Of a stretch of 64,000 nucleotides of DNA, positions 1-64,000 are shown piece after piece (the stretch's first letter is position 1; the number at the start of each line of letters is the position of its first letter). The notes under the pieces were generated by a model. That model had not been told where the DNA came from. It did not search any database and saw nothing but the letters and a program-made list of their open reading frames with translations. This stretch comes from Lachnospiraceae bacterium (GTDB taxonomy: Bacteria; Bacillota; Clostridia; Lachnospirales; Lachnospiraceae), in assembly GCA_024691125.1 (NCBI GenBank), contig JAILNV010000016.1, forward strand, positions 62,001 through 126,000, written 5' to 3'. Made by a program: the position numbers and the translations under genes.

Positions 1-542
1 GGTGCCGACTGAGGTTCCGGATCACCGAAAATGGGAGTGGTTACGGTATTAATGGGGCCCGGACCGAATACCGGATCCTCCTCAGGCTGTTCTGATGAGT
101 CGGAAAGAGCCGACATTGCCTGCTCGTATGATACCTCTTCCTCGGGCATGTCAAGATCACCGTCATAATCTTCTTCAATGATCTCTACTTCTTCGCCTTC
201 TTCAAGCTCTATGGGATTACCGTCTTCATCTACGTAAACCACTTCCTCGATGATTTCTTCCTCTTCGCCGTCGTAGTCTTCGTCGGATTCGACTTCCTCA
301 ACTATTTCTTCCACAACTTCTTCGTATTCTTCTTCAGGCTCGGCTTCCTGAACCGGTTCGGGTTCTGCCTGGGAGGCGTCATCCTCAAACTTGGCAAAAA
401 GATCGGAATAGTCATCGCTCTGCGTTGGAGATTCTTCTTCCTCCGCAGGAGCTGCCTGACCGGCTGCTGCAGCTTCCTCTTCAGGCATAAGCTCATTTAC
501 AGCCTGTGATAAATCCTCCTTAAAATCCTTGAAAAAACTCAT
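1..542 (-). CDS. Partial acidic low-complexity protein, N-terminus MSFFKDFKEDLSQAVNELMPEEE; possibly a bactofilin/polymer-forming cytoskeletal protein (C-terminus outside window)
   Basis: Manual translation from ATG (complement of 540-542), preceded by GGAGG, open to the window edge. Very Glu/Asp rich. Absent from the ORF track because it runs off the window. Bactofilin assignment rests only on the N-terminus. Confidence 0.5.
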   Translation of the reverse strand, partial: MSFFKDFKEDLSQAVNELMPEEEAAAAGQAAPAEEEESPTQSDDYSDLFAKFEDDASQAEPEPVQEAEPEEEYEEVVEEIVEEVESDEDYDGEEEEIIEEVVYVDEDGNPIELEEGEEVEIIEEDYDGDLDMPEEEVSYEQAMSALSDSSEQPEEDPVFGPGPINTVTTPIFGDPEPQSA

Positions 543-580
543 TTCACATCCTCCATTCTCTTATTTCGGGACGCCATCCC

Positions 581-1618
581 TTATTTTACATCTGGGTGTT
601 GTATAGGCTTCGTGTAATCGTCTATCGGAACGATTATATAGCCCTGAGCCTGTAATCCCTCTATTATTACAGGTAATGCTTCTACGGTTGTGGTCTTCTC
701 TTTCAGGTCATGGAACAATATCATAACCTCGTTCCTGTCTTCAGCGCTGTCAAGACCGTTTATACCGTCAAATACATTGTTGATTATCTGCTCCTTGGGA
801 AGTCTTACCGATTCCGCATCGCCGCTGTTTACATTCCAGTCGTAATAAACTATCCCACGCTTATCAAGTATATCTATAAATTCCTTCATGTCAATAGTGG
901 AAATATCATTCGAGCTTCCTCCCGGGAAACGGTATATATTAGGCGTATAACCCGTTATACTGTAAATCACATATTGAACATGATTAAGATCCGCCGTAAA
1001 AGAATCGGGTGACTCATATACCTCCGTATAAATGTGGGAAAAGGAATGCATTCCAAGCACATGTCCCTCACGCAGAATACGGTTATACTGTTCTTTATAT
1101 CCTTCGGCAAATCTTCCTATTACAAAGAAATTACCTTTTACATTATATTCATCAAGTATATCAAGTATTTTATCGGTATTCGGACTCGGACCGTCGTCAA
1201 ATGTAAGATATGCCCTCTTAACGGAGACCGTTGAATCTTTAACCGATTCGGAACTCTCCTCTGTTGTCTTCCTTAGCTCCTCAATCTCTTCCGAAACCAC
1301 AGGCCTGTTCTCACCGGAGGCTTCACTCGCATCGCCCTGAGCTTTATCCGACGCAGCGGCTTCCTCCTGCTCTGCAGCAAGATTTCTGTACGCCTCAAGC
1401 TGAAGCTGTGATATCAGAAGACTTTTGGCATCGCCGTCCATAACACTTTCCCTTGCGTTTCCGTTCGGATAGCAAAGTATCAGCGTAAGGATAACGGCAA
1501 TTACGAAAACGGCAATAAAACGTTTCCGCAATACTTTAACCCGATACACCATTCCTATTGTACCACAATCATCACCATTATTAAAAGTTTTTTTTTGTTT
1601 ACTTTTGTTTTTGCTCAT
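581..1618 (-). CDS. Polysaccharide deacetylase (NodB domain), membrane anchored
   Basis: N-terminal TM segment; RAYLTFDDGPSPNTDKILDILDEYNVKGNFFVIGR and HSFSH motifs. Confidence 0.9.
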   Translation of the reverse strand: MSKNKSKQKKTFNNGDDCGTIGMVYRVKVLRKRFIAVFVIAVILTLILCYPNGNARESVMDGDAKSLLISQLQLEAYRNLAAEQEEAAASDKAQGDASEASGENRPVVSEEIEELRKTTEESSESVKDSTVSVKRAYLTFDDGPSPNTDKILDILDEYNVKGNFFVIGRFAEGYKEQYNRILREGHVLGMHSFSHIYTEVYESPDSFTADLNHVQYVIYSITGYTPNIYRFPGGSSNDISTIDMKEFIDILDKRGIVYYDWNVNSGDAESVRLPKEQIINNVFDGINGLDSAEDRNEVMILFHDLKEKTTTVEALPVIIEGLQAQGYIIVPIDDYTKPIQHPDVK

Positions 1619-2513
1619 CTTTCTTCATATAATATATGAGTATGACGGCCGTAGCAAGGCATGGCAGACCGGCAACCACTCCTGCCGGAGTCGGTCCTAG
1701 CAGTAAATGTCCTCCCGATTTCGAAAAATATATTCCGATGGCGCTGAACCCGTTTATTGCCCCATGACCAATGACTGCCGGAATACAGGAGCCTGTTTTC
1801 AGAGTAACATAAGACAATAAAGTACCAATGGAAAAGCAAAACAAAACCATTGCCGCTATACCCGCAAACGGATAAAGGAAATAATCATATCCGTAATTAT
1901 GCCCCGCAACAATAAGGGGTGCATGCCACAGTCCCCAGATAACTCCCATAACTATCATCAGAGGTACGGACGACATCTTTTCTTTCAGTCCCTGGAGAAG
2001 ATATCCTCTCCAGCCCCACTCTTCTCCGAAACAGGTAACACAATTAAGAATCGGTGCTATGAGAATGCTTGTTATTGCCTGGGAAATTGCCTGAAGCCTC
2101 ATTCCCTCCGGTGTGATACCCGAAAGTCCCTGCTTTTCATATGTGTTTATTATATATTCCATTTCAGGGGAATAATCACCGGGGAAAATGATATAGTATA
2201 TAAAGCATCCGGCAAGCGTAAGGAGCACCGGTGCAAACCAGGCTATCAGATAATACTTATATCTGCCTTCCTTGACATTGAAGCTTATATTACTGTTTTT
2301 AAATTTCTCACCCGTAGCATATCTTGCCGCCAGTGCCGAAAGCGCCGGAAGAAACATCGCAAATGCGAGCCTCATGGATATTGAAGCAATTGAATACTGC
2401 GGATTATTCTTCAGAAATCTTATAACAAAAAAATACTCATATAAATAAGTGGAAACAAATACAAAGACAATATAAAGGATAACACCTTTCCCGTTTTCTT
2501 TTTCTTTATCCAT
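1599..2513 (-). CDS. CPBP family intramembrane metalloprotease
   Basis: CFGEEWGWRGYLLQGL, WGLWHAPL and GHGAINGFSA motifs, multiple TM segments. Start taken at MDKEKENGK; the ORF extends to 2621. Confidence 0.85.
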   Translation of the reverse strand: MDKEKENGKGVILYIVFVFVSTYLYEYFFVIRFLKNNPQYSIASISMRLAFAMFLPALSALAARYATGEKFKNSNISFNVKEGRYKYYLIAWFAPVLLTLAGCFIYYIIFPGDYSPEMEYIINTYEKQGLSGITPEGMRLQAISQAITSILIAPILNCVTCFGEEWGWRGYLLQGLKEKMSSVPLMIVMGVIWGLWHAPLIVAGHNYGYDYFLYPFAGIAAMVLFCFSIGTLLSYVTLKTGSCIPAVIGHGAINGFSAIGIYFSKSGGHLLLGPTPAGVVAGLPCLATAVILIYYMKKDEQKQK

Positions 2514-2726
2514 GATATTTACGCTTAAGCTCCCGCCTTTTTCGATCCCGTGGACCGTCCTTATTATCTCCCCTTGAAAACAACCACTATATATATTACA
2601 ATATTTATGCCGTATATACAAGAACTAGTTATTAACTAAAATTCACGGAGAAAGGTTCTTTTTTTCATCAAATCGCTCCAACATGTCACTTATTAATTTT
2701 TTTGTGATTTTTTCAACATAATCCTA

Positions 2727-2755
2727 TTGATTTTTTTTTTAAGTTATGAGATAAT
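2727..2755 (+). promoter_or_regulatory. SigA-type promoter TTGATT-N17-GATAAT upstream of the CAP-domain gene
   Basis: -35 at 2727-2732, -10 at 2750-2755, 17-bp spacer. Confidence 0.65.
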
Positions 2756-2823
2756 ATCTATGCAAAGTGGATCTTTGCGTGTAATTAGTGTGTTATAGGG
2801 TGTAAGATCCAAAGGAGGATATC

Positions 2824-3390
2824 ATGAAGAAAAAATCTCTTATAGGGATCATAGCAGGGGTAGTGCTTGTTCCCGTTGTGGCATGTGCAATCTTGTTGAA
2901 TTTCAAGGGTGTGGGTATCGGCGACAGTTCTGCTAAGCGTGATTTGGCTGAAATTGACAGTCAGACTACTTTCAGCATTGATGATGAAGCTATCGCTCTT
3001 GCCGCTTCTTCTGATTCAGACCAGGGCTTACGCAACATGGCTCTTGATGCTCTTGACGGTATCAATGCAGAGAGAGCTGCCAACGGACTGAAAGCCTTAA
3101 AGTGGGATGGTAACCTCGAAGCTGCATCCAGCGTTCGTGCTCAGGAATGTGAGATTTCATTCTCTCACACAAGACCGAATGGCAAGCCTTGGTATACCGT
3201 AAACAGTAAGGTTCAGGGTGGCGAGAATCTGGCATATGGGTTTGACAGCGCAGGTGAAGCGGTTGATGCATGGATGAACAGTCCTACGCATGCTGAGAAT
3301 ATCTTATGGCCTGAATTCACCAAATGTTCAATTTCCATCTATGCCGCAGATGACGGAACTTATTATTGGGCACAGGAATTCGGTTATTAA
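2824..3390 (+). CDS. CAP-domain (SCP-like) extracellular protein
   Basis: Signal/TM N-terminus; INAERAANGLKALKWDGNLEAAS...FSHTRPNGKPWYT...GENLAYG...WMNSPTHAENIL; RBS AAAGGAGG. Confidence 0.9.
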   Translation: MKKKSLIGIIAGVVLVPVVACAILLNFKGVGIGDSSAKRDLAEIDSQTTFSIDDEAIALAASSDSDQGLRNMALDALDGINAERAANGLKALKWDGNLEAASSVRAQECEISFSHTRPNGKPWYTVNSKVQGGENLAYGFDSAGEAVDAWMNSPTHAENILWPEFTKCSISIYAADDGTYYWAQEFGY

Positions 3391-3403
3391 GCCGGAATAC
3401 CTC

Positions 3404-3437
3404 AAAAAGAGACAGGTTTTAACCTGTCTCTTTTTTT
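3404..3437. terminator. Bidirectional intrinsic terminator between convergent CAP and DegV genes
   Basis: AAAAAGAGACAGGTT-TTAACCTGTCTCTTTTTT: GC-containing stem with A-tract and T-tract. Confidence 0.9.
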
Positions 3438-3443
3438 ATATTC

Positions 3444-4313
3444 CTATAGCTTTACTCTTTTGCTGATACCCACTCCCATGGCATTGGGACCTGTATGCGT
3501 AGATACCGAACAGGACAGTTCATCATAATAAACCTCAATATCCGGAAATGCTTCCTTAACGACCGAGCACCAGTTTCCCGCATCCATTTTGTTTATAAAG
3601 GATCCGGCAGTGCCTATTATAAGATCATCATGGCTTATACCGGCAAACCTTGTATTAAGCTCATTCTCAAGCTCTTCTATAATACGTCCGGCTGCCTTCT
3701 TTATTCCTCTTACCGCAGTTCTTACATCGAAAGCTTCTCCCGTAGTCCTGAGTATCGGCTTAATTCCGAGAACATTACCTACTGTTGCTGCCGTTGCATT
3801 CACACGCCCCGTTCTTTTAAGATAATTGAGATCTTCAACAGCAAGATAAACAACCGAATCATATGCAGTCTTTTCAAGTACGTTCTTTATCTCCGCTACG
3901 TTTTTCCCCGCTTCAGCCAAAAGAAGCGCATCCATGACAGACTGACGCTGTGTTACCGAAATCCGGTGGTTATCCGCTATCATAACTTTACCGTCATAAT
4001 CCTCGGCAAATGTCTTTGCATTCTGCGTTGAGCTGCTGAGTCCTGAAGACATCGGAATATACACTATCTCATCATATCCCGATTCGAGTATTTCGTCCCA
4101 CATATCAATGATATTCCCGGGCGAAGGCTGAGATGTCGATACTACCGCATCCGATGCAAGTATCTCAAAAAAACGTTCCTGCGTAAGATTCATATCTTCT
4201 ATGTATTCCCGGTCGTTGATTATCACGGGCATAGGCATACAGAATATCCCCAGTTCCTTTGCTTCATCTAACGAAATACCGCTGTTTGTATCGGTCATGA
4301 CCGCTACTTTCAT
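3444..4313 (-). CDS. DegV family protein (fatty-acid binding)
   Basis: MKVAVMTDTNSGISLDEAKELGI...TSQPSPGNIIDMWDEILESGYDEIVYIPMSSGLSSS; ORF extends to 4397. Confidence 0.9.
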   Translation of the reverse strand: MKVAVMTDTNSGISLDEAKELGIFCMPMPVIINDREYIEDMNLTQERFFEILASDAVVSTSQPSPGNIIDMWDEILESGYDEIVYIPMSSGLSSSTQNAKTFAEDYDGKVMIADNHRISVTQRQSVMDALLLAEAGKNVAEIKNVLEKTAYDSVVYLAVEDLNYLKRTGRVNATAATVGNVLGIKPILRTTGEAFDVRTAVRGIKKAAGRIIEELENELNTRFAGISHDDLIIGTAGSFINKMDAGNWCSVVKEAFPDIEVYYDELSCSVSTHTGPNAMGVGISKRVKL

Positions 4314-4380
4314 ATTTTTCTCCTCGTATAATATGTATTGCCCCCTCGGATCGAAACCTTTGATCGATCCTGCCGGTTCA

Positions 4381-5268
4381 TCAGTTCGTACGTTCATCTC
4401 CCCAGAAGAATACAGCTACAAGTCCCGGGCCTGTATGAGCTCCGATCGTGGTTCCTATATAATTAAGCTCTACCTTCCCTTTTACTCCGGGCAGCTTCTC
4501 CTCCATAAGACTGATAACTGCAAGCGCGTCCTCACGGCATCCCGCATGATTTACAAAAACCTTGCCCTGGTACTGTGCTCCTCCCTCGGCATGGAGCAGC
4601 ATCTGTTCAACACAGGCTTCCATTACCTTCTTTTTGGTCCTTATCTTGTATCTTGGGATAAGCTTTCCCTCATCATTTACATTAAGCAGCGGACATATGT
4701 TAAGCATATTTCCGAAGAATCCCGAAACCTTGCTCACTCTCCCCCCTCTTACAAGGTATGTAAGATCGCCTGTATAAAACCAGTGGTGAACCTTCAGTCT
4801 GTTTTTCATTACAAAATCAGCAAGCTCGTCAATCGTTTTACCTTCATCTCTTAAATCCGCAAGCTTATCCATAAAAAGCCCGTATCCTCCGCTTGCTGCA
4901 AGAGAATCGATAACTATGATCTTTCTGTCGGGATATTTCGCAAGCATATCGTCTCTGGCAATATTGGCAGAATTGATGGTTCCAGAAATCCCGCTTGAAA
5001 GGCACAGATGGATTATATCCTTTCCGTTCGAAAGATACTTATCAAAGTGGGTAATATATTCCTCTACATTAAGCTGGGAAGTCTTTGTTTCCTCTCCTTC
5101 AGCCATCCTTCTGTAGAATTCATCAAAGCTCATCGAATGACCCAGATCGTCCAGATACATTTTGCCGCCTATATAGAAATGAAAGCAGCAGTAAGCAATA
5201 TTTCTCCTTTTAAAATATTCTTCCGGCATATCTGCGGTCGAGCAGCAGCTTAATACATAATCTCCCAT
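4381..5268 (-). CDS. DegV family protein (fatty-acid binding), second copy
   Basis: KTSQLNVEEYITHFDKYLSNGKDIIHLCLSSGISGT...GAHTGPGLVAVFF. Confidence 0.9.
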   Translation of the reverse strand: MGDYVLSCCSTADMPEEYFKRRNIAYCCFHFYIGGKMYLDDLGHSMSFDEFYRRMAEGEETKTSQLNVEEYITHFDKYLSNGKDIIHLCLSSGISGTINSANIARDDMLAKYPDRKIIVIDSLAASGGYGLFMDKLADLRDEGKTIDELADFVMKNRLKVHHWFYTGDLTYLVRGGRVSKVSGFFGNMLNICPLLNVNDEGKLIPRYKIRTKKKVMEACVEQMLLHAEGGAQYQGKVFVNHAGCREDALAVISLMEEKLPGVKGKVELNYIGTTIGAHTGPGLVAVFFWGDERTN

Positions 5269-5301
5269 TTAATGATCCCCTTTCCGTTACTGCAGACTTG
5301 T

Positions 5302-6054
5302 CTACCTGCTCCTTGTGATTATCTTTGCTATTTCTTCATATCCGGCACCTGCCGGTATCTTAAATACTCCGTTCTGTATCCGCTTGTCATAGCCGTTTTT
5401 GCATAAATAATCGTCGAAATCCGCTGCATTATCCACTAAACCGCTCTTCTGCAGCAGTCCGGCCACTCCCGGCGAAGAAGCTCCCTTTGAAATCTCGAGA
5501 GTATATGTTTCCGTGCTTTTTGTATCTTCCTTTGCTTCTTCCTCTGCTTCTTGCTTTACTTCTTGCTGTACTTCTTCTTTTACTTCTTCCTTTGCTTCCT
5601 CTTTTACTTCTGCTTTTGCTTCTTCTTTTTCTTCTTCCTTTGTTTCTTCTTTTGCCTCTTCATTATCCGAAGATGATGAAGCATTCATTCCCATAGCTGC
5701 AAGCCTGTCTTCATTTTCATATGGATCTGCTTTATCCGCAGCGTTCTGATTTTCTGTATCTTCCTTTACTTCTTCCGTCTCAGTCGTTTTTGAACCGGTT
5801 GTATCTGAAGGAACAGTTACCTTTTCGGTTTGCTCAACCGGATCGGGATTCAACTGTACAACAGGAGTCGGAGTACTGTCGGCAGATGGTCTTACCAGCA
5901 CTGAATCTTCTTCCACCATTCCCAGCTCCGCCGCTCTGAGTTTCACCTCTTCATCTGTCATGGTCTTACGGCTGTATGACATGGCTATGCCCATAAGCAC
6001 CGCTGATATGAACAGCCCGCAGCCGAATCCTCTTAAATAACTCTTTAGCTGCAT
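5302..6054 (-). CDS. Membrane-anchored protein with E/K-rich repeat linker and C-terminal MltG/YceG-like (LysM-like) domain
   Basis: N-terminal TM; (E-E-A/V-K-E)n linker; C-terminus LEISKGASSPGVAGLLQKSGLVDNAADFDDYL...GVFKIPAGAGYEEIAKII resembles the N-terminal part of endolytic transglycosylase. Confidence 0.65.
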   Translation of the reverse strand: MQLKSYLRGFGCGLFISAVLMGIAMSYSRKTMTDEEVKLRAAELGMVEEDSVLVRPSADSTPTPVVQLNPDPVEQTEKVTVPSDTTGSKTTETEEVKEDTENQNAADKADPYENEDRLAAMGMNASSSSDNEEAKEETKEEEKEEAKAEVKEEAKEEVKEEVQQEVKQEAEEEAKEDTKSTETYTLEISKGASSPGVAGLLQKSGLVDNAADFDDYLCKNGYDKRIQNGVFKIPAGAGYEEIAKIITRSR

Positions 6055-6060
6055 TTATTC

Positions 6061-6732
6061 CTACCTCTCAAACAGATCCAACACAAGGTTGACCTCACCT
6101 ACTCCAAGATTAAGCTCCTTGGCTATCTCCACAGCAGTCCGTCCACTCTTATGAAGCTCTATTATCTTACGGTTATTGTTATCAGGCTCCAGATCGGCCA
6201 CAGTTGCAGCCTCTACTCTGTCTATCCTGCTGTTGTCAAATGCCTCGAATTCATCACTGAAACTGTCCATAGAACCTTCCTGTTGCCGTGCTGTCTGCTG
6301 TACCGCCTGTTCCGCTGCTGATTTTCCTGCATCCTCTACCTCTTTTGCCGCAGCCTCGGCCTTGCGCACGGTATTCTTCAGATCCGTCTGCTTGTCGGTC
6401 AACATATCATAAAGGAACATTACCTCTTTATGGCTCTTGTTTATCTCGTCCATGATCGTATTCGAGTATTCACTCACGGCCATGATCTTCTCATTGGAGA
6501 TTTTTTCAAGACCTCTCTCAGCCTTCTCCATGGCATACTCGATAGAACTGTCGGCAGCCTCCTTAACCTTAAGGTTCATACTGTCCAGTTCCCTCTCGGT
6601 AATCCGTCTGACCTGATTTTTCAACGTTTCTTCGTCATAAATCTGTTCATCCTGTTCCTTGTCCTTTATCAGAAAACTCAGACAAAAAATAATCACTCCG
6701 ACTATAAGGAGTGTTATTTCCATAGGGGTCAT
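6061..6732 (-). CDS. DUF6115-like protein: TM + coiled coil + C-terminal HTH-like motif; SwrB-like by position and architecture
   Basis: TM at N-terminus, coiled coil, C-terminal KIIELHKSGRTAVEIAKELNLGVGEVNLVLDLFER; lies downstream of fliA. Confidence 0.6.
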   Translation of the reverse strand: MTPMEITLLIVGVIIFCLSFLIKDKEQDEQIYDEETLKNQVRRITERELDSMNLKVKEAADSSIEYAMEKAERGLEKISNEKIMAVSEYSNTIMDEINKSHKEVMFLYDMLTDKQTDLKNTVRKAEAAAKEVEDAGKSAAEQAVQQTARQQEGSMDSFSDEFEAFDNSRIDRVEAATVADLEPDNNNRKIIELHKSGRTAVEIAKELNLGVGEVNLVLDLFER

Positions 6733-6769
6733 ATTCCTTCTCCTACTCTGTTATTCTTTGAAACAATCA

Positions 6770-7081
6770 TTATATCTTCAGATCAAAGCCTGATGAAGCC
6801 GACTTAACCCGTACTACTCCATCCTTTTCTTTTGCCTTCTTATCCTTACGTCTTATATCAAAATACTCGTTCTTACCCTTCTCCTTAGCATCATGACGGG
6901 TGTCTGTTCCGTCACTTTGTGAAGTGGTCTGAACGGTATATGCCTCCTCATCCCGTTTTACATCCATCTGGTTCTGTACATTTGCATTGTCAAGCGCTGC
7001 TTTATTATCCTCGTTGTGCCTTAAGCCGGCTATATCCTGCGTTCTGGATATAACAGCGTTCATTTCGATAGGACTTATCAT
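6770..7081 (-). CDS. Small hypothetical protein in fla/che operon
   Basis: Co-directional ORF tightly packed between fapA and the SwrB-like gene. Confidence 0.7.
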   Translation of the reverse strand: MISPIEMNAVISRTQDIAGLRHNEDNKAALDNANVQNQMDVKRDEEAYTVQTTSQSDGTDTRHDAKEKGKNEYFDIRRKDKKAKEKDGVVRVKSASSGFDLKI

Positions 7082-7102
7082 ATGTACTCTCTCCTGTATA
7101 CG

Positions 7103-8704
7103 TCAAAGAGCTTTAATCCTTACGTCCGCTCCTTCTTTTACAAACCTTGAATGTTGAGCCGGAGTTTTCAGCTGAAGGAATACTTCGCTAATGGTAATGC
7201 GTGTACCGGGATAAGCGCATCCGGAAACCTTGATCACCGATTCACTGTCCGTATCATCCATTTTGGACAGATAGTCTTCATACTCATCCATCTGTTTTGC
7301 AACTGTTTCACTAAGCTGTTTGTAATCATCAGACATCTGTCTAAGATTCCGCTGCTGATCCGGTGTAAGCTTATCACCCTTCTTGACACGCATCATCAGA
7401 GTGGCAAGAACAGGCTTTATCTGACCAAGCTTTTTATTATTCTCTTTTATGGCCTGCTCCATTGCTGCTGCCTTAAGCTTAACTGTAGGATCCGCCCCGA
7501 CCTGAATATCGGTATCAACACCCATCTCGGAACCTATCGTCTTAGCCTCAACATCTCCTAGCGCATGTATGCTTCCGCCTGTTATGAAGCCCTTCTTTCC
7601 GGTAACCACAACATCCGACTTGCTAATTATATTACTATGCAGGATTGCCTCCGAATGAACATACCCGACTGCTTCAACCGTAGAATTCTCAATAAATTTG
7701 GCTATAACATTCCGGCCGGCTACAAGCTTTCCGCGCCCCATGCCATTCATTCCGCGTGCGATTATTATATCTCCGCCGGCTTCCACATAAGCGCCTTCCA
7801 CGACTCCCTTGACATCCACGTTGCCGCTTGCCTTCACGGAAAATCCGGCCTTGACATTACCTGCGACATTAACATCGCCGTCATATTCTATGTTTCCTGT
7901 TGATGTATCAACATCGTTAACATGATAAACATTCGATACAAATACTTTATTGTCTACAAGAGATACATCACCGCTTATTCCGGAAATGAGCTCAAGACCG
8001 TTATCCGAAACCTTAAGGTTCAATCCATAACTGAACCTGGGCTCATATACCTCTCTTGGCGGAATCTCGGTACCGTATACATCCTTACCGTTCTTTCCGT
8101 ATTGAGCCGGTATAAGTCTGGCAACCACATCTCCTGCCTTACATAAGCTTATCATCTCAAGGTTGAAGAAATCTACCGTTCCGTCTTCCTTAAGCTTCGG
8201 TCTTGTATTTGGATCCGTGTTAAACAGGTACTCTATGCTTCCGTCGCAGCCTTCAACCGGCTTCTCACCCTCAGCTATTATATAATCCGTACAATATTTT
8301 TTTTCTTTAAAGAAACTGTCTATTGCATCATCATGAATGCCATAACATATTTTTTTGAACTTAAGATCATTTATAAGCTCTTCCTTCTTAAGCTCCATTC
8401 CACCGTCGGATCCCGGAAAAAAGCGGGCTGTACAACGCATCCTGTCATCAGAAACCAACAATTCATAACTTTCGGATACTGCATGGCAGGGCTTACTGTC
8501 AAGCTTTATCTCACACTTACCGCCCTCTGCACTTTGAATTGCTTTCGCAACCTCAACCTTATCTACTACCTGGCCGTGCCTTATGAGATACTCCTGCATT
8601 TCACCAAACGAAAATGCATCACCGTTTCCCTGTGGCGGTATAAGTTCAAGATAAGTCCCGTCGTTCTTTATTCGAAGTCTGAAATACGCATTCTGATCAC
8701 CCAT
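7103..8704 (-). CDS. FapA family protein (DUF342)
   Basis: Repetitive beta-helix segment: GNIEYDGDVNVAGNVKAGFSVKASGNVDVKGVVEGAYVEAGGDIIIARGMNG. Confidence 0.9.
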   Translation of the reverse strand: MGDQNAYFRLRIKNDGTYLELIPPQGNGDAFSFGEMQEYLIRHGQVVDKVEVAKAIQSAEGGKCEIKLDSKPCHAVSESYELLVSDDRMRCTARFFPGSDGGMELKKEELINDLKFKKICYGIHDDAIDSFFKEKKYCTDYIIAEGEKPVEGCDGSIEYLFNTDPNTRPKLKEDGTVDFFNLEMISLCKAGDVVARLIPAQYGKNGKDVYGTEIPPREVYEPRFSYGLNLKVSDNGLELISGISGDVSLVDNKVFVSNVYHVNDVDTSTGNIEYDGDVNVAGNVKAGFSVKASGNVDVKGVVEGAYVEAGGDIIIARGMNGMGRGKLVAGRNVIAKFIENSTVEAVGYVHSEAILHSNIISKSDVVVTGKKGFITGGSIHALGDVEAKTIGSEMGVDTDIQVGADPTVKLKAAAMEQAIKENNKKLGQIKPVLATLMMRVKKGDKLTPDQQRNLRQMSDDYKQLSETVAKQMDEYEDYLSKMDDTDSESVIKVSGCAYPGTRITISEVFLQLKTPAQHSRFVKEGADVRIKAL

Positions 8705-8765
8705 ATGCTTCCTCCCGCTGCTCTTATTCTTCCTGTCACCCGATCATTCATCCGGCTTACTGCTG

Positions 8766-9533
8766 TTATGAGTTTATAAGTACTCCCATGTACTTACCCA
8801 TCTTTCCACGCATCTTGTTGAGAGCTTTGGTATGAAGCTGGGATATGCGTGACTCCGACACCTCCAACACGTTACTTATTTCCTTAAGCGTAAGATCCTC
8901 ATAATAATACATCAGGATTACCTGGCGTTCCTTTTCGGTCAGCTGATCCATTGATTCCTTCAGGACTATCTTAAGCTCCTCTTTTTCTACAGCTTCCTCC
9001 GGCAGATCATAACGTGATACAGTTGAGCTCTCGCTTATATCATTGGCACCGGATTCGGTAAATTCATCCAGTGATATGATATTGGTGACCTTCATCTGTG
9101 ACTGCCAGTCATCATATTCCTCACTTGAAATACCCAGCGCCTGTGATATTTCCTCATCCGTAGCTGTCCGCCCGGTTTTGCTTTCGATATCTTTTATGGC
9201 ATTGGATATATCCCGCTGACGTTTCCTTACTGTCCGCGGGATCCAATCCATTTTTCTTATCTGGTCAAGTATGGCGCCTCTTATACGAAGACTCGCATAT
9301 GTTTCGAACTTCACTTCCTTGCATGCATCGAACTTGTCTATCGCATCTATAAGTCCGAATATGCCATAGCTTACCAAATCGTCGTATTCAACGTTATATC
9401 CCAGATACATGGACAACCTGCCTGCAACGACCTTTACGAGCGGCGCATACTCCAATATTATTTTTTCTCTCAGCTCACGGGTCGGATTCTTGGCATAATC
9501 AGCCCAAAGCTTAAGCCTGCCTGCATCGTCCAT
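8766..9533 (-). CDS. fliA: RNA polymerase sigma factor FliA/SigD (sigma-28)
   Basis: YDDLVSYGIFGLIDAIDKFD, FETYASLRIRGAILDQIRKMDWIPRTVR, LKEISNVLEVSESRISQLHTKAL. Confidence 0.95.
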   Translation of the reverse strand: MDDAGRLKLWADYAKNPTRELREKIILEYAPLVKVVAGRLSMYLGYNVEYDDLVSYGIFGLIDAIDKFDACKEVKFETYASLRIRGAILDQIRKMDWIPRTVRKRQRDISNAIKDIESKTGRTATDEEISQALGISSEEYDDWQSQMKVTNIISLDEFTESGANDISESSTVSRYDLPEEAVEKEELKIVLKESMDQLTEKERQVILMYYYEDLTLKEISNVLEVSESRISQLHTKALNKMRGKMGKYMGVLINS

Positions 9534-9571
9534 ATGTCACTCCGTTTTATTTACCCTTCTGCTCTGATGTC

Positions 9572-9877
9572 TTACTGCTGCAACGACTGTTCATCCTCAG
9601 TCACTGCGTCCTCGAGGATCCCTTCCTCACCGTTCCCTTCTGCATCACCATCCTGCTTTTCAAGTACTTCGCCCTCGTCATCCACGCGTTTATCATCAGA
9701 TATTTCGAATTTGTCAAATATCTTCTTGATGATAAGACCTATGATAAGGAATACAATAAGTACTGCCAGCAGCACGACAAGCATATCGTGAAGGCTGTAA
9801 TGATCCAAATATGTAACTATGCAGGCTACCGCACCCGCCAAAAGCATTACAAAAAGCGGCACCTTCTTAGTATTCAT
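9572..9877 (-). CDS. Small two-TM hypothetical protein between cheD and fliA
   Basis: Two hydrophobic segments followed by acidic tail; co-directional. Confidence 0.7.
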   Translation of the reverse strand: MNTKKVPLFVMLLAGAVACIVTYLDHYSLHDMLVVLLAVLIVFLIIGLIIKKIFDKFEISDDKRVDDEGEVLEKQDGDAEGNGEEGILEDAVTEDEQSLQQ

Positions 9878-9891
9878 ATAACATATACCTG

Positions 9892-10377
9892 CTATATCTT
9901 TTTTACATCCCTGCCTACTGCCTTGATCACAAAATCTCCCGTTTCGGGAAAGAACTCCACCGTGCGTCCGTAATTCAAGCCTGTATCCTGCGCAAGGATC
10001 GGGATCTTCATTTCCCCAAGTATCTTGACAACCGCTTCGGCATTTCTCGCGCCTACCGCCATTGTTTCCGATTTACTCTGCAATGCGAACATCTGTGCGC
10101 CACCGGCGATCTTTGCCACCAATCGTGTTCTGGAGGCACCGGCAGCAACCATAATACGAACCAGTTCGGCAATTCCCGTATCTGCAAATTTAGCTATACA
10201 TGTATTATTGGCAATCTTCTTGCTGTCGGGCAGCATGATATGTGCCAGACCGCCAACCTTTGTAATCGGATCTCTTATTGCAATACCGATACATGAACCC
10301 AACCCAAGTGTTGTTATAGCATCGGGAGCTTTGCACAGCTTAAGGTCCGCCATACCAACCTTTATCATTTCACCCAT
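9892..10377 (-). CDS. cheD: Chemoreceptor glutamine deamidase CheD
   Basis: TTLGLGSCIGIAIRDP...GGLAHIMLPDS (Cys/His catalytic motifs). Confidence 0.95.
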   Translation of the reverse strand: MGEMIKVGMADLKLCKAPDAITTLGLGSCIGIAIRDPITKVGGLAHIMLPDSKKIANNTCIAKFADTGIAELVRIMVAAGASRTRLVAKIAGGAQMFALQSKSETMAVGARNAEAVVKILGEMKIPILAQDTGLNYGRTVEFFPETGDFVIKAVGRDVKKI

Positions 10378-10390
10378 AATCGTTTACCCA

Positions 10391-11008
10391 TTACATACCC
10401 AAAGAGCCCAAAATCTTATCATACGACTCAAGATCCGGCACAAGTATAAAGAATCCGTCCAGCTTCATTTCATCGGAAAACTGTGTCTGTATCAGAAGCA
10501 TCTTGTCGCCGACCTCTCCAAATTCTATTGCCGGAACACTCAGAATGGATCCGCACATATCTATGCTTATCGCAGGGATTGAAGAGATTATCTTAAGATT
10601 GGTAAGCATGGACAGGGACGACAGATAGGAGCCCGTAATAATATTACCTATCTCCTTCAGCGCCGAATACTCCATTTCACCGAATTCCGAAACATTATCC
10701 ACCTCCGGCGTACCCATAAGCTTACTGATCAGAGTTATAGCCGATTTCTCTTCAAGCAGGAACATTATGCTCCCCGTAATATCTCCCTCTACAAGCTGGT
10801 AAATCCCGGCCATAAGCTGTTCCTCGCCCCCCATTGCTTCTCCTACCTCGGAGAATTCAAGAAGGTCTACCTTAGGTACCTTCATATCAACCTTGGTATT
10901 AAGAAGCTGGGCCAGCGCAGTGGTTGCATTTCCGGCACCGATATTACCTATTTCCTTGAGAATGTCAAAATAAACACCCTCCATATTATTAAGATCAATC
11001 TTAGCCAT
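10391..11008 (-). CDS. cheC: CheY-P phosphatase CheC
   Basis: Two D/SxxxExxN motifs (DILKEIGN and SALKEIGN). Confidence 0.95.
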   Translation of the reverse strand: MAKIDLNNMEGVYFDILKEIGNIGAGNATTALAQLLNTKVDMKVPKVDLLEFSEVGEAMGGEEQLMAGIYQLVEGDITGSIMFLLEEKSAITLISKLMGTPEVDNVSEFGEMEYSALKEIGNIITGSYLSSLSMLTNLKIISSIPAISIDMCGSILSVPAIEFGEVGDKMLLIQTQFSDEMKLDGFFILVPDLESYDKILGSLGM

Positions 11009-11038
11009 TTAGTCTACCTCATATAAACCGCGTAAGTA

Positions 11039-11506
11039 TCAGGCAGTTTCCTTCTCCGATATAACAACATTAAGGTCAAGCAGCGAGATAAGAGTTCCAC
11101 CTGTTTTACCGATTCCGTTGATATAGGTGGGGTCGTTGTTTGTGCTGCTTCTGGAAGCCGCGTCAATATTATTATCCGTAAGCGTAACAACCTCTTTAAC
11201 CGCATCAACAATAATGCCGACAGGAGCATTGGGCTCCAGCTTGATAATAATTATCCTTGTCTTATTGGTATTCTCTACTTCGGGAAGATTAACCTTCATT
11301 CTGAAGCTCATTACCGGAACTACTTCACCTCGAAGATTTATAACTCCCTTAAAATAGTCCTGACAGTTAGGTACTCTTGTTATCTTCTGCATACGTACAA
11401 TATTATCAACGTATTTAATGTCTATACCGTACTGCTCATCTCCTATGTTTATTACTATAAACTGAGTTGTGTCAAACTCGTTATTCATTAAGCTAATCTC
11501 GTCCAT
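11039..11506 (-). CDS. cheW: Chemotaxis protein CheW
   Basis: FIVINIGDEQYGIDIKYVDNIVRMQKITRVPNCQDYFKGVINLRGEVVPV. Confidence 0.95.
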   Translation of the reverse strand: MDEISLMNNEFDTTQFIVINIGDEQYGIDIKYVDNIVRMQKITRVPNCQDYFKGVINLRGEVVPVMSFRMKVNLPEVENTNKTRIIIIKLEPNAPVGIIVDAVKEVVTLTDNNIDAASRSSTNNDPTYINGIGKTGGTLISLLDLNVVISEKETA

Positions 11507-11598
11507 GATGCCCCTCCTTTTAGTGTCATAAGGCTCAGCCGCTTTAGCTTTAAAGCGTCCTTACGACCTTTCTCTTTTATTTAATTCATATAATATTA

Positions 11599-13761
11599 TC
11601 AGATAAGACAATTAGCATCGATGATAAGTGCTACTTCGCCATCGCCCAGGATCGTCGCGCCGCTTATCATCCTGCTTGTGCAGTTAATGTATTTTCCGAG
11701 TGATTTGATAACGATCTCCTGCTGTCCGATAAGTTCATCAACAACAAGGCCCGCATACTGATCACCCTTCTTTACGATAACCACTATCATCCTGTCCTTG
11801 TTCTCTTTCGGCATCTCGAGACCCAGTACCTCATGCAGTCTGACAATGGGAATAACGTTTCCTCTTAAGTGGATAACTTCCTTGGCCTCAACATACTTCA
11901 CATCATTCTCACTTATATCCTCAATGGTATCTATCGAACCGAGCGAGATTGCATAGGTCTCTCCGCCCACAATAACCATGAGAGCCTGTATGATAGCAAG
12001 CGTAAGCGGAAGTCTTATCGAGAAGGTGGAGCCTTCACCAAGCTTGGTCTTAACGCTTACATCACCGCCAAGAGCTTCTATCTTGCTCTTAACAACATCA
12101 AGTCCAACACCTCGTCCGGATACATCCGAAACCACCTTTGCAGTCGAGAAGCTTGGCAGGAACAGAAGATCTATGATCTCCTTGCTGCTCATGTTCTCAC
12201 CCTGTTCAGCCGTAATGGTACCACGGTCGATAGCCTTTCTCTTAACGGCTTCAACATCGATTCCGTTACCGTCATCCTTAACCTCAATGACAACGTTATT
12301 ACCATCCTGATATGCATCAAGGAAGATTGATCCTGTGGGATTCTTGCCCTTTGCGATTCTTTCCTCGGTTGATTCAAGACCGTGATCCGCCGAGTTACGG
12401 AGCATATGCATAAGAGGATCACCGATCTCATCCACCACCGTACGGTCAAGTTCTGTATCCTCACCTGACATATACAGTTCCATCTTCTTGTTAAGCTTCT
12501 TGGAAAGATCCCTTATCATTCTCGGGAACTTGGTCGTGATACTCTCGATAGGTACCATTCGAACCTTCATAACCGATTCATGAAGATTGGTCGTAACACT
12601 TTCAAGATATTCTATCTGTTCGTTAAAGTTACTGTTATTTCCGGCCTGGCCGCCCGATGCCGCGGAAGACACCAGTGAGTTCTTTGCAATGATCAGCTCA
12701 CTCACGAGGTTCATCAGCACATCCAGCTTCTCTATGTCTACTCTGACCGTTCTGTTTACTACAGGCTTGTTGGCTCCCTTCTTGGCAGGTGCGTTGCCGC
12801 CCTGTGCTGCCGGTGCAGCTGCAGGTGCCGCAGCAGCTGCGGGTGCAGGTGAAGCGGGTGCTGCGGTCTCCTCCTTTGCAGGCTGGGCCGTCTCGGCTGC
12901 GCCCGACTCTTCTTTGGCTTCCACTGCCTTTTCATTGGCTTCTCCGTTTGCTATGGCATCGGCAGCGCTTACCTTCTCGCCGATAACCTTCTCTATCTCG
13001 GATACGCTCATGATGGCTGCTTCTACCTTGTCATAGCCCTCTTCGCTTATAATATACAGACTGAAGTCAAAATCAAATTTCTCATCTTCAATATCCTGCG
13101 TGGACGGCTCGGATATGATTATCTCACCGAGCTCCTCTACCGCCTTGAATACCAGAAATGCCCTTGCTGCTTTAAGGATACAGGACTCCTGAATAAATAC
13201 GGTGCATCCGTAGATATTCATCTTCTTTTCTTCAGCTTCCTTAAGAGCATTTATCTCGTGCTCCTGAAGCGCAATGTTCTTCCACTTCTTATCACCGTTT
13301 TCGTTACCGGAATCCGAAGCCGGCTCTTCCTTTGTTTCCGCAGGTGCTTCCTCGGTTACATTTCCGGTTCCTTCATCAAGGCACTGCTGTAACGCTTTAA
13401 TTAAAGCGGCATTATCATTGGTTCCCTCATCCTGAGTCTCCTGGATCGTGTTTTTATACTCTTCCAGCGCATCTAGCGTCTGGAAAAGAACATCCACAAG
13501 ATTACTGGTAACCTTCATCTTGCCGTTTCTTATCTCCGAGAACACATTCTCCATATCGTGAGTAAGAGCCTGCATCCTCTTATAACCCATTGTACCGGCC
13601 ATACCCTTCAAAGAATGTGCCGCGCGGAATATCTCATTTATGGTATCCGCATTCTCCGGTTCATTCTCCAGGATCATCAGCTGGTCACTCAGACTTTGTA
13701 AATGCTCATTTGTTTCATCGAGAAAGATTTCCAAATACTGGTTAACATCCATGGCTAACAT
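11599..13761 (-). CDS. cheA: Chemotaxis histidine kinase CheA
   Basis: HPt AAHSLKGMAGTMGY; LMHMLRNSADHGLES; GRGVGLDVVKSKI; C-terminal CheW-like domain. Confidence 0.97.
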   Translation of the reverse strand: MLAMDVNQYLEIFLDETNEHLQSLSDQLMILENEPENADTINEIFRAAHSLKGMAGTMGYKRMQALTHDMENVFSEIRNGKMKVTSNLVDVLFQTLDALEEYKNTIQETQDEGTNDNAALIKALQQCLDEGTGNVTEEAPAETKEEPASDSGNENGDKKWKNIALQEHEINALKEAEEKKMNIYGCTVFIQESCILKAARAFLVFKAVEELGEIIISEPSTQDIEDEKFDFDFSLYIISEEGYDKVEAAIMSVSEIEKVIGEKVSAADAIANGEANEKAVEAKEESGAAETAQPAKEETAAPASPAPAAAAAPAAAPAAQGGNAPAKKGANKPVVNRTVRVDIEKLDVLMNLVSELIIAKNSLVSSAASGGQAGNNSNFNEQIEYLESVTTNLHESVMKVRMVPIESITTKFPRMIRDLSKKLNKKMELYMSGEDTELDRTVVDEIGDPLMHMLRNSADHGLESTEERIAKGKNPTGSIFLDAYQDGNNVVIEVKDDGNGIDVEAVKRKAIDRGTITAEQGENMSSKEIIDLLFLPSFSTAKVVSDVSGRGVGLDVVKSKIEALGGDVSVKTKLGEGSTFSIRLPLTLAIIQALMVIVGGETYAISLGSIDTIEDISENDVKYVEAKEVIHLRGNVIPIVRLHEVLGLEMPKENKDRMIVVIVKKGDQYAGLVVDELIGQQEIVIKSLGKYINCTSRMISGATILGDGEVALIIDANCLI

Positions 13762-15011
13762 ACCCCCACGTTCTTAATAATTTGTTCTGCAACCTGTGTA
13801 AGCGGAACCACCTCATCGGCAAGCCTGCCTTCAACTATGCTTCGCGGCATTCCGTAAACGGTACAGCTTTCTTCATTCTGTGCGATCACATGAATCTTCT
13901 GACTCTTCTTAAGATTAACAATACCGGCGGTTCCGTCAGCTCCCATTCCGGTAAGGACAACACATACTACTTCGTCATATCCGCATCCAACCAAAGACTC
14001 ATACATATAATTGGCACACGGCTTAACACCTTCTCTTGACGGTTCATCCGTAAGGTGGAGCTTCATTGCTCCCGCCGACTTCGAGGCTTTAAGATGAGCG
14101 CCTCCCGGAGCGATATAAACATGTCCGTTGGCTATCGTTTCCCCATCCCTTGCTTCCGTCACTTCCACATCACTCAGTTCATTAAGACGGCTTGCAAGCG
14201 ATGCGGTAAAGCCCTTGGGCATATGCTGTACAAGAAGAACCGGTGCCTTAAGATTACCCGGAAGTCTGGGAATAACCTCCTGAAGGGCCTTGGGACCACC
14301 TGTCGATGACGCTATGGCAACGATCTTCTTCCCCGGAACCCTGGGATGCGATTCCGATGCTGCCGGGCCTTCCGGCCTTCCGGCGAATGGCAGGCTGCTC
14401 CTTGTACTGCCCGTTCCGAATCTTGATACCGATGCTCTTCCTTCTCCCGGCTTCTCCGTCCTGCCTGCAGCGGTATCACCCGCACGTGATCCCGTCGCCG
14501 CACCCGGCTTGTCGGTATGGAAGTTTACATCATATCTTGATACAAACGTTGTTCCTTTATGTGCTGTATCCGATGCAAGATGAGCTCCCGCTCTTGCCAT
14601 GTAGTTTCTGTTTGCCTTTGTTACCACATCGAGCAGATCCAGAAATCTCTTTTTGAACTCATCATGCCTTGCGTCCGCAACATTCTCGGGCTTTTTTATG
14701 AAATCCACGGCTCCGAGATCAAGGGCTCTGATAGTCTCCTTCGCGCCCTCACCTGTTGTGGTACTCGCCATCAGGACATTGGCATATACTTTACTCTTCT
14801 GCATTTCTTCAAGCATTTCCAGTCCTGTCATCTTGGGCATATATACATCAAGAACTACAGCATCATAAGCCTTTGCACATATTTTTTTGAACCCGTCCGC
14901 TCCGTCTATTGCATATTCGACGACCTCAAATCTGCTGTCCGAATTTATTATATCACACAGAACCCGTCTCATGAGTGCAGAATCATCTACGATCAGTATT
15001 TTCTTTTTCAA
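13755..15011 (-). CDS. cheB: Protein-glutamate methylesterase CheB
   Basis: Receiver KILIVDDSALMRRVL; esterase ASSTGGPKALQEVIPRLP, VQHMPKGFTASLASRLN, LTGMGADGTAG. Confidence 0.97.
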   Translation of the reverse strand: MKKKILIVDDSALMRRVLCDIINSDSRFEVVEYAIDGADGFKKICAKAYDAVVLDVYMPKMTGLEMLEEMQKSKVYANVLMASTTTGEGAKETIRALDLGAVDFIKKPENVADARHDEFKKRFLDLLDVVTKANRNYMARAGAHLASDTAHKGTTFVSRYDVNFHTDKPGAATGSRAGDTAAGRTEKPGEGRASVSRFGTGSTRSSLPFAGRPEGPAASESHPRVPGKKIVAIASSTGGPKALQEVIPRLPGNLKAPVLLVQHMPKGFTASLASRLNELSDVEVTEARDGETIANGHVYIAPGGAHLKASKSAGAMKLHLTDEPSREGVKPCANYMYESLVGCGYDEVVCVVLTGMGADGTAGIVNLKKSQKIHVIAQNEESCTVYGMPRSIVEGRLADEVVPLTQVAEQIIKNVGVC

Positions 15012-15014
15012 TTC

Positions 15015-15761
15015 TCATCCCTTCTCTCTGCGCCTGATTTTTCTTTCCTCTTCAAAGATGAACTTTATTATGCTTTCGCGCTCATCATTCATTATATTAA
15101 TGAACTGTATCCGGTGTTCAAAGGAACCCGGCCTGCTGTTAAGCTCCTCCGAATAAAGGACGCGCCCAAGCAGCCTGTACTCAGTAAGCTTGCCGTTCAC
15201 AAAAAGCGAAAAGACAAATCTAATATTACTTCCCTTTGGATATTTCACCCTGGATATAAACCTTGCTCCGCCACCGCTTATATCAACCATAACACCGTTG
15301 TTAAAGGTAATATCGGTATCAAGGAAATGAACCTGTTCAAGATACGGAGCCTGATTACGCTCCTCTTCCGAAACATTCCTCGCCTTCATGTCAAGAACAC
15401 AGTTCAGACGATAGTACTCGCGTCGTTGATATCTGCGTATATCGGTTGTCAGCTCCATGACGAGTATGAAGATGTTGTCTGATTTATAACGGTCTATAAC
15501 CCTTGCCAGACACTGATAGAGACCGGACTGGGTATAAAAACACAGGTTATATTCCCCGTCTACCGGAAGCAGTATAACCTTGCCCTGCTCCATGGGCATC
15601 CCTATCTTGATCTGATCCTCGGATATTATGTCATAGACCTGGCTTCTGTAATTCTTCTTTTCACCCTGGTCATTATTATCCTTTGAGTTATTGATAGTTT
15701 CAAGTTCAAGCTTGTCTCCTGTCTTAACGTACTTTGATAACATATCCTTCTCCCTGCTCAT
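15015..15761 (-). CDS. Flagellar brake protein, YcgR-like with PilZ domain (c-di-GMP receptor)
   Basis: RRYQRREYYRLNC...VDISGGGARFIS PilZ motifs; position in chemotaxis operon. Confidence 0.85.
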   Translation of the reverse strand: MSREKDMLSKYVKTGDKLELETINNSKDNNDQGEKKNYRSQVYDIISEDQIKIGMPMEQGKVILLPVDGEYNLCFYTQSGLYQCLARVIDRYKSDNIFILVMELTTDIRRYQRREYYRLNCVLDMKARNVSEEERNQAPYLEQVHFLDTDITFNNGVMVDISGGGARFISRVKYPKGSNIRFVFSLFVNGKLTEYRLLGRVLYSEELNSRPGSFEHRIQFINIMNDERESIIKFIFEEERKIRRREKG

Positions 15762-15806
15762 TATACTTGTTTTTAACTACAATCCGGGATAACTCATATC
15801 CTCCCG

Positions 15807-16700
15807 TTATTGCCATTCCCTGCTTTTTATCCCCCGTACCATATTGGCAAAGAATCCGGTCATTCCGTGTTTCTTGAATGCCCCTTCTCCCACATTGCTC
15901 GTAAGCGTATGCGCCAGTGTCTCAAATGCCCTTGCGCTCTTTGCGTTGGGATTATCAATGGAGATCGGTGTCTGCTGCATGACCGCCCTTACCAGCTGCG
16001 AATCCTCAGGTACGTATCCCAAATATCTTATCGGTATCTTTAAATATCTGCTGACCACGGCATTAAGCTTATTGAACAGCTGCTGACCTTCCTCCGGACT
16101 CCGTACCTTATTGGCCACAACCTTTATCGTTGTCATCTCCCTGCTGAACCTGACGTGTCTGTTAAGCGCCTTTAGGAGTGAATACGAATCTGTGATCGAT
16201 GTGGGTTCCGGTGTGGTCACCAGCAGGACTTCACCGCTTGCCACAAGAAATTCTATTACCGCGTCCGATATTCCAGCTCCGGTATCGATAATGATCACAT
16301 CGGCCAGCATATCAAGCTCCGCCAGGTTCTGGATAAGATAATTGATATAATCCCTGCCGAGATTTGTCAGTCCGGCAATACCCGATCCGCCGGAAATAAA
16401 ACCAATATCCATGGGACCTCTTGTGATTATCTCTTTTATATTCTTGCCCTGGTATATAAGATCGCCCAGATTATGTTTGGGTATCGCGCCGAACATTACC
16501 TCTATGTTCGCCAGTCCGAAGTCAGCATCAAATATGATAACCCTCTGTCCCAGTCTTCTCAGCTGTACAGCCAGATTTATCGAAACATTCGACTTTCCGA
16601 CTCCACCCTTGCCGCTCGTTACTGTAATGACTCTGGCTGTGGGGCGCTGTACCTGGGCGTTCATTTTTATTATATTTCTCAAATGTTCCGCCTGATCCAT
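15807..16700 (-). CDS. flhG: FlhG/MinD-family ATPase
   Basis: VTSGKGGVGKSNVSINLA; next to flhF. Confidence 0.93.
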   Translation of the reverse strand: MDQAEHLRNIIKMNAQVQRPTARVITVTSGKGGVGKSNVSINLAVQLRRLGQRVIIFDADFGLANIEVMFGAIPKHNLGDLIYQGKNIKEIITRGPMDIGFISGGSGIAGLTNLGRDYINYLIQNLAELDMLADVIIIDTGAGISDAVIEFLVASGEVLLVTTPEPTSITDSYSLLKALNRHVRFSREMTTIKVVANKVRSPEEGQQLFNKLNAVVSRYLKIPIRYLGYVPEDSQLVRAVMQQTPISIDNPNAKSARAFETLAHTLTSNVGEGAFKKHGMTGFFANMVRGIKSREWQ

Positions 16701-16701
16701 A

Positions 16702-17946
16702 TCAAGTGCCTCCCAACAGCTGTTTTACCGTATTCTGCGGGCTGAACTGCTCTATATCGTCAGGCACGTTCTGACCGCAGGTGATATAAGACATCTGTGC
16801 CCCTGTATGCATCTTAAGATTAAACAGATTGCCAAAGGTTGTAGTCTCATCAAGCTTAGTGAAGATCAGCTTGTAATCCGTTATTTCACTGTACGCATCC
16901 GCAATGCTTATAAGATCCCTGTATTTTGTCGTAGCACTCAGTACGAGATATGTCTCCTTTTCCACCACGCCGTCAACGCAGTGTACAAACTGTTTCATAC
17001 TGTTTTTCTGAGCCTCGTTATGATGCGAATGTCCTGCCGTATCCACAAGAATGTAATCATATCCTGCGAATTCCTTAAGGGCTTCCTTTATCTCATCCTC
17101 GGTGTAGATGACCCTGAACGGAGCATCCATAATATTTGCATAGGTCCTAAGCTGCTCTGCCGCAGCTATTCTGTACGTATCCGTAGTTATAAGGGCTACC
17201 CTTTTCTTATCTTCAAAATTAAGCCTTGAAGCAAGCTTTGCTATCGTAGTGGTCTTACCCACGCCTGTTGGACCTATAAAAAATATAAGCTTGGCCCCTT
17301 CAACTGCAGGAGTAATAGTCGATGGCTGTCCAAACTGCAGGATCATTTTCTGATAGATATTAGCCAGGAAAATATCTATTCCCGCTCCCGGTTTCCTTAT
17401 CTTTTCAAGTTCATCTATTATTTCGTTGGCATATTTTTCATCCACTTCATTATCAATAAGCGTATTGTAAATAAGCTTAAAGAAGGCCATCTGTTCATCC
17501 GAATCGGGCGATGGATCAAAATCAGCTTCTGCCGTTTCCTTTAACATCTGCTGCTCTATCAAAAGATGAAGGCTTTCAAGCTTCTCCTCAAGCGACTGTG
17601 CACTGTCCTTTGAGTAATCTCCCACCGGAGCCTCCTGTGCATTTCTTATGATATCGGCTTCCAGTCCGGCATTTATATTTATAACGCTGTCGCTCCTGTC
17701 TTCATTTACCCTGTCGTTTCTTGCGGCGGATTGCGTGCGCTTTCTTGCAGACGGCCTGAATACATTTTTCTCCGGCTCATCTTCAAGCGCAGCCGTTATC
17801 TCTACCATAGGCTTGCGAAACAGCGCCAGAAAACCTTTTTTTTTGAAGCTCCGCACATTCATTATCACTACGGAATCACCAAGTTCTTTTCTTGCAAGCT
17901 GCGTGGCCTCATCTTCTGTTTTACCCTGAAACTTCTTGATTATCAT
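16702..17946 (-). CDS. flhF: SRP-type GTPase FlhF
   Basis: FIGPTGVGKTTTIAKLASR...ALITTDTYRIAAAEQLRTYA...LVDTAGHS. Confidence 0.97.
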   Translation of the reverse strand: MIIKKFQGKTEDEATQLARKELGDSVVIMNVRSFKKKGFLALFRKPMVEITAALEDEPEKNVFRPSARKRTQSAARNDRVNEDRSDSVININAGLEADIIRNAQEAPVGDYSKDSAQSLEEKLESLHLLIEQQMLKETAEADFDPSPDSDEQMAFFKLIYNTLIDNEVDEKYANEIIDELEKIRKPGAGIDIFLANIYQKMILQFGQPSTITPAVEGAKLIFFIGPTGVGKTTTIAKLASRLNFEDKKRVALITTDTYRIAAAEQLRTYANIMDAPFRVIYTEDEIKEALKEFAGYDYILVDTAGHSHHNEAQKNSMKQFVHCVDGVVEKETYLVLSATTKYRDLISIADAYSEITDYKLIFTKLDETTTFGNLFNLKMHTGAQMSYITCGQNVPDDIEQFSPQNTVKQLLGGT

Positions 17947-19982
17947 TAAGCTGTCACCACCCCAACAGACTGCAGTTCAACGCCGTCGACCTCACTGTAC
18001 GAAACGACAATGATGTCTTTGTTTTTGCTTTCTATAAGAGTCTTAAAATACATCCTCACAATGGGTGAAGTTATTATTATCGGTGTCTTTCCCAGGTCAA
18101 TAAGCTTACCTGCTTCCCTGTCAGCCGCATCCTGGATTGCCCTTATCCTTTCGGGATCCAGCACAAGGTATGCTCCCTGCTCATTCTGTTTAACATTAGC
18201 CATGATCTCCTGTTCGATCCTCGGATCGAGCGTGATCACCTGCGTAACCTCACCGGCCGGAAAATACTTGGCAGTTATCGCCCTCTTAAGGCTCTGTCTC
18301 GCATATTCTGTCAGCACATCGGTATCTCTGGTCATAACGGCGCGGTCAGCCAGAGTCTCAAATATCGTCAGCAGGTCGCGGATCGAAATTCCTTCCCTAA
18401 GCAGATTCTGAAGTACCTTCTGTATCTCTCCAAGCCCCAGAAGCTTGGGTGTAAGCTCGTCAACCAGTGAAGGATTCGTCTCCTTGATATTATTGACAAG
18501 ATTCTGCACATCCTGTCTTGTCAGCAGTTCTGCAATATGCTGCCTTATTATCTCTGTCAGATGCGTTGCTATTATTGAAGGCGGATCAACAACTGTCCAG
18601 CCCTTACTCTCAACCATCTCTCTCTGCGATTCCGTTATCCATTTGGCGGGAAGTCCGAACGAAGGCTCTACCGTATCGATTCCGCCTATATCATCATCCA
18701 GATATCCCGGATTCATGGCCATGTAATGGTCAAAGAGGATCTCACCTTCACTGACCTGTATTCCCTTTATCTTAATTATATACTGATTAGGATTCAGCTG
18801 GATATTATCTCTGAGTCGTATGATGGGAACAACGGTACCCATCTCAAGAGCCACCTGCCTTCTTATCATAACAACACGGTCCAAAAGGTCGCCGCCCTGA
18901 TTAACATCGGCAAGCGGTATGATACCGTAACCGAATTCCAGCTCGATAGGATCCACCTGAAGAAGTGATACGACATTCTCAGGCTTTCGTATCTCCTCCG
19001 CTTCCGCTTCGGTTTCATCCACTGCCGCTTCAACCTTGGCTTCCTCGAGTGTATTTGCCATCATTCTGCCGCATACTATAAAGACAGCTCCGAAGCTCAC
19101 GAACAGAAGAAGGTTCAGAGGAGTAAATATTCCGAGGAAGGTCAGTATTCCGCCCGTCATATACAGCGCTCTCGGAAGGCCGAAGAGCTGTTTGACAATA
19201 ACATTACCGAAGTCAGCCTCCTTGCCGCCCTTGGTGACCAGAATACCTGTGGCAAGCGAGATCGCAAGCGAAGGGATCTGTGATACCAGTCCGTCACCTA
19301 TGGTAAGAATGGCATATTTCTGTAGAGCTTCCTGGAAATCAAGCCCTCCCCTTGTCATTCCCATTATTATACCGCCGACGATATTAACCGCCGTTATGAT
19401 AAGCCCGGCTGTCGCATCTCCCTTTACATACTTAACAGCACCATCCATCGAGCCGAAGAAGCTTGATTCCTCCTGTATTTTGTCTCGTCTTCTCTTCGCC
19501 TCTTCATCCGTGATCGCGCCCGTATTAAGATCGGCATCTATTGCCATCTGCTTACCGGGCATGGCATCAAGTGTAAATCTTGCCGTTACCTCAGCCACAC
19601 GTTCTGAACCCTTATTTATGACCATGAACTGAACAATAATAAGGATAATAAATACGATGGTACCCATGACCAGGTCACCGCCGCCCACGAAGCTTCCGAA
19701 TGTCTCGACAACATTACCGGGAGACCCCGTTGAAAGTATCAGCCTTGTCGATGAAACATTCAGGGAAATACGGAAAAGTGTCGTGAACAAAAGCATTGTC
19801 GGATAGAACGACATATCCAGTACTTCCTTTGCAAACATCGAATTAAACAGTATGGTAAAGGCTACAGCCATATTAAGAGCCAGACATATGTCCAGAACGA
19901 ATGACTTAAGGGGAATGATCAGAAATACAAATGCACAGATAAGATATAAGGCTACGCCTACATCAGCTTTTCCTATCTTCAT
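17946..19982 (-). CDS. flhA: Flagellar biosynthesis protein FlhA
   Basis: MSFYPTMLLFTTLFRISLNVSSTRLIL; RDKIQEESSFFGSMDGAVKYVKGDA; ORF extends to 20000. Confidence 0.97.
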   Translation of the reverse strand: MKIGKADVGVALYLICAFVFLIIPLKSFVLDICLALNMAVAFTILFNSMFAKEVLDMSFYPTMLLFTTLFRISLNVSSTRLILSTGSPGNVVETFGSFVGGGDLVMGTIVFIILIIVQFMVINKGSERVAEVTARFTLDAMPGKQMAIDADLNTGAITDEEAKRRRDKIQEESSFFGSMDGAVKYVKGDATAGLIITAVNIVGGIIMGMTRGGLDFQEALQKYAILTIGDGLVSQIPSLAISLATGILVTKGGKEADFGNVIVKQLFGLPRALYMTGGILTFLGIFTPLNLLLFVSFGAVFIVCGRMMANTLEEAKVEAAVDETEAEAEEIRKPENVVSLLQVDPIELEFGYGIIPLADVNQGGDLLDRVVMIRRQVALEMGTVVPIIRLRDNIQLNPNQYIIKIKGIQVSEGEILFDHYMAMNPGYLDDDIGGIDTVEPSFGLPAKWITESQREMVESKGWTVVDPPSIIATHLTEIIRQHIAELLTRQDVQNLVNNIKETNPSLVDELTPKLLGLGEIQKVLQNLLREGISIRDLLTIFETLADRAVMTRDTDVLTEYARQSLKRAITAKYFPAGEVTQVITLDPRIEQEIMANVKQNEQGAYLVLDPERIRAIQDAADREAGKLIDLGKTPIIITSPIVRMYFKTLIESKNKDIIVVSYSEVDGVELQSVGVVTA

Positions 19983-20046
19983 CCGATCCCCTCCCCTCAT
20001 ATATTATATGTACTGCCTCTGCCAAAAGCAGCCGGCACATTACGCA

Positions 20047-21198
20047 CTACGCGGTTTCTGCTTCTCTCCTGCTGTAGATTGCCGCCAGTATATCCGCCAC
20101 GGCACTGTAAAGCTCCGGTGGTATCTGTGCACCAAGCTCCACATTATAATAAAGCATCCTTGCAAGCGGTTTATTCTCCACTATATCTATTTCATATCTG
20201 GCAGCCTCTTCCTTTATCTTCGCAGCCAGGAAATCTTCTCCCTTGGCTATAACATATGGTGAAGGTGCCACCTCGGTATCGTACTTAAGAGCCACTGCGA
20301 AATGTGTGGGGTTTGTGATCACCACGTCAGCCTGCGGAATATCCTGCATCATTCTTCTCCGGCTTGCTTCCTGCATTCTCTGCCGCTGTTTTCCCTTAAT
20401 CTGCGGATCTCCTTCGGAGTTCTTCCACTCATCCTTGACCTCCTGCTTGGTCATCTTAAGATCCTCATTGAACTTATGCTTCTGATATACATAGTCTACG
20501 ATGCCTATCACAAGGTACACCGCACATATCTTAAGCGACATGTTTATAACTATATCTCCGAAGAGATTCAGGGCGCTTATCAGCTGCATATCGTAAAGCA
20601 GGAAGAGCTGGGATGCCTGGTCCTTAAGCGTTGAATAAGCCATATAGCCTATGATCACAAGCTTAATAAGTGATTTAAGAAGCTCCATCAGCTTATCCAC
20701 GGAAAACAGACGTTTAATCCCTTTCGTCGGGTCCAGCTTACTGAATTTCGGCTGCATCGGCTTGCTTGTCGGTTTCCATTTAACCTGCACGAGATCAACG
20801 ATAAATGCTACGGCAAATGCCACGGCAAGAAAAGGAAGCAGCATCAGCAGAATTTTTATGATGATCCGGTTCATCACTCCCGCAAACTGTTTTGGGATGA
20901 CCATGCCCTCAACAAGCTTCGACATTTCGGGAATCCTGTTATAGCTCTCCGCAAACACCTGAAGAAATGAGGTTCCGAGATTCCCCACATAGATTTTCAA
21001 TACAAGGAACATCGCGAAGAGGCTTATTGCGCCGTTTAGCTCCTTGCTTTTTGCAACCTGTCCTTCTTTTCTTGCGTCATCCTTCTTTTTATCGGTAGCA
21101 GGCTCGGTCTTTTCTCCACCGGGGCCTTCCTTTGCAAAGTACTGAAGGTTCAGGTCGAACATGTATTTGTCTGTACTGTATAATCCCACTTTATTCAA
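20047..21198 (-). CDS. flhB: Flagellar biosynthesis protein FlhB
   Basis: GEKTEPATDKKKDDARKEGQVAKSKEL; VVITNPTHFAVALKYD (NPTH cleavage motif). Confidence 0.97.
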   Translation of the reverse strand: MNKVGLYSTDKYMFDLNLQYFAKEGPGGEKTEPATDKKKDDARKEGQVAKSKELNGAISLFAMFLVLKIYVGNLGTSFLQVFAESYNRIPEMSKLVEGMVIPKQFAGVMNRIIIKILLMLLPFLAVAFAVAFIVDLVQVKWKPTSKPMQPKFSKLDPTKGIKRLFSVDKLMELLKSLIKLVIIGYMAYSTLKDQASQLFLLYDMQLISALNLFGDIVINMSLKICAVYLVIGIVDYVYQKHKFNEDLKMTKQEVKDEWKNSEGDPQIKGKQRQRMQEASRRRMMQDIPQADVVITNPTHFAVALKYDTEVAPSPYVIAKGEDFLAAKIKEEAARYEIDIVENKPLARMLYYNVELGAQIPPELYSAVADILAAIYSRREAETA

Positions 21199-21977
21199 GT
21201 CATGCTCCTTACCATAGCGGTCATCATAACCTTCATTTCATCGAATATGAAATCCGAAGCGCTTGGAAGCACCCCAATTGTAATCATCAGAGTCGCAAGA
21301 CCTATAAACAGCTTTATCTGTATACCGACCGAAAACATATTGATCTGCGGCGCACTTTTTACCAGAATACCGAGAACCGCATTTGTCAGCATAATGGTCG
21401 CTACAACCGGCAGGCATATCCTGAAGGCTATCATGACATAGTCGTCAAGATACTGCATAATGGTTGTCATTATCCTGTCGGAATCAAACCTCGCCATCCC
21501 TATCGGAATAAGATTAAATGTCTCTACAAGTGCCCTTATAAAATAATGGTGCAGATTGGTGACCATCATAATAAGCATTATCGAATACTGATAAAGAACT
21601 CCCGTAAAACCACTCTGCTCTCTTGTTGTCGGATCAAGCAGCGAAACCATGGATATACCTATCTCCATGTCGGCAAGACGTCCCGCAAGATTTATAACAG
21701 AATTACAGATATTGGCTCCGAAGCCTATCATAAGACCTGCTATCGCCTCTTTAAGCGCCAGCGCCGCATAACCGTATATCGTATTATACTGCGGTACTAC
21801 ATGCACCTCCATGGTCTGATATATAATAAATGCAAGAAAGAAGCTCCATCCGGCCTTTACCCGTCTCGGTATGTTCTGTATCGAAAAAAAAGGAGCAGTA
21901 ACAACAAAACAGGTAATCCTTATGAAAATAAGCAGGAAGAACTCAAGATCTTCATATGAAAAGGAATAATCGATCAT
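21195..21977 (-). CDS. fliR: Flagellar biosynthesis protein FliR
   Basis: Multi-TM; position between fliQ and flhB; start/stop overlap with flhB. Confidence 0.93.
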   Translation of the reverse strand: MIDYSFSYEDLEFFLLIFIRITCFVVTAPFFSIQNIPRRVKAGWSFFLAFIIYQTMEVHVVPQYNTIYGYAALALKEAIAGLMIGFGANICNSVINLAGRLADMEIGISMVSLLDPTTREQSGFTGVLYQYSIMLIMMVTNLHHYFIRALVETFNLIPIGMARFDSDRIMTTIMQYLDDYVMIAFRICLPVVATIMLTNAVLGILVKSAPQINMFSVGIQIKLFIGLATLMITIGVLPSASDFIFDEMKVMMTAMVRSMT

Positions 21978-22002
21978 GCACGAACCTCTGCTTCACATTA
22001 AT

Positions 22003-22272
22003 CTATCTTATGTAGATTGAAAAATCCGACCAAAGCTCAACCATAAATTCGGTCATGTTATTAAGCATCCAGTGCCCCAGTATCATCATCATCACGAAAA
22101 TGCCTATAAGCTTAGGCACGAAGGTCAGCGTCTGCTCCTGTATCGAAGTCACTGTCTGAAATATACTTATAGCCAGACCGATTACCAGCGAAACAAGCAG
22201 CATCGGCGCGGATGTAAGTATTATCGTGTATAAAGTCGTTCTGGTAATCTCCACTACATTATCAATCGTCAT
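22003..22272 (-). CDS. fliQ: Flagellar biosynthesis protein FliQ
   Basis: 89 aa, two TM: LVSLVIGLAISIFQTVTSIQEQTLTFVPK. Confidence 0.97.
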   Translation of the reverse strand: MTIDNVVEITRTTLYTIILTSAPMLLVSLVIGLAISIFQTVTSIQEQTLTFVPKLIGIFVMMMILGHWMLNNMTEFMVELWSDFSIYIR

Positions 22273-22353
22273 TTCTTATTATCCATACCCCTTCTCATGA
22301 CAGCCGTCAGTCTTCTGCCTTATGTTTCCGACAGAATCCATTCAGACAATGCT

Positions 22354-23232
22354 TTAATAGAATGTCTTTACAAGATTTCCGATCACCAGGTTCCATCCGT
22401 CGGCAAGTACAAACAGCAGTATCTTAAACGGCATGGAAATTGTTGTGGGCGGGAGCATCATCATACCCATGGACATAAGCGTCGACGCCACAACCATGTC
22501 AATTACAATAAACGGAATATAGATCAAAAAGCCTATGATAAATGCCGTCCTTAATTCACTAATAATGAATGCCGGCACAAGACATCTCGTGGGAATGTCA
22601 TCTATATCCTCTACAGACCCGATATTTGCTATATCAAGGAACAGCCTCACATCCTTTGTCTGCGTCTGGCCGTACATGAACTGTCTCAGGGGCTGCACTG
22701 CCGTATCAAGGAATTCGGTCTGTGTCAGTTCTCCGGCTTCAAACGGTTTGACTGCTTCATTGTTTATCTGTGTTATAACAGGGTTCATAATAAAAAAAGT
22801 CAGAAACAGTGATAACCCTATCAGCACCTGATTGGGAGGAGCTGACTGGGTACCTAATGCTGATCTGACAAAGTGCATTACAATCAGTATCCGTGTGAAG
22901 CTTGTCATCATGATGACGATCGTCGGAGCCAATGCTATCAGAGTCAGCGTGATGAGGATCCTTAACGTTCCCGACAGATTACCTTCCCCATCCTGATAGG
23001 TTACGGTCAGATTGTTGGCAACATTAAGCTCTCTTAAGTCTCCGGCATTCTCAGCCGAACCGGGCTCACTTATAACGGTTCTGTTATCCGTGCCCGAATC
23101 ATCCGTTATACCGATTTGATTTATATTTGCCGCAAATACCGTTTCCGGTATGAGCATGATAATAAATACACACAGAAGCAGGCAAACCATAACAATTACA
23201 CGCCTGCTTCCATGATATAAACCATTGTTCAT
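22354..23232 (-). CDS. fliP: Flagellar biosynthesis protein FliP
   Basis: MMTSFTRILIVMHFVRSALGTQSAPPNQVLIGLSLFLTFFIM. Confidence 0.97.
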   Translation of the reverse strand: MNNGLYHGSRRVIVMVCLLLCVFIIMLIPETVFAANINQIGITDDSGTDNRTVISEPGSAENAGDLRELNVANNLTVTYQDGEGNLSGTLRILITLTLIALAPTIVIMMTSFTRILIVMHFVRSALGTQSAPPNQVLIGLSLFLTFFIMNPVITQINNEAVKPFEAGELTQTEFLDTAVQPLRQFMYGQTQTKDVRLFLDIANIGSVEDIDDIPTRCLVPAFIISELRTAFIIGFLIYIPFIVIDMVVASTLMSMGMMMLPPTTISMPFKILLFVLADGWNLVIGNLVKTFY

Positions 23233-23609
23233 TGATTATCGCCCCGTTTAGTCATCTTGTCCCTGGCAGTCTCAAGCATCTTCTTAAAACGATCATTTGC
23301 CGCAGGCGTATCTGCATTAAGATCCAAATCCTCCTCTGACAGCTCGGCAATGCTGCTTACCTCATCCTTGCCTATGGACAGAAGGAAATACTTCCTGCCC
23401 ACTCTCACTATCTGCAGAAACTTGTTTCCGGTAAGCCTGTATGTCTCTATTGCTTCAATGTTTTTACCAAATCCCTGCAGCTTCTGATAATTTCCAACAA
23501 ATTTAGTTGTAAAGTAAGTAAGTGCGAGCACCACAATAAAAAGTACAAGGACAGTAAGGAACTGTGCCGCACTCTCCACCCCGCCGGATATCAGAACAGC
23601 TAAGAGCAT
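23229..23609 (-). CDS. fliO: Flagellar biosynthetic protein FliO/FliZ
   Basis: N-terminal TM + short cytoplasmic domain; position between cheY and fliP. Confidence 0.85.
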   Translation of the reverse strand: MLLAVLISGGVESAAQFLTVLVLFIVVLALTYFTTKFVGNYQKLQGFGKNIEAIETYRLTGNKFLQIVRVGRKYFLLSIGKDEVSSIAELSEEDLDLNADTPAANDRFKKMLETARDKMTKRGDNQ

Positions 23610-23972
23610 TTAACCTACGACCTTCTTAACAGCCTCAATAACACGATCTGCCTGGAACGGCTTAACAATGAAATCCTTGGCGCCGGCCTGGATAGATTCG
23701 ATAACCATTGCCTGCTGACCCATTGCAGAGCACATGATAACGAGAGCACTGGGATCGTTCTCTTTTATCTTCTTAAGTGCCTGTATTCCGTCCATCTCCG
23801 GCATGGTGATATCCATAAGCACGAGATCGGGCTTGAGCTCGTTATACTTTTCAACAGCACGTGCTCCGTTCTCAGCCTCACCGACAACATTGTACCCGTT
23901 CTTTGTAAGAATGTCCTTTATCATCATTCTCATGAACGCCGCGTCATCACTGATTAAAATATTCTTTGCCAT
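23610..23972 (-). CDS. cheY: Chemotaxis response regulator CheY
   Basis: ILISDDAAFMRMMIKDIL...LVLMDITMPEMDGIQALK...VKPFQ. Confidence 0.97.
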   Translation of the reverse strand: MAKNILISDDAAFMRMMIKDILTKNGYNVVGEAENGARAVEKYNELKPDLVLMDITMPEMDGIQALKKIKENDPSALVIMCSAMGQQAMVIESIQAGAKDFIVKPFQADRVIEAVKKVVG

Positions 23973-23990
23973 TTTCTTTTCTCCTAACCT

Positions 23991-25307
23991 TTAGTTTATT
24001 ATTTCAGTTACTCTGACACCAAAGTTTTCTTCGATAACTACAACCTCACCCTTGGCTACCAGTTTACCGTTTACAAGAACATCAACAGGTTCACCGGCAA
24101 TCTTGTCAAGTTCTATTATCGTACCGGGCGCAAAATCCAGAATATCGCTTATGGACTTCTGAGTCCGGCCGAGCTCTACAGTCACTTCAAGAGGAACATC
24201 CTTTATAAGCTCAATGTTCTCCTGACTCTGCATAGCATTTATGTCCGCCGAAAACGGTTGGAATGATGCGGGCTGGATATTTATGTTCGGCATGCCCATC
24301 TGAGGCTGCATTCCCATTCCCATGCCCATTCCGGGTGACATTCCCATTCCCGGCATTCCGCCCATTCCCATGCCTTGTGGCATTCCCATTCCCGGCATTC
24401 CGCCCATTCCCATTCCGGGCTGAGCACCCATGCCCATGGACATATCCGGCATTCCCATTCCCATGCCCTGCGGCATTCCCATATCCATTGAAGGTGCGGA
24501 CATCGCAGGAGATGGTGCCGGCATCGGCGATGACGCCGGTGGTGGCGGTGGTGGAGGCGGAGCCGGTTCCGGTTCCTGACTCTCCATAAAGTAGCTGTAA
24601 AGATCCTTTGCAAAGTCGATCGGATACAGCTGCATTATCTTACTGTCTATCAGATCACCGATCTGCATCCTGAAGGTGATCTTAACAAATGTGTCCTGAA
24701 GGAAGGCCGAAACATCATCTGTGGGATCCACGGATCCGAGTTCAACAAGGCTCGCCTCCGGAGGACTTATATCTATCATCTTTCCAAGCATTGACGACAA
24801 TGATGTTGCCGCCGAACCCATCATCTGGTTCATCGCCTCGGAGATAGCGCTTAGATGAAGCTCTCCCAACTCACCATCTGTGTTGGAACCGTCACCTCCC
24901 ATCATAAGGTCGGTGATTATCTTAACGTCATCCTCCTTCAATACCAGTATGTTGGTACCTTCCAGTCCCACGGTATATTTGATCTTAATAAATACGCAGG
25001 GACGTTCGTAATCATCTATGATCTGGTTCCATGTCGCCAGAGTTACAACCGGTGTAGTTATATTAACCTTTCGGTTAACCAGTGAATACAGCGTTGTTGC
25101 CGAGGTGCCCATACTTATATTCGCAACCTCACCCACCGCATCCTTCTCCGCATCTGTAAGCAGGCTCTCATCAGGCGTAGCAGCTGACATGCTCGCATCG
25201 GGTTCAGGCTCCGGTGCAGGTGCGGAATCTCCGCCGCCTGTATCTGCGCCATCCATCATGCCACTCAGCAGGGCGTTTATCTCATCCTGCGACAGCATTC
25301 CATCCAT
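23991..25307 (-). CDS. fliY: Flagellar motor switch phosphatase FliY/FliN with Met/Gly/Pro-rich linker
   Basis: Two CheC-type sites (DAVGEVAN, SAISEAMN); C-terminal SpoA domain; repetitive GMGMP linker. Confidence 0.95.
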   Translation of the reverse strand: MDGMLSQDEINALLSGMMDGADTGGGDSAPAPEPEPDASMSAATPDESLLTDAEKDAVGEVANISMGTSATTLYSLVNRKVNITTPVVTLATWNQIIDDYERPCVFIKIKYTVGLEGTNILVLKEDDVKIITDLMMGGDGSNTDGELGELHLSAISEAMNQMMGSAATSLSSMLGKMIDISPPEASLVELGSVDPTDDVSAFLQDTFVKITFRMQIGDLIDSKIMQLYPIDFAKDLYSYFMESQEPEPAPPPPPPPPASSPMPAPSPAMSAPSMDMGMPQGMGMGMPDMSMGMGAQPGMGMGGMPGMGMPQGMGMGGMPGMGMSPGMGMGMGMQPQMGMPNINIQPASFQPFSADINAMQSQENIELIKDVPLEVTVELGRTQKSISDILDFAPGTIIELDKIAGEPVDVLVNGKLVAKGEVVVIEENFGVRVTEIIN

Positions 25308-25311
25308 TCTG

Positions 25312-26301
25312 CTACTCCTCCTCTCTCATTACTTGAGTTACCCGCACTGCATAAGCATCTTTGGCGGTTCCGGGCAAAGCCCTGAATTTTTTCAGGTTTC
25401 CAACATATATATCCATCTCGTTGTCTACCTTGGCCCCCAGTTTAATTATATCACCACATTGCAAATTCACAAAGTCGCTTACCGTAATGCTGCTTTTCCC
25501 CAACACAGCCTTTATCGGCATGCTGACCTTTCTGATTATAGCTTCTATGTATTCCTGATAATCCTCATCATCAGTTTCCTGCATGGATGCGAACCAATAT
25601 TTGGTATTCAGCTTATCCATGACAGACTCTAAAGTAAAATACGGGAGACATATATTCATAAGTCCTTCTATGTCCCCGATCTTTATGTTCAGGGTTACGA
25701 TTGCGATCATCTCACTCGGAGCGATTATCTGTGCGAACTGGGGGTTTGTTTCCACCCTCTCCAGTACCGGAGAGATCTCCATAACATTCTTCCAGGGCTC
25801 GCGCAGCAAGGATACACATACCGCCATCATCTTGTCTACTATGGTTCTTTCGATTTCCGAAAAATCCCTTGTTTTCTCGAGCGGATTCCCCGGGCCACCG
25901 AGCATTCTGTCGACCATCGCAAATCCAAGATTGGACTGAAGCTCCACCATTATGCTTCCGTTAAGAGGCGCAAAGCTTACGATACCAAGCAATACCGGAT
26001 TAGCCAACGCCGTGGAGAACTCGGAGAAGGTACATGCCTCGGAATTCACAACGGTTACCTGAATATTCTTTCTTAAATAAACCGGCAGATTGGTGCTTAA
26101 AAGTCTTCCATAGTGTTCGAAGATTATCTCCAGTGTTCTCAGGTGTTCCTTGGAGAACTTTGCCGGACGCCTGAAATCGTAATTCTTGGTGGTTCGCTCA
26201 TCAGCGGCACTGATATCATCGGCATCCAGTTCACCCGAGCTTAACGCTTGAAGCAGACTGTCTATCTCATTTTGTGATAGTACCTCACCCATTAAGCTCA
26301 C
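25312..26301 (-). CDS. fliM: Flagellar motor switch protein FliM
   Basis: VLSQNEIDSLLQALSSGE...YDFRRPAKFSKEHLRTLEIIFEHYGRLLST. Confidence 0.97.
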   Translation of the reverse strand: MSLMGEVLSQNEIDSLLQALSSGELDADDISAADERTTKNYDFRRPAKFSKEHLRTLEIIFEHYGRLLSTNLPVYLRKNIQVTVVNSEACTFSEFSTALANPVLLGIVSFAPLNGSIMVELQSNLGFAMVDRMLGGPGNPLEKTRDFSEIERTIVDKMMAVCVSLLREPWKNVMEISPVLERVETNPQFAQIIAPSEMIAIVTLNIKIGDIEGLMNICLPYFTLESVMDKLNTKYWFASMQETDDEDYQEYIEAIIRKVSMPIKAVLGKSSITVSDFVNLQCGDIIKLGAKVDNEMDIYVGNLKKFRALPGTAKDAYAVRVTQVMREEE

Positions 26302-26327
26302 CTCACTCTTTTATGGTAGATCAGGCC

Positions 26328-26849
26328 TTACTGGAACTTGATATCCCTGTAATAGACCTCATAAATAAACGTCGAATCAAACATTGTCTGCAGCTGTGTA
26401 AGTATCTCATCCGCTATGGCCTTCTGATTTGCCGAAGCCTCCTCCTTGGTATACTTACCGAACGTATCATTTATAACGCTCTTTATCTTACTCTCGTTGG
26501 CTGCAACAAGAGGCTGCAGTTCCGCATATCTCTCATCTGTTTTATCCAGCGACATTGAGATCGATACGATCGCGTAATGCTCGGCTCCGTCCTCACCCTT
26601 CTTAAGGGTAATGACCATTTCATCGGCTATATTATAAGTATCGGTATCTAATATCGATACTTCCTTTGCCACATCCGTAGCCGTAGGCGCCTTGACCTCC
26701 ATGTTCAGAATAGAAGCTATCTGATCCACCAGGGCCACTGTCTTTTTATTGGCGCTTATCGTGGAAAACATCATCACACCGGTAAGAGCTATATTAACGA
26801 CAAGCAGAGCAAGTATTATAACCGACAACAGATTCTTCTTCATAATCAA
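26328..26849 (-). CDS. fliL: Flagellar basal body-associated protein FliL
   Basis: Single TM; C-terminal motif EILTQLQTMFDSTFIYEVYYRDIKFQ; position. Confidence 0.88.
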   Translation of the reverse strand: MIMKKNLLSVIILALLVVNIALTGVMMFSTISANKKTVALVDQIASILNMEVKAPTATDVAKEVSILDTDTYNIADEMVITLKKGEDGAEHYAIVSISMSLDKTDERYAELQPLVAANESKIKSVINDTFGKYTKEEASANQKAIADEILTQLQTMFDSTFIYEVYYRDIKFQ

Positions 26850-26862
26850 AATACTCCATTTT

Positions 26863-27660
26863 CTAATATGTACTCAGCGTATGATATATCTTAATCTCAA
26901 CCCGTCTGTTCTTTGCCCGTCCCACCTCGGTGGAATTATCTGCTATCGGGACATATTCACCGCGTCCGGAATGCTTTACCATAGCGGGATCAAGATCCGC
27001 AGTCTCTATAAGATATTTAAACACGGACAGTGCTCTTGCGCTTGACAGTTCATTATTATCAGCAAATCTGCTGGTATGTATCGGGACATTATCCGTATGT
27101 CCCTCTATCTCTATTATGCTTTTTCCGTATTTTTTTAATATGACTCCGATCTTATCGAGGATCGGCAGCGAATCCGTCTTTATATCCGCACTTCCCGAAT
27201 CAAACAGAAGCGCTCCGTTGAGCGTCAGGGAAACATATTGGGATGTAAAATCAACATCCACCATCCCCTCCATATTCTGTTCCTTCAAAGCTTCTTCTAT
27301 AAGTTCACTGAGGTTCTCGGATTCCTTAAGCTGTTCCTCCTTGACCTCTTCCATCTTGTCCTTCTCTTCAGTGGTCTGATCGGCCGACTTACCCATTGTT
27401 GTCATGTATTCATCCAGTTCGTTCAGCTGACTCACCCCGTTGGAGATAAGGAGTCCGTCACCAATCGCCTGCGCTCCTCCCGAAAACACGCTGAAGCTCT
27501 GGGTAAATGAAGCTGCTATAAGCTCGAACTTCTGCTTGTCGATATCAGACATCGCAAAAAGCATAACAAAAAAACACAGAAGCAGATTCATCAGATCGGC
27601 AAAGGTTGATTGCCACGCCGGCGCGCCTTTCGGTGGCTCTTCGGCTTTACGCTTGGCCAT
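26863..27660 (-). CDS. motB: Flagellar motor protein MotB
   Basis: PAWQSTFADLMNLLLCFFVMLFAMS; OmpA motif IEIEGHTDNVPI...RVEIKI. Confidence 0.97.
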   Translation of the reverse strand: MAKRKAEEPPKGAPAWQSTFADLMNLLLCFFVMLFAMSDIDKQKFELIAASFTQSFSVFSGGAQAIGDGLLISNGVSQLNELDEYMTTMGKSADQTTEEKDKMEEVKEEQLKESENLSELIEEALKEQNMEGMVDVDFTSQYVSLTLNGALLFDSGSADIKTDSLPILDKIGVILKKYGKSIIEIEGHTDNVPIHTSRFADNNELSSARALSVFKYLIETADLDPAMVKHSGRGEYVPIADNSTEVGRAKNRRVEIKIYHTLSTY

Positions 27661-28466
27661 TACTCTTCGCCTCCTTCACCGCCTGAACCAAGATTACCCC
27701 TTGCATCCGGAGACAGGAATGATTTAAGCTTTTCCTCTATGACACGCGGATTCTCACCCGCCTGTATTGATAGAAGCCCTTCCACCATGATCTCCTTCAC
27801 ATGCATCTCCCCATCATTTATCGCCTTAAGCTTATTGGCTACAGGTGTACACAGCCAGTTCGCCAAAACCGATCCGTAGAACGTAGTAAGCAGGGCCACG
27901 GCCATGTTGGGACCCAGCGTACTTACATCATCCATATGATAAAGCATCATAACCAGTCCTATCAGGGTTCCGATCATTCCCCAGGCAGGACCCATGCCTC
28001 CCAGATTATCCCAGAATCCGATATTACCTCTGTGACGCCCGTCTATACTTACAAGCTCCGTTTCCATAATACCCCTTACAAGCTCGGGGTCTGTACCATC
28101 AACGATGAGCATTATACCCTTCTGCATAAAGGCATCATCAAGTTCTCCCGCTGCCTCTTCCAACGAAAGTAATCCTTCCTTACGTGCTACGTTGGAAAGA
28201 TCTATTATTTTCTGTATAACGGCTCCGGAATCAAGCGCCGGAACCTTAAATGCGATCTTGATGCTCTTAAGCCCTGACATGAAATCGGAGATACTGTACC
28301 CCGAAAACATGGTGGCTATAGCCCCTCCGAATGTGATCATCGCACTCGGCGCATCCAAAAAGTAGACTATGCCCGCAAAACCGTCAGCTCCGAGTCCGAT
28401 CGATATGATCATAAATACAAAACCGGCAACCAGACCGATTATAGTAGCAATATCCAATACTCCCAC
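27660..28466 (-). CDS. motA: Flagellar motor protein MotA
   Basis: LDAPSAMITFGGAIATMF; MGPAWGMIGTLIGLVMML; GSVLANWLCTPVANKL. Confidence 0.97.
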   Translation of the reverse strand: MGVLDIATIIGLVAGFVFMIISIGLGADGFAGIVYFLDAPSAMITFGGAIATMFSGYSISDFMSGLKSIKIAFKVPALDSGAVIQKIIDLSNVARKEGLLSLEEAAGELDDAFMQKGIMLIVDGTDPELVRGIMETELVSIDGRHRGNIGFWDNLGGMGPAWGMIGTLIGLVMMLYHMDDVSTLGPNMAVALLTTFYGSVLANWLCTPVANKLKAINDGEMHVKEIMVEGLLSIQAGENPRVIEEKLKSFLSPDARGNLGSGGEGGEE

Positions 28467-28562
28467 CTGCCTATTAAGTATAATAATCCCTTGTACAAGA
28501 TTTTACTAAATTTTTTCTTATTTGTCTATGCAAATTGTAAAAATTGTGACAATTCAAATGAC

Positions 28563-28593
28563 AGCGGCAGGGGCGAAGCCCCTGCCGCCGCTG
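28563..28593. terminator. Strong stem-loop in the flgE-motA intergenic region (processing/attenuation hairpin; no clear T-tract)
   Basis: CAGCGGCAGGGGC-GAA-GCCCCTGCCGCCGCTG: 9-bp perfect GC stem (GGCAGGGGC/GCCCCTGCC) extended by CAGC/GCTG. Confidence 0.6.
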
Positions 28594-28605
28594 TGAACTC
28601 ACCTA

Positions 28606-30018
28606 TTATCTCTTAAGGTTTGTAAGCTCTTCAAGCATTGTATCCGAAACGGTTATGATACGGCTGTTTGCCTGGAATCCTCTCTGCGTTGTTATCATTT
28701 CCGTGAATTCCGCGGAAAGATCTACGTTGGACATTTCCAGAACACCGGTCTTGAACGAACCGGCTCCGTCAGCAGTGATATCCTTTCCTATTCCGTCGAA
28801 CTGGCCTGAGTTCATCGTTGTCTGGTAAAGGTTCTCTCCTACCTTTTCAAGACCTGAAGGATTGGAGAAAGAAGCCGATGCTATCTGACCGAGCAGCTTT
28901 GTCGTACCGTTATCGTATGTCGCATAAATCTTACCGTCTGCCTGTACTGCCACACCGGACATATCGCCCACCTTACGTCCTGCGTAATTGCCGTCATAGT
29001 TACCCGAAGTACCGTATATCGTAGAAGTTCCGTTATTGTCATACATGGTAGATGTATCAAGCGCTATGTTGACGTCCTTCGTCATACTGTCAAGATTAAC
29101 CGAAAGTGCAGGCTTTGCCTCCGAATCATATGCATACTCATTGGATTTCGGCGGGGTATCACCTGTCGAATAGCCCTTATAAACACCTGTTTCGGTATCA
29201 TATGTAAGGTAAATGTTCTCTCCGCCGGCAATTGCGCCGTAATCTGCTATACTCTCGCCTTCCGGAACGATCGATTTGTTTGTTGTGGAAGATATTATAT
29301 CCGTAAGCTGGAGCCTGTAGACACCGTCTTCATACGTGGTCTTCGTATCTCCTGAACCCTGGTAATTGTATAATGAGAACTTAGCAACATATGAATAACC
29401 CTGCTCATCATAGAACGAGATATTCATGATCTGTCCCGTTGATGAGGTAAGAGCCGTTGAGTTCTTGTCAATGATACCCGTTATATACGCTTCCGTTGTC
29501 TGCTCGGGTGCAGATGTCAGGTTCTCGGGTGACATTACCTTAAGCCTTGAAACGGTATCAACCTTTATCGTACCCGGATTTCCGGGATCCTCCTGCCATC
29601 CCATAACATTGAAGCCGTTACTGGTCATTGCCAGATTACCGTTGCCGTCAACATAGAATGAACCTGCTCTTGTAAAGAAATTCTGGGAACCGTCGCTGAC
29701 AATAAAGAAATTGTTTCCCGTTATCTGTATATCGAAAGGATTTCCCGTCGACTGTGATGCACCTGAGGTGGTGATGCTTGTGTTTATCGCGCCTGTGCTT
29801 ACGCCCAGACCGACCTGCTTGGCATTGATACCGGCACGGCCTGTTTTCTCATTCGCACCCGAAGCACTCGTTGAAGTCTGGTACATAAGCTCCTGAAAAG
29901 TCACATTGCTCGACTTATACGCAACTGTATTAACGTTGGCAATATTGTTACCTATTACATCCATCTTGTTCTGGTGTGTCCTAAGACCTGCAACACCGGA
30001 AAAAAGTGATCTCATCAT
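28606..30018 (-). CDS. flgE: Flagellar hook protein FlgE
   Basis: MMRSLFSGVAGLRTHQNKMDVIGNNIANVNTVAYKSS; C-terminal NVDLSAEFTEMITTQRGFQANSRIITVSDTMLEELTNLKR. Confidence 0.97.
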   Translation of the reverse strand: MMRSLFSGVAGLRTHQNKMDVIGNNIANVNTVAYKSSNVTFQELMYQTSTSASGANEKTGRAGINAKQVGLGVSTGAINTSITTSGASQSTGNPFDIQITGNNFFIVSDGSQNFFTRAGSFYVDGNGNLAMTSNGFNVMGWQEDPGNPGTIKVDTVSRLKVMSPENLTSAPEQTTEAYITGIIDKNSTALTSSTGQIMNISFYDEQGYSYVAKFSLYNYQGSGDTKTTYEDGVYRLQLTDIISSTTNKSIVPEGESIADYGAIAGGENIYLTYDTETGVYKGYSTGDTPPKSNEYAYDSEAKPALSVNLDSMTKDVNIALDTSTMYDNNGTSTIYGTSGNYDGNYAGRKVGDMSGVAVQADGKIYATYDNGTTKLLGQIASASFSNPSGLEKVGENLYQTTMNSGQFDGIGKDITADGAGSFKTGVLEMSNVDLSAEFTEMITTQRGFQANSRIITVSDTMLEELTNLKR

Positions 30019-30093
30019 AATTAATGACCTCCTTTACTGTTGATTATCCCGTCTGTCATTCGGGGATAATATAAGCCTCCCTAAGGTCCGGCT

Positions 30094-30468
30094 TTAAACT
30101 ATTACGGCTCCGTCAATATTAGTGAACACATTGTCCTTAACCTCATTTTCGTTCAGGGCTGTTATGACCGTACTGTTCTTAACATTCACTATGAAAGCCA
30201 TTTGATCCATCAGTACGAGCGATTCATTGATTCCCTTCTCATTTGCCTTCTGCATCCCTGCGTTCAACCTGTCTATCTGGCTGTCCGACAGCTCTATGTT
30301 CCTGTCCTGCAGCCTGTATGCAGCGTGCTTGGAAAACTTAAGGCTGTTAAACACCTCACCGAAATCCTTCGGTTCCGTCTGACTGTTTTCCGTCAGTTTC
30401 CCCCGTTGCCTTAAATAAGTGTCCGTTACCTGTTCAATGGAAGGGAATTGTCCGTTCATTATCTTCAT
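30094..30468 (-). CDS. Flagellar operon protein (TIGR02530 family)
   Basis: FSKHAAYRLQDRNIELSDSQIDRLNAGMQKANEKGINESLVLMDQMAFIVNVKNSTVITAL; between flgD and flgE. Confidence 0.88.
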   Translation of the reverse strand: MKIMNGQFPSIEQVTDTYLRQRGKLTENSQTEPKDFGEVFNSLKFSKHAAYRLQDRNIELSDSQIDRLNAGMQKANEKGINESLVLMDQMAFIVNVKNSTVITALNENEVKDNVFTNIDGAVIV

Positions 30469-30504
30469 CGGTATTCCTCCTCGCTTTAATAGGTATTTCC
30501 CCTC

Positions 30505-31221
30505 TTATACTTCTTCAGCCTTCTCTTTCGATCCTTCGGCTGCAAGTGCTTCTTCCTGCTCCTTCTCGGTGGCCAGCAGCTGTGCCATTCTCTCCGCGTA
30601 CTGTTTATATTTGCTTACACTGTTGCTGTCGAGATAGTTCCTCTGATACGGGGACATATCGTTATATACATCCGTAAGATTCTGAACCACATCCTTGAAA
30701 TCCGTTGTAAGATTGTTAATATTCGGAAGCTTGTTGACACTGTTTGTAAAATCAGTTGCCAGGTTAACCGCATTACTGTAATTCTCATCCACAACAGAAT
30801 CAAGATTCTCTATTCCGTACTTCTGACCGTTAATATTCAGGAATGCCTTGCTTCCTTCCTGTGATACGAAATCAACCTTCCCCTGTACATATACCGATTC
30901 TCCCGATGCTCCGGTTGATTTAACGATTACCTCCTTGCCTACGAGGCTCGTTGCTCTCTGCAGATCCATATTGGATGACAGATTGTTCATAGCCTCCAGC
31001 TCCGAGAACTGTGCATACTGTGAAATATACTCGGTATTCGATGTAGGTTCCATGGGATCCTGATACTTCATCTGTGCCACAAGTAACTGAAGAAACGCAT
31101 CCTTGTCCATCGAACTTGCCTGTTCCGAAGTCTTCTCGCTGATCGATTTCTTGGTTCCTACTCTTGACTCCGACTGTACCAGTTCACCGTTCACTACCGA
31201 TGCTGCCAATGACATGCTCAT
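30505..31221 (-). CDS. flgD: Flagellar hook capping protein FlgD
   Basis: MDKDAFLQLLVAQMKYQDPMEPTSNTEYISQYAQFSELEAMNNL. Confidence 0.96.
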   Translation of the reverse strand: MSMSLAASVVNGELVQSESRVGTKKSISEKTSEQASSMDKDAFLQLLVAQMKYQDPMEPTSNTEYISQYAQFSELEAMNNLSSNMDLQRATSLVGKEVIVKSTGASGESVYVQGKVDFVSQEGSKAFLNINGQKYGIENLDSVVDENYSNAVNLATDFTNSVNKLPNINNLTTDFKDVVQNLTDVYNDMSPYQRNYLDSNSVSKYKQYAERMAQLLATEKEQEEALAAEGSKEKAEEV

Positions 31222-31254
31222 TACCTCCTTCCTTTAATACACGCCGTTTATGAA

Positions 31255-32706
31255 TCATGCCATATAATCCACATTACCGCCGTTTATGGCCATCATTTCG
31301 GCTGCCAGCTGTTCCTCTTCCGTCAGTTCTTCAATATCTTCCTCGTTAAGCTCATTTAAGTTGATACGTCTGCGTGTCGCCCGTCCTATACCCGGTGCGC
31401 TGTTTTCCTTCCTTTCACCTTCCTGTGAACCGCTTCCCTGGTCGAGGCTTCTGTCAAGATCGTAACCCGCTACGGTTACCTCTATGGCTTCAACCTTCTG
31501 CCCCTGTTCCTCAAAGGTCTCAAGCAGCTGTACCAGCTGTGCTTCAAGCACTGATTTAACCGTCTCGTTCTGAACCTGCAGATTCGCGGTTATGACTCCG
31601 TTGTTTGAGGCTATCTGAAGATTTACGGTTCCAAGACTTGCCGGATGAAGCTGAAGCTCCATTGTTGTGGAATCCCGGCTTATATTAAGCCTGATATTAT
31701 CTGTAACCTGTCTGAGTATCTCTTCTCTGTCAGTGTAAACGCTCCTGTATTCCGCCTCCGGAACCGCTGCGGCTTCGTTTACTCCCGGCTGCTGCATGTT
31801 CTGGCCCGGCATCGCATCATGCATATTGCTTTCAGCCTGGCCGTCCTTTGACTGTGATGCCTCCTTACGCTGGATTGAAACATGTGCCGGTGATATCTGA
31901 CTGTTTTCTTCGGGCTTATTCGCATCGTTATTTTCAATGCTTCTATCAGCCGGATCCGTCTTTACGGTGATCACTGCTTCCGTCTCTGCTTCCTCTTCCG
32001 GCCTGATCTCCGTTACAGGTAGATTTTTGTCAATATCAGTCTGTGTGGAAATAAGCTCCTGTGCCCTTAAGGCTTCTGCGCTATCCATTATCTGTGCGAA
32101 CTGTTCATCAGTGATAGCGAATTCTTCCGTAAGCCTGTTTACCGCATTTTCCATAAGTCCGGTCACGTTACCGATATCATTAAGAAGCTCCTCATTCGTA
32201 ATGAGGATCATCGGATCCTGCTCTCCCGTAATCTCAAGCATCAGGTTCTTTATATTGCCCGCATCCAACAGATCCGTAGCAGTAAGCCCCAGAACCGCCA
32301 TGGCTTCTTCAAGCTGTCTGTCGTCAACTGACAGCTCCTCTTTTACAGCCTCTTTAACCTTTTCGGCTATTCCTTCTGCCTTCTTTACCACTTCATCTTT
32401 TCTGCCGTCATCCTGGGTTACCGTCTCATCGGCATCGGTCTTTTCAGTCCTTTCGGGCTTTTCTGCAGGCTTTCTCTGAGTGGTCTCCGGGCTCTCCTGT
32501 ATCTGTTTGGCAGCTTCTTTGGGACGAACCTCCTTAAACATACGGCTGTTTGTCTCTTCTGCGGCATTCTTTGCTCCTTTTCCGGCAGCATCCGTCATTG
32601 CCTGTGCGAACAGATCCTTGTCTGTTCCTGCTTTCCCCGGCATATCCACTCCCCCGGGTGACATATTGAAGAATGACGTAATGTCCGTTATTTTCGTTGC
32701 TCCCAT
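31255..32706 (-). CDS. fliK: Flagellar hook-length control protein FliK
   Basis: C-terminal MELQLHPASLGTVNLQIASNNGVITANLQVQNETVKSVLEAQL. Confidence 0.93.
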   Translation of the reverse strand: MGATKITDITSFFNMSPGGVDMPGKAGTDKDLFAQAMTDAAGKGAKNAAEETNSRMFKEVRPKEAAKQIQESPETTQRKPAEKPERTEKTDADETVTQDDGRKDEVVKKAEGIAEKVKEAVKEELSVDDRQLEEAMAVLGLTATDLLDAGNIKNLMLEITGEQDPMILITNEELLNDIGNVTGLMENAVNRLTEEFAITDEQFAQIMDSAEALRAQELISTQTDIDKNLPVTEIRPEEEAETEAVITVKTDPADRSIENNDANKPEENSQISPAHVSIQRKEASQSKDGQAESNMHDAMPGQNMQQPGVNEAAAVPEAEYRSVYTDREEILRQVTDNIRLNISRDSTTMELQLHPASLGTVNLQIASNNGVITANLQVQNETVKSVLEAQLVQLLETFEEQGQKVEAIEVTVAGYDLDRSLDQGSGSQEGERKENSAPGIGRATRRRINLNELNEEDIEELTEEEQLAAEMMAINGGNVDYMA

Positions 32707-32820
32707 ATTCTCCTCCTTCCCTTAACAGCTTTGCTGCTTTTAGGCGGGCTCATGCCTGCCATAAGGTATATCGGTAAATTCCGTCAAAATAATTAGCGGA
32801 ATTTGATCTTTGAACCATCT

Positions 32821-33696
32821 TTATTTTGGATCCATCATTTTTGTCAGCCTTGATGCGATCTCCGGATCCATTACATTAAGTATCTTCGCCCTGCTGCTTG
32901 CATCCATGGCCTGAAGTATTTTCGCTACAAGCTCAAGGTTACCCTTCATCTCTTCAAACACCTTCGCTGCACTCTTTGGCTTCATTTCGGTATAGGCTTT
33001 TACATAATCCGACAGCTCCTGATCCTCTGCCATCTGCTGCACAACCTGCTTATACAGATACGCCGCGTTCTCTGGATCAATGCTCTCATAATAGGTTCTG
33101 TAATTGGCAATATCCGGAGCCTCATCCGCAAAGACAACCTCCTCATAGAATTCGGTCTTAAGCTTCTGGAACTCAATCTGGGAGTTCTCAAATGTCTGAA
33201 GCCTTTTGATCTCTTCCTTAAGAGATGCAATCTCCTCCGAATTGTCGGAAGATGCCTTTGACTCCTGCGCTACCTTAAGTTCCTCATTCTCGGCCCTCAG
33301 CCTCTCGATCTCAGCCATTGCCGCATTAAGATCCTTGAACTCGCGCTCCTCCTCAACATATACATCCTTAGCCGGAAGCACCTTATTAATGACCGGAACA
33401 TTCTGAAGTACCGGTGCCAGTATGCCCGATCCGAATCCGCCGACATCCAGCTTGATGAGCAGGCACAGGATTGCCAGCCAGATGACTACAATAAAAAAAG
33501 TAATGAGAGCCATCGACAGTGATCCCTCATCCTCATCATCCTCTGCATCCAGATACATGGCTCCGTTATCCGTTACCCGCGCATCAAATCTGCCTTCCTT
33601 TGCCCTCTTTTTTGCTTCCTTAAGTTCCTTCTTTTCTCTTTTTTTACGTTCCTTTTCCGATTCTTCCTGATCGGCTACAACTACCTCATCCGCCAT
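32821..33696 (-). CDS. YlxF/MotE-like protein with MgtE-N-type domain
   Basis: TM + coiled coil + DYVKAYTEMKPKSAAKVFEEMKGNLELVAKILQAMDASSRAKILNVMDPEIASRLTKMM; B. subtilis-like ylxF position. Confidence 0.85.
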   Translation of the reverse strand: MADEVVVADQEESEKERKKREKKELKEAKKRAKEGRFDARVTDNGAMYLDAEDDEDEGSLSMALITFFIVVIWLAILCLLIKLDVGGFGSGILAPVLQNVPVINKVLPAKDVYVEEEREFKDLNAAMAEIERLRAENEELKVAQESKASSDNSEEIASLKEEIKRLQTFENSQIEFQKLKTEFYEEVVFADEAPDIANYRTYYESIDPENAAYLYKQVVQQMAEDQELSDYVKAYTEMKPKSAAKVFEEMKGNLELVAKILQAMDASSRAKILNVMDPEIASRLTKMMDPK

Positions 33697-33735
33697 TATC
33701 TTCTCCCCTGTGATCTTACTTTAAAGACTGGATCC

Positions 33736-34173
33736 CTACGATCCGAACCTGTAGCTTGTAAGCTCATCCACTTCCTTGCTCTCCGCTGTCGCAACATCTA
33801 TCTTGAACTGTTCAAAAGCGTTCTCTTTAAGCTTTTCATGCGTTTTACGCTCCTGCATCGCTTCCTGAAGCCTGTCCCTTGCTATATCCACCTGTTTTCT
33901 GGCCTTCCTTACATTGACCTCCTGCTGCTGCTTATAATATTTCATCATCTCGACCGCTTCGGATACATATTCTATCTCCTTCATATCAAGCATGCCTGTG
34001 TACAGCTCCTTAAGCCTGGCTTCATACTGCTGCCTCCTAAGCTCAAGGCTGTTAAGCTTCTCCTCCTCCTCCGCAAGGACAGAGTTAGCAACCGCATACT
34101 CATTTCTGGCCTGCGTTTCCAGCTTTTCCTTTATATCCAGTATATTCTGCATTTTATAGAAAAACTTAGCCAT
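33736..34173 (-). CDS. fliJ: Flagellar export protein FliJ
   Basis: Coiled coil; position downstream of fliI. Confidence 0.88.
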   Translation of the reverse strand: MAKFFYKMQNILDIKEKLETQARNEYAVANSVLAEEEEKLNSLELRRQQYEARLKELYTGMLDMKEIEYVSEAVEMMKYYKQQQEVNVRKARKQVDIARDRLQEAMQERKTHEKLKENAFEQFKIDVATAESKEVDELTSYRFGS

Positions 34174-35481
34174 TTAGAATATCTCCGATAATAACTGAAT
34201 CTCATCTTCAAACGAGTACTTGGTGTCAACATCCTGGCACAGATACTCATTTACACTGTTTATCTTCTCTATCGCATAATCAATACTCGGGTTCGCTCCC
34301 GATTTATATGCCCCTATGTTGATAAGATCTTCTGCCTCATTATAGGTTGCCAGTACATTTTTAAGCTTGCCGGCCATGGCTTTATGCTCCTTGCTGGCGA
34401 TCTGGCTCATACATCTGGAAATACTCTGCAGGATATCTATTGCCGGATAATGGTTCTTATGGGCCAGCTTTCTGTTCAGCATTATATGCCCGTCAAGGAT
34501 TCCTCTTGCGGTATCGGTTATGGGTTCATTGAAATCATCACCGTCTACAAGAACCGTATACAGCCCTGTTATGGATCCCTTATCCGAATTACCGGCTCTT
34601 TCAAGGAGCTTCGGCATTTCAGCGTAAACACTCGGCGGATAACCTCTCGTTACCGGAGGCTCTCCGCTTGCAAGGCCGATTTCACGCTGTGCCTGCGAGA
34701 ATCGTGTCAGTGAATCCATCATAAGCAGAACATCCTTGCCCTGATCCCTGAAGTATTCCGCAATAGCTGTTGCTGTCAGTGCTGCCTTTTTCCTCATAAG
34801 GGCAGGTTTATCGGAAGTTGATACAACAACTATGGAACGCTTCATGCCTTCCTCGCCCATATCCCTCTCTATGAACTCGCGAACCTCCCTGCCTCGCTCT
34901 CCTATCAAAGCTATCACGTTAATATCTGCCTTGGTATTTCTCGCAAACATTCCAAGGAGTGTACTCTTACCTACTCCGGAACCGGCAAATATGCCTATAC
35001 GCTGTCCCTTTCCGATAGTCATGATCCCGTCTACAGCCTTTACGCCGAGAGGAAGCGGGGTGTCTATTATCTTTCTGTCCATGGGATCCGGCGGCATAGC
35101 CTCTACAGGATAACGCACCGCCGTCTTTACCGTTGTTCCGTTGGTAGGACGGCCCAGTCCGTCGAGGCACTGCCCAAGCATCTCCTCGCCTACGCTAACA
35201 GAGAGAGGATAGCCAAGATTCTCCACGATACAACCAAAACCTATACCGTCAGTCGTATCGCAGGGCATAAGAAGTGTTCTGTTATCACGAAAGCCGACGA
35301 CCTCGGCAAGGACGAACTTATCGTCATCCTCGCTGATAGTTATCTTACACAGGTCGTTAAGACTTGCGTCGGGACCCAGAGATTCTATGGTAAGGCCGAC
35401 AACATTTACCACCTTGCCAAGTCTTTTATAGAATACCTTATCCCTAAGTCTCTGATATTTTAAAAGATTCAAATCGACCAT
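34174..35481 (-). CDS. fliI: Flagellum-specific ATP synthase FliI
   Basis: GIFAGSGVGKSTLLGM; ALIGERGREVREFIE; LLMMDSLTRFSQAQREIGLASGEPP. Confidence 0.97.
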   Translation of the reverse strand: MVDLNLLKYQRLRDKVFYKRLGKVVNVVGLTIESLGPDASLNDLCKITISEDDDKFVLAEVVGFRDNRTLLMPCDTTDGIGFGCIVENLGYPLSVSVGEEMLGQCLDGLGRPTNGTTVKTAVRYPVEAMPPDPMDRKIIDTPLPLGVKAVDGIMTIGKGQRIGIFAGSGVGKSTLLGMFARNTKADINVIALIGERGREVREFIERDMGEEGMKRSIVVVSTSDKPALMRKKAALTATAIAEYFRDQGKDVLLMMDSLTRFSQAQREIGLASGEPPVTRGYPPSVYAEMPKLLERAGNSDKGSITGLYTVLVDGDDFNEPITDTARGILDGHIMLNRKLAHKNHYPAIDILQSISRCMSQIASKEHKAMAGKLKNVLATYNEAEDLINIGAYKSGANPSIDYAIEKINSVNEYLCQDVDTKYSFEDEIQLLSEIF

Positions 35482-35507
35482 GCTTTTCCTCCGTCAAGCC
35501 CGAAATG

Positions 35508-36416
35508 TCAACTTTTTTGATAGGATAAAAGCATTAGCTCTTTCTTCAGAAGTTCAAGCTCCGTTCCGATACCGCAGTCATAAATGCCGCCCTCCGATTC
35601 TATAAAGCATTCCGACTGTCTGAGCGTAAGATCCTCAATAACTTCTATCGTATCCGTACTTCCCAGTCCTTCGGTAAGCTGATCCTTCCGATCGTTTATA
35701 TACTCGTAATCCGCTTTGGACACATGAATTATAAAGTTCTTGCCTCCCTCAATGTTTCTTACGGTATCATGCAGGAGATTAAGCATTATCTCCCTGTTTG
35801 ACGATAGTGAAACATGAAAGATATGTTCAAATATATCGGTAATGGTATCCACAAGCAGCGGCTCCATTTCCTCCAGCTTCTTTTCGTATTCCTCCTGAAG
35901 CTGATCCTCTCTTTCCTTAAGCTCCCGTTCCTTTTCCGATACTATCCTTATTCCTTCCGAATTACCCTTTTCATAACCCTCGGCGTATCCCTGGTCTCTT
36001 GCGGCCGCCTTTATGGATTCAGCCTCTTCATTGGCTGCTTCCAGTATCCTTTCCGCCTCTTCCCGTGCAGCTTCAATGTACTCACCCGAGTCATCCTGCC
36101 CCATCGAAGAAGACACCTCTTCATCCGGATAATTCTGCTCATAGCCTTCATCCGGATAATCACTGTCAGACTCATCCGAGTATTCAACTCTCTCGGGATG
36201 TCCTACCGTATTGTCGCCAAGCAGCATGTCCAGCTGTTCCGCATTAAGCCCTGCCCTGAAAGCTCCGGATTCCTCCTCATATGCATCTTCATACTCCGGT
36301 ATCTGTACCGACAGCTCATTTAACTGCTGCAGCCTCGATGCGATGAGTTCGTTGGAATCGATCACTCTCTTTTCATCCTTTTTGACGACATAATTCGACT
36401 TCAAAAGATTAGACAA
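35508..36416 (-). CDS. fliH: Flagellar assembly protein FliH
   Basis: Acidic coiled-coil N-terminus, FliH/V-ATPase-E-like C-terminus; between fliG and fliI. Confidence 0.9.
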   Translation of the reverse strand: MSNLLKSNYVVKKDEKRVIDSNELIASRLQQLNELSVQIPEYEDAYEEESGAFRAGLNAEQLDMLLGDNTVGHPERVEYSDESDSDYPDEGYEQNYPDEEVSSSMGQDDSGEYIEAAREEAERILEAANEEAESIKAAARDQGYAEGYEKGNSEGIRIVSEKERELKEREDQLQEEYEKKLEEMEPLLVDTITDIFEHIFHVSLSSNREIMLNLLHDTVRNIEGGKNFIIHVSKADYEYINDRKDQLTEGLGSTDTIEVIEDLTLRQSECFIESEGGIYDCGIGTELELLKKELMLLSYQKS

Positions 36417-37437
36417 CTATCTCATCACCTCCACCTCGCGATATAACGATCTCTGCCGAATCCTCAAGTCTTCTAATTACATTAACGATCTTCTGCTGAG
36501 CTTCCTCTACATCCTTCATACGAACAGGTCCCATGAATTCCATGTCTTCCTTTATCATTACCGCAAGACGCTTACTGAGGTTATTGAAGATAGCATTCTG
36601 AACCTCTTCGTTGGCACTCTTAAGCGCAATAGCCAGATCTCCGTTATCAACATCACGCAGCACTCTCTGGATCGCACGGTCATCAAGGAGCAGGATATCC
36701 TCAAATACGAACATTTTCTTCCTGATCTCTTCCGCAAGCTCGGGCTCATCGATCTCGAGGGTCTCCATGATATGTTTCTCTGTACTTCTGTCAACAGTAT
36801 TGAGAATATCAACTACCGAATCGACACCGCCGATAACCGTATAATCCTGATTCACAAGTGATGCCAGCTTAGTCTCCAATATACGTTCAACCTCCTTAAC
36901 AACATCAGGAGATGTTCTGTCCATAAGTGCTATACGTTTCGCAACGTCGGCCTGCCGTTCGGGCGGTAACGCTCCCACTATCATTGCTGCCTGCGAAGCG
37001 CTCAGATAAGACAGTATGAGCGCAATGGTCTGCGGATGCTCATCCTGTATAAAGTTAAGAAGCTGTGATGCCTCCGTCTTTCTGATAAACTCAAAGGGCT
37101 TAACCTGCAGCGAAGCAGTAAGCTTGCCGATAACATCCATTGCCTTCTCTTCGCCAAGAGCCTTCTCCAGAAGCTCCTTCGCATAACCGATACCGCCTTC
37201 TGCGATATACTGCTGGGCAAGACATACCTGGTAGAACTCCTCCAGTATCTGTTCCTTTACCGCAGGTGTTACGCTTCTTGTATTGGCTATCTCGAGGGTA
37301 AGGTCCTCTATCTCCTCCTCCTTGAGGTATTTGAATATTTCCGCGGAGCGTTCGGGACCGAGCGATATGAGCAGTATCGCTCCTTTCTGCACCCCTGAGA
37401 GCTCCTCATCATATGACGTTGCCATGATTACCCCCAA
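36409..37437 (-). CDS. fliG: Flagellar motor switch protein FliG
   Basis: LNFIQDEHPQTIALILSYLSASQAA; LLLDDRAIQRVLRDVDNGDLAIALKSA. Confidence 0.97.
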   Translation of the reverse strand: MGVIMATSYDEELSGVQKGAILLISLGPERSAEIFKYLKEEEIEDLTLEIANTRSVTPAVKEQILEEFYQVCLAQQYIAEGGIGYAKELLEKALGEEKAMDVIGKLTASLQVKPFEFIRKTEASQLLNFIQDEHPQTIALILSYLSASQAAMIVGALPPERQADVAKRIALMDRTSPDVVKEVERILETKLASLVNQDYTVIGGVDSVVDILNTVDRSTEKHIMETLEIDEPELAEEIRKKMFVFEDILLLDDRAIQRVLRDVDNGDLAIALKSANEEVQNAIFNNLSKRLAVMIKEDMEFMGPVRMKDVEEAQQKIVNVIRRLEDSAEIVISRGGGDEIVV

Positions 37438-39041
37438 TCTCCGGTAAGCCAGTTACGAAGCAGTGCCGCTGCGGCATCCGGATTCTCATCAACAAATTTC
37501 TCAACCAGTATCCTGACTTCGGATTTATTGTCAAGCTCTATATCCTCAAGCATCGGCTGCTGTTCCTGAGTCGTCTCAAGAAGATCCTCAACCGAAAGCT
37601 CTTCCTCCTGTTCGATGACCGGCTTCTCTCTTCTCAGGCTTGTAAATACCACAACCGCAAGAAGAGCCAGGATTATAACTATCAGTGCTATCTGCGCTAT
37701 GTCGGAAGCCGTCATCTGCGTTCCTTCATCAGCCTGGAAGATAGGCACATCATAAGCGATTATCGAGATCCTGCCCGCAGGAATACCGGTAGCCTGTGAA
37801 ATATGAGTGATGTAAGTCTCATCAACATCCCTCGGAACCATATCGCTGTTGGCTGCTATGAATTCATCGAAGCTTATACCATCAAGAGCTCCGCTCTGCT
37901 TAAGATCGCTTTCCTTATAGATCACATAGTGAGATGCCGTTACGGCGATTGATGATTCGTCATATTTTATTGTGCCGCCGGGCGTTGATTTGTCTGTAAT
38001 CTTTTCACTCGGCAGATAATCTCTTGATTCCTCCGCCACGCTGTAATTGGAATTCGCTCCGTTCTCCATTACATAGGTGGTATTTTCCTGATTGGTATCC
38101 GTACCCGGCACGCCGGCCACTCCGCCGGTTCCTTCCGCCTCATAGGTATTCTCATGTGAGATCACATTCGTGCCGTTCTCATCAGCCTGGGTATATGTAT
38201 GTTCCGTTTCGTTGGTCGATGAAAAATCAAACACAAGATTGGTAGCAACCTTGACATCCTCAAATATGGATCCGAGGAACAGATTGGTCACTTCCTGTTT
38301 AACAAGCCTCTCAGCCTCGGCTTTAAGGGCTATCTGATTGGACGTATTTATGGATCCCGTTCCGTCAGCCGCAGCATCGGCTCCCGAGAAAAGGAGCTTA
38401 CCCTGCGAATCCAGAATGGTAATGTTATCGGTTGTCTTATTACCGAGAGCGGTCGCGATATTCTTGGCGAAATTCTCTGCCACTCCGGCACCCAGCTCCT
38501 CTTCAAGCTCAAGAACAACACTTGCATATGATTCCTCTTCCTTCGCAAGAAGAGTACCGTCATTATCGGGGATCGAAAGCGTTACATAAGCTTTCTTTAC
38601 GGCAGACTGGGCTTCCATAATATCCTCAAGATGCCCTTCCTGATACAGCTTATATGTCTTCTGCTTGTCGGATTCGGTGGCCGAAAAGCCTCCGCCGAGC
38701 GCGGCGTCCAGGCTGTAGCTGTCTGCCGGAATACTGTTCGCGCCTAGCAGCAGCGTCGCGGATGCGATATTTTCCTTAAGTACCGATATGATAAGTCCGT
38801 CATCGGTCACTCTGTACGGGATCCCGTCGCCCTCTAACAGGCTTATGATCTCCGAAGCCTGCTTCGGTGACTCACAGGTTATGAGCGTTTCATACACCGG
38901 TCTTGTAAGTATCGTTGCAAGCACAGCAAGCGCTACAACCACACCGGCCGCAACGCTTATTATTATCGTCTTCTGTTTTGTTGTGAACTTATTCCACCAC
39001 TCGAGTATTCTCTGTGGTATTTCTCTCAATCTGTCAATCAT
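37428..39041 (-). CDS. fliF: Flagellar M-ring protein FliF
   Basis: YxTL-type ring-building motif, IPADSYSLDAALGGGFSATESDKQKTYKLYQEGHLEDIMEA; two terminal TMs. Confidence 0.97.
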   Translation of the reverse strand: MIDRLREIPQRILEWWNKFTTKQKTIIISVAAGVVVALAVLATILTRPVYETLITCESPKQASEIISLLEGDGIPYRVTDDGLIISVLKENIASATLLLGANSIPADSYSLDAALGGGFSATESDKQKTYKLYQEGHLEDIMEAQSAVKKAYVTLSIPDNDGTLLAKEEESYASVVLELEEELGAGVAENFAKNIATALGNKTTDNITILDSQGKLLFSGADAAADGTGSINTSNQIALKAEAERLVKQEVTNLFLGSIFEDVKVATNLVFDFSSTNETEHTYTQADENGTNVISHENTYEAEGTGGVAGVPGTDTNQENTTYVMENGANSNYSVAEESRDYLPSEKITDKSTPGGTIKYDESSIAVTASHYVIYKESDLKQSGALDGISFDEFIAANSDMVPRDVDETYITHISQATGIPAGRISIIAYDVPIFQADEGTQMTASDIAQIALIVIILALLAVVVFTSLRREKPVIEQEEELSVEDLLETTQEQQPMLEDIELDNKSEVRILVEKFVDENPDAAAALLRNWLTGDWG

Positions 39042-39163
39042 TCTATCATCTCCCCCTTAAACATCCCGCAGCCGTTTCCTACCCGGGACACTGCGGAACA
39101 ATCAAACTGACAGATCCATTTCATGGCAAATGCATCGGTTCGGGCACCTGCCGCAAGCTTATG

Positions 39164-39478
39164 TCAGATCTGAATCTGCATTATTTCCTTGTACGCTTCT
39201 ATGAATTTATCTCTTAACGCCACGGTATATGAAAGTGCCGTGGACGCCTTGGCTGCCGCTATTGCAAGATCATGTGTGTTCTCCGAGATACCGAGAGCGA
39301 ACTTGATCTCCTCCTCCTCCGACTTATTAAGAAGATCGTTGGTCTCATTTATATTGCTCAGAGCCGACTTAAAAAGCGATTCGAAGCTCTGCTCCGTCTG
39401 CGGTGTCTTTGTGGAAGCCCTGTTGGCCGCAGCTGCAACGGCTCCCGAATTAACATTTAATAATGATGTTATATCCAT
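39164..39478 (-). CDS. fliE: Flagellar hook-basal body protein FliE
   Basis: SFESLFKSALSNINETNDLLNKSEEEEIKFALGISENTHDLAIAAAKASTALSYTVALRDKFIEAYKEIMQIQI. Confidence 0.96.
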   Translation of the reverse strand: MDITSLLNVNSGAVAAAANRASTKTPQTEQSFESLFKSALSNINETNDLLNKSEEEEIKFALGISENTHDLAIAAAKASTALSYTVALRDKFIEAYKEIMQIQI

Positions 39479-39499
39479 GTTCGATCCCCTCCCGTTCTA

Positions 39500-39967
39500 T
39501 CAGCTCTGGCCTATATTCAGTCCCTTCATTGCCATTGACTTTGATGATGTGAACGCCGTTGCATTGGCCTCATATGCCCTGGTGGCATCTATCATGTTCG
39601 TCATCTCGGTAACGATATCCACATTCGGATACCACACATATCCCGCTTCATCCGCATCGGGATGCGATGGATCATACACTCTCTTCATTTCCGAAAGGTT
39701 ATCTTCATATATGTGGCTGACTCTTACACCGTCACCGACATCCATTCCTCTGCTCTTTGCAAAGATGGTGCCAAAGGATGTCGGATCCGTTGTCTTCTCA
39801 TGGAAAGTCACTATCTTTCTTTTATACGGTGTACCGTCCTCGGTTCTCGTTGTATTTGCATTGGCAACATTCTGGGATATTATATCCATCCTGTAACGTT
39901 CGGCTGTCATACCCGATGCGTTAACTCCGAATGATTTAAAAACGCTCATAAGAATCCTCCTTTCCAC
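39500..39967 (-). CDS. flgC: Flagellar basal-body rod protein FlgC
   Basis: GMTAERYRMDIISQNVANANTTRTEDGTPYKRK; NVDIVTEMTNMIDATRAYEANATAFTSSKSM. Confidence 0.97.
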   Translation of the reverse strand: MERRILMSVFKSFGVNASGMTAERYRMDIISQNVANANTTRTEDGTPYKRKIVTFHEKTTDPTSFGTIFAKSRGMDVGDGVRVSHIYEDNLSEMKRVYDPSHPDADEAGYVWYPNVDIVTEMTNMIDATRAYEANATAFTSSKSMAMKGLNIGQS

Positions 39968-39983
39968 CTACGCCCGTTATTCG

Positions 39984-40385
39984 TTACTTGATAACAGACT
40001 TAAGATTCTTAAACTCCTGATCTATGCTCTGGATCAGACCGTTGTACTTGATCTGATTGGACGCAAGCTCCACATTCTCCGTATCTATGTCAACATTGTT
40101 TCCGTCGAGCCTGTACGAGAACGCGCTGTGATCAAGATATGTCCTCGGATCAACATGTGACAGCCTGCCGTTTGAATTAAGCGCATCCACCTTTTTATCG
40201 AGGCTTACATACTTCGAAGACCGAAGCGCATGCTTAAGCTCGGTCTCAAACGATACATCCTGTCTTTTATAATTAGGGGTATCTACATTGGCGATATTGT
40301 TCGATATGGCATCATTACGAAGCCATGACGCATCAGCGGCCTTCGAGAGGACGTTGATATAGTTATAGACATTAGAATTTATCAT
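39984..40385 (-). CDS. flgB: Flagellar basal-body rod protein FlgB
   Basis: WLRNDAISNNIANVDTPNYKRQDVSFE; NNVDIDTENVELASNQIKYNGLIQSI. Confidence 0.96.
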   Translation of the reverse strand: MINSNVYNYINVLSKAADASWLRNDAISNNIANVDTPNYKRQDVSFETELKHALRSSKYVSLDKKVDALNSNGRLSHVDPRTYLDHSAFSYRLDGNNVDIDTENVELASNQIKYNGLIQSIDQEFKNLKSVIK

Positions 40386-40407
40386 TTATACTCACCTACC
40401 CTTCTTT

Positions 40408-40435
40408 ATTATAATAAAAATCGTTAAAAACACAA
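40408..40435 (-). promoter_or_regulatory. SigA-type promoter of fla/che operon: TTGTGT-N16-TATAAT
   Basis: Minus strand: -35 at 40430-40435, -10 at 40408-40413, ~23 nt upstream of the flgB start. Confidence 0.6.
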
Positions 40436-40499
40436 GGATATTTTAAAAAAACATACAACATATGGTATAAACTCCGGATGATCCGACAAAATACCCTTA

Positions 40500-40541
40500 A
40501 AAAACAACAAACGGACCTGCACGATCTGCAAATCCGTTTGT
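40500..40541 (-). terminator. Intrinsic terminator of codY
   Basis: Minus strand: ACAAACGGA...TCCGTTTGT stem (40507-40541) followed by TGTTTTTTAAG. Confidence 0.75.
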
Positions 40542-40577
40542 AATCCCTGCAACTCCGTTTATCGGGTGTGGCTTATT

Positions 40578-41357
40578 CTATTTTTTCCGTTTGAGCTCCT
40601 CTATCTCATCAAAAATAACCGGATTAAGCACCTTGATATAGGTACCCTTCATTCCGGACGACCTTGACTCAATAACTCCGGCACTCTCAAATTTGCGGAG
40701 CGCATTAACGATCACCGAACGTGTTATTCCTACTCTGTCAGCTATCTTGCTGGCAACAAGAATGCCTTCGTTTCCGTCAAGCTCATCAAATATGTGGATT
40801 ATAGCCTCCATCTCGGAGAAGCTGAGCGTTCCTATCGCTGATTTGACTACCTGGAGCTTCCTGTTCTCCTCTGCACTCTCTTCATTAACGGCTCTCAGCA
40901 TCTCGAGTCCCACTACGGTAGAACCATACTCACACAATATTATATCGTCAATTGCGTACTGTTCCTTAACCTTATAGATAAATAATGTTCCGAGACGCTC
41001 GCCGGCTATGTCTATAGGCGTCACTATGGCCTGATATTTATTACTCTCAGACACTTCAAAGCCAAGTGTTTCAAGATTAACATCCTCTTTTGTGGAAAGG
41101 ACACCGAGAAGCCTCTCGTTAAGCATATGATCTATTATCCCGCCCACTTCGTATTTCAGCAGACCGTCAATCTCTCCGATATCCTCTCTGGCGCCGGTAC
41201 CGAGGATCTTGCCTTTCTTGCTTATGACCAGAACATTGGATTCCAAAATATCCTTAAGCACATCACAGATATCATTGAACACAACCTTGCTGGAACTGTT
41301 GTTGTGCAGAAGCTTCTGTATCATTCTTGTTTTATCTAACAACTGAACACTACTCAT
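40578..41357 (-). CDS. codY: GTP-sensing transcriptional pleiotropic repressor CodY
   Basis: LLDKTRMIQKLLHN start; C-terminal wHTH VASKIADRVGITRSVIVNALRKFESAGVIESRSSGMKGTYIKVLN; topA-codY-flgB synteny. Confidence 0.97.
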   Translation of the reverse strand: MSSVQLLDKTRMIQKLLHNNSSSKVVFNDICDVLKDILESNVLVISKKGKILGTGAREDIGEIDGLLKYEVGGIIDHMLNERLLGVLSTKEDVNLETLGFEVSESNKYQAIVTPIDIAGERLGTLFIYKVKEQYAIDDIILCEYGSTVVGLEMLRAVNEESAEENRKLQVVKSAIGTLSFSEMEAIIHIFDELDGNEGILVASKIADRVGITRSVIVNALRKFESAGVIESRSSGMKGTYIKVLNPVIFDEIEELKRKK

Positions 41358-41430
41358 CCGATACCTCCGGAAATCATTTTCGAAATAGTCATAATTATTG
41401 TAACAACTTTTACAACAAATAAATCATAAC

Positions 41431-41471
41431 ACAAACAGGCGTGATAATCAATCTTTATCACGCCTGTTTGT
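41431..41471. terminator. 17-bp perfect inverted repeat in topA-codY intergenic region; probable topA terminator
   Basis: ACAAACAGGCGTGATAA-tcaatct-TTATCACGCCTGTTTGT. Confidence 0.7.
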
Positions 41472-41553
41472 AGAATATTTTTTGTTTTTTTCACAATTTT
41501 CTAACTATTTATCCGCCAGTCTTAACTATTCAGAACTCATATTTTACAAAAAC

Positions 41554-43626
41554 CTATGATTTAGGCTTATCCATTACGTTTCCGCATTCAGGATCTATGC
41601 ACTGAAGCCTCGATCCCTTCTCCACCGTCATGCCGCCGCATTTACTGCATTTAACAGCTGACGGACGCTGCCATGACATAAATTCGCAGTTTTGTCCGTC
41701 TTCGCATCCGTAGAATCTTCTTCCCTTTTTGGTCTTTCTGATAACAATATCTTTACCGCATTTGGGACATTTGATACCTGTCTTCTCAAGGTAGGGCTTG
41801 GTATTCCTGCATTCGGGAAACCCCGGGCACGCAAGAAACTTGCCGTGCGGGCCGTATTTAAGCACCATGTTTCTTCCGCACACATCACATATCTCATCCG
41901 TGACCTCATCCCTTATCTCTACCTTCTGAAGCTCCTTCTCTGCTTCCACCACTGCCTCGTCAAGATCGGGATAGAAATTCCTTATTATCGTTTTCCAGTC
42001 TACGGTGCCTTCCTCAACATTATCAAGCAGCATTTCCAGATTGGCCGTGAAATCCTTGTCCACAATACTGGGAAAAGCCTCGACCATCATACGGTTTACC
42101 ACCTCTCCGAGTTCCGTCACGAAGAGATTCCTACCCTCTTTAATGACATATCTCCTTGCAAGGATCGTTGTTATCGTCGGGGCATAGGTCGACGGACGTC
42201 CGATACCCAGCTCTTCCATCGCCCTTACCAGTGTGGCCTCCGTATAATGTGCCGGTGGCTGGGTAAAGTGCTGCTTCTCATCAATATCTGCCAGAGACAG
42301 TACCGAATCGGTGCTTATACCCGCAGGCAGCGAATCCTCTGCCGCCTCTTTGTCATCATCCGAGGTATATACACACATAAAGCCGTCAAAAAGCGGTTTC
42401 GAAGCTGAGGATCTGAACCTGTGACTGCCCGATTCTATATTGATGGACATCGTCTCATATCTTGCCGGCTGCATCATGCTTGCCGCAAAACGCTTCCAGA
42501 TAAGAGTGTACAGTCTGTACTGGTCCCGGCTGAGCGATTCCTTAAGTGCTTCAGGAGTTCTGTTAATATCCGTCGGCCTTATAGCCTCATGCGCATCCTG
42601 TATCTTCTTACCGGTCTTGCCTGTAGCAGCCTGGTCACCGACATATGCATCACCGTATTTCTCTTTTATATATTCTCTTGCATTTGCGGCAGCTTCATCT
42701 GCGACACGGGTCGAATCGGTTCTTAAGTATGTTATCACACCGACTGTTCCGTTACCCTTGATATCGATTCCCTCATACAGCTGCTGAGCCAGTCTCATGG
42801 TCTTCTGTGTGGAGAAGTTAAGAACCTTGCTCGCTTCCTGCTGTAAAGTCGATGTAGTAAACGGAAGCGGCTGTTTCCTGATCCTCTCTCCCTTTTTCAC
42901 TTCGGATATTTTAAACGTATTCTTCTTAATGTCTTCTATTACGGAATCAAGCTCCTTCTTTGAGCTTATCTCACCGGCCTTATCACTGCTGCCGGTATAA
43001 TGCGCAGCGAAGGTCTTCTTTATTCCTTCTGCCGAAAGATTAACGCCAAGTGTCCAATACTCACGCGGAATAAACGCATTTATCTCATCCTCACGCTCAC
43101 AGATTATCCTTAGCGCTACAGACTGAACTCTTCCGGCGCTCAAGCCTCGCTTAACCTTGGCCCACAGAAGCGGCGATATCCTGTATCCCACCATTCTGTC
43201 AAGTATTCGTCTCGCCTGCTGCGCATCAACAAGATTCATATCAATGTCCCTTGCATTCTTAAGGGATTCCTTAACCGCAGCCTTCGTGATCTCATTAAAG
43301 GTTATCCTGTATACCTTCTTGTTTTCAAGCTTCAGGGCATAGATAAGATGCCATGATATGGCCTCTCCCTCACGGTCAGGGTCGGTTGCCAGATATATCT
43401 TATCCGCCTTCTTCACTTCCTTCTTAAGCGAAGCTACCAGATCTCCCTTTCCTCTGATAGTTATATACTTAGGGTCGTAATCATGATCGACATCAACGCC
43501 CAGACTGCTCTTTGGCAGATCTCTCACGTGACCGTTGCTGGCCATCACCTCATAATTGGAACCCAGGAACTTTTTTATTGTCTTAACCTTTGCAGGCGAC
43601 TCAACTATAACAAGATTCTTACTCAT
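41554..43626 (-). CDS. topA: DNA topoisomerase I
   Basis: NLVIVESPAKVKTIKKFLG; GRVQSVALRIICERE; ITYLRTDSTRVADEA; C-terminal Zn ribbons. Confidence 0.98.
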   Translation of the reverse strand: MSKNLVIVESPAKVKTIKKFLGSNYEVMASNGHVRDLPKSSLGVDVDHDYDPKYITIRGKGDLVASLKKEVKKADKIYLATDPDREGEAISWHLIYALKLENKKVYRITFNEITKAAVKESLKNARDIDMNLVDAQQARRILDRMVGYRISPLLWAKVKRGLSAGRVQSVALRIICEREDEINAFIPREYWTLGVNLSAEGIKKTFAAHYTGSSDKAGEISSKKELDSVIEDIKKNTFKISEVKKGERIRKQPLPFTTSTLQQEASKVLNFSTQKTMRLAQQLYEGIDIKGNGTVGVITYLRTDSTRVADEAAANAREYIKEKYGDAYVGDQAATGKTGKKIQDAHEAIRPTDINRTPEALKESLSRDQYRLYTLIWKRFAASMMQPARYETMSINIESGSHRFRSSASKPLFDGFMCVYTSDDDKEAAEDSLPAGISTDSVLSLADIDEKQHFTQPPAHYTEATLVRAMEELGIGRPSTYAPTITTILARRYVIKEGRNLFVTELGEVVNRMMVEAFPSIVDKDFTANLEMLLDNVEEGTVDWKTIIRNFYPDLDEAVVEAEKELQKVEIRDEVTDEICDVCGRNMVLKYGPHGKFLACPGFPECRNTKPYLEKTGIKCPKCGKDIVIRKTKKGRRFYGCEDGQNCEFMSWQRPSAVKCSKCGGMTVEKGSRLQCIDPECGNVMDKPKS

Positions 43627-43734
43627 ATTTCTTCCCCATGCTAAAGCTTATCCGGTATTTCTTAACCTGCCTGACCATAGGAAGCGCACATATATGTTTG
43701 CCTTCCTACCTGATCATGACACTAAACAAGCCCT

Positions 43735-43763
43735 ACCATATCATAAAAGAAATTGAATTTCAA
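43735..43763 (-). promoter_or_regulatory. Candidate topA promoter TTGAAA-N17-TATGGT
   Basis: Minus strand: -35 at 43758-43763, -10 at 43735-43740. Confidence 0.5.
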
Positions 43764-43831
43764 GATAAAATTCAGGCGCTTTTTTCCGAAATACATCCTT
43801 TCAGACCGATTCCCTTACCGTCAGCCGGTCT

Positions 43832-44944
43832 TCATACCGCCAGGCATTCTCTTGTACGGACATAATATCCCTTGCCGGTTTCGGCCGCCAGTCCCTTGAT
43901 CCCCAGCTCGACAAGAGAGCAGATAACATCCTTAAGTTCAAGGCCGGATGCTTCGGACAGATCTCCGATACTCCTTGCGTAAGGTTCAAGAAGTTCATAA
44001 ACCTTCTTCTCGTTCTTATCAAGCTTAACCTTCGGAAGCTTCACTGTTTTCCTGTTATTGTCAAAAGATTCGTCAAGCATGTACATAATGTCCTCTGCGC
44101 TCATCACAGGCGTCGCTCCCTGCTTTATGAGCCTGTTGCAGCCCGTACTCAATGGATCCGTTATCCGCCCCGGTATAACAGTAACCTCCCTTCCCTGTTC
44201 CAGTGCCATGTCCACGGTTATCATGGTTCCGCTCTTCTCTCTTGCCTCTACGACCAGCAGGATATCCGCAAGTCCGCTTATTATCCTGTTCCTTGCCGGA
44301 AAGAGCCTTGCTGAAGGCTTGGTATATATCCCGTATTCGGACAATACCCCTCCGTTCTCCTTTAATCTTTCATACAGTACTCTGTTGGATGCAGGATAAC
44401 AGGTATTGACTCCGCATCCGAGTACGGCATAGCTCCTTCCGCCTGCATTAAGTGCCGCTTCCTGTGAAATGCCGTCAATCCCGTAAGCCATGCCGCTGAC
44501 GATAGTAACGCCGTATCCCGCAAGATCCGATGCGAAACGTCTTGCCATCATCCTTCCGTATTCCGAGCAGTTCCTCGCTCCTATTACGGCAACGCAATAC
44601 ACATCACCCGGCGGAAGGCTCCCCTTGCAGAACAGACCGAAGGGATGCCCCTGCGTCATCTTAAGCCTCTCAGGATACCTCACGTCATAATAAGGAATAA
44701 AGTCAATCCCCATCGAAAGCAGCTTCTCATATTCTGCATCAAGGTTCCAGTTCTGCCTCTTTTTTATAATATCATCCGCGTATTTTTCGCTGATCCCTTC
44801 TAAATTAATAAGCTCCTCACGATCCATCTCATACAGGTGCTTCGTTCCCCCGGCGGACAGCGCGGTTTTCTTGACGCTTCCCGGATAAGCCCTGTCCATA
44901 CCTGCCCACCAGTAGTCATATTTCATCTGTTCGGTATTATCCAT
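43832..44944 (-). CDS. dprA: DNA-processing protein DprA
   Basis: VAVIGARNCSEYGRMMARRFASDLAGYGVTIVSGMAYGIDGISQEAAL. Confidence 0.97.
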   Translation of the reverse strand: MDNTEQMKYDYWWAGMDRAYPGSVKKTALSAGGTKHLYEMDREELINLEGISEKYADDIIKKRQNWNLDAEYEKLLSMGIDFIPYYDVRYPERLKMTQGHPFGLFCKGSLPPGDVYCVAVIGARNCSEYGRMMARRFASDLAGYGVTIVSGMAYGIDGISQEAALNAGGRSYAVLGCGVNTCYPASNRVLYERLKENGGVLSEYGIYTKPSARLFPARNRIISGLADILLVVEAREKSGTMITVDMALEQGREVTVIPGRITDPLSTGCNRLIKQGATPVMSAEDIMYMLDESFDNNRKTVKLPKVKLDKNEKKVYELLEPYARSIGDLSEASGLELKDVICSLVELGIKGLAAETGKGYYVRTRECLAV

Positions 44945-44957
44945 AAACGCACTCCTT

Positions 44958-46481
44958 CTATATTATATATGAATTATTAAGAAACATGGCTTCTTTCAGA
45001 TGTTCTCTCTCTATTTCATCCGAACCCGCAATATCAGCTATGGTCCTTGCCACCTTTAGTATCTTATTATATGACCTTGCCGATATATCCAGCCTTTCCA
45101 GAGCATCCATGAACCACTTTCTGATGTCATCCGACATTCTGCAGAACCTGCCCGTTTCCTCGGCTCCCATCTGGGAATTAAACAGGATCCCGCTTCCTTC
45201 AAACCTTATCTTCTGCCGTTCATGAGCCTCCATAACCCTCTTTCTTACATCCGCAGACGACTCCGAGAGTGCATCATCCAGCATGCACTCATAAGACAGC
45301 CTTTCGACATCAACACATATATCCATTCTGTCAAGAAGCGGTCTGCTTAGTCTGTTAAGATATCTTTTCCTCTGCGGTTCCGTGCAGGTGCATTTCGAAA
45401 GATCAGGATATGCCCCGCATGGGCACGGGTTCATTGCCCCAACAAGCATGAAATCGGCCGGAAATACATAGGTTCCCTGATTCCGCGCCACAGTAATGCT
45501 CCTGTCCTCAAGCGGCTGACGCAGCACCTCGAGGGTATATCGTGAGAATTCCGCCATCTCGTCAAGGAACAGAACGCCGCGGTGCGCCAGTGAAATATTT
45601 CCAGGTCTCGGATACACTCCTCCTCCCGTCATCGCAACATCCGTCACCGTATGATGCGGGCTTACAAAAGGCCGCTCCCTCATAAGGCGCTTAGAACTCT
45701 TGAGTAATCCGGCCACAGAGTATATACTCGACACCTCAAGCGCTTCCTCCTTGGTAAGCGGCGGAAGTATAGTCGGGATGCATTTGGCTAACATTGATTT
45801 ACCGGCTCCCGGCGCTCCCACCATAAGCATGTTATGCATTCCGCTTGCCGCGATCTCAAGACCTCTTCGTGCGACCTTCTGCCCCTTTACATACTTAAGG
45901 TCGCAGGCGTTATATGATGTTTCCTCATCCGATCCGCTTCTTACACCTTTGTAAGGTTCTATTTCATATTCTCCGTTAAGATATAGAGCGATCTCCCTGA
46001 TATCGTGGACTCCGATTATCTCAACATCATCGGCCATCGCCCCTTCATCCCGGTTCTCATAGGGTATTATGCATCTTTTTATTCCCATGCTCCTTGCCTT
46101 TATGACCATTGGAAGTATTCCGTTTATTCCTGTTACATCTCCGTTAAGCATAAGCTCGCCAAGTATGATCGTATCCCCCGGAATTTCCTGCCTTATCTCA
46201 CCCATGGCAGACAATATCGCTACAGCCATCGGCAGGTCATACCCCGTCCCCTGTTTCCTGATATTTCCCGGTGAAAGATTGACAGTGATGCGTTTAACCG
46301 GAAATGTGAAGCCCTTATTCTTTAATGCTGTCCTGACCCTTTCTCTTGCTTCTCTTACTTCGCCGGATAAATAACCGACGAGCTCAAACATAGGCATACC
46401 ATCGGAAATGTCAGCCTCTACCTTAACGCAGAAGCCTTCTATTCCGTGGATGCCGAATGACAATACGCTGCTAAGCATCAT
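44958..46481 (-). CDS. YifB family Mg chelatase-like AAA ATPase (ComM)
   Basis: VRTALKNKGFTFPVKRITVNLSPGNIRKQG; MVGAPGAGKSMLAKCIPTILPPL; GAMNPCPCGAYPD. Confidence 0.96.
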   Translation of the reverse strand: MMLSSVLSFGIHGIEGFCVKVEADISDGMPMFELVGYLSGEVREARERVRTALKNKGFTFPVKRITVNLSPGNIRKQGTGYDLPMAVAILSAMGEIRQEIPGDTIILGELMLNGDVTGINGILPMVIKARSMGIKRCIIPYENRDEGAMADDVEIIGVHDIREIALYLNGEYEIEPYKGVRSGSDEETSYNACDLKYVKGQKVARRGLEIAASGMHNMLMVGAPGAGKSMLAKCIPTILPPLTKEEALEVSSIYSVAGLLKSSKRLMRERPFVSPHHTVTDVAMTGGGVYPRPGNISLAHRGVLFLDEMAEFSRYTLEVLRQPLEDRSITVARNQGTYVFPADFMLVGAMNPCPCGAYPDLSKCTCTEPQRKRYLNRLSRPLLDRMDICVDVERLSYECMLDDALSESSADVRKRVMEAHERQKIRFEGSGILFNSQMGAEETGRFCRMSDDIRKWFMDALERLDISARSYNKILKVARTIADIAGSDEIEREHLKEAMFLNNSYII

Positions 46482-46680
46482 CCCTCCATATTCTTCTCAT
46501 AATATGAGATTTCGATAATAGATGTAACCCTTCAATACAGCATGAACAGTTACTGTTAATTTACTGATTGGGAATAAAATATAAAGACATGAACTATCTT
46601 TCCCACTCCCTTCAGGGGAGCTTCATGATCAGTTCGATCCCGTGAATTATATGTGCTCTGAGATTATATTATAAATATGG

Positions 46681-46715
46681 GAAAAAGTAAAGGGGACGAA
46701 ATCTCTTTCGTCCCC
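46681..46715 (-). terminator. Intrinsic terminator of GGDEF-EAL gene
   Basis: Minus strand: GGGGACGAAA-gaga-TTTCGTCCCC followed by TTTACTTTTTC. Confidence 0.85.
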
Positions 46716-46725
46716 CGGTCCGGAA

Positions 46726-49700
46726 TCATCCGGCGTAATAATCTTCAAGAAAGCTCTCAAACTGAGGTATGGGTATCGGCCTTGAGTAATAATAGCCCTG
46801 TGCTATATCGCAGTCGATCGAATCCAGGAAATCAAGCTGTTCCTTGGTCTCCACTCCCTCTGCTATAACCTCAAGTCCTATCATCTTGGCCATTCTTACG
46901 GAGGATTCCACTATGATCTTGCCTCTTTCCGTCGACATTATCTCATCAAGGAAGAATCTGTCGATCTTCATGGTATCTATGGGAGCCGTACGGAGCATGT
47001 TAAGCGACGAATAACCCGATCCGAAATCATCCATCAGGATCTTGAAGCCCCTCTTCTTAAGCTCTCCCATATCCGTAAACAGCTCTGTGACATCCTCCAT
47101 AAAGAGGTTCTCCGTTATCTCCACCTCCAGATATCTGGTCTCGAATCCGTATTTCTTTACCAGATCCGTCAGCATATCCACAATGTCCGTTTCTCCGATA
47201 TGTCTCCTTGAAACATTCACCGAAATGGGAAGCATTATGCCCCTTGCCTGAAGATCCACGATGTATCTGCACGCCTCTTCCCACATGAAAATATCAAGCT
47301 TTGTAATAAAACCGTTATCCTCAAACAGTGAAAGGAAATGCGCCGGAACCAGAATTCCCTTAACCGGATGACGCCATCTTACCAAAGCCTCGGCTCCGCA
47401 TATCTTTCCTGTCTTAATATTGATCTGCGGCTGTAAGAACATCTCGAATTCGTGGTTCGAAAGTGCCTTCTCCATCTCATTCTCGATCTCTGCCTGCTCA
47501 CGCATCTTAAGCCTTATAACATCATCATATACCGCATAATTACTGAGCGCTGTGCCCTTTATCTGCTTCTTGACCGCCCTCGCCCTGTCACACATAAGCC
47601 TTGCCGGAATGTTTACATCTACAATTTTATAAATACCGTACAGAAGTGATATCTGCGTGGGCAGATCCTTATGGTTCCTCATACGTTCGCTGAGCCTCGT
47701 CATGAAATTAAGGATTTCCTGCTCACCGTCATAGCTTAGGATAATATTGAACATATCGGCCTGATATCTGCAGGCATACAGGGTCTTCGGCAATATGTCC
47801 TTGATCTGGTCGGCCATGACTTTAAGACATTTGTTACCTGCATCGATGCCGTATCTGTCGTTAATAAGCCTGAACTTATCAATATCAACGGACAGTATCG
47901 CCATATTCTTGTCTTCGTTAAGATGGACATACTGTTCCACCTTCTTATAGAACGTATCCGGCTTATACAGATCCGTAACCGAATCGAAGTCTGCACGGTA
48001 TTCCATTTCAGCTTTGATCTTCATTTCGGCGTCCACATTCTGAAATGTCGCCAGATACCTTACCGGCTTATTGTTAAGGCCGTGAAGCGGCTGGATAATT
48101 ATCGTATACCAGATGCCCACACTGTTCTTGTTATACAGTCTTATCGTCGTCTTGACTGTCTGTCTGGATCTCTTAACCTCCTCAATGAATGATGCGAAGT
48201 CCTCCTCATCATCCTCATACGGAGTCAGCATGTTTACAACAGACCATTCATCCGTCAATGCCTTCTTATCAATATTGAATATTTCATCAAACATGGGACA
48301 TAAATAATAACTGCCGTCGGCAACGTAATACTCGTATACCAGAATACCGGTCATTTCATTAACGTTCTCATGACGTTCGTTGCTGAGAGCCATATCCTTA
48401 AGGATATCACTCTTCTGCTTCATGATCTCATATTTGACCTTTGTCTCCATATTCTCAAGCCTGTGCTTAATATACTCATTTACATTAAGGAAAATTATAA
48501 GCACACGCTGAGCGCTCTGATCCTGCATGACCGCATAGAGGTTATACCATTCATATTCATTCTCGACATTCATGAGCCTTACCTCACGGCACAGCAGCGA
48601 ATCTCCGAGAAGCCTTTCCTGTCTGAGATACTTCGGATCGGTAATCTCGGTAAAGGTCCCTTTATCTTCCGAGAAGATGACATTCTCGGCAAAATATTCC
48701 CTGAGCATCTGGTAATTCTTTATCCTCTTATCCATGACACTCTTTATATTCTCTTCTTTTATCCTTATGCAGCTGTTCTTCTCAAGATCTACGTCCCATA
48801 TGATATCCTGCATTGATATCACGGCATTCTGAACCCTGATCCTGCTCTCGCTTATTTCCTCTTCCTGCTTCTTTATATTCTCTTTTACAGATGCAATAAG
48901 AAAGATACTCTTTCCGTTTCTTAAGCTTATACGCGTTGTCCTTGACTGCACCGTACATCGCATTGATGTTGAATATATCTCGGAATCGTAAGAGGATTCA
49001 CCGTCCCCCATCTGCTTTATCGGACAGTCCTGACACGGTTCGGTATAGCCCTTGTTCTGGACATAACAGAGGCCTCCCGTTTCACAGTTAAGTCTTTCGC
49101 CGAGCATCTCATTCCTGTACAGTACATGATAATTCTCATCAACAGCATATGCCCAGCTGCACATCGGATCCAGGATATTGGACACAAGCTCCATTTCCTT
49201 GGTGGTAAGGATCGGGTTTATATCCTGTTCGATACGCTCCATCTTTTCATTATAAAGCACATAATTATCCTTGCCGTTCCTCTTGGCATCCTGCAGAGCC
49301 TTACGGGCCCTGTCACACAGTAATTCCGCGCTCGCATCCTCACGTGTCATGATCGCTATGCCTATCGAAACGGTAACCACGCAGTCAAGCTCACTCCATA
49401 CATCCCTTACGGTCTGGCCGACATATGCCGCTCTCTCCTCCAGGATGGAAGTATTCCTTATTCCCTTCATGAATATGGCAAAACGGTCGGTTCCAAGACG
49501 TCCTATGATATCCGATCCCCTGAACGCCCTCTTTAATATCCTTGCTATCTCTACCAGCACGCCGTCCGCGCTGACAGAGGTATTACGCTCCTTCCACTCG
49601 TCATAATCATCTATATCAACGAGCATGATATTAGGTATGGCCTCGCTGTTCATCGTGGGCAGGTATTCATCCACGAATCTTATGAAAGCCTCGCTGTTGA

Positions 49701-50133
49701 AAACATGCGTAAGATTATCCTTGTTCTTTTCAAGCTCCTCACTGCCGCGTTTCTGCTCATCATCTATATAGGTCATGGTTCCGTACAGCACATTATCGTT
49801 AAGCTCATACTCATCCGGATTCCTGAACCTTCCCTTTAACTGATACCAGAAGAATTCCCCCGAAAAATCAAGGAATCTTATATATTCCATCTTGACCTTT
49901 CCGTCCTCCGGCGGCAACGTAAAGAATGAAATGGCTTTTCTTATGTCATCACTGTGGATCTTGCCCCTTACGCTTATATTTGCGACAAAGGATGCAATGC
50001 TGTGTGACTGCGGTATATATTTATCGATATTATCGGAGAAATTGATGACGTCTCTTTTAAGATCATATTCAAAAGCTATGATGTCGTTAAGATCCATTGC
50101 GTTCTGGAACAGATTTGCGTTAAGCTTATTCAT
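46726..50133 (-). CDS. GGDEF-PAS-like(Cys-rich)-GGDEF-EAL protein; likely c-di-GMP phosphodiesterase
   Basis: EAL motifs intact (GAEALVRWRHP, VNVSRRH, EITEN, MDDFGSGYSSL, KIDRFF, AEGVET); both GGDEF signatures degenerate (GTDRF; YQADMF). Confidence 0.92.
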   Translation of the reverse strand: MNKLNANLFQNAMDLNDIIAFEYDLKRDVINFSDNIDKYIPQSHSIASFVANISVRGKIHSDDIRKAISFFTLPPEDGKVKMEYIRFLDFSGEFFWYQLKGRFRNPDEYELNDNVLYGTMTYIDDEQKRGSEELEKNKDNLTHVFNSEAFIRFVDEYLPTMNSEAIPNIMLVDIDDYDEWKERNTSVSADGVLVEIARILKRAFRGSDIIGRLGTDRFAIFMKGIRNTSILEERAAYVGQTVRDVWSELDCVVTVSIGIAIMTREDASAELLCDRARKALQDAKRNGKDNYVLYNEKMERIEQDINPILTTKEMELVSNILDPMCSWAYAVDENYHVLYRNEMLGERLNCETGGLCYVQNKGYTEPCQDCPIKQMGDGESSYDSEIYSTSMRCTVQSRTTRISLRNGKSIFLIASVKENIKKQEEEISESRIRVQNAVISMQDIIWDVDLEKNSCIRIKEENIKSVMDKRIKNYQMLREYFAENVIFSEDKGTFTEITDPKYLRQERLLGDSLLCREVRLMNVENEYEWYNLYAVMQDQSAQRVLIIFLNVNEYIKHRLENMETKVKYEIMKQKSDILKDMALSNERHENVNEMTGILVYEYYVADGSYYLCPMFDEIFNIDKKALTDEWSVVNMLTPYEDDEEDFASFIEEVKRSRQTVKTTIRLYNKNSVGIWYTIIIQPLHGLNNKPVRYLATFQNVDAEMKIKAEMEYRADFDSVTDLYKPDTFYKKVEQYVHLNEDKNMAILSVDIDKFRLINDRYGIDAGNKCLKVMADQIKDILPKTLYACRYQADMFNIILSYDGEQEILNFMTRLSERMRNHKDLPTQISLLYGIYKIVDVNIPARLMCDRARAVKKQIKGTALSNYAVYDDVIRLKMREQAEIENEMEKALSNHEFEMFLQPQINIKTGKICGAEALVRWRHPVKGILVPAHFLSLFEDNGFITKLDIFMWEEACRYIVDLQARGIMLPISVNVSRRHIGETDIVDMLTDLVKKYGFETRYLEVEITENLFMEDVTELFTDMGELKKRGFKILMDDFGSGYSSLNMLRTAPIDTMKIDRFFLDEIMSTERGKIIVESSVRMAKMIGLEVIAEGVETKEQLDFLDSIDCDIAQGYYYSRPIPIPQFESFLEDYYAG

Positions 50134-50170
50134 GGCGGCACCCCCACTTTTGTCAGTACATGATAATTAG

Positions 50171-50199
50171 ATTATAAATGATTTCAGACGTTATAACAA
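50171..50199 (-). promoter_or_regulatory. SigA-type promoter TTGTTA-N17-TATAAT upstream of the GGDEF-EAL gene
   Basis: Minus strand: -35 at 50194-50199, -10 at 50171-50176. Confidence 0.65.
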
Positions 50200-50268
50200 C
50201 CTTTTTTACTAGTCAATTGCGGTTGCCGGAAGATGTATTTGGCATTATTTATCTGATGACATGTAGTG

Positions 50269-51573
50269 TCAGCGCGGTTGATCCGATATATCTGGCTCAA
50301 GGAAACGGGAAAATACGTAATTACCGTAATCTATGCCTTCTTCAGTCAGTCTGATACGCCCTCCGTTCCGCTCAATAAGTCCATCCACGATAAGCTTTTC
50401 AAGAACGTTTCCGAAGCTCTCATCCACTGTTCGTCCAAATCTCCGTACAAATTCATCTTCGGATATCCCACTGCTCATCCTGAGTCCGAGAAACATGAAT
50501 TCCTCCATACGATCCGATAATCCAAGCCTTAATTCCTCATCAAATCCAAGGGAAGAAACCGGGGCATTCATATATTCTTTCATTTGCGTCGTATTTCTGT
50601 ACCTGACATTATCGATAAGCGAAGATGCACCCACGCCAAGGCCCAGATAATCTGTTCCCGTCCAGTAGGAACTGTTATGTCTGCTCTCATATCCCGGGCG
50701 TGCGAAATTGGATATCTCATATCGGTGATAACCGTATTGCGCAAGACGTTCCACGGCAAAGTGATACATTTCCCTTTCCTCATCCTCGCCGGGCAGGTTC
50801 ATGCCATCTCCTGTTCCTGTCTGCTGCTTACTTCTAAGCCCGTATTCTGCAATATTCTGTTCTTCTGCCTTATAACTCCCTTTATTATACCCTCTGTCTC
50901 CTCCGGCTTCGTCCCCGTTATCCTGATTCACTGCATATTTCTCATAGAATGGTGTACCTTCCTCCAGTATAAGGCTGTAGGCCGAAATATGCTCAGGCGT
51001 CGTATTCAGTCCCGCGACCGTATCTATGGTGCGTCGCAGTGATTCCATGGTCTGATAAGGTATTGCTGTCATGATATCCACATTTATATTGTCAAAGCCT
51101 GCCTCTCTTGCCGCATGATAAGTCTTCTCGAAATCACTGTAGCTGTGTATCCGCCCGAGTGCCTTAAGCTCCTTATCATCTGCCGACTGCAGACCGATAC
51201 TCAGTCTGTTTATCCCGGCTTCCCTGTATACGGCAAGCTTTTCCTCCGTAACGGTCCCCGGATTAACCTCTATGGTTATCTCAGGAGCATCTGTAAGGTC
51301 TCTGTATCCGAATACCTCTTCAACAGTTTCAAGTATGTTTTTTATATATGCAGGTTCTATGACGCTCGGGGTGCCGCCTCCTATATAGATCGTCCTGACC
51401 TCATATTCCCCTGCACTAAAGCCAAACTTCGTTTCACAGCCTCTTATCTCATTTATCAGTGCTTCAATATATCTTCTATGCATATCAGGTCCTGCGGGCA
51501 TGGACTGGAAGTCACAATATCCGCATTTCTTCACGCAGAAAGGTATGTGTATGTATATTCCAAGTGCTTTCAT
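50269..51573 (-). CDS. hemW: Radical SAM coproporphyrinogen III oxidase-like / heme chaperone HemW
   Basis: LGIYIHIPFCVKKCGYCDFQS; YIGGGTPSVIEPAYIKNIL; NRLSIGLQSADDKELKALGRIHS. Confidence 0.95.
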   Translation of the reverse strand: MKALGIYIHIPFCVKKCGYCDFQSMPAGPDMHRRYIEALINEIRGCETKFGFSAGEYEVRTIYIGGGTPSVIEPAYIKNILETVEEVFGYRDLTDAPEITIEVNPGTVTEEKLAVYREAGINRLSIGLQSADDKELKALGRIHSYSDFEKTYHAAREAGFDNINVDIMTAIPYQTMESLRRTIDTVAGLNTTPEHISAYSLILEEGTPFYEKYAVNQDNGDEAGGDRGYNKGSYKAEEQNIAEYGLRSKQQTGTGDGMNLPGEDEEREMYHFAVERLAQYGYHRYEISNFARPGYESRHNSSYWTGTDYLGLGVGASSLIDNVRYRNTTQMKEYMNAPVSSLGFDEELRLGLSDRMEEFMFLGLRMSSGISEDEFVRRFGRTVDESFGNVLEKLIVDGLIERNGGRIRLTEEGIDYGNYVFSRFLEPDISDQPR

Positions 51574-51596
51574 ATAATCTCCCGGGTGTTATGCTT

Positions 51597-51625
51597 AATA
51601 TATGTGCTGTTCTGAATAGTTACAT
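51597..51625 (+). repeat. 29-nt intergenic near-palindromic repeat, copy 1
   Basis: AATATATGTGCTGTTCTGAATAGTTACAT; exact reverse-complement match to 60302-60330. Confidence 0.85.
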
Positions 51626-51687
51626 TATATCACAGAATACCGTATTTCCGATGAAATTCACATTTCTGTATGTTATGAACAAACCTC

Positions 51688-51716
51688 TTGAAAACATCCG
51701 TTCGATTACATATAAT
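51688..51716 (+). promoter_or_regulatory. SigA-type promoter TTGAAA-N17-TATAAT of dinB-like gene, overlapped by SOS-box-like AAAACATCCGTTCG
   Basis: -35 at 51688-51693, -10 at 51711-51716; ATG at 51723. Confidence 0.6.
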
Positions 51717-51722
51717 TATCTT

Positions 51723-53252
51723 ATGAGTGATACAGAACGTTCCTACATTGCAATCGATCTTAAATCCTTCTACGCCTCTGTTGAATGCGCCGACATAGGG
51801 CGCGATCCGCTTACCACGAACCTTGTGGTCGCAGATGTCAGCAGGACAGAGAAGACCATCTGCCTTGCCGTCTCCCCTTCTCTTAAAGCTTACGGAATCC
51901 CGGGACGGGCAAGGCTGTTTGAAGTTGTAAGCGCAGTTAAGAAGGTTAATGCAGACCGAAGAAAGAAGCTTGGCGGACATGATTTTTCAGGAAGCTCGGA
52001 TGACTCGCTCGCTCTTGCCTCAGATCCTTCACTCGAATTATCATATATAGCCGCCAGGCCCAGAATGTCACGCTATATGGAGGTCAGTTCGAAGATATAC
52101 AATATATATCTTAAATATATTGCGCCTGAGGATATCCATGTATACTCGGTCGATGAAGTATTTATGGATGTCACAGACTATCTTAAGACCTATGAAATGA
52201 CGCCCCATGAGCTTGCAGTCACGATGATAAGGGATGTAATGACGGAAACGGGGATAACAGCAACCGCCGGAATAGGAACCAATCTCTATCTATGCAAGAT
52301 CGCCATGGACATAGTAGCCAAGCATGTCCCGGCTGACAAAGACGGAGTCAGGATAGCCGAGCTTGATGAGAGCAGTTACCGCAGACAGCTGTGGGGTCAC
52401 ACACCCTTAACGGATTTCTGGCGCGTCGGCAAAGGGATTGCCAGGAAGCTTGAGCAGAACGGAATGTATACAATGGGTGATGTTGCGGCCTGCTCGGTGG
52501 GCGGAGCGCGTGAATACCATAATGAAGAACTTCTATACAGGCTTTTCGGCGTTAATGCGGAACTCCTTATAGACCATGCCTGGGGTTATGAGCCCTGTCT
52601 TATAGCCGATATCAAGGCTTATAAACCGGAATCGAACTCCCTTGGACACGGTCAGGTGCTGAAGGAGCCATACACTGCGGAAAAAGGCCGGCTTATCGTA
52701 TGGGAAATGACTGATGTATTGGTTCTAGAGCTTGTAAGCAAGTCACTCATGACGGATCAGATAGTTCTGACAATAGGATATGATATAGAGAATCTGAAGG
52801 ATCCGTCAAGAGCCGGTAAATACTCGGGAGAAGTGCATATCGATTATTACGGGCGCGAGGTACCGAAGCATGCTCACGGAACCGCCAATCTGAAGAAATA
52901 TTCATCATCCACTCAGGATATACTCGAAGCCGTGATGGAGCTTTACGACCGCATAATAGACAGGAACCTCCTTATAAGACGGGTAAATGTAACCGCAAAT
53001 AACGTGATAAGCGAGCGTGAAGCCTCCGGACAGTTAAAATATGAGCAGCTTGACCTGTTCACTGACTACAATACCCTGATCGAGCAGGAACGCAGGGAAG
53101 AAGAACGTCTTAAAAAAGAAAAGAGCATTCAGCATGCTCTTATTGATATCAAGAATAAATATGGCAAGAACGCTATACTTAAGGGAAGTAACTTTGTCGA
53201 CGGAGCCATGACAAGAGAACGAAACAGCCAGATAGGAGGTCATAAAGCATAA
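51723..53252 (+). CDS. Y-family DNA polymerase (DinB/UmuC-like)
   Basis: [77 protein letters not shown] extends upstream to 51459. Confidence 0.95.
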
Positions 53253-53254
53253 CC

Positions 53255-53467
53255 ATGAGCGAAACCGGAAAATACGACGATATCATAAATCTACCGCACC
53301 ATGTTTCAGTGACACATCCTCCCATGTCACGGGCTAACCGTGCTGCCCAGTTCTCTCCTTTTGCTGCCCTTACCGGTCTTGATGATGCCATGGACGAGAC
53401 TGCCGTCGGAAGGATCGAATCCATCGCAGCATCTGAGCAGGGTGAGGAATTTATCGAAGCACCCTGA
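53255..53467 (+). CDS. YolD-like small protein paired with Y-family polymerase
   Basis: [43 protein letters not shown]; 2 nt downstream of the polymerase. Confidence 0.8.
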
Positions 53468-53512
53468 CTATAGTAAACGAATTTATTTCGTCCACCATAA
53501 GTGCCTGTCACT

Positions 53513-54295
53513 TCATCCAAGTGCTACATCCAATGCCATCATAAGCGTGAATCCTGCTGCGAACATGATAACTCCTATATTGGAATGCTCGCCCTCAGAC
53601 ATTTCAGGTATCAGCTCTTCCACTACCACATACATCATCGCACCTGCCGCGAAGCTTAACAGATACGGCAACGCCGGTATGATAAGGCCTGCCGCCATTA
53701 TAGTAATTACCGAAGCTATCGGCTCCACGGCTCCCGACAGCACCCCATCGGCGAATGCCTTTGCCTTACTCTTACCCTCTGCACACAGAGGCAGGGATAT
53801 TATAGCTCCTTCAGGGAAATTCTGGATCGCTATACCGAGTGCCAGAGCCAGTGCCCCTCCTGCGGTTATCATTGTATTGTTTGACATAAAGCCTGCATAT
53901 ACCACACCGACAGCCATTCCTTCGGGAATATTGTGAAGAGTAACGGCAAGAACCATCATGGTCGTTTTTTTAAGCTTGGATTTGGGACCCTCGGCTTTAT
54001 CGGAATTCATATGCAGATGTGGTATCAAAGTATCAAGCATAAGCAGGAAAAGTATTCCCAGCCAGAATCCGATTCCGGCTGGCAGAAAAGACAGCTTCCC
54101 AAGCGGCTCTGACTGCTCCATTGCAGGTATGATAAGGCTCCAGATCGAAGCCGCCACCATCACACCGCCGGCAAAGCCGGTCAGGGCCCTCCTTACCAGG
54201 TCATTAAGCTGCCTCTTCATAAAGAAGACGCAGCCCGAACCAAGTGCCGTCCCAAAGAAAGGGATTATTATTCCCAGCAAGGTGTTAAAAGTCAT
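53513..54295 (-). CDS. ZIP family metal transporter
   Basis: ALTGFAGGVMVAASIWSLIIPAME; AVTLHNIPEGMAVGVVYAG; IAIQNFPEGAIISLPL. Confidence 0.93.
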   Translation of the reverse strand: MTFNTLLGIIIPFFGTALGSGCVFFMKRQLNDLVRRALTGFAGGVMVAASIWSLIIPAMEQSEPLGKLSFLPAGIGFWLGILFLLMLDTLIPHLHMNSDKAEGPKSKLKKTTMMVLAVTLHNIPEGMAVGVVYAGFMSNNTMITAGGALALALGIAIQNFPEGAIISLPLCAEGKSKAKAFADGVLSGAVEPIASVITIMAAGLIIPALPYLLSFAAGAMMYVVVEELIPEMSEGEHSNIGVIMFAAGFTLMMALDVALG

Positions 54296-54314
54296 ATATT
54301 ATCCTGCCTATTTA

Positions 54315-54497
54315 CTATTTACTATTATCCGACCGCCTCCCGCCTGCGCACATATTGCAATGTGCGCAGTTACCGCCGCAGGAGGAACGGCCCTGTCTTT
54401 TATCCTTTATAAGCGTACGCACGGCACACGATACGATTACTATCAGCAATAAGGAGATCAAAATATTTCCTGCGTTCGTCATGATAAAGGATACCAT
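54315..54497 (-). CDS. FeoB-associated Cys-rich membrane protein
   Basis: N-terminal TM followed by CGGNCAHCNMCAGG; immediately downstream of feoB. Confidence 0.88.
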   Translation of the reverse strand: MVSFIMTNAGNILISLLLIVIVSCAVRTLIKDKRQGRSSCGGNCAHCNMCAGGRRSDNSK

Positions 54498-54499
54498 AT

Positions 54500-56914
54500 T
54501 TAAGCCTCCTTAAGGATATTCGTCGTAAGTTTGTCAGCTTCTTTGTACTTTTTAAAGAAAAGCATATAAATAATTGCTCCCAGTGCTGCGAATGCGATAA
54601 CCACACCCGGCACGCTCACGTTTCCGGTAAACATTCCGCCGAACTGATTTATCATAAATGCTATAACATATGCGAACCCGCACTGATAACCTATTGCGAA
54701 CCATGTCCATTTAGTATTGTTCATCTCACGCTTTATCGCTCCTATTGCGGCAAAGCATGGTGCGCAGAGCAGATTAAATACCAGGAACGAAAAACCTGTA
54801 ACGCCTGTAAATGCCAGTGACAGTGACTGCCATGCCGTCATTTCCCCGCCCCCGTAGAGGATTCCCATGGTTCCCACGATATTTTCCTTGGCAACAAGTC
54901 CTGTGATGGATGCTACGGCCGCCTGCCAGTTACCCCATCCGAGAGGTATGAATATCCAGGCTATGGCATTGCCGAGCTTCGCAAGAATCGAGAGCTCCAG
55001 CTCATCCTCTGACAGCATTCTGAAACCGTCAGCCGTAAATCCGAAGTAGCTTGTGAACCATACAACGATCGTTGACAAAAGAATTATCGTACCGGCCTTC
55101 TTAATGAATGACCAGCCGCGCTCCCACATGGATCTTAGTACATTGCCTATTGTCGGCATATGATATGCCGGAAGCTCCATTACGAAGGGAGCCGGATCGC
55201 CTGCAAACATTCTGGTCTTCTTAAGTATGATACCCGAAACAACGATGGCTGCCATTCCTATAAAATACGCCGAAGTCGATACCCATGCAGATCCGCCGAA
55301 TATCGCTCCTGCTATCATCGCTATGAAAGGAACCTTGGCACCGCATGGAATGAAGGTCGTGGTCATGATCGTCATCCGTCGGTCACGTTCATTTTCGATC
55401 GTCCGGCTTGCCATTACTCCGGGAACACCGCATCCCACACCGATAAGCATGGGGATGAATGATTTGCCCGAAAGTCCGAACCTTCTGAACACACGGTCAA
55501 GGACGAATGCGATCCTCGCCATATATCCGCATGCCTCAAGAAAAGCAAGCATCAGGAAGAGTACGAGCATCTGGGGAACGAAGCCGAGCACTGCACCGAC
55601 TCCCGCTACTATACCGTCAAGTATAAGGCCCTTAAGCCAGTCAGCAGCCCCTGCCGCATCGAGCCAGGATTCAACCAGTGCGGGAACTCCCGGGATCCAC
55701 GTTCCGTAATCTGCGGGATCCGGCTCATCACCGATCTCCTCAAGCGTCTTAACCGCTTCTTCGTAGCCTTCCACACTTGCAGTTTCTTCTACGGTTTCCA
55801 GCGTTTCTTCGTCTTCCACGGCATATGTGAATTCACCTGCCGGCTCACTTCCGGTTTCCACAACATATGCATCATATCCGTCCACGATGGCCGATGCCTC
55901 GGCATACCTCTCTGCTATCTCTCCGTATCCGCCGTCATTTCCGAACAGATGGAAGCCATCTCCGAATACGCAGTCGTTGGTAAAATCGGTAGCCGGGGCT
56001 CCTACGCCGACCATGGCTATCCAGTATACCGCAAACATAACAGCAGCAAATATAATAAGACCCAGAAATCTGTTGGTCACAATCCTGTCGATCTTATCGG
56101 AAGTGGTAAGGGCTCCTGCGTTTTTCTTATTATAGCATGACTTAATGACCTCTGCGATATAAATATAGCGCTCATTTGTGATAATACTCTCGGCATCATC
56201 ATCAAGCTCCTTCTCGGCAGCCTTAATATCATTCTCTATATGGGAAAGGGTGTCCGAAGGGATCTTCATCTGCTCAAGAACCTTATCATCCCTTTCGAAT
56301 ATCTTTATCGCATACCACCTCTGGCGTTCCTCTGGCATATCGTGCAGTACCGCTTCCTCAATATGCGCGATGGCGTGTTCAACCGGTCCCGAAAACCTGT
56401 GATTCGGAACGGTTTTGGCACCCCCGGCTGCCTTGATGGCTTCCTCGGCGGCCTCGGTAATACCCGTACCCTTAAGCGCCGATATGGTTACCACCCTGCA
56501 TCCGAGCTGCCTTGACAGCTCATCGATCTTTATCTTATCACCGTTCTTATTGACGATATCAATCATATTTACCGCCGCAACCACCGGAATTCCGAGCTCC
56601 GTAAGCTGAGTGGTAAGATACAGATTTCGTTCAAGATTGGTTCCGTCTATGATATTAAGAATCACATCCGGGCGTTCGTTAATAAGGTAATTTCTTGCCA
56701 CCACCTCTTCAAGCGTATATGGCGACAGAGAGTAGATGCCGGGAAGGTCTGTTATGATCACATCATCATGCTTCTTAAGCTTTCCCTCCTTCTTCTCGAC
56801 CGTTACTCCGGGCCAGTTCCCGACGAACTGGTTCGAGCCTGTCAGGGCATTGAACAGCGTTGTCTTACCGCAGTTCGGATTTCCCGCAAGTGCTATTCGC
56901 GTACTCATTTTCAT
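54500..56914 (-). CDS. feoB: Ferrous iron transport protein FeoB
   Basis: ALAGNPNCGKTTLFNALTGSNQFVGNWPGVTVEKKEG; GCGVPGVMASRTIENERDRRMTIMTTTFIPCGAKVPF. Confidence 0.97.
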   Translation of the reverse strand: MKMSTRIALAGNPNCGKTTLFNALTGSNQFVGNWPGVTVEKKEGKLKKHDDVIITDLPGIYSLSPYTLEEVVARNYLINERPDVILNIIDGTNLERNLYLTTQLTELGIPVVAAVNMIDIVNKNGDKIKIDELSRQLGCRVVTISALKGTGITEAAEEAIKAAGGAKTVPNHRFSGPVEHAIAHIEEAVLHDMPEERQRWYAIKIFERDDKVLEQMKIPSDTLSHIENDIKAAEKELDDDAESIITNERYIYIAEVIKSCYNKKNAGALTTSDKIDRIVTNRFLGLIIFAAVMFAVYWIAMVGVGAPATDFTNDCVFGDGFHLFGNDGGYGEIAERYAEASAIVDGYDAYVVETGSEPAGEFTYAVEDEETLETVEETASVEGYEEAVKTLEEIGDEPDPADYGTWIPGVPALVESWLDAAGAADWLKGLILDGIVAGVGAVLGFVPQMLVLFLMLAFLEACGYMARIAFVLDRVFRRFGLSGKSFIPMLIGVGCGVPGVMASRTIENERDRRMTIMTTTFIPCGAKVPFIAMIAGAIFGGSAWVSTSAYFIGMAAIVVSGIILKKTRMFAGDPAPFVMELPAYHMPTIGNVLRSMWERGWSFIKKAGTIILLSTIVVWFTSYFGFTADGFRMLSEDELELSILAKLGNAIAWIFIPLGWGNWQAAVASITGLVAKENIVGTMGILYGGGEMTAWQSLSLAFTGVTGFSFLVFNLLCAPCFAAIGAIKREMNNTKWTWFAIGYQCGFAYVIAFMINQFGGMFTGNVSVPGVVIAFAALGAIIYMLFFKKYKEADKLTTNILKEA

Positions 56915-56942
56915 TCCTCCATTCAGTATTCAATACTTTATT

Positions 56943-57164
56943 TCACTCTACCTCTATCATCTCGGCATCTGCCTTACGCAATGAAAGCTCGTAATTCCTT
57001 ACGGTTACCTCTATGGGATCACCGAGCGGCGCCACCTTACGCACATACACGGGAGTATTCTTCGTGATTCCCATGTCCATTATCCTTCTCTTAACAGCAC
57101 CTTCCCCGTGCAGCTTTACGACCGTTGCCGTATCCCCGATCTTAACATCTCTGAGTGTTTTCAT
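56943..57164 (-). CDS. feoA: FeoA domain protein
   Basis: MKTLRDVKIGDTATVVKLHGEGAVKRRIMDMGITKNTPVYVRKVAPLGDPIEVTVRNYELSLRKADA. Confidence 0.95.
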   Translation of the reverse strand: MKTLRDVKIGDTATVVKLHGEGAVKRRIMDMGITKNTPVYVRKVAPLGDPIEVTVRNYELSLRKADAEMIEVE

Positions 57165-57183
57165 TATTTCCCTCCTATACCGC

Positions 57184-57396
57184 CTAAACCATGATCTTCC
57201 TTGCCAGTTCTTCACTTACGGCCACCCTGCTTTCCTTGACCTTTACTATCAGATTGGATCCAAGCGCGCTGACGATACTCACCTCTCCTCCTACGTTGAA
57301 TCCCAGGTTCTCAAGATGCTTCTTCACCTCGGGGCTTCCTCCTATCTTCTTTATGATCTGTGGCTTTTCCGGTTCCGCGTAATTAAGTGGCATCAT
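57184..57396 (-). CDS. feoA: FeoA domain protein (second copy)
   Basis: MMPLNYAEPEKPQIIKKIGGSPEVKKHLENLGFNVGGEVSIVSALGSNLIVKVKESRVAVSEELARKIMV; AAGGAGGG RBS. Confidence 0.92.
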   Translation of the reverse strand: MMPLNYAEPEKPQIIKKIGGSPEVKKHLENLGFNVGGEVSIVSALGSNLIVKVKESRVAVSEELARKIMV

Positions 57397-57417
57397 CAGT
57401 TCCCTCCTTAATGAGCA

Positions 57418-57500
57418 ATTAGCAAAAGCTAACTCTTGTTCAAAAAATAAGTTAGCATCATCTAACCATGAATTATAGTTAGATATCGCTAACCTGTCAA
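57418..57500 (-). promoter_or_regulatory. feo operon promoter TTGACA-N17-TATAAT with three TTAG-N6-CTAAC operators
   Basis: -35 57495-57500, -10 57472-57477; operators 57478-57493, 57451-57466, 57418-57433. Confidence 0.88.
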
Positions 57501-57535
57501 GAAAAAAATTTTCTGTTATACCTATACCCGAGTCA

Positions 57536-58888
57536 CTACACAGTATAAAACGTATATCCGCTCTTACCTTTCCGCTTGGTTTCATACAGAGCTTTATCCG
57601 CCTGTTTGAACATAGATGCCGGGTCCTTGGCCTGACTGCCATGCGCGATACCGACACTTATTGATGTATCTGCAAGATCATCATCTTTATTGGCAAGCTC
57701 AATATTTATCTGCTTTATCTTGCTTTCTATAAGCTTACTCTGGGCTTCACCCGCATGAACCATAAATACAACGAATTCATCGCCGCCTATCCTGCAGATA
57801 TAATCATCCGAACGGAAATATCCTGTCAGCGTATCAGCCACTTTTTCAAGAACACGGTCTCCCTCTTCATGTCCGTAAGTATCATTTATAGACTTGAAAT
57901 CATCAACATCGATAAGAAGCATAAATGTAAAATTAAGATCTATACTCGACAACAGGAGATCATAACCCGCCCTGTTGTATACTCCGGTAAGTTCATCATG
58001 GGATGCCTTGTAATTAAGCTTGGCGACACTCTTCTTATATACCGAATACATCTTATTGTATGTACGGGCAAGATAGCGGAACTCATTGGCACCCATCTCC
58101 GGAAGGGGATTGTCCTCCTTAATCTTGTCAACAGCCTTGAGTATGGGTTTTATACCAAGTCTTGATGTAAGCCATACCATAAACAGGATAGAGAAACCCT
58201 GAAGTAAGATTATAAATCTTCCTACCCTGATCTCTGCTCTCATATTGCTGACCGATCCGCGCTCCTCATTACGGGTCAGGGTTTCCAGCTCATGAAGGCT
58301 CTCCTTCATGTTCGACCGGATCACATCCTTCTGACGGTAATACTCCTCACCCAATACCATTTCCGCTGCCAGCTTCATCTTCTCATCAGGATCAAGAGCC
58401 GCATCCTCCCTGGATATCTCGTGATTCTTAAGGATTTCGGGATAATCCGTATATCCCTTAGCCTCTATCACCAGCTTCATCGCATAATATTCCCTGTCCA
58501 TTAACGACTTGGATGCTTCCATCGCTTCCTTTAAATGCGCCAGGGCAGTTGCGCTTTCGGGGTTCTTCGACATCCGGGCTATGGCATTTTCCCTTCTGTT
58601 TGTTATGAACGCCTCGGTGAAGTAATCGTTAAGGTACTCCATATTGCCGTCAAGCGTGAAACACTGAACCTTCTCGGTCAGGTAATCGGATGCATCCATC
58701 AGCTCATATGCCGCCTTGTCAAGTGAAATATATTCATCTGTAGCCTCGGACATATCCGCAAATGTTGAGGTAAGCCTGAAGGTTGAATAGATCATCAGTC
58801 CGGTTATGATCATCGCGACCACAACCATCCAAATATATACTGTTCTTAATGAAATCCCGTCTTTTTTAATTCTTTCTATAATTTTCAT
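57536..58888 (-). CDS. Membrane-bound diguanylate cyclase (GGDEF)
   Basis: Two TM segments flanking an extracytoplasmic helical sensor; CRIGGDEFVVFM intact. Confidence 0.93.
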   Translation of the reverse strand: MKIIERIKKDGISLRTVYIWMVVVAMIITGLMIYSTFRLTSTFADMSEATDEYISLDKAAYELMDASDYLTEKVQCFTLDGNMEYLNDYFTEAFITNRRENAIARMSKNPESATALAHLKEAMEASKSLMDREYYAMKLVIEAKGYTDYPEILKNHEISREDAALDPDEKMKLAAEMVLGEEYYRQKDVIRSNMKESLHELETLTRNEERGSVSNMRAEIRVGRFIILLQGFSILFMVWLTSRLGIKPILKAVDKIKEDNPLPEMGANEFRYLARTYNKMYSVYKKSVAKLNYKASHDELTGVYNRAGYDLLLSSIDLNFTFMLLIDVDDFKSINDTYGHEEGDRVLEKVADTLTGYFRSDDYICRIGGDEFVVFMVHAGEAQSKLIESKIKQINIELANKDDDLADTSISVGIAHGSQAKDPASMFKQADKALYETKRKGKSGYTFYTV

Positions 58889-59120
58889 ACCATATGCCTC
58901 ACAAACACGTATGCTATTATACCACTTATTCCTTCATACGTCTTGTATAAATTTCCGACCTGTATATATGGCTGTATATATGATCTTCCTGATATTTCCC
59001 AAGGTTATTCCCACAGTTGCATATATTTATCCTGCAAGTACTATTGTTTCTCCGCAGTTCGGACGGATTACAGACGACTGCATTACGTCTGCTTCAAACG
59101 GCACTTAAAGATCATCCATT

Positions 59121-60266
59121 TCACAGGAGCGCACATTCAACCTCCATATTGCTCCATACGTGTTCCACACGCTCCTCACCGCTGATACCCGTCATAATGA
59201 CTTCATTTATCTGTGTTTTAAATGATACCGACTTAAGTCCGTCCAGTATCCGGCGTTTGGGATTTATATCATCTGTCCCGATAACAAGCATTGAATAATC
59301 CCTGTTGGCTTCCGAACAGATAAAGGCAAGCAGCATTCTGTACAACTCCTCATCATCACCATCCGCAAGCAAAAAAGAAATATACGCTATCGGTGCCTGT
59401 TCATCATCTTCCGGAATACGGATATAGCCAAGATAAGGCAAAACAGGATTCAGAAACCGCAGCAGTGCATATATTCCGTGGCACTCCTTTACTATATACT
59501 GCTTAACGTTACCCCTGTTCCACAATGCGCCTGCTGCCACTATCCTTCCGTTACGCTTAAGCAGGAAGAAATCCTCTGCCTTAAGCTCACCTGCATCGGA
59601 CAGCCTGTCAAGCACCGGAAACATATCCCTGTGCCTTCCGTTACGCGTAAGGAAATCTATGATATCCCTCTCATCCTCAGCTCTGCCCCTCACTCTTTCC
59701 ACTGTACTCAGTGAATCCGAATGCCTCACACGTACCCCCGGACTTATGATATAAGTCTTATATCCGCATATTGGTATCGAATAAGGCATATATCTTCTCT
59801 TCTTATGCAGCATCATCTGCACGCTGTCATTATCATCAAGCAGGGAACAGTAATAGTATTCGCAGTCAACCGCCGTGCACATTTCCTTAAACATCTCATG
59901 CCAGTTGATATTTAAGTCACAGTCCTTACGGCGTTTCATATTCGTGACATAGCATACTCTTGTCTCCCTGCCGCCTATATACATCCTTCTCGGGATCGCA
60001 GCGATGGTTGCGGTTATCCTTCCTTCTGCCCTGATCACGCCCACTCTGGCTTCCTTACTCTCCTTAAGGAACGATTCACAGGGATTATCCCTTCTCGTAT
60101 ACAGAAGCTTAAGCCCTCCCGGTGTGATATCCGACTCCATGATCTTAAGGATATCTTTGCCGTCGTCCATGTCCGCATATGTGAACCCGCTTCGTAATTT
60201 CTCTTTTGCATCATCTCCGGGCTTAATACTTTCTGCTTTACTTATCTTCATATCCGACATTTTCAT
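59121..60266 (-). CDS. GNAT-like N-acetyltransferase family protein
   Basis: N-terminal half RVGVIRAEGRITATIAAIPRRMYIGGRETRVCYVTNMKRR resembles the GNAT core; no firm subfamily. Confidence 0.5.
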   Translation of the reverse strand: MKMSDMKISKAESIKPGDDAKEKLRSGFTYADMDDGKDILKIMESDITPGGLKLLYTRRDNPCESFLKESKEARVGVIRAEGRITATIAAIPRRMYIGGRETRVCYVTNMKRRKDCDLNINWHEMFKEMCTAVDCEYYYCSLLDDNDSVQMMLHKKRRYMPYSIPICGYKTYIISPGVRVRHSDSLSTVERVRGRAEDERDIIDFLTRNGRHRDMFPVLDRLSDAGELKAEDFFLLKRNGRIVAAGALWNRGNVKQYIVKECHGIYALLRFLNPVLPYLGYIRIPEDDEQAPIAYISFLLADGDDEELYRMLLAFICSEANRDYSMLVIGTDDINPKRRILDGLKSVSFKTQINEVIMTGISGEERVEHVWSNMEVECALL

Positions 60267-60301
60267 AATGCGCTTTACACTTCCGGCTTACTATTCAACA
60301 T

Positions 60302-60330
60302 ATGTAACTATTCAGAACAGCACATATATT
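60302..60330 (-). repeat. 29-nt intergenic near-palindromic repeat, copy 2 (reverse complement of copy 1)
   Basis: ATGTAACTATTCAGAACAGCACATATATT on plus strand. Confidence 0.85.
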
Positions 60331-60397
60331 TTAAAAAACATTTACCAACATATTAAATGATTCAGGGGTCAAAAATATACTTTTTTATGGTGTACGA

Positions 60398-61732
60398 TCA
60401 GTCCATATTCTCCCCTACGGGGATTCCGATACGTTTATCCACCTCGAAATGGAACAGTATATTAATAAACCAGTATGCGAAGTTAATAAGCGGATTCTTC
60501 GTCCTCTTAAAGCAGACCAGCCCTCTCTTAAAGATAGAACCGAATCGGAAGAATTCCTTCTTGTACTTTCTGCACAGTCCGCTTAGCTCCTCAGCAGTGA
60601 CCTGTTTCGGTACGAACGATATCGTTCCGAAGGTATATCCCTCCTGCAGCCACCACTTGTCACAGATGAGCCTGTTCTCCTCCTTAAACCTGTTATACGT
60701 CTCCGTATTGGGGAAGGTCAGCAGATGGTTGAAGGCTATAACGAAGAATTCATGCTTCCTTGAGAACTTAAGCGTATTTATAAAGCTCTGCTCCGTATCG
60801 TCATCAAAGCCGAACACAAAGGACGCATAGATGCTAATTCCCACCGCATGTATCTTCTCTATAAGCTCATCCCTCTCTCCAAGGCGCTGTGTCCATTCCT
60901 TGTTCATCTGTTTTAAATTACCCTGATCTATGGACTCAAAGCCAATGAGCACCATTGAACATCCGCTCTCACGCATGAGCTTAAGGGTCTCATCATCTCT
61001 TGCGATATCGAGTGTGATCTGCGTCGTCCACGTAACCTTTAGCTTCTTTATCTCCTTAAACAGCTCCCTTGCGAAGCTCTTATCCGAAAAGATACTGTCA
61101 TCCACAAGGAAGAAGAGCTTATGTCTGCAGGACTTCATCTCCGAGATTATATCCTCTGTCTCTCTGTGGATGTATTTGGATCCGTAATACTTTGCTATGG
61201 AGCAGAATTCGCAGTTATGATAGCATCCGCGTCCCGTCTCCACCAGTGATACCGGCAGGTATTTCCTCTGCTTGTCGGCATATATGGAACGGTCTGCAAG
61301 CTTATAATCGATACATGGCTTACCTATATACCTTCTCTTAAGGGTTCCCACCCTGGCATCATCTATAAGCTCTCTCATCTGATCGCCGCAGTTGTTTATC
61401 ATGATCGCATCGCAGTACTCCTCGGCTTCATCCGGCATAAGCGTAACGTGATAGCCGCCCATGACGACCTTCCTTCCGCGCTTCCTGAACTCTTCCGCTA
61501 TATGATAGGCTCTCTTGGCGGTATAGGTCTCGACGGTTATCATCACGATATCCGTCTCGGTATCATAGTTGATACCTTCTATCCTGTCGTCATAGAACTC
61601 CCTCTCCACCTCTTTAGGAAGAAGTGTATTCATAACCGCAATTGTGAGCGGTTCCATCAGCCAGGATTTAAGATATTTATCGCCCTTCTTCCTGCCGATC
61701 GCAGGAAGTATAAACGTAACCTTCATCTTCAC
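60398..61732 (-). CDS. B12-binding-domain radical SAM protein
   Basis: N-terminal Rossmann-like cobalamin-binding domain; ETGRGCYHNCEFCS (CX3CX2C); FLVDDSIFSD. Confidence 0.92.
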   Translation of the reverse strand: MKMKVTFILPAIGRKKGDKYLKSWLMEPLTIAVMNTLLPKEVEREFYDDRIEGINYDTETDIVMITVETYTAKRAYHIAEEFRKRGRKVVMGGYHVTLMPDEAEEYCDAIMINNCGDQMRELIDDARVGTLKRRYIGKPCIDYKLADRSIYADKQRKYLPVSLVETGRGCYHNCEFCSIAKYYGSKYIHRETEDIISEMKSCRHKLFFLVDDSIFSDKSFARELFKEIKKLKVTWTTQITLDIARDDETLKLMRESGCSMVLIGFESIDQGNLKQMNKEWTQRLGERDELIEKIHAVGISIYASFVFGFDDDTEQSFINTLKFSRKHEFFVIAFNHLLTFPNTETYNRFKEENRLICDKWWLQEGYTFGTISFVPKQVTAEELSGLCRKYKKEFFRFGSIFKRGLVCFKRTKNPLINFAYWFINILFHFEVDKRIGIPVGENMD

Positions 61733-61770
61733 GCTCCTTATATTTCTAACCTCATATTTTACGATCGCAG

Positions 61771-63153
61771 CTATTCCGTAGCAGAATTATATAATGCCTT
61801 CTCATCTGTCCCGTCCTTCTCCTTACACCCGAACGTCATTCCCTGCTTCTCAAACACTTCCTTCTTAAACACAGGATTATATACTATATATGTGAAGAAT
61901 CTTACCGGATTACGAAGATTGGTCCTTGGCTCCAACATCCTGTAGATTATGGAACCCACACTGTTAAATCTTCTCCTGCACTCAAAGCCTGCCTCGGTAA
62001 GCTCATCAGGCGTCATGTTTTTGGGTATGAATGCAGTATAGTTGAACCTGTACTGTTCATGCAGCCACCATTTCCCGTCATACAGGAGACGTCCTTCCGC
62101 TTTTAACTGCTCATACAGCTCTGTTCCGGGATACGGCATCAGGATATTGTAAGCAGCGAATGTGAACTTATTCTTTCTTGCGAACCTGTAGGTCGCTTCT
62201 ATCGATTCAAGCGTATCCGTATCATGCCCTATCGTAAATGCCGCCCATGTCTGAAGCCCGTAATGCCTGAGCTTCTCTACAGCTTCGGCATAATGATCGT
62301 CCGCGAATTTCTTATTAACGCCCTTATGCATATAGTCAAGGCTCTCCGGCTTAATGGATTCAAAGCCTATCACCAGCCCGAGACACCCGCTCTTAACCAT
62401 AAGCCGCATAAGCTCATCATCATCCAGCATATCAAGGCTCCCCTGGCTTACCCAGTATATCTTAAGCGGTATCAGTGCCCGAAACAGCTCCTTGGCCCTC
62501 TCCTTATCCCCTACTATATTATCGTCCACAAAGAATAAGAGCTTCCTTTTCTGTGAACGTATCTCCGTAACCACCTCATCTATATCTCTGGTAAAATGCC
62601 TTCTTTCAAAGTACACGCTGCTCGCGCAGTATTTACAGCTGTATCTGCAGCCTCTTGAGAACTGAAGAAGTGATATCGGCATATACTTCTTTCCCTTATA
62701 TATGTCGCGCCTTGTTATCACTCCCTTCTGCGGGACACATACAGGCGCGCATTCATATACCTCCTTAAGGGTTCCCGCACGCAGATCCTCGGTCATCTCG
62801 ACCCATTTATCCTCTGCGTCTCCTATCATTATGGAATCCGCATGCTCCTTAACCTCTTCGGGAAGCAGCTTAACATGCATGCCGCCCATCAGTACCTTAA
62901 CCCCATTCCTCCTGTATCCATCGGCGATCTCATATGAGCGCCTGGCTGTGAAGGTCTCCACCGTGATCGCTACAAGATCCGCCGGCTCATTGTACGGTAT
63001 AGGCTCCAGCCTGTCATCATACATGACGACATCTATATCATCGGGTGTAAGCGCCGCCAGAATCCCCAGCTGCAGCGGTTCCATACTGGCATTGTCCACA
63101 TACAGGCTGTGCTCACGTCTCCCTATATTTGGTTTTATGAGAATTATCTTCAT
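61771..63153 (-). CDS. B12-binding-domain radical SAM protein (paralog)
   Basis: FSRGCRYSCKYCAS (CX3CX2C); FFVDDNIVGD; N-terminal MKIILIKPNIGRREHSLYVDNASMEPLQLGILAAL. Confidence 0.92.
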   Translation of the reverse strand: MKIILIKPNIGRREHSLYVDNASMEPLQLGILAALTPDDIDVVMYDDRLEPIPYNEPADLVAITVETFTARRSYEIADGYRRNGVKVLMGGMHVKLLPEEVKEHADSIMIGDAEDKWVEMTEDLRAGTLKEVYECAPVCVPQKGVITRRDIYKGKKYMPISLLQFSRGCRYSCKYCASSVYFERRHFTRDIDEVVTEIRSQKRKLLFFVDDNIVGDKERAKELFRALIPLKIYWVSQGSLDMLDDDELMRLMVKSGCLGLVIGFESIKPESLDYMHKGVNKKFADDHYAEAVEKLRHYGLQTWAAFTIGHDTDTLESIEATYRFARKNKFTFAAYNILMPYPGTELYEQLKAEGRLLYDGKWWLHEQYRFNYTAFIPKNMTPDELTEAGFECRRRFNSVGSIIYRMLEPRTNLRNPVRFFTYIVYNPVFKKEVFEKQGMTFGCKEKDGTDEKALYNSATE

Positions 63154-64000
63154 TCGTTTTCTCCAAGCTCCTTACCCTGTTTACGGTGTATCTCATAACG
63201 TGATATTAAGTTTACCAGCAGAAAAACGACCGTATTAAAGAGGTTTCTATGATTGACTCCTGCCTCAAGCATCCGCTTAAGCATATGGCGGTAACTGTTG
63301 AAATCATATCTTGCTCTTTTACAGCCCTCCGTAAGCTCTTCACCGCTCATCGATTTCGGATAAAACATCGCATCCCCGTATCTGTAACCGGGATCAAGCC
63401 ACCATTTTTCATATTTAAGCATTCCTTCACTGCTCATACGTTTAAACAGTTCTGTCCCCGGCAGGATCATAAGCGGATTGAAATTGGCTACAGCAAGGTT
63501 ATTCCTCATTGCAAAATCATACGTCCTTCTTATCGATTCCGCCGTATCATGATCGTATCCCAGGACGAACATGGCATATATCATGATCCCGTGCTTATAA
63601 ATATTATCTATGGCAGTCTCATATTTAAGTTCATTTTCTTTATATCTTCTGTCCTCTCCGCTATCTGTTTCCGGGCTCTTTGCAGTCTTTTCATCCGCTC
63701 CCGAATGCATCACCCGGATATTGGCGCTCTTATGCATTATCTTAAGATTACGTTCATCCAATGATTCGAAGCCTATGAGAACCATTATGCATCCCGCCTT
63801 ATGCATCAGCTCAAGCAGTTCATCATTGAAGGCAATATCCATGCTTATCTGGCAGGCCCACCTTTTCTTAAGCGGCCGTATCGCATTAAACAGTTCCTTA
63901 GCCGCCTCCTCATTTACAAAGAGATTATCGTCTATAAAGAAGAAGAGCCTCTCCCGTGAGTTCTTAATCTCTTTTACTACATCATCAATGTCCTTCTGCC
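63150..64000 (-). CDS. B12-type radical SAM protein (paralog), 5' part outside window
   Basis: Manual extension from 63842 to the edge: QKDIDDVVKEIKNSRERLFFFIDDNLFVNEEAAKELFNAIRPLKKRWACQISMDIA; ATGA overlap with next gene. Confidence 0.85.
   Translation of the reverse strand, partial: QKDIDDVVKEIKNSRERLFFFIDDNLFVNEEAAKELFNAIRPLKKRWACQISMDIAFNDELLELMHKAGCIMVLIGFESLDERNLKIMHKSANIRVMHSGADEKTAKSPETDSGEDRRYKENELKYETAIDNIYKHGIMIYAMFVLGYDHDTAESIRRTYDFAMRNNLAVANFNPLMILPGTELFKRMSSEGMLKYEKWWLDPGYRYGDAMFYPKSMSGEELTEGCKRARYDFNSYRHMLKRMLEAGVNHRNLFNTVVFLLVNLISRYEIHRKQGKELGENE

Follow-up and report, generated by a model that had tools for sequence, protein, structure and literature searches.

Genes at the locus

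The window analysed here, a stretch of 64,000 nucleotides (C39:62001-126000) from the 3.5-Mb draft genome of a gut bacterium, ends within a cassette of four radical SAM (rSAM) genes, named A to D, which are followed by the acyltransferase gene G (Table 1). The four ORFs of the cassette within the window (D, C, B and the GNAT-like G) were located where the first-pass annotation had placed them, the 4-bp overlap of B and C was confirmed and the spacing between C and D was measured at 38 bp rather than the earlier 37 bp. The array was also correctly described as running past the window end, and reading on added rSAM A, an alpha/beta-hydrolase and a permease, so the earlier description was right but truncated. 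MKVTFILPAIG is the conserved start of D, and the listed GTG start probably lies two codons further upstream. The alpha/beta-hydrolase ORF overlaps A solely when A is taken in its long ORF form. All four rSAM proteins matched the Pfam family PF04055 (E 2e-13 to 3e-19). An FeoB-like gene and two small ORFs resembling FeoA, identified by eye, adjoin the cassette (window 54500-57657).

Table 1. Genes of the cassette and their positions in the window or in the extended locus (L001)
Gene	Product	Coordinates	Strand	Remarks
G	Double-GNAT acyltransferase	59121..60266	-	381 aa; ends ECALL-COOH; N-myristoyltransferase/Eis-like predicted fold
D	rSAM, core enzyme	60398..61732	-	444 aa; PF04055 E 2.6e-19
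C	rSAM, accessory	61771..63153	-	460 aa; PF04055 E 3.4e-17; orthologue clade SH-aLRT 100
B	rSAM, accessory	63150..64000 in window; whole gene L001:7151-8641	-	C-terminal part in window; whole protein 496 aa
A	rSAM, core enzyme	L001:8638-9990	same as B	Upstream of B, beyond window
	Alpha/beta-hydrolase	L001:10055-11422	same as B	Upstream of A, beyond window
P	Trp/Tyr-permease-family protein	L001:11510-13000	same as B	Beyond window; aromatic-amino-acid-type permease

Distribution and operon organisation

Gene order was counted over 40 non-redundant loci, 36 of which hold D. The permease gene (P) lay directly before A in 32 of the 40 loci and G directly 3' of D in 35 of the 36, so that the array is not a chance assembly, and exceptions to this order were mostly contig or locus ends or operons of the GH3 type described below. 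The earlier proposal of an array of diverged paralogs linked to an acyltransferase was borne out, and the GNAT-like gene kept its link in other genomes. Architectures included P-A-B-C-D-G, P-A-E-D-G, P-A-D-G, P-A-E-B-C-D-G and a few others, with 4-bp overlaps common. A and D form the core and B, C and a fifth rSAM, E (present for instance in L023), are accessory; one locus (L032) consists of permease-A-D-G alone and lacks C. In two related genomes (L027:8791-10188 and L030:4458-5822) gene C is broken by in-frame stops, which suggests either an assembly error or that these genomes can do without it. The alpha/beta-hydrolase was found in two genomes only and may be incidental to the cassette. 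In Butyrivibrio sp. CB08, ABC transporter genes and genes resembling AraC-type and XRE-type regulators lie between A and E (L051:11364-15953).

Carriers were Lachnospiraceae, Oscillospiraceae, Sedimentibacter and other Clostridia, and a scan of named genomes placed orthologues in rumen Lachnospiraceae, Butyrivibrio, Oscillospiraceae, Family XIII and Peptococcaceae MAGs, Sedimentibacter saalensis and a Clostridiaceae MAG. Cassette-type rSAMs occurred in 11 of the 37 genomes of the bacterium's own genus, its own included, and since the neighbouring genes mostly differed among these carriers the cassette behaves as a discrete unit. In a family sample of 396 genomes, orthologues of A were present in just two further genera (56-71% identity). 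The array is thus larger than earlier described, old, and widespread yet patchy. Carriage by phages was not seen, as nothing there matched D at E 1e-30. Riboswitch control of the cassette was considered and dropped, as no riboswitch match near it exceeded the Rfam gathering score in the 15 loci scanned. Within open-access papers, no description of this gene combination was found.

Radical SAM paralogs

In a tree of 63 rSAM proteins, A, B, C, D and E each formed a single clade (SH-aLRT 99-100), with A and E joined (98) and B, C and D joined (100). The separate clades show that the paralogs are old, and the retention of one member per lineage (A, D) in the core operons indicates that they split before the cassette spread. 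Two motif claims of the first-pass annotation held, as CxxxCxxC was found in every member of groups A to E and no group had DxHxxG at the B12 position; the sole DxHxxG string, DEHGIG, belongs to an insert, specific to its lineage, in the B protein of the window's cassette. An N-terminal B12-binding-like domain had also been noted in the two complete proteins, C and D. Against PF02310 (cut-off 32.1 bits) A scored 46.2 bits, and B (29.3), C (29.8) and D (28.4) fell below the cut-off.

No NCBIfam family cut-off was reached by A to D, including that of any characterised rSAM subfamily. A scored best with BchE, and B, C and D did so with HpnJ, families with which the proteins share a putative B12-like N-terminal domain and an rSAM core with CxxxCxxC, as they do with the ladderane-type family. 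Scores against these three families were 57-110 bits compared with equivalog cut-offs of 360-578, the best being 110.2 bits for D against HpnJ (TIGR03471, cut-off 577.6), 100.8 for A against BchE (TIGR02026, 481.35) and 77.9 for D against the ladderane-type family (TIGR04072, 360), and no hopanoid, chlorophyll or ladderane genes were seen within the cassette. A preprint (2026) groups BchE, HpnJ, OxsB, PbsB and ladderane synthase as non-methylase cobalamin enzymes of ring formation and rearrangement (PMC13142503). As the best named scores of A to D fall mainly in this group, oxidation, cyclisation or rearrangement is preferred here to the methylation suggested earlier.

The terminal acyltransferase

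The predicted structure of G (AF2 pLDDT 88.9, pTM 0.86) is a double GNAT fold, in common with N-myristoyltransferase (NMT) and Eis-like acetyltransferases. The top Foldseek matches were 2i00, 3n7z and NMT structures (E 1e-12 to 1e-10), with 2hv2 also close; we take 2i00, 3n7z and 2hv2 to be Eis-like bacterial GNAT acetyltransferases. G is however only about 10% identical to these proteins, and Pfam gave no NMT family match, a weak match to Acetyltransf_9 and 17.7 bits for PF13527, below the cut-off of 25. An alignment of G (26 rows) was made, and all 40 distinct G proteins, including a relative from Acinetobacter, end in [ED]-x-[AGS]-x-[LI]-COOH. NMT uses its C-terminal carboxylate as general base (PMC4964394), and by analogy these conserved terminal residues suggest that G may use carboxylate catalysis of the same kind. 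The acyl donor could carry acetyl instead of a long acyl chain.

Operons with a GH3 synthetase

Six loci (L079, L086, L102, L104, L113 and a Citrobacter plasmid) contain a GH3 synthetase and the protein f37 within the operon and lack the permease. The GH3 proteins belong to PF03321 (E 1e-49), and their best NCBIfam neighbour was the lyso-ornithine lipid synthetase OlsH (NF052613), at 54.2 bits against a cut-off of 620. OlsH makes N-acyl-ornithine (PMC12493201). A GH3 amide synthetase is common to the OlsH/OlsI ornithine lipid pathway and the related cassettes, and the alpha/beta-hydrolase of the window's cassette is a further likeness, whereas the OlsH/OlsI operon as described (PMC12493201) has neither rSAM nor GNAT. 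The 235-aa f37 shows a weak hhalign alignment (probability 47%, E 2e-4) with the first of the two GNAT domains in G and is tentatively regarded as GNAT-like. It was present in 3 of 299 sampled genomes of the phylum, all three of which also hold G. Permease and GH3 occurred together in no cassette locus (Fisher p 2e-6 on manually compiled counts, with loci treated as unrelated). No GH3 was found in the window's own genome, which ruled out a GH3 gene hidden elsewhere in it. At L113, an rSAM-SPASM protein (L113:269-1540) lies directly before the E-f37-GH3-A operon.

The Citrobacter version is on an IncFIB/IncFII plasmid of Citrobacter portucalensis from a gull (L114, NZ_CP134684.1, 51417-63512) and reads f37-GH3-A-D-G-B-C, then PAP2 and a hypothetical gene, followed on the other strand by E and a fatty-acid desaturase. 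In the tree its five rSAMs fell one each into groups A to E, and a megablast search for the cassette in E. coli gave no match. A record of Acinetobacter baumannii (L115:6159-13838) holds an operon HlyD-MFS-f37-GH3-outer membrane efflux-G without rSAM genes. There f37-GH3-G is joined by a drug-type efflux pump, a setting that would suit export of a small molecule no less than a membrane lipid. Loci with f37 were also found in Burkholderia and Azospirillum.

Proposed product and pathway

We infer a type of product from what was shown of the locus, namely the order of the genes, their conservation and orthology, and the predicted folds and families of their products, and give a little less than an even chance to an operon that builds an N-acylated (amide-linked) lipid or small molecule derived from an amino acid or amine, with oxidation, ring formation or rearrangement by the rSAMs. 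The permease would supply an amino-acid-like building block, and in the GH3 versions an acyl-adenylating amide synthetase with a GNAT-like partner would take its place. A and D, in some operons joined by the optional B, C and E, would next act on unactivated C-H and C-C positions by oxidation, cyclisation or rearrangement, through hydrogen abstraction by the 5'-deoxyadenosyl radical, in the manner of the BchE, HpnJ and ladderane group, and the optional enzymes would give product variants. G would acylate the amine with acyl-CoA or acyl-ACP as donor, its own C-terminal carboxylate serving as general base as in NMT.

An N-acylated product is favoured by the conservation across Clostridia of an operon with the core A-D-G and many overlapping genes, the five old orthologue clades, the NMT/Eis-like double GNAT fold and invariant tail of G, the six operons with a GH3 nearest to OlsH, the presence of G in all three sampled phylum genomes with f37, the PAP2 and desaturase genes on the Citrobacter plasmid, the lack of any cassette locus with both permease and GH3, and the BchE and HpnJ scores of the rSAMs. 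It is weakened by rSAM family scores far under the equivalog cut-offs (100/481 and 110/577 bits), the low score of GH3 against OlsH (54/620 bits) together with a window genome that has no GH3, the alpha/beta-hydrolase in only two genomes, the possibility that G transfers acetyl, and the rSAM-free efflux operon of Acinetobacter. The lipid or small molecule guessed at in the first-pass annotation gained support from the genes for GH3, PAP2 and a desaturase that accompany the cassette in other lineages.

The permease family (aromatic amino-acid transporters), the bacterial Eis-like acetyltransferases among the nearest folds of G and the MFS/HlyD/outer-membrane efflux set beside its Acinetobacter relative would also suit a secreted amino-acid-type antimetabolite, with the active group made by the rSAMs, the permease exporting or re-importing the compound and G a self-resistance N-acetyltransferase of the Eis/AAC kind. 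We consider this unlikely, as G is tied to GH3 and f37 where the permease is missing, the Citrobacter version has lipid-type genes, and a resistance gene should sometimes drift apart from its pathway, but D and G sit side by side in 35 of the 36 loci.

Two further explanations turn on the rSAM enzymes. The cobalamin-dependent methylation cascade first proposed for this array appears improbable: it could account for the B12-like Rossmann domain at the N-terminus, and cobalamin riboswitches occur in 31 of the 37 genomes of the genus, but a scan of 15 cassette loci turned up none and the best named families are non-methylases, though the PhpK methyltransferase family also scores. The absence of DxHxxG counts against it without being decisive. 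The nearest folds to the D model (AF2 pLDDT 88.9) were the rSAM diol dehydratase AprD4 (6fd2, TM 0.71), then, in favour of the cascade, the cobalamin-dependent methylases MgmA, TsrM and CysS with close TM-scores, so that D may or may not use cobalamin. AprD4, to our knowledge, works without cobalamin, and it was among the top PDB sequence matches of A and C. Cobalamin-independent dehydration or redox chemistry of the AprD4 type, with the N-terminal domain a vestigial B12 fold, would explain the sub-threshold PF02310 scores of B, C and D. Its chances seem slim, given that A exceeds that cut-off, the cobalamin-dependent enzymes are structurally about as close, D and AprD4 share 15% identity and the AprD4 equivalog (NF033070) reached at best 55.5 bits (C) against 500.

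RiPP maturation of a peptide or of the conserved C-terminal tail of G is highly improbable: the tail is invariant and a SPASM rSAM adjoins one cassette, but the mostly overlapping or abutting genes leave little space for a precursor gene, as judged from operon gene spacing, and the tail fits catalysis by a C-terminal carboxylate of the NMT type. A link to diabolic acid and Mss, suspected since Butyrivibrio makes such lipids, was dropped because nothing tied it to the cassette.

Implications

Returning to the N-acylated product, it is possible, though on the doubtful side, that the cassettes specify an unrecognised class of lipids or lipid-like compounds whose rings or rearranged carbon skeletons are made by rSAMs, with producers among rumen, gut and sediment Clostridia and also encoded on an enterobacterial plasmid, with variants set by B, C and E. 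If two to five rSAMs of the BchE/HpnJ type do act on a single molecule, they would offer a rare way into anaerobic C-C and ring chemistry, and natural operons that differ by single enzymes (A-D, A-E-D, A-B-C-D and A-E-B-C-D) would allow the pathway to be read step by step. The copy on the Citrobacter plasmid may provide genes fit for laboratory hosts among the enterobacteria. The product, should it be a lipid or small molecule that rumen and gut bacteria make or secrete, may be of consequence in those communities.
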